Source: a bacterium
GTDB lineage: Bacteria > CAIJMQ01 > JAADFP01
NCBI GenBank assembly: GCA_027021085.1
Contig: JALUVB010000287.1
Span: 1 to 5,544 of the forward strand
Direction of reading: 5' to 3'
Length of the DNA: 5,544 bases
Under the pieces are notes generated by a model. It was given only the letters and a program-made list of their open reading frames with translations. It had not been told where the DNA came from and searched no databases. This document shows, piece by piece, positions 1 to 5,544 of this stretch (positions are counted from its first letter, which is position 1; the number at the start of each line of letters is the position of its first letter). Position numbers and translations under genes: made by a program.

Positions 1-2
1 GT

Positions 3-215
3 GGTTTCTTAAGAAAACATCGTGAAGTGATATTCGACCTTTCCCAGGCTAAAAAAGAAGTGCAGGGAGAAATCGAGTGGAGAAAAACCATACCTTCTTC
101 CCTGCCTATAGACTACCGAATCCCCCTCCTGCAAAGCCTCAAGGAAGAATTCCCTCCTGAATATGCAGAATACCTAAAAGACTACTTCAAGAGAATCGTG
201 GAAGAGGAAAAATGA
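3..215 (+). CDS. C-terminal part of an unidentified protein, cut by the left edge
   Basis: The reading frame is open from base 3 to the TGA at 213-215. A GTG at 27 could be a start, but no ribosome binding site precedes it and the frame continues to the edge, so this is most likely the tail of a longer gene. The roughly 70 visible residues are charged and helical, with no signal peptide or membrane segment. The end contains FPPEYAEYLKDYFKRIVEE. From memory, a 'PPEY...YF' ending occurs in proteins of MoxR/BatA/VWA-type loci, but this is too short to assign a family. The stop overlaps the next start as ATGA (212-215), so the two genes are almost certainly one operon with coupled translation, and the product probably works with the exported protein that follows. 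Function is not assigned. Confidence 0.6.
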   Translation, partial: GFLRKHREVIFDLSQAKKEVQGEIEWRKTIPSSLPIDYRIPLLQSLKEEFPPEYAEYLKDYFKRIVEEEK

Positions 216-2290
216 TACCAAAATTAACCTCAGATTTAATTTTAGTTCTAACTATAATTAAGAAGTACCTAAAAAATAATTCACAACTAATAGCAAAGAT
301 AAACCGAAATTGCTTTTTTATTTTGCTTACTTCTCTCTTAGCCTTCCCCCTATTTGCCCAGGATAACTGGTGGAATAAAAACTGGGAATGCAGGAGGAAA
401 GTAGCAATCCCCTCTCTTCTGGGGAAATGGGAGTATTACACCCGCACGGCGGCAGTATACTTTCCCAACGGCGGAAAAGTGAGAAAAAACGGAGAAGATA
501 TCCGGGTGATAAATGAAAAGGGCAAAGAAATACCTTCTAAAGTAATCTACTCCGTCCCTTATAGATATTCTCTGGTGGCTTTCCCCCTTAGAGACAATTC
601 TTCTACCTATTACATCTACTATGGGAATCCCCGGGCACCTGCACCCGGCTACTCCTGGAAACTCCAAGCCGGGCTTACCCTGGAAACCAGGAGAAAACCG
701 CCCGGGAGAGCAGACAACTGGAAGGAAATGGAAAGACTAATCTCCCGCAGTAAGATTGTTTACGGCAAAGGCTTCCGGACCCAAATCTTCGATGGGTATA
801 ACCCCTACGGCCCCTCGGATAATTATCTCAGTATTTACAGGGGATTCTTTTATGCTCCTGTCAACGGAAAATACGGCTTTGCCACTGTCTCAGATGATGC
901 CTCATTTCTTTTTATAGATAGCAAGCTGGTAGCTCAATGGCCTGGATTCCATGGGGCAGGAAGAGGAAGACGGGCAGAACACCGGGGGGAAATATACCTT
1001 AAAGCAGGGGTGCACCTGATTGAATACTACCATATGGAAGGAAGAGGTTCACAGGCCTGTGTGGCTGCCTGGCGGAAACCGGGAGACAGGGAATACAGGG
1101 TGATTAACGAAAGATATTTTCTCCCTGTGACTGTAGGAATATTGCAAGGATATGAAAAGAGAGACAATCCTTACCCGGCAGACTTCTACTACACACTGCT
1201 GGACAACCTGTACCCGGAAAAAGGAATTCTCACCCGGCTGAAATTTTCTTCCCCCTCCTCCGGCTTCTTAGAATGGGAACTGGACGACGGCATGAAAATG
1301 ACCGGGGTAAAGGAATTCACCCATGTTTACCTGGAATTCAAAAACTACCGGGTGAAATTAAAAAGAAAAGTGGATGTGGTGAAATTAAAAGACGGAAGAC
1401 AATTGGCAGGGTATATTGTCTCCTCCTCCGGGGAAAAAGTTGTGCTAAGGTTAGAAGGCGGGACAGTAGATATCAGCAGAAACGATATAGTGGAAATAAA
1501 AAGTTTCCAGGATAGCATGGAAAGAAAAATCGTACTGCGGGAACCGCTCCCCGGGAATGAAAAAACAGATATGGAAAACTACCTCAAGATAATTTCCCTT
1601 TATCCCCTCTCGGCCCTCTCCGAGAACCAGCTCCGGGTGCTTTTGAACTTTTATGAAAGCTTAAAAAAAGAAACCGAGGCAGCAAAGGTCATCTATTTCC
1701 TGGCAAAGAAGAGCAAGGGAAGTAAACGCTGGAATTATCTCCTCACCCTGGGGAATTTCTACCAGAAACAGGGAGATAATACAAAAGCACTTCTTACCTT
1801 CCAGAACCTGGCCAGGGAAGCAACCGGTAGGGAAAAATGCGAAGCTTTGCTCAAAACGGGGGAAATATTTTTGGAAAAGGGAGAGTTTGAAAAAGCAAAA
1901 GAAATCTTTACCGGTATAGAGAAAGAATATTCGGGAGAATGGAAAAGAAAGGCAAAACTCGGCCTGGGAGATATTTATTTCTACCAGGGAGAATTTGAAA
2001 AAGCAGAAAGCATCTATAAAAACTCCGCTAAAGAAAAACCAGGCCATCCGGAGGGTTACTACCTGCAAAGAGCCGAGTACTACTTAAAAACAAAAGACAG
2101 GGAACCCCTAAAATCCACCTTAAAAGAATGGGGAGACGAATATCCCCTTTCCAGGCTGAAATTTATTCCCTATTACCGGGGATGGGTTTACTGGCTGGCA
2201 AAGGACTACAGCAAAGCACAAAAGGAATGGAGACTCTTAAAAGAATATGGAAAGAGCCCATTACAGGGAAAAGTAAATAGTAAACAGTGA
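212..2290 (+). CDS. Exported multidomain protein: DUF2341-like, PA14-like, PKD-like and TPR repeats
   Basis: This 692-aa protein is probably periplasmic or surface-exposed. The start is fixed by the ATGA overlap and a GGAAGAGG site (200-207). No alternative start codon lies between it and the hydrophobic core, so the signal peptide has an unusually long, AT-rich N-region (about 33 aa) before the core at residues 34-48, with likely cleavage near LFAQ (47-50). Residues 53-145 look like DUF2341 (WWNKNW start, YYGNP at 136-140). Residues about 180-300 resemble PA14, a carbohydrate-binding beta barrel, with the SDDAS motif at 227-231. Residues 345-385 look PKD-like (WELDDG...HVY). Residues 387-432 form a small beta unit (VKLKDGRQLAG). 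TPR-like helical repeats run from about 508 to 685. The family knowledge suggests glycan or surface binding plus protein assembly; the actual role is unknown. The last five residues (VNSKQ) and the stop come from an intergenic heptamer repeat, so the native C-terminus may have been altered. Confidence 0.85.
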   Translation: MIPKLTSDLILVLTIIKKYLKNNSQLIAKINRNCFFILLTSLLAFPLFAQDNWWNKNWECRRKVAIPSLLGKWEYYTRTAAVYFPNGGKVRKNGEDIRVINEKGKEIPSKVIYSVPYRYSLVAFPLRDNSSTYYIYYGNPRAPAPGYSWKLQAGLTLETRRKPPGRADNWKEMERLISRSKIVYGKGFRTQIFDGYNPYGPSDNYLSIYRGFFYAPVNGKYGFATVSDDASFLFIDSKLVAQWPGFHGAGRGRRAEHRGEIYLKAGVHLIEYYHMEGRGSQACVAAWRKPGDREYRVINERYFLPVTVGILQGYEKRDNPYPADFYYTLLDNLYPEKGILTRLKFSSPSSGFLEWELDDGMKMTGVKEFTHVYLEFKNYRVKLKRKVDVVKLKDGRQLAGYIVSSSGEKVVLRLEGGTVDISRNDIVEIKSFQDSMERKIVLREPLPGNEKTDMENYLKIISLYPLSALSENQLRVLLNFYESLKKETEAAKVIYFLAKKSKGSKRWNYLLTLGNFYQKQGDNTKALLTFQNLAREATGREKCEALLKTGEIFLEKGEFEKAKEIFTGIEKEYSGEWKRKAKLGLGDIYFYQGEFEKAESIYKNSAKEKPGHPEGYYLQRAEYYLKTKDREPLKSTLKEWGDEYPLSRLKFIPYYRGWVYWLAKDYSKAQKEWRLLKEYGKSPLQGKVNSKQ

Positions 2291-2315
2291 ATAGTAAGCA
2301 GTGAATAGTGAATAG
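2273..2315 (+). repeat. Heptamer tandem repeat, cluster 1 (6 units)
   Basis: Six consecutive 7-bp units follow the pattern GTRAAYA: GTAAATA, GTAAACA, GTGAATA, GTAAGCA, GTGAATA, GTGAATA. The first units lie inside the 692-aa gene and provide its stop at 2288-2290. Similar heptamer tracts are common intergenic clutter in many uncultured bacterial genomes (recollection). Confidence 0.9.
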
Positions 2316-2319
2316 ATGG

Positions 2320-2389
2320 TTAGTACCCTAGTATCTTGGTAATCCTGGTTTCCTGCCCGCCTGTCATATCTGCGAAAGCAGGTATCCAG
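2320..2389 (+). repeat. 70-bp direct repeat, copy A, ending in a hairpin
   Basis: It aligns without gaps to 2457-2526, with about 10 differences by eye. Most of the differences are transitions. It begins with 8-9 bp GGTATCYT-like units and ends in the GTCAT-hairpin-ATCCAG element. Both copies follow a heptamer tract, so the duplicated object is heptamer tract plus this block. Confidence 0.85.
2363..2389 (+). repeat. GNRA-loop hairpin repeat, copy 1
   Basis: GTCAT, then the arm ATCTGC (2368-2373), loop GAAA, arm GCAGGT (2378-2383), then ATCCAG. The stem has 6 bp, including one T-G wobble. Flanks and loop type match the copies at 2500-2526 and, inverted, 3255-3281. There is no following T-tract, so it is not a typical Rho-independent terminator. 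Confidence 0.85.
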
Positions 2390-2392
2390 GAT

Positions 2393-2420
2393 TTTAGACC
2401 GTAGACTTTAGACTATAGAC
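2393..2420 (+). repeat. Second heptamer family, NNTAGAC x4
   Basis: Four exact 7-bp units: TTTAGAC, CGTAGAC, TTTAGAC, TATAGAC. It lies between the two 70-bp direct repeats. The unit differs from the GTRAAYA family but has the same 7-bp period. Confidence 0.85.
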
Positions 2421-2430
2421 TGGGGAAGCA

Positions 2431-2452
2431 GTAAACAGTGAACAGTGAATAG
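2431..2452 (+). repeat. Heptamer tandem repeat, cluster 2 (3 units)
   Basis: GTAAACA, GTGAACA, GTGAATA plus a closing G. A degenerate unit, GGAAGCA, precedes it at 2424-2430. It sits directly before copy B of the 70-bp repeat, in the same order as cluster 1 before copy A. Confidence 0.88.
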
Positions 2453-2456
2453 GGGT

Positions 2457-2526
2457 TTGGTATCCTGGTATCTTGGTAATCCTGGCTTCTTGGCCACCTG
2501 TCATGCCTGCGGAAGCAGGTATCCAG
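2457..2526 (+). repeat. 70-bp direct repeat, copy B, ending in a hairpin
   Basis: Second copy of the block at 2320-2389. Its tandem start is clearer: GGTATCCT, GGTATCTT, GGTAATCCT, GG. The hairpin at 2500-2526 reads GTCAT, GCCTGC, loop GGAA, GCAGGT, ATCCAG. Together with 2291-2430 it fills the gap after the PA14/TPR gene, and I see no gene in that gap. Confidence 0.85.
2500..2526 (+). repeat. GNRA-loop hairpin repeat, copy 2
   Basis: The arms 2505-2510 (GCCTGC) and 2515-2520 (GCAGGT) enclose a GGAA loop. The stem has six pairs, one of them a G-T wobble. Compared with copy 1 the arm changes keep pairing, and the loop stays GNRA. Confidence 0.85.
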
Positions 2527-2552
2527 TAAAGCAGTGAGTAGCGAGTAGTTAG
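2526..2552 (+). repeat. Heptamer tandem repeat, cluster 3 (degenerate)
   Basis: GTAAAGCA (8 bp), GTGAGTA, GCGAGTA, then a broken GTTAG. It starts on the last base of hairpin copy 2. Its G-rich units GTGAGTA and GCGAGTA reappear in cluster 4 inside the hicBA cassette, which links the two places. From 2553 to 2611 nothing is recognised beyond a C-rich run at 2567-2583. Confidence 0.75.
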
Positions 2553-2611
2553 GGGGGAATAGATTCCTGCCCGCCTGCCCCCTCGCCACTAGATTCATTA
2601 ATGTATAAACT

Positions 2612-2683
2612 GAATAACGGCAAAGCTAAGTTGCGCAGGTGAGAACCAACAGAATAGCGGTCAGGTGGAACGATTTGTTAGCG
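2612..2683 (-). other. Candidate attC recombination site 1, end of hicBA cassette
   Basis: Read on the - strand, the R'' core is CGCTAAC (2683-2677) and the R' core is GTTATTC (2618-2612); each has two mismatches to RYYYAAC/GTTRRRY. On the + strand, AAC (2616-2618) is followed after 6 nt by GCT, exactly as in the other three sites. The other arm has AAC-GATTT-GTT, like site 4. The hicA stop lies 2 bp from the core. The central stem is poor by eye, so this is the weakest of the four sites. It would be the last site of the array, with resident DNA to its left. Confidence 0.5.
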
Positions 2684-2684
2684 G

Positions 2685-2873
2685 CTACTTAATTGGTTTT
2701 ATCCCAAGGTCCTTGCATATTTTCTTAGCAAGAATATCTTTAATCTCAGAATGTCTTGGAATTGATGATCGTTTATTCAAAACCGGATTATGCCACCATG
2801 AATGCTTGCTACCTTCTCTCAATAATTCACATCCTTGAGCACGAAGATATTTTAAAAGAGCATTCCTTTTCAT
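2685..2873 (-). CDS. hicA: HicA family toxin (mRNA interferase)
   Basis: A 62-aa protein of the HicA mRNA-interferase family, which has a dsRBD-like fold and degrades mRNA, stopping translation in the cytoplasm. It matches the family along its full length: N-terminal MKRNALLKYLRAQGC, the glycine-histidine catalytic region REGSKHSWW with H24 at the position of the catalytic histidine, then SSIPRHSEI and C-terminal CKDLGIKP. The length is normal. It starts with ATG inside the hicB stop (ATGA, 2870-2873), so it is translationally coupled to its antitoxin. Its TAG stop (2685-2687) sits 1 bp from attC site 1, the usual tight packing of cassettes. No disruption is visible; it should be active unless HicB is present. 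Confidence 0.92.
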   Translation of the reverse strand: MKRNALLKYLRAQGCELLREGSKHSWWHNPVLNKRSSIPRHSEIKDILAKKICKDLGIKPIK

Positions 2874-3082
2874 ACAGCAATTTTTTCTTCCCTAAATCCA
2901 CTGCCAACCGCAGAGAGAGCTTCTTGGCGATTAAACTCTAAGGCTTCTTTTAAAGTAATTTTAAGAGTTTCCAATAATTCTTCATAGGTTTTCTCCTGAC
3001 AATTTACCCCTGGGACCTCTTCAATCCAGCCAATCCAGCAGTCATCTTCCTTTTTTATCACAGCGGTATATTCTTTATTCAT
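2870..3082 (-). CDS. hicB: HicB family antitoxin
   Basis: A 70-aa antitoxin that binds and blocks HicA. It shows the HicB partial RNase-H-like fold: YTAVIKKEDDCWIGWIEEVPGVNCQEKTYEELLETLKITLKEALE, with the typical 'PGV...T.EE' motif. It is the short form. No ribbon-helix-helix or HTH segment follows residue 50, so any autoregulation would have to come from an unrecognised surface or another protein. The ATG is preceded by a strong GGGAGGGAG site. It is the first gene of the operon, with a consensus promoter about 70 bp upstream, and overlaps hicA by 4 bp. The antitoxin-first order differs from the hicA-first order of many hicAB loci. Confidence 0.92.
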   Translation of the reverse strand: MNKEYTAVIKKEDDCWIGWIEEVPGVNCQEKTYEELLETLKITLKEALEFNRQEALSAVGSGFREEKIAV

Positions 3083-3149
3083 GGTACTCCCTCCCTTCTA
3101 AATAGTTATTACCTCTACCTTTTTTTATATCATTTCAACTATCATCTAA

Positions 3150-3178
3150 GTTATAAATTAAAAAAAGAGGGTTGTCAA
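3150..3178 (-). promoter_or_regulatory. Sigma70-like promoter of hicBA
   Basis: On the - strand: -35 TTGACA (3178-3173, perfect), 17-bp spacer (3172-3156) containing a T7 tract, -10 TATAAC (3155-3150, 5/6). The leader to the hicB start is about 60 nt and holds a spaced inverted pair ATAGTT/AACTAT that could bind a regulator (inference). Confidence 0.8.
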
Positions 3179-3208
3179 ATTTCTTCTGTAATTTTTGCTG
3201 AGCAGAAG

Positions 3209-3253
3209 GGAAACAGTGAACAGTAGCGAGTAGCGGGTAGTGAGTAGCGAGGG
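3209..3253 (+). repeat. Heptamer tandem repeat, cluster 4 (about 6 units)
   Basis: Units: GGAAACA, GTGAACA, a truncated GTA, GCGAGTA, GCGGGTA, GTGAGTA, GCGAGGG. It lies upstream of the hicBA promoter, inside the predicted cassette, and is followed immediately by the hairpin at 3255-3281, giving the same tract-then-hairpin order as at 2273-2526. Confidence 0.82.
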
Positions 3254-3254
3254 G

Positions 3255-3281
3255 ATGGATTCCCGCTTTCGCGGGAATGAC
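3255..3281. repeat. GNRA-loop hairpin repeat, copy 3 (inverted, GC-rich arms)
   Basis: ATTCCCGC (3259-3266), TTTC, GCGGGAAT (3271-3278): a perfect 8-bp stem. On the - strand it reads GTCAT-TCCCGC-GAAA-GCGGGA-ATCCA, the same flanks and loop type as copies 1 and 2 but with CCGC/GCGG replacing CTGC/GCAG. The form resembles the widespread 'attcccg...cgggaat' repeats such as Neisseria dRS3 (recollection). A half copy, GTCATGCCTGCG, lies at 3318-3329. Confidence 0.85.
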
Positions 3282-3344
3282 AAGAAAAAGTAGGAAAGAT
3301 AATCAACCAGCCTGCGCGTCATGCCTGCGTATGGGTTTTTCTGG

Positions 3345-3421
3345 GGTTAACGACCAAGCTCACCTGCTGGTATCGACGCCAAAAGGCGGCGGTACCAGTT
3401 TGCTGTATTGAATTGTTAGAT
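3345..3421 (-). other. Candidate attC recombination site 2, end of protease cassette
   Basis: On the - strand, R'' is ATCTAAC (3421-3415, perfect consensus) and R' is GTTAACC (3351-3345, one mismatch). On the + strand, AAC-GACCAA-GCTCA (3349-3362) matches site 3 exactly. The central stem pairs 3367-3380 with 3385-3398 (13 of 14, one A-G mismatch, loop AAAA). Its tip CGACGCC/GGCGGCG is identical to that of site 3. The extra T after GCTG (3406) is shared with sites 3 and 4, although the outer arms here pair poorly. The protease stop lies 1 bp beyond the core. Confidence 0.75.
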
Positions 3422-3422
3422 T

Positions 3423-3818
3423 TTATACTATTGAAAATACTTTATTAGGATAATCAATTTTTAAGGTGAAATTATTTAAAAAGCTTTTAACCCCCAATAA
3501 AGGAATATGCAAATTCGGCATGAAATCAACCAAAACATTTTCTGTTGAGAAACCAAACGCTCTTATGCAAACAGTATGGCTGTATGCTACAGTTGTACCA
3601 TTACCAGTCCTTATCCTTTTCTGATGGCCCGACTGTAGATTATGACCTAAAGGGTGGGCAAAAGATGCTGGTAGAGCACATTCATCTGCCCCAGTGTCGA
3701 TTAATGCATACACATTTATTTCCTTTTGATTCTCTGGATTTATTATCGTAACGGGAAGATAGGGACGTGCTACATCACCGGGGCGGGTTATAATAAAAGG
3801 ATAATTTTCAATCAACAT
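3423..3818 (-). CDS. Retropepsin-like aspartic protease (clan AA)
   Basis: A 131-aa protein with the single active-site motif of retroviral-type aspartic proteases: hydrophobic YALIDTGADECALP with D41 as catalytic aspartate. A flap-like GNGTTV follows, and near the C-terminus PLLGVKSFLNNFTLKIDY matches the family's 'LLG..FL..f.l.iDy' signature. One DTG per chain means it must dimerise to be active. There is no signal peptide or membrane segment, so it is cytoplasmic. It starts at ATG 3818, overlapping the preceding gene by 11 bp, with only a weak binding site, so translation is probably coupled. TAA at 3423-3425 abuts attC site 2. Neighbouring cassettes are all TA modules, so a toxin-like or quality-control role is inferred, not shown. 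Substrate unknown. Confidence 0.85.
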   Translation of the reverse strand: MLIENYPFIITRPGDVARPYLPVTIINPENQKEINVYALIDTGADECALPASFAHPLGHNLQSGHQKRIRTGNGTTVAYSHTVCIRAFGFSTENVLVDFMPNLHIPLLGVKSFLNNFTLKIDYPNKVFSIV

Positions 3819-4005
3819 AGTAAATGTGTACTACATCTTTATCGGGGACATAAAGGAGAAAGGGGTTCTGAATGCCCTTTTTTCTTGCCTCTTCTAATGC
3901 TTCAGCTGGGGTATCTCCAGCTCCAACAATGGTATTATCTTCGGCACTCTTTATTGCAACGTACTCACCATAATATTTGTCGGAATTAACTAATACTTTT
4001 TCCAT
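3808..4005 (-). CDS. DUF5678-like small protein, partner of the aspartic protease
   Basis: A 65-aa protein when started at ATG 4005. This start has GGAGGGG 7 nt upstream. A GTG at 4020 would add five residues (MEGKI) made from the binding site itself, and lies about where transcription should begin. The sequence YYGEYVAIKSAEDNTIVGAGDTPAEALEEARKKG, then NPFLLYVPDKD, fits my memory of the DUF5678 family: a short beta-hairpin with 'G.tp.eAleeA' helix and a 'P.l.yVP' strand. Function of the family is unknown. The gene is first in the cassette, overlaps the protease gene by 11 bp, and occupies the place an antitoxin holds in the neighbouring modules. It may bind, inhibit or present substrate to the protease (inference). 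Confidence 0.75.
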   Translation of the reverse strand: MEKVLVNSDKYYGEYVAIKSAEDNTIVGAGDTPAEALEEARKKGIQNPFLLYVPDKDVVHIYYVD

Positions 4006-4025
4006 AATTTTCCCCTCCACGTTTT

Positions 4026-4034
4026 AGTATACCA
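4026..4034 (-). promoter_or_regulatory. Extended -10 promoter of the protease cassette
   Basis: On the - strand TGG-TATACT: -10 TATACT (4031-4026, 5/6) with the extended TGn at 4034-4032. No good -35 is found at 16-18 bp. It lies within 50 bp of the attC site 3 core and sets a leader of about 15 nt before ATG 4005. Confidence 0.6.
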
Positions 4035-4066
4035 TAAGAAATCATTTTATTGCATTAGTTTTCTTA

Positions 4067-4142
4067 ATCTAACGACCAAGCTCAGCGACTGGGGCCGACG
4101 CCGCAGGCGGCGGTAGCCGTTCGCTGTAGCGCTTTGTTATCC
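4067..4142 (-). other. Candidate attC recombination site 3, end of vapBC cassette
   Basis: This is the best site. On the - strand, R' is GTTAGAT (4073-4067, perfect GTTRRRY) and R'' is GGATAAC (4142-4136, two mismatches). On the + strand, AAC (4071-4073), 6-nt spacer, GCT-CAGCGA (4080-4088) pairs with TCGCTG-T-AGC (4121-4130), 5-nt spacer, GTT (4136-4138). The unpaired T4127 is a single extra base in the L'' arm, as attC sites require. The tip is CGACGCC/GGCGGCG with loop GCA. The vapC stop TAA lies inside the R'' core. Confidence 0.8.
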
Positions 4143-4508
4143 CCTTTGAGATATATAATTAATACTCATTGCAGATGAGACCAGCCTCAATTTTTCATCC
4201 AGGGTCCAAATGGGTACATCTGTCAGAATAGCTGATGCAAGAAGATTCACATCAATATAGCCAAGCCCTTTACCCATCAATGCATTGCTTTCTATAAACT
4301 GTAGCACCTCATCATGCTCGGGTGATATAGCCATAGGAAGAGACTGAAGTAAAGAAAGTATTTCATCCCGGTTCTTTATGCTTCCACATGCAAGTTCACC
4401 AATGATAAAAGGATGACAAACTACCTCTCCTTTGTATAATAAATGCTCAAGATGCGGATTACCATCGCGAAGATGCGATACCCAGACAGATGTGTCAACA
4501 AGAACCAC
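4137..4508 (-). CDS. vapC: VapC family PIN-domain ribonuclease toxin
   Basis: A 123-aa PIN-domain Mg-dependent RNase. VapC toxins cut tRNA or rRNA and stop translation. The expected acidic residues are all present: D5 in VLVDTSVW, E38 in IGELACG, D86 in GYIDVNLLASA, and D104 in WTLDEKL. Length is normal and no frameshift is seen, so it looks active. The start is GTG at 4508, one base after the vapB stop (TAA-A-GTG), with GGGG about 9 nt upstream in the end of vapB; a start further inside would remove D5. The TAA stop (4139-4137) is part of the attC site 3 core, so the reading frame and the recombination site share bases. It forms an operon with vapB. Confidence 0.93.
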   Translation of the reverse strand: MVLVDTSVWVSHLRDGNPHLEHLLYKGEVVCHPFIIGELACGSIKNRDEILSLLQSLPMAISPEHDEVLQFIESNALMGKGLGYIDVNLLASAILTDVPIWTLDEKLRLVSSAMSINYISQRG

Positions 4509-4509
4509 T

Positions 4510-4707
4510 TTATTTATCCCCTACTCTTCTGCGAGGAATCATCTTTAATGCCTTTTCTGTCCCTCCAAGCTTGGCCAGTCTTTTACTGCTTTCTATAGCA
4601 ATCAAAGCTTCTAACCCAAGTTTTACCAAAGATGTTTTTCCCTTGACGCCAGTCAATTTTGATGCTTTTTTAAGCAGTTCGTCTTCAATATTTATTGTTG
4701 TTCTCAT
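4510..4707 (-). CDS. vapB: VapB family antitoxin
   Basis: A 65-aa antitoxin of the VapB type that matches RTTINIEDELLKKASKLTGVKGKTSLVKLGLEALI. The N-terminal beta strand plus two helices form a ribbon-helix-helix DNA-binding unit, and the basic C-terminal tail (about 45-65) would wrap VapC. The ATG has a strong AAGGAGGAG site. It leads the operon, 1 bp before vapC. A near-consensus promoter with a perfect 7-bp inverted repeat in its spacer lies directly upstream, a fitting operator for VapB-VapC autorepression (inference). Normal length, no damage seen. Confidence 0.92.
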   Translation of the reverse strand: MRTTINIEDELLKKASKLTGVKGKTSLVKLGLEALIAIESSKRLAKLGGTEKALKMIPRRRVGDK

Positions 4708-4742
4708 AATCTCCTCCTTATATACTCAAAATTATATGTATT

Positions 4743-4771
4743 ATTATGCATGATATATGCATACCTGTCAA
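4743..4771 (-). promoter_or_regulatory. vapBC promoter with embedded operator-like palindrome
   Basis: On the - strand: TTGACA (4771-4766), 17-bp spacer, CATAAT (4748-4743, 5/6). A perfect inverted repeat TATGCAT-5 bp-ATGCATA spans 4745-4763, covering the spacer and half of the -10. A protein bound there would block RNA polymerase. Confidence 0.82.
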
Positions 4772-4782
4772 GTGGAATTTGG

Positions 4783-4841
4783 AGATAACAGTCAAGCTCA
4801 GCGATGGCAGAACGCCGTCCGCTGTAACACATTTGTTAGAT
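4783..4841 (-). other. Candidate attC recombination site 4, end of phd-relE cassette
   Basis: On the - strand, R'' is ATCTAAC (4841-4835, perfect) and R' is GTTATCT (4789-4783, two mismatches). On the + strand, AAC-AGTCAA-GCTCAGCG (4787-4803) resembles site 3. CAGCG (4799-4803) pairs with CGCTG (4820-4824), followed by the extra T4825. The inner stem is ATGGC/GCCGT with one bulged C and loop AGAAC. It is the shortest of the four (59 bp). The relE stop is about 20 bp away. Confidence 0.75.
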
Positions 4842-4861
4842 GATTTATTAATTTTTGTTTT

Positions 4862-5155
4862 TCATATTTTCTTTATACGTTGCAGCATTTCCTTATAAAC
4901 TTCCGCATCCCGGCGCATACCGACTTTTAGTACTAAAACTTTAATCGTGTTTTTTTCTATTCTATATATAACACGATAGTGAGATATTTTTAATTTCCAG
5001 TATCCTTTTAATGGATTACGTAGAGGAGAGCCGTACTTCTCAGGGGCAATGGTAAGTTTTTTGTAGATAGTTTTAAGAATGATGGTGCGGGTTTTTTTAT
5101 TGATTTTTTTGAAATCTTCCTCAATGACGAGAGGATGAACTTTTATCTTCCACAT
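4862..5155 (-). CDS. relE: RelE/ParE family toxin
   Basis: A 97-aa RelE/ParE-superfamily toxin. Typical features are WKIKVHPLVIEEDFKKI at the start, LKGYWKLKISHYRVIYRIE in the middle and LVLKVGMRRDAEVYKEM at the end, with conserved Y/R residues and the closing 'R...VY'. Members either cut ribosome-bound mRNA (RelE) or poison gyrase (ParE). The conserved basic and tyrosine residues and the Phd/YefM-type partner favour RelE, but sequence alone does not decide. ATG 5155 follows a GGGGGG site by 6 nt; a nearby ATG at 5159 is out of frame. It lies 11 bp after phd. The stop TGA is at 4862-4864. Confidence 0.9.
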   Translation of the reverse strand: MWKIKVHPLVIEEDFKKINKKTRTIILKTIYKKLTIAPEKYGSPLRNPLKGYWKLKISHYRVIYRIEKNTIKVLVLKVGMRRDAEVYKEMLQRIKKI

Positions 5156-5166
5156 TCATCCCCCCG

Positions 5167-5436
5167 TTATTTTAAAAGTGCCTCAATGTCAATATAATCT
5201 TTTCCCTTGCTGCTTTTATACCGTGCATCGGCGATGAATCCAAGCACTAAATCCTCAGCAGTTTCTAAAAGATTCTGGATATGTTCATATTCTTCGTTGG
5301 ACATAAGAACAGCGGTCGGTTTGTGCCTTTTTTCAATGATAACAACTCCGTCGTGCGCTTTTTTTAGCACCTTCTCGATTCCGGAACGCAGCTCGGAAAC
5401 TCCCACCAATGTTGTATTTTCCTTAATGGTAATCAT
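5167..5436 (-). CDS. Phd/YefM family antitoxin
   Basis: An 89-aa antitoxin of the Phd/YefM family. It shows the N-terminal DNA-binding fold (VGVSELRSGIEKVLKKAHDGVVIIEKRHKPTAVLMSNEEYEHI), and the C-terminal part from about residue 57 (ETAEDLVLGFIADARYKSS...IDIEALLK) is the toxin-binding tail. ATG 5436 is preceded by GGAGGTGGG, a near-perfect binding site. First gene of the operon, 11 bp ahead of relE. Phd proteins repress their own promoter. Here a 7-bp direct repeat ATGTCAA lies in the promoter (5465-5471 and 5477-5483), a possible binding site (inference). The protein looks complete. Confidence 0.9.
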   Translation of the reverse strand: MITIKENTTLVGVSELRSGIEKVLKKAHDGVVIIEKRHKPTAVLMSNEEYEHIQNLLETAEDLVLGFIADARYKSSKGKDYIDIEALLK

Positions 5437-5454
5437 ATTCCCACCTCCAGATAA

Positions 5455-5483
5455 AATATACCATATGTCAAAGAAAATGTCAA
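5455..5483 (-). promoter_or_regulatory. Sigma70-like promoter of phd-relE
   Basis: On the - strand: TTGACA (5483-5478, perfect), 17-bp spacer, TATATT (5460-5455, 5/6) with an extended TGG. A second TTGACA is nested in the spacer (5471-5466), forming a 12-bp-spaced direct repeat. Confidence 0.8.
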
Positions 5484-5544
5484 TATATGATACAGGTTAA
5501 TTGGCAGTTAACTCGTCACCTTATTTGTTTTTTCATCTAATGGC

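What the first reader, a model, noticed from the sequence alone, without database searches (positions are those of the whole stretch)
2612..5544. Integron cassette array made of toxin-antitoxin-type modules
Four two-gene modules, all on the - strand, each end next to an imperfect palindrome with AAC...GTT cores, constant arm spacing (AAC-6 nt-GCT in all four) and similar sequence. Cassette-like intervals are 716, 722 and 733 bp. Genes point the normal way for attC orientation. Established knowledge: sedentary chromosomal integrons carry TA cassettes thought to stabilise the array. Inference: intI and attI lie beyond the right edge, or this is an attC cluster lacking an integrase.
Basis: partly seen in the sequence, partly recalled or inferred. 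Interest (0 to 1): 0.85.

Follow-up and report, generated by a model that had tools for sequence, protein, structure and literature searches.

The report
Integrase-free integron arrays with copied leaders
The window holds a run of bacterial gene cassettes (mostly toxin-antitoxin and likely phage-defence genes) joined by genuine integron recombination sites but with no integrase nearby; the surprising part is that this lineage carries several copies of what looks like the cassette landing site with its own promoter, scattered over the genome without an integrase gene.

Summary
Four two-gene modules on the - strand each end at an attC site. An attC covariance model trained without these sites calls all four in the predicted orientation (E 7.5e-8, 1e-4, 8e-4, 0.017). 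The array continues on contig C140, which shares 127 exact bases with the window's end: at least three more cassettes (TIR effector, Stk2-like, unknown) and two more model-called attCs. It then meets host genes. No intI lies there, elsewhere in this 94%-complete MAG, or in six relatives of its class. So this is a CALIN (cluster of attC sites lacking an integrase), not a complete integron. Three modules are toxin-antitoxin pairs; the fourth is an aspartyl-protease/DUF5678 pair. Five copies sit at arrays in this genome (one, before HicBA, has lost the GTT); a congener's best copy lies 5' of its only attC. A second family has its own leader with the same layout, only in genomes with attCs. I read these as duplicated attI/Pc platforms without integrase: inferred, not tested.

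The parts
2613..2682 (-). attC site 1 (after HicA), array 3' end; R' GTTATTC; poorly paired arms
   Evidence: R3 held-out E=1e-4; arms
2685..2873 (-). HicA-family toxin gene
   Evidence: PF07927 E=7.8e-10
2870..3082 (-). HicB-like antitoxin gene
   Evidence: weak UPF0150/DUF1902 matches, below cut-off; position beside hicA
3115..3197 (-). Leader copy Lb: attI/Pc-like; -35 TTGACA 3178-3173, -10 TATAAC 3155-3150; the G|TT core is changed here (GAGG)
   Evidence: R2 leader model 69.8 bits (training member); pairwise homology; geometry
3200..3345 (.). Dispersed intergenic repeat between the two array units
   Evidence: more than 40 matches genome-wide
3346..3420 (-). attC site 2 (after the protease gene); followed by GTTAACCCCAGAAAA, also found after the C293 attC
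   Evidence: R3 held-out E=8e-4; C293 sequence
3423..3818 (-). Clan AA aspartyl protease gene
   Evidence: PF13975 E=2.1e-8; TIGR03698 E=1.3e-10, below its cut-off
3808..4005 (-). DUF5678 gene, overlapping partner of the protease
   Evidence: PF18929 E=1.2e-10; pair recurs elsewhere
4068..4141 (-). attC site 3 (after VapC); R' GTTAGAT
   Evidence: R1 E=6.5e-4; R3 held-out E=7.5e-8
4137..4508 (-). VapC-like PIN-domain toxin gene
   Evidence: PF01850 E=1.4e-7
4510..4707 (-). VapB antitoxin gene
   Evidence: PF09957 E=1.7e-15
4743..4771 (-). Promoter-like site of the vapBC cassette (TTGACA-17-CATAAT)
   Evidence: 11 of 12 consensus matches
4784..4840 (-). attC site 4 (after ParE/RelE)
   Evidence: R3 held-out E=0.017; not called by R1
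4862..5155 (-). ParE/RelE-family toxin gene
   Evidence: PF05016 E=5.7e-9; TIGR02385 at cut-off
5167..5436 (-). Phd/YefM antitoxin gene
   Evidence: PF02604 E=6.8e-11
5455..5483 (-). Promoter-like site of the phd-parE cassette (TTGACA-17-TATATT)
   Evidence: 11 of 12 consensus matches
5535..5544 (-). Start of putative attC site 5 (continues to C140:189); R' is ATTAGAT; not called by the models
   Evidence: sequence; contig overlap

Best explanation
The window holds most of an integrase-free integron cassette array (CALIN). Shown: cassettes in one orientation ending at attC sites; at least seven cassettes from window 2613 to about C140:3728; no intI in the array, its flanks or the MAG; and homologous leaders at array 5' ends with a consensus promoter and a homology edge at a G|TT core. 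Inferred: each leader is a copy of an attI landing site with an outward cassette promoter (Pc). Cassettes were inserted at G|TT by an integron integrase that is now lost, not binned, or supplied in trans. The Pc drives the first cassettes, while toxin-antitoxin cassettes use their own promoters and stabilise the array. Duplication of attI-plus-flank segments made further array units, in tandem (G004; window and C163 of this genome) and at other loci, after which cassette content turned over.
For: attC identity: R1 (plasmid attCs only) calls window 4068-4141, C140 1804-1886 and 2789-2846, C163 5246-5312 and 5765-5819, all on the coding strand; real cassette attCs outside its training (dfrA12, carb2, dfrA17) score 39, 25 and 21 bits, the range of these sites. 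Held-out R3 calls all four window sites. Continuation: 127 nt exact overlap with C140. Leaders: most leader pairs score above all 60 of their shuffles, and many of those alignments run up to within a few bases of the core, though several stop 13-31 nt short of it; promoters of TTGACA-N17-TATAAT type lie 24-37 nt before the core. R2 finds five leaders in G000 at E<1e-16, next 0.036; in congener G001 its best hit (4.5e-11) is on the same strand 1.7 kb 5' of the only attC found there. Second family: a different leader, TTGACG-N17-TATCAT-33 nt-GTT, two copies in each of G003 and G004 at attC loci and none in G005/G006, which lack attC hits. Duplication: in G004 C10 the end of the flanking gene is copied just before the second leader.
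Against: No recombination shown. The five G000 leaders were found by looking 5' of arrays, so only the G001 hit and the second family are independent. Lb lacks the GTT core; two of three G001 leaders have no detectable attC downstream. Sites 1, 2, 5 and 6 have poorly paired arms and may be dead. Whole-genome leader scans scored only 150 of about 500 candidates in G000. MAGs are 64-96% complete, so an unbinned intI cannot be excluded.
Confidence: 0.72

Rival explanations
1. Cassettes integrated at attG-type secondary sites: an integrase acting in trans inserted cassettes at ordinary G|TT positions, and insertions just downstream of promoters were kept because they are expressed. No attI is involved.
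For: attG insertion is documented (cited in PMC11023631 and PMC12444791). All leaders are promoter-proximal. Arrays lie at several loci.
Against: Leaders are homologous copies, not merely promoters: in the best pairs similarity covers spacer and flanks from about -110 to the core, and two families each have their own copied leader. Independent attG insertions would not share that.
Confidence: 0.17
2. Ordinary chromosomal integrons whose intI is missing only because these are fragmented MAGs.
For: Contigs break at arrays (window end, C293 start); draft genomes overstate CALINs (PMC9024848).
Against: The array 5' ends in C140, C163, C289 and G004 C10 are inside contigs with host or array DNA on both sides and no intI remnant. 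No intI in seven genomes of the class, four of them with attCs. The extra leader copies would still need explaining.
Confidence: 0.15
3. Not integron-related: palindromic terminators or repeats after small gene modules.
For: Several sites fold no better than shuffled DNA.
Against: Held-out and plasmid-trained attC models call them with strand and edges as predicted; sites are confined to these arrays and one contig edge; cores and spacing are attC-like.
Confidence: 0.02

Closest known systems
[quoted passage not shown]
   Same: Two or more attC sites, cassettes in one orientation, no neighbouring intI; described as common in genomes and MAGs (PMC9024848, PMC9668308, PMC12444791)
   Different: Array 5' ends carry copies of a leader that looks like attI plus Pc; I found no such description in the papers read
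Sedentary chromosomal integron with toxin-antitoxin cassettes (Vibrio cholerae superintegron)
   Same: TA cassettes with their own promoters, defence-type and unknown cassettes (PMC11023631; own knowledge)
   Different: No intI; short arrays (1-7 cassettes) at several loci instead of one large array
attG secondary insertion sites (Loot et al. 2024, cited in PMC11023631)
   Same: Cassettes inserted at G|TT away from an integron platform
   Different: Here the insertion points are preceded by homologous, promoter-bearing leader copies
Delta-attI sites in mobile integrons (PMC12901181)
   Same: attI fragments exist in extra copies; delta-attI2 core AATAAAATGTTRRRY resembles the leader ends (e.g. 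AATAAAAAAGGATGTTAGAC)
   Different: Those lie downstream of a cassette gene as fragments; these are 60-130 nt leaders with promoters at array 5' ends

Membership tests
[quoted passage not shown]
   R1 and held-out R3; IntegronFinder's own model was not available
CALIN | No integron integrase next to the attC cluster | tested here: met
   TIGR02249 own genome, none over cut-off
CALIN | Cassette genes end at the attC sites in one orientation; core GTTRRRY at R' | tested here: met
   R' varies: GTTAGAT (site 3) fits, sites 1, 2 and 4 fit GTT but not all of RRRY, site 5 is ATT
CALIN | Cassettes can be excised or inserted by an integron integrase | not testable with these tools
   needs a recombination assay
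Complete integron / sedentary chromosomal integron | intI gene with the IntI-specific insertion, adjacent to attI | tested here: not met
   No hit over cut-off in G000-G006; the two G000 Xer proteins lack the roughly 32-residue insertion; no remnant at arrays. Unbinned DNA not searchable
attI site with Pc | Conserved sequence ending at the G|TT insertion point of the first cassette | tested here: met
   the Lb copy lacks GTT and one second-family copy reads ATT
attI site with Pc | Outward promoter | tested here: inconclusive
   consensus match 9-12 of 12 in the ten leaders measured; transcription not measured
attI site with Pc | Location next to intI | tested here: not met
Type II toxin-antitoxin modules | Toxin and antitoxin domains in adjacent genes | tested here: met
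   VapBC and Phd/ParE clear; HicA clear, HicB weak; protease/DUF5678 pair is not a known TA

The most novel reading that the evidence does not exclude
A distributed integron: in this class the single intI-attI-Pc platform has been replaced by several integrase-free attI-Pc landing pads, in tandem and at separate loci, each building and expressing its own short array of toxin-antitoxin and defence cassettes, served by an integrase in trans or now frozen.
Probability: 0.35. Interest if true: 0.8.

Novelty: new variant of a known kind. Interest (0 to 1): 0.58.

Why it matters
CALINs are usually seen as remnants of integrons or as cassettes landed at random sites. If attI-Pc leaders can be copied without intI, a genome could keep and express several cassette arrays at once, and CALINs would split into those with a landing pad and those without. 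That can be tested directly by looking for repeated sequences ending at G|TT at the 5' end of CALINs in other lineages. It also adds a little-sampled bacterial class, with defence-type cassettes, to the known range of integron cassettes.

Tried and rejected
Rfam at E<=1 gave nothing in the window. The two tyrosine recombinases found with PF13495/TIGR02249 were rejected as IntI because both lack the IntI insertion and look like XerC/XerD. Empty-site test: in the named relative (Caldisericota MAG M_MaxBin.041) the TPR gene is followed by a different conserved gene, so gene order differs and no clean empty site was obtained. Single-strand folding alone does not separate sites 1, 5 and 6 from shuffles. 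Leader searches in viral contigs and plasmids and array searches in plasmids and phages found nothing relevant. I considered that C163 or C289 might be contaminant contigs; both carry the genome's dispersed repeats. One Pfam call failed because of a wrong frame and was not repeated.

Full report
Setting. The window is contig C287 of a 1.93 Mb, 307-contig MAG, 94% complete. Its closest named relative is a MAG labelled Caldisericota bacterium M_MaxBin.041. Only seven genomes of the class are held: G000 (this one), G001 (same genus), G002 (same family), G003-G006 (a second family).

The array. TAAC-N6-GCT occurs four times, never reached in 200 shuffles. Pfam gives HicA with a weak HicB-like partner, a clan AA aspartyl protease with DUF5678, VapC with VapB, and ParE/RelE with Phd. 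The vapBC and phd-parE cassettes carry the two best promoter-like sites of that strand. The last 127 bases of the window are the first 127 of contig C140, a typical assembly-graph overlap. There the array continues in the same orientation: a 544-aa gene without family match, a 290-aa gene with a Stk2-like match, a 280-aa CAP12/Pycsar-type TIR protein (PDC-S35, E=4.8e-78), two model-called attCs (1804-1886, 2789-2846) and one putative degenerate one (118-189). It ends at a G|TTAGAC core near C140:3728, after which come intergenic repeats and host genes.

attC test. I extracted attCs from annotated plasmid cassettes and built model R1 from 13 of them. R1 alone calls one window site, two C140 sites and two on contig C163, all in the predicted orientation. 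R3, built without window or C140 sites, calls all four window sites. Genome-wide, R3 hits at E<=0.1 in G000 lie in C287, C140, C163 and at the start of C293. C289 carries a further array. On every folded site the strand opposite the genes, which is the one integrases recombine (own knowledge), has the lower folding energy.

No integrase. TIGR02249 finds nothing over its cut-off in G000, although 12 of 98 sampled genomes score over it. The two Xer-like proteins lack the roughly 32-residue IntI insertion. tblastn of six IntI proteins against array loci finds nothing credible.

The leader. Reading array 5' ends in C140, C163 (two), C289 and the window showed a shared block: a TTGAC-N17-TAT promoter followed 30-37 nt later by G|TT, where the first cassette starts. 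The window copy, before HicBA, has GAGG in place of the core. Pairwise alignments confirm homology above shuffles for most pairs; many end within a few bases of the core, some earlier. In C163 a 64-nt repeat at 89% identity begins exactly at the TAAC of the core. Model R2 from these five finds no other strong copy in G000, but in G001 its best hit lies 1.7 kb before that genome's only attC on the same strand. Two weaker G001 leaders have no attC behind them.

Second family. Comparing attC loci of G003 and G004 showed another repeated leader, unrelated in sequence but with the same layout and the same stop at GTT (ATT in one copy). A search finds two copies in each of G003 and G004, all at attC loci, and none in G005 or G006, which have no attC hits. 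The G004 C10 array and the G003 C32/C91 arrays sit between orthologous flanks, and in G004 the second leader is preceded by a partial copy of the flanking gene's end, which suggests platform multiplication by segmental duplication.

Interpretation. The array is a CALIN. The leaders behave as duplicated attI sites with a Pc promoter. This is inferred from anatomy and copy pattern; neither insertion nor transcription was tested. attG-type insertion downstream of promoters is the main rival but does not predict homologous leaders. An ordinary integron with an unbinned intI remains possible.

Known versus new. CALINs, archaeal and MAG arrays, TA cassettes in chromosomal integrons, anti-phage cassettes, attG sites and delta-attI fragments are all described (PMC9024848, PMC9668308, PMC12444791, PMC11023631, PMC12901181). 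I found no description of several attI-Pc-like leaders per genome without intI, but the literature search covers open-access papers only.

Noticed in passing
window 3423-4005; L157, L162, L174, L171: The DUF5678/clan AA aspartyl protease pair recurs: of 22 DUF5678 loci checked, four (this one included) have a DTGA-type protease frame beginning at or just after the DUF5678 match, a fifth has one further off. A candidate two-gene unit of unknown role, possibly TA-like.
   Followed up: partly
window 3346-3420; L011 1804-1886 (also 2613-2682 and L011 118-189): Left and right arms of these attCs do not match. Sites 2 and 6 look like reciprocal hybrids of two arm types (CAGC.../GCTG and CACCTG/CAGGTG); the left arms of sites 1 and 6 pair best with the right arm of site 5. 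Decay or arm exchange; unexplained.
   Followed up: partly
window 5544 / C140:127; C293:1: The contig C287 ends 4 nt past the predicted cassette crossover point, and C293 starts at an attC. This would fit strain variants with different cassette neighbours; reads were not available.
   Followed up: no
window 2272-2570 and 3200-3330: Dispersed intergenic repeats (CAGTGAACAGTGAATAG and GTCATGCCTGCGGAAGCAGG types) with more than 40 matches in the MAG flank the array units.
   Followed up: no
window 3346; L110 (C293) 66-100: The 3' ends of two arrays are followed by the same GTTAACCCCAGAAAA(A/T)CC(C)ATACGCAGGCATGA sequence, perhaps the right side of the ancestral landing site.
   Followed up: partly
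L012 (C163) 5246-9130; L013 (C289) 119-2010: Further arrays of the same genome hold an AbiEii/DUF6036-like nucleotidyltransferase with a small partner, PDC-S11-type proteins, a GmrSD/SspE-like fragment and, 5' of a leader, another Phd/RelE-like pair cut by the contig end (the last pair judged by eye only).
   Followed up: partly
L109 (G001 C103) 8190-9827: The first cassette behind the G001 leader is a 545-aa protein with an ATPase-like N-terminal sequence (by eye) and no PADLOC or NCBIfam match.
   Followed up: no
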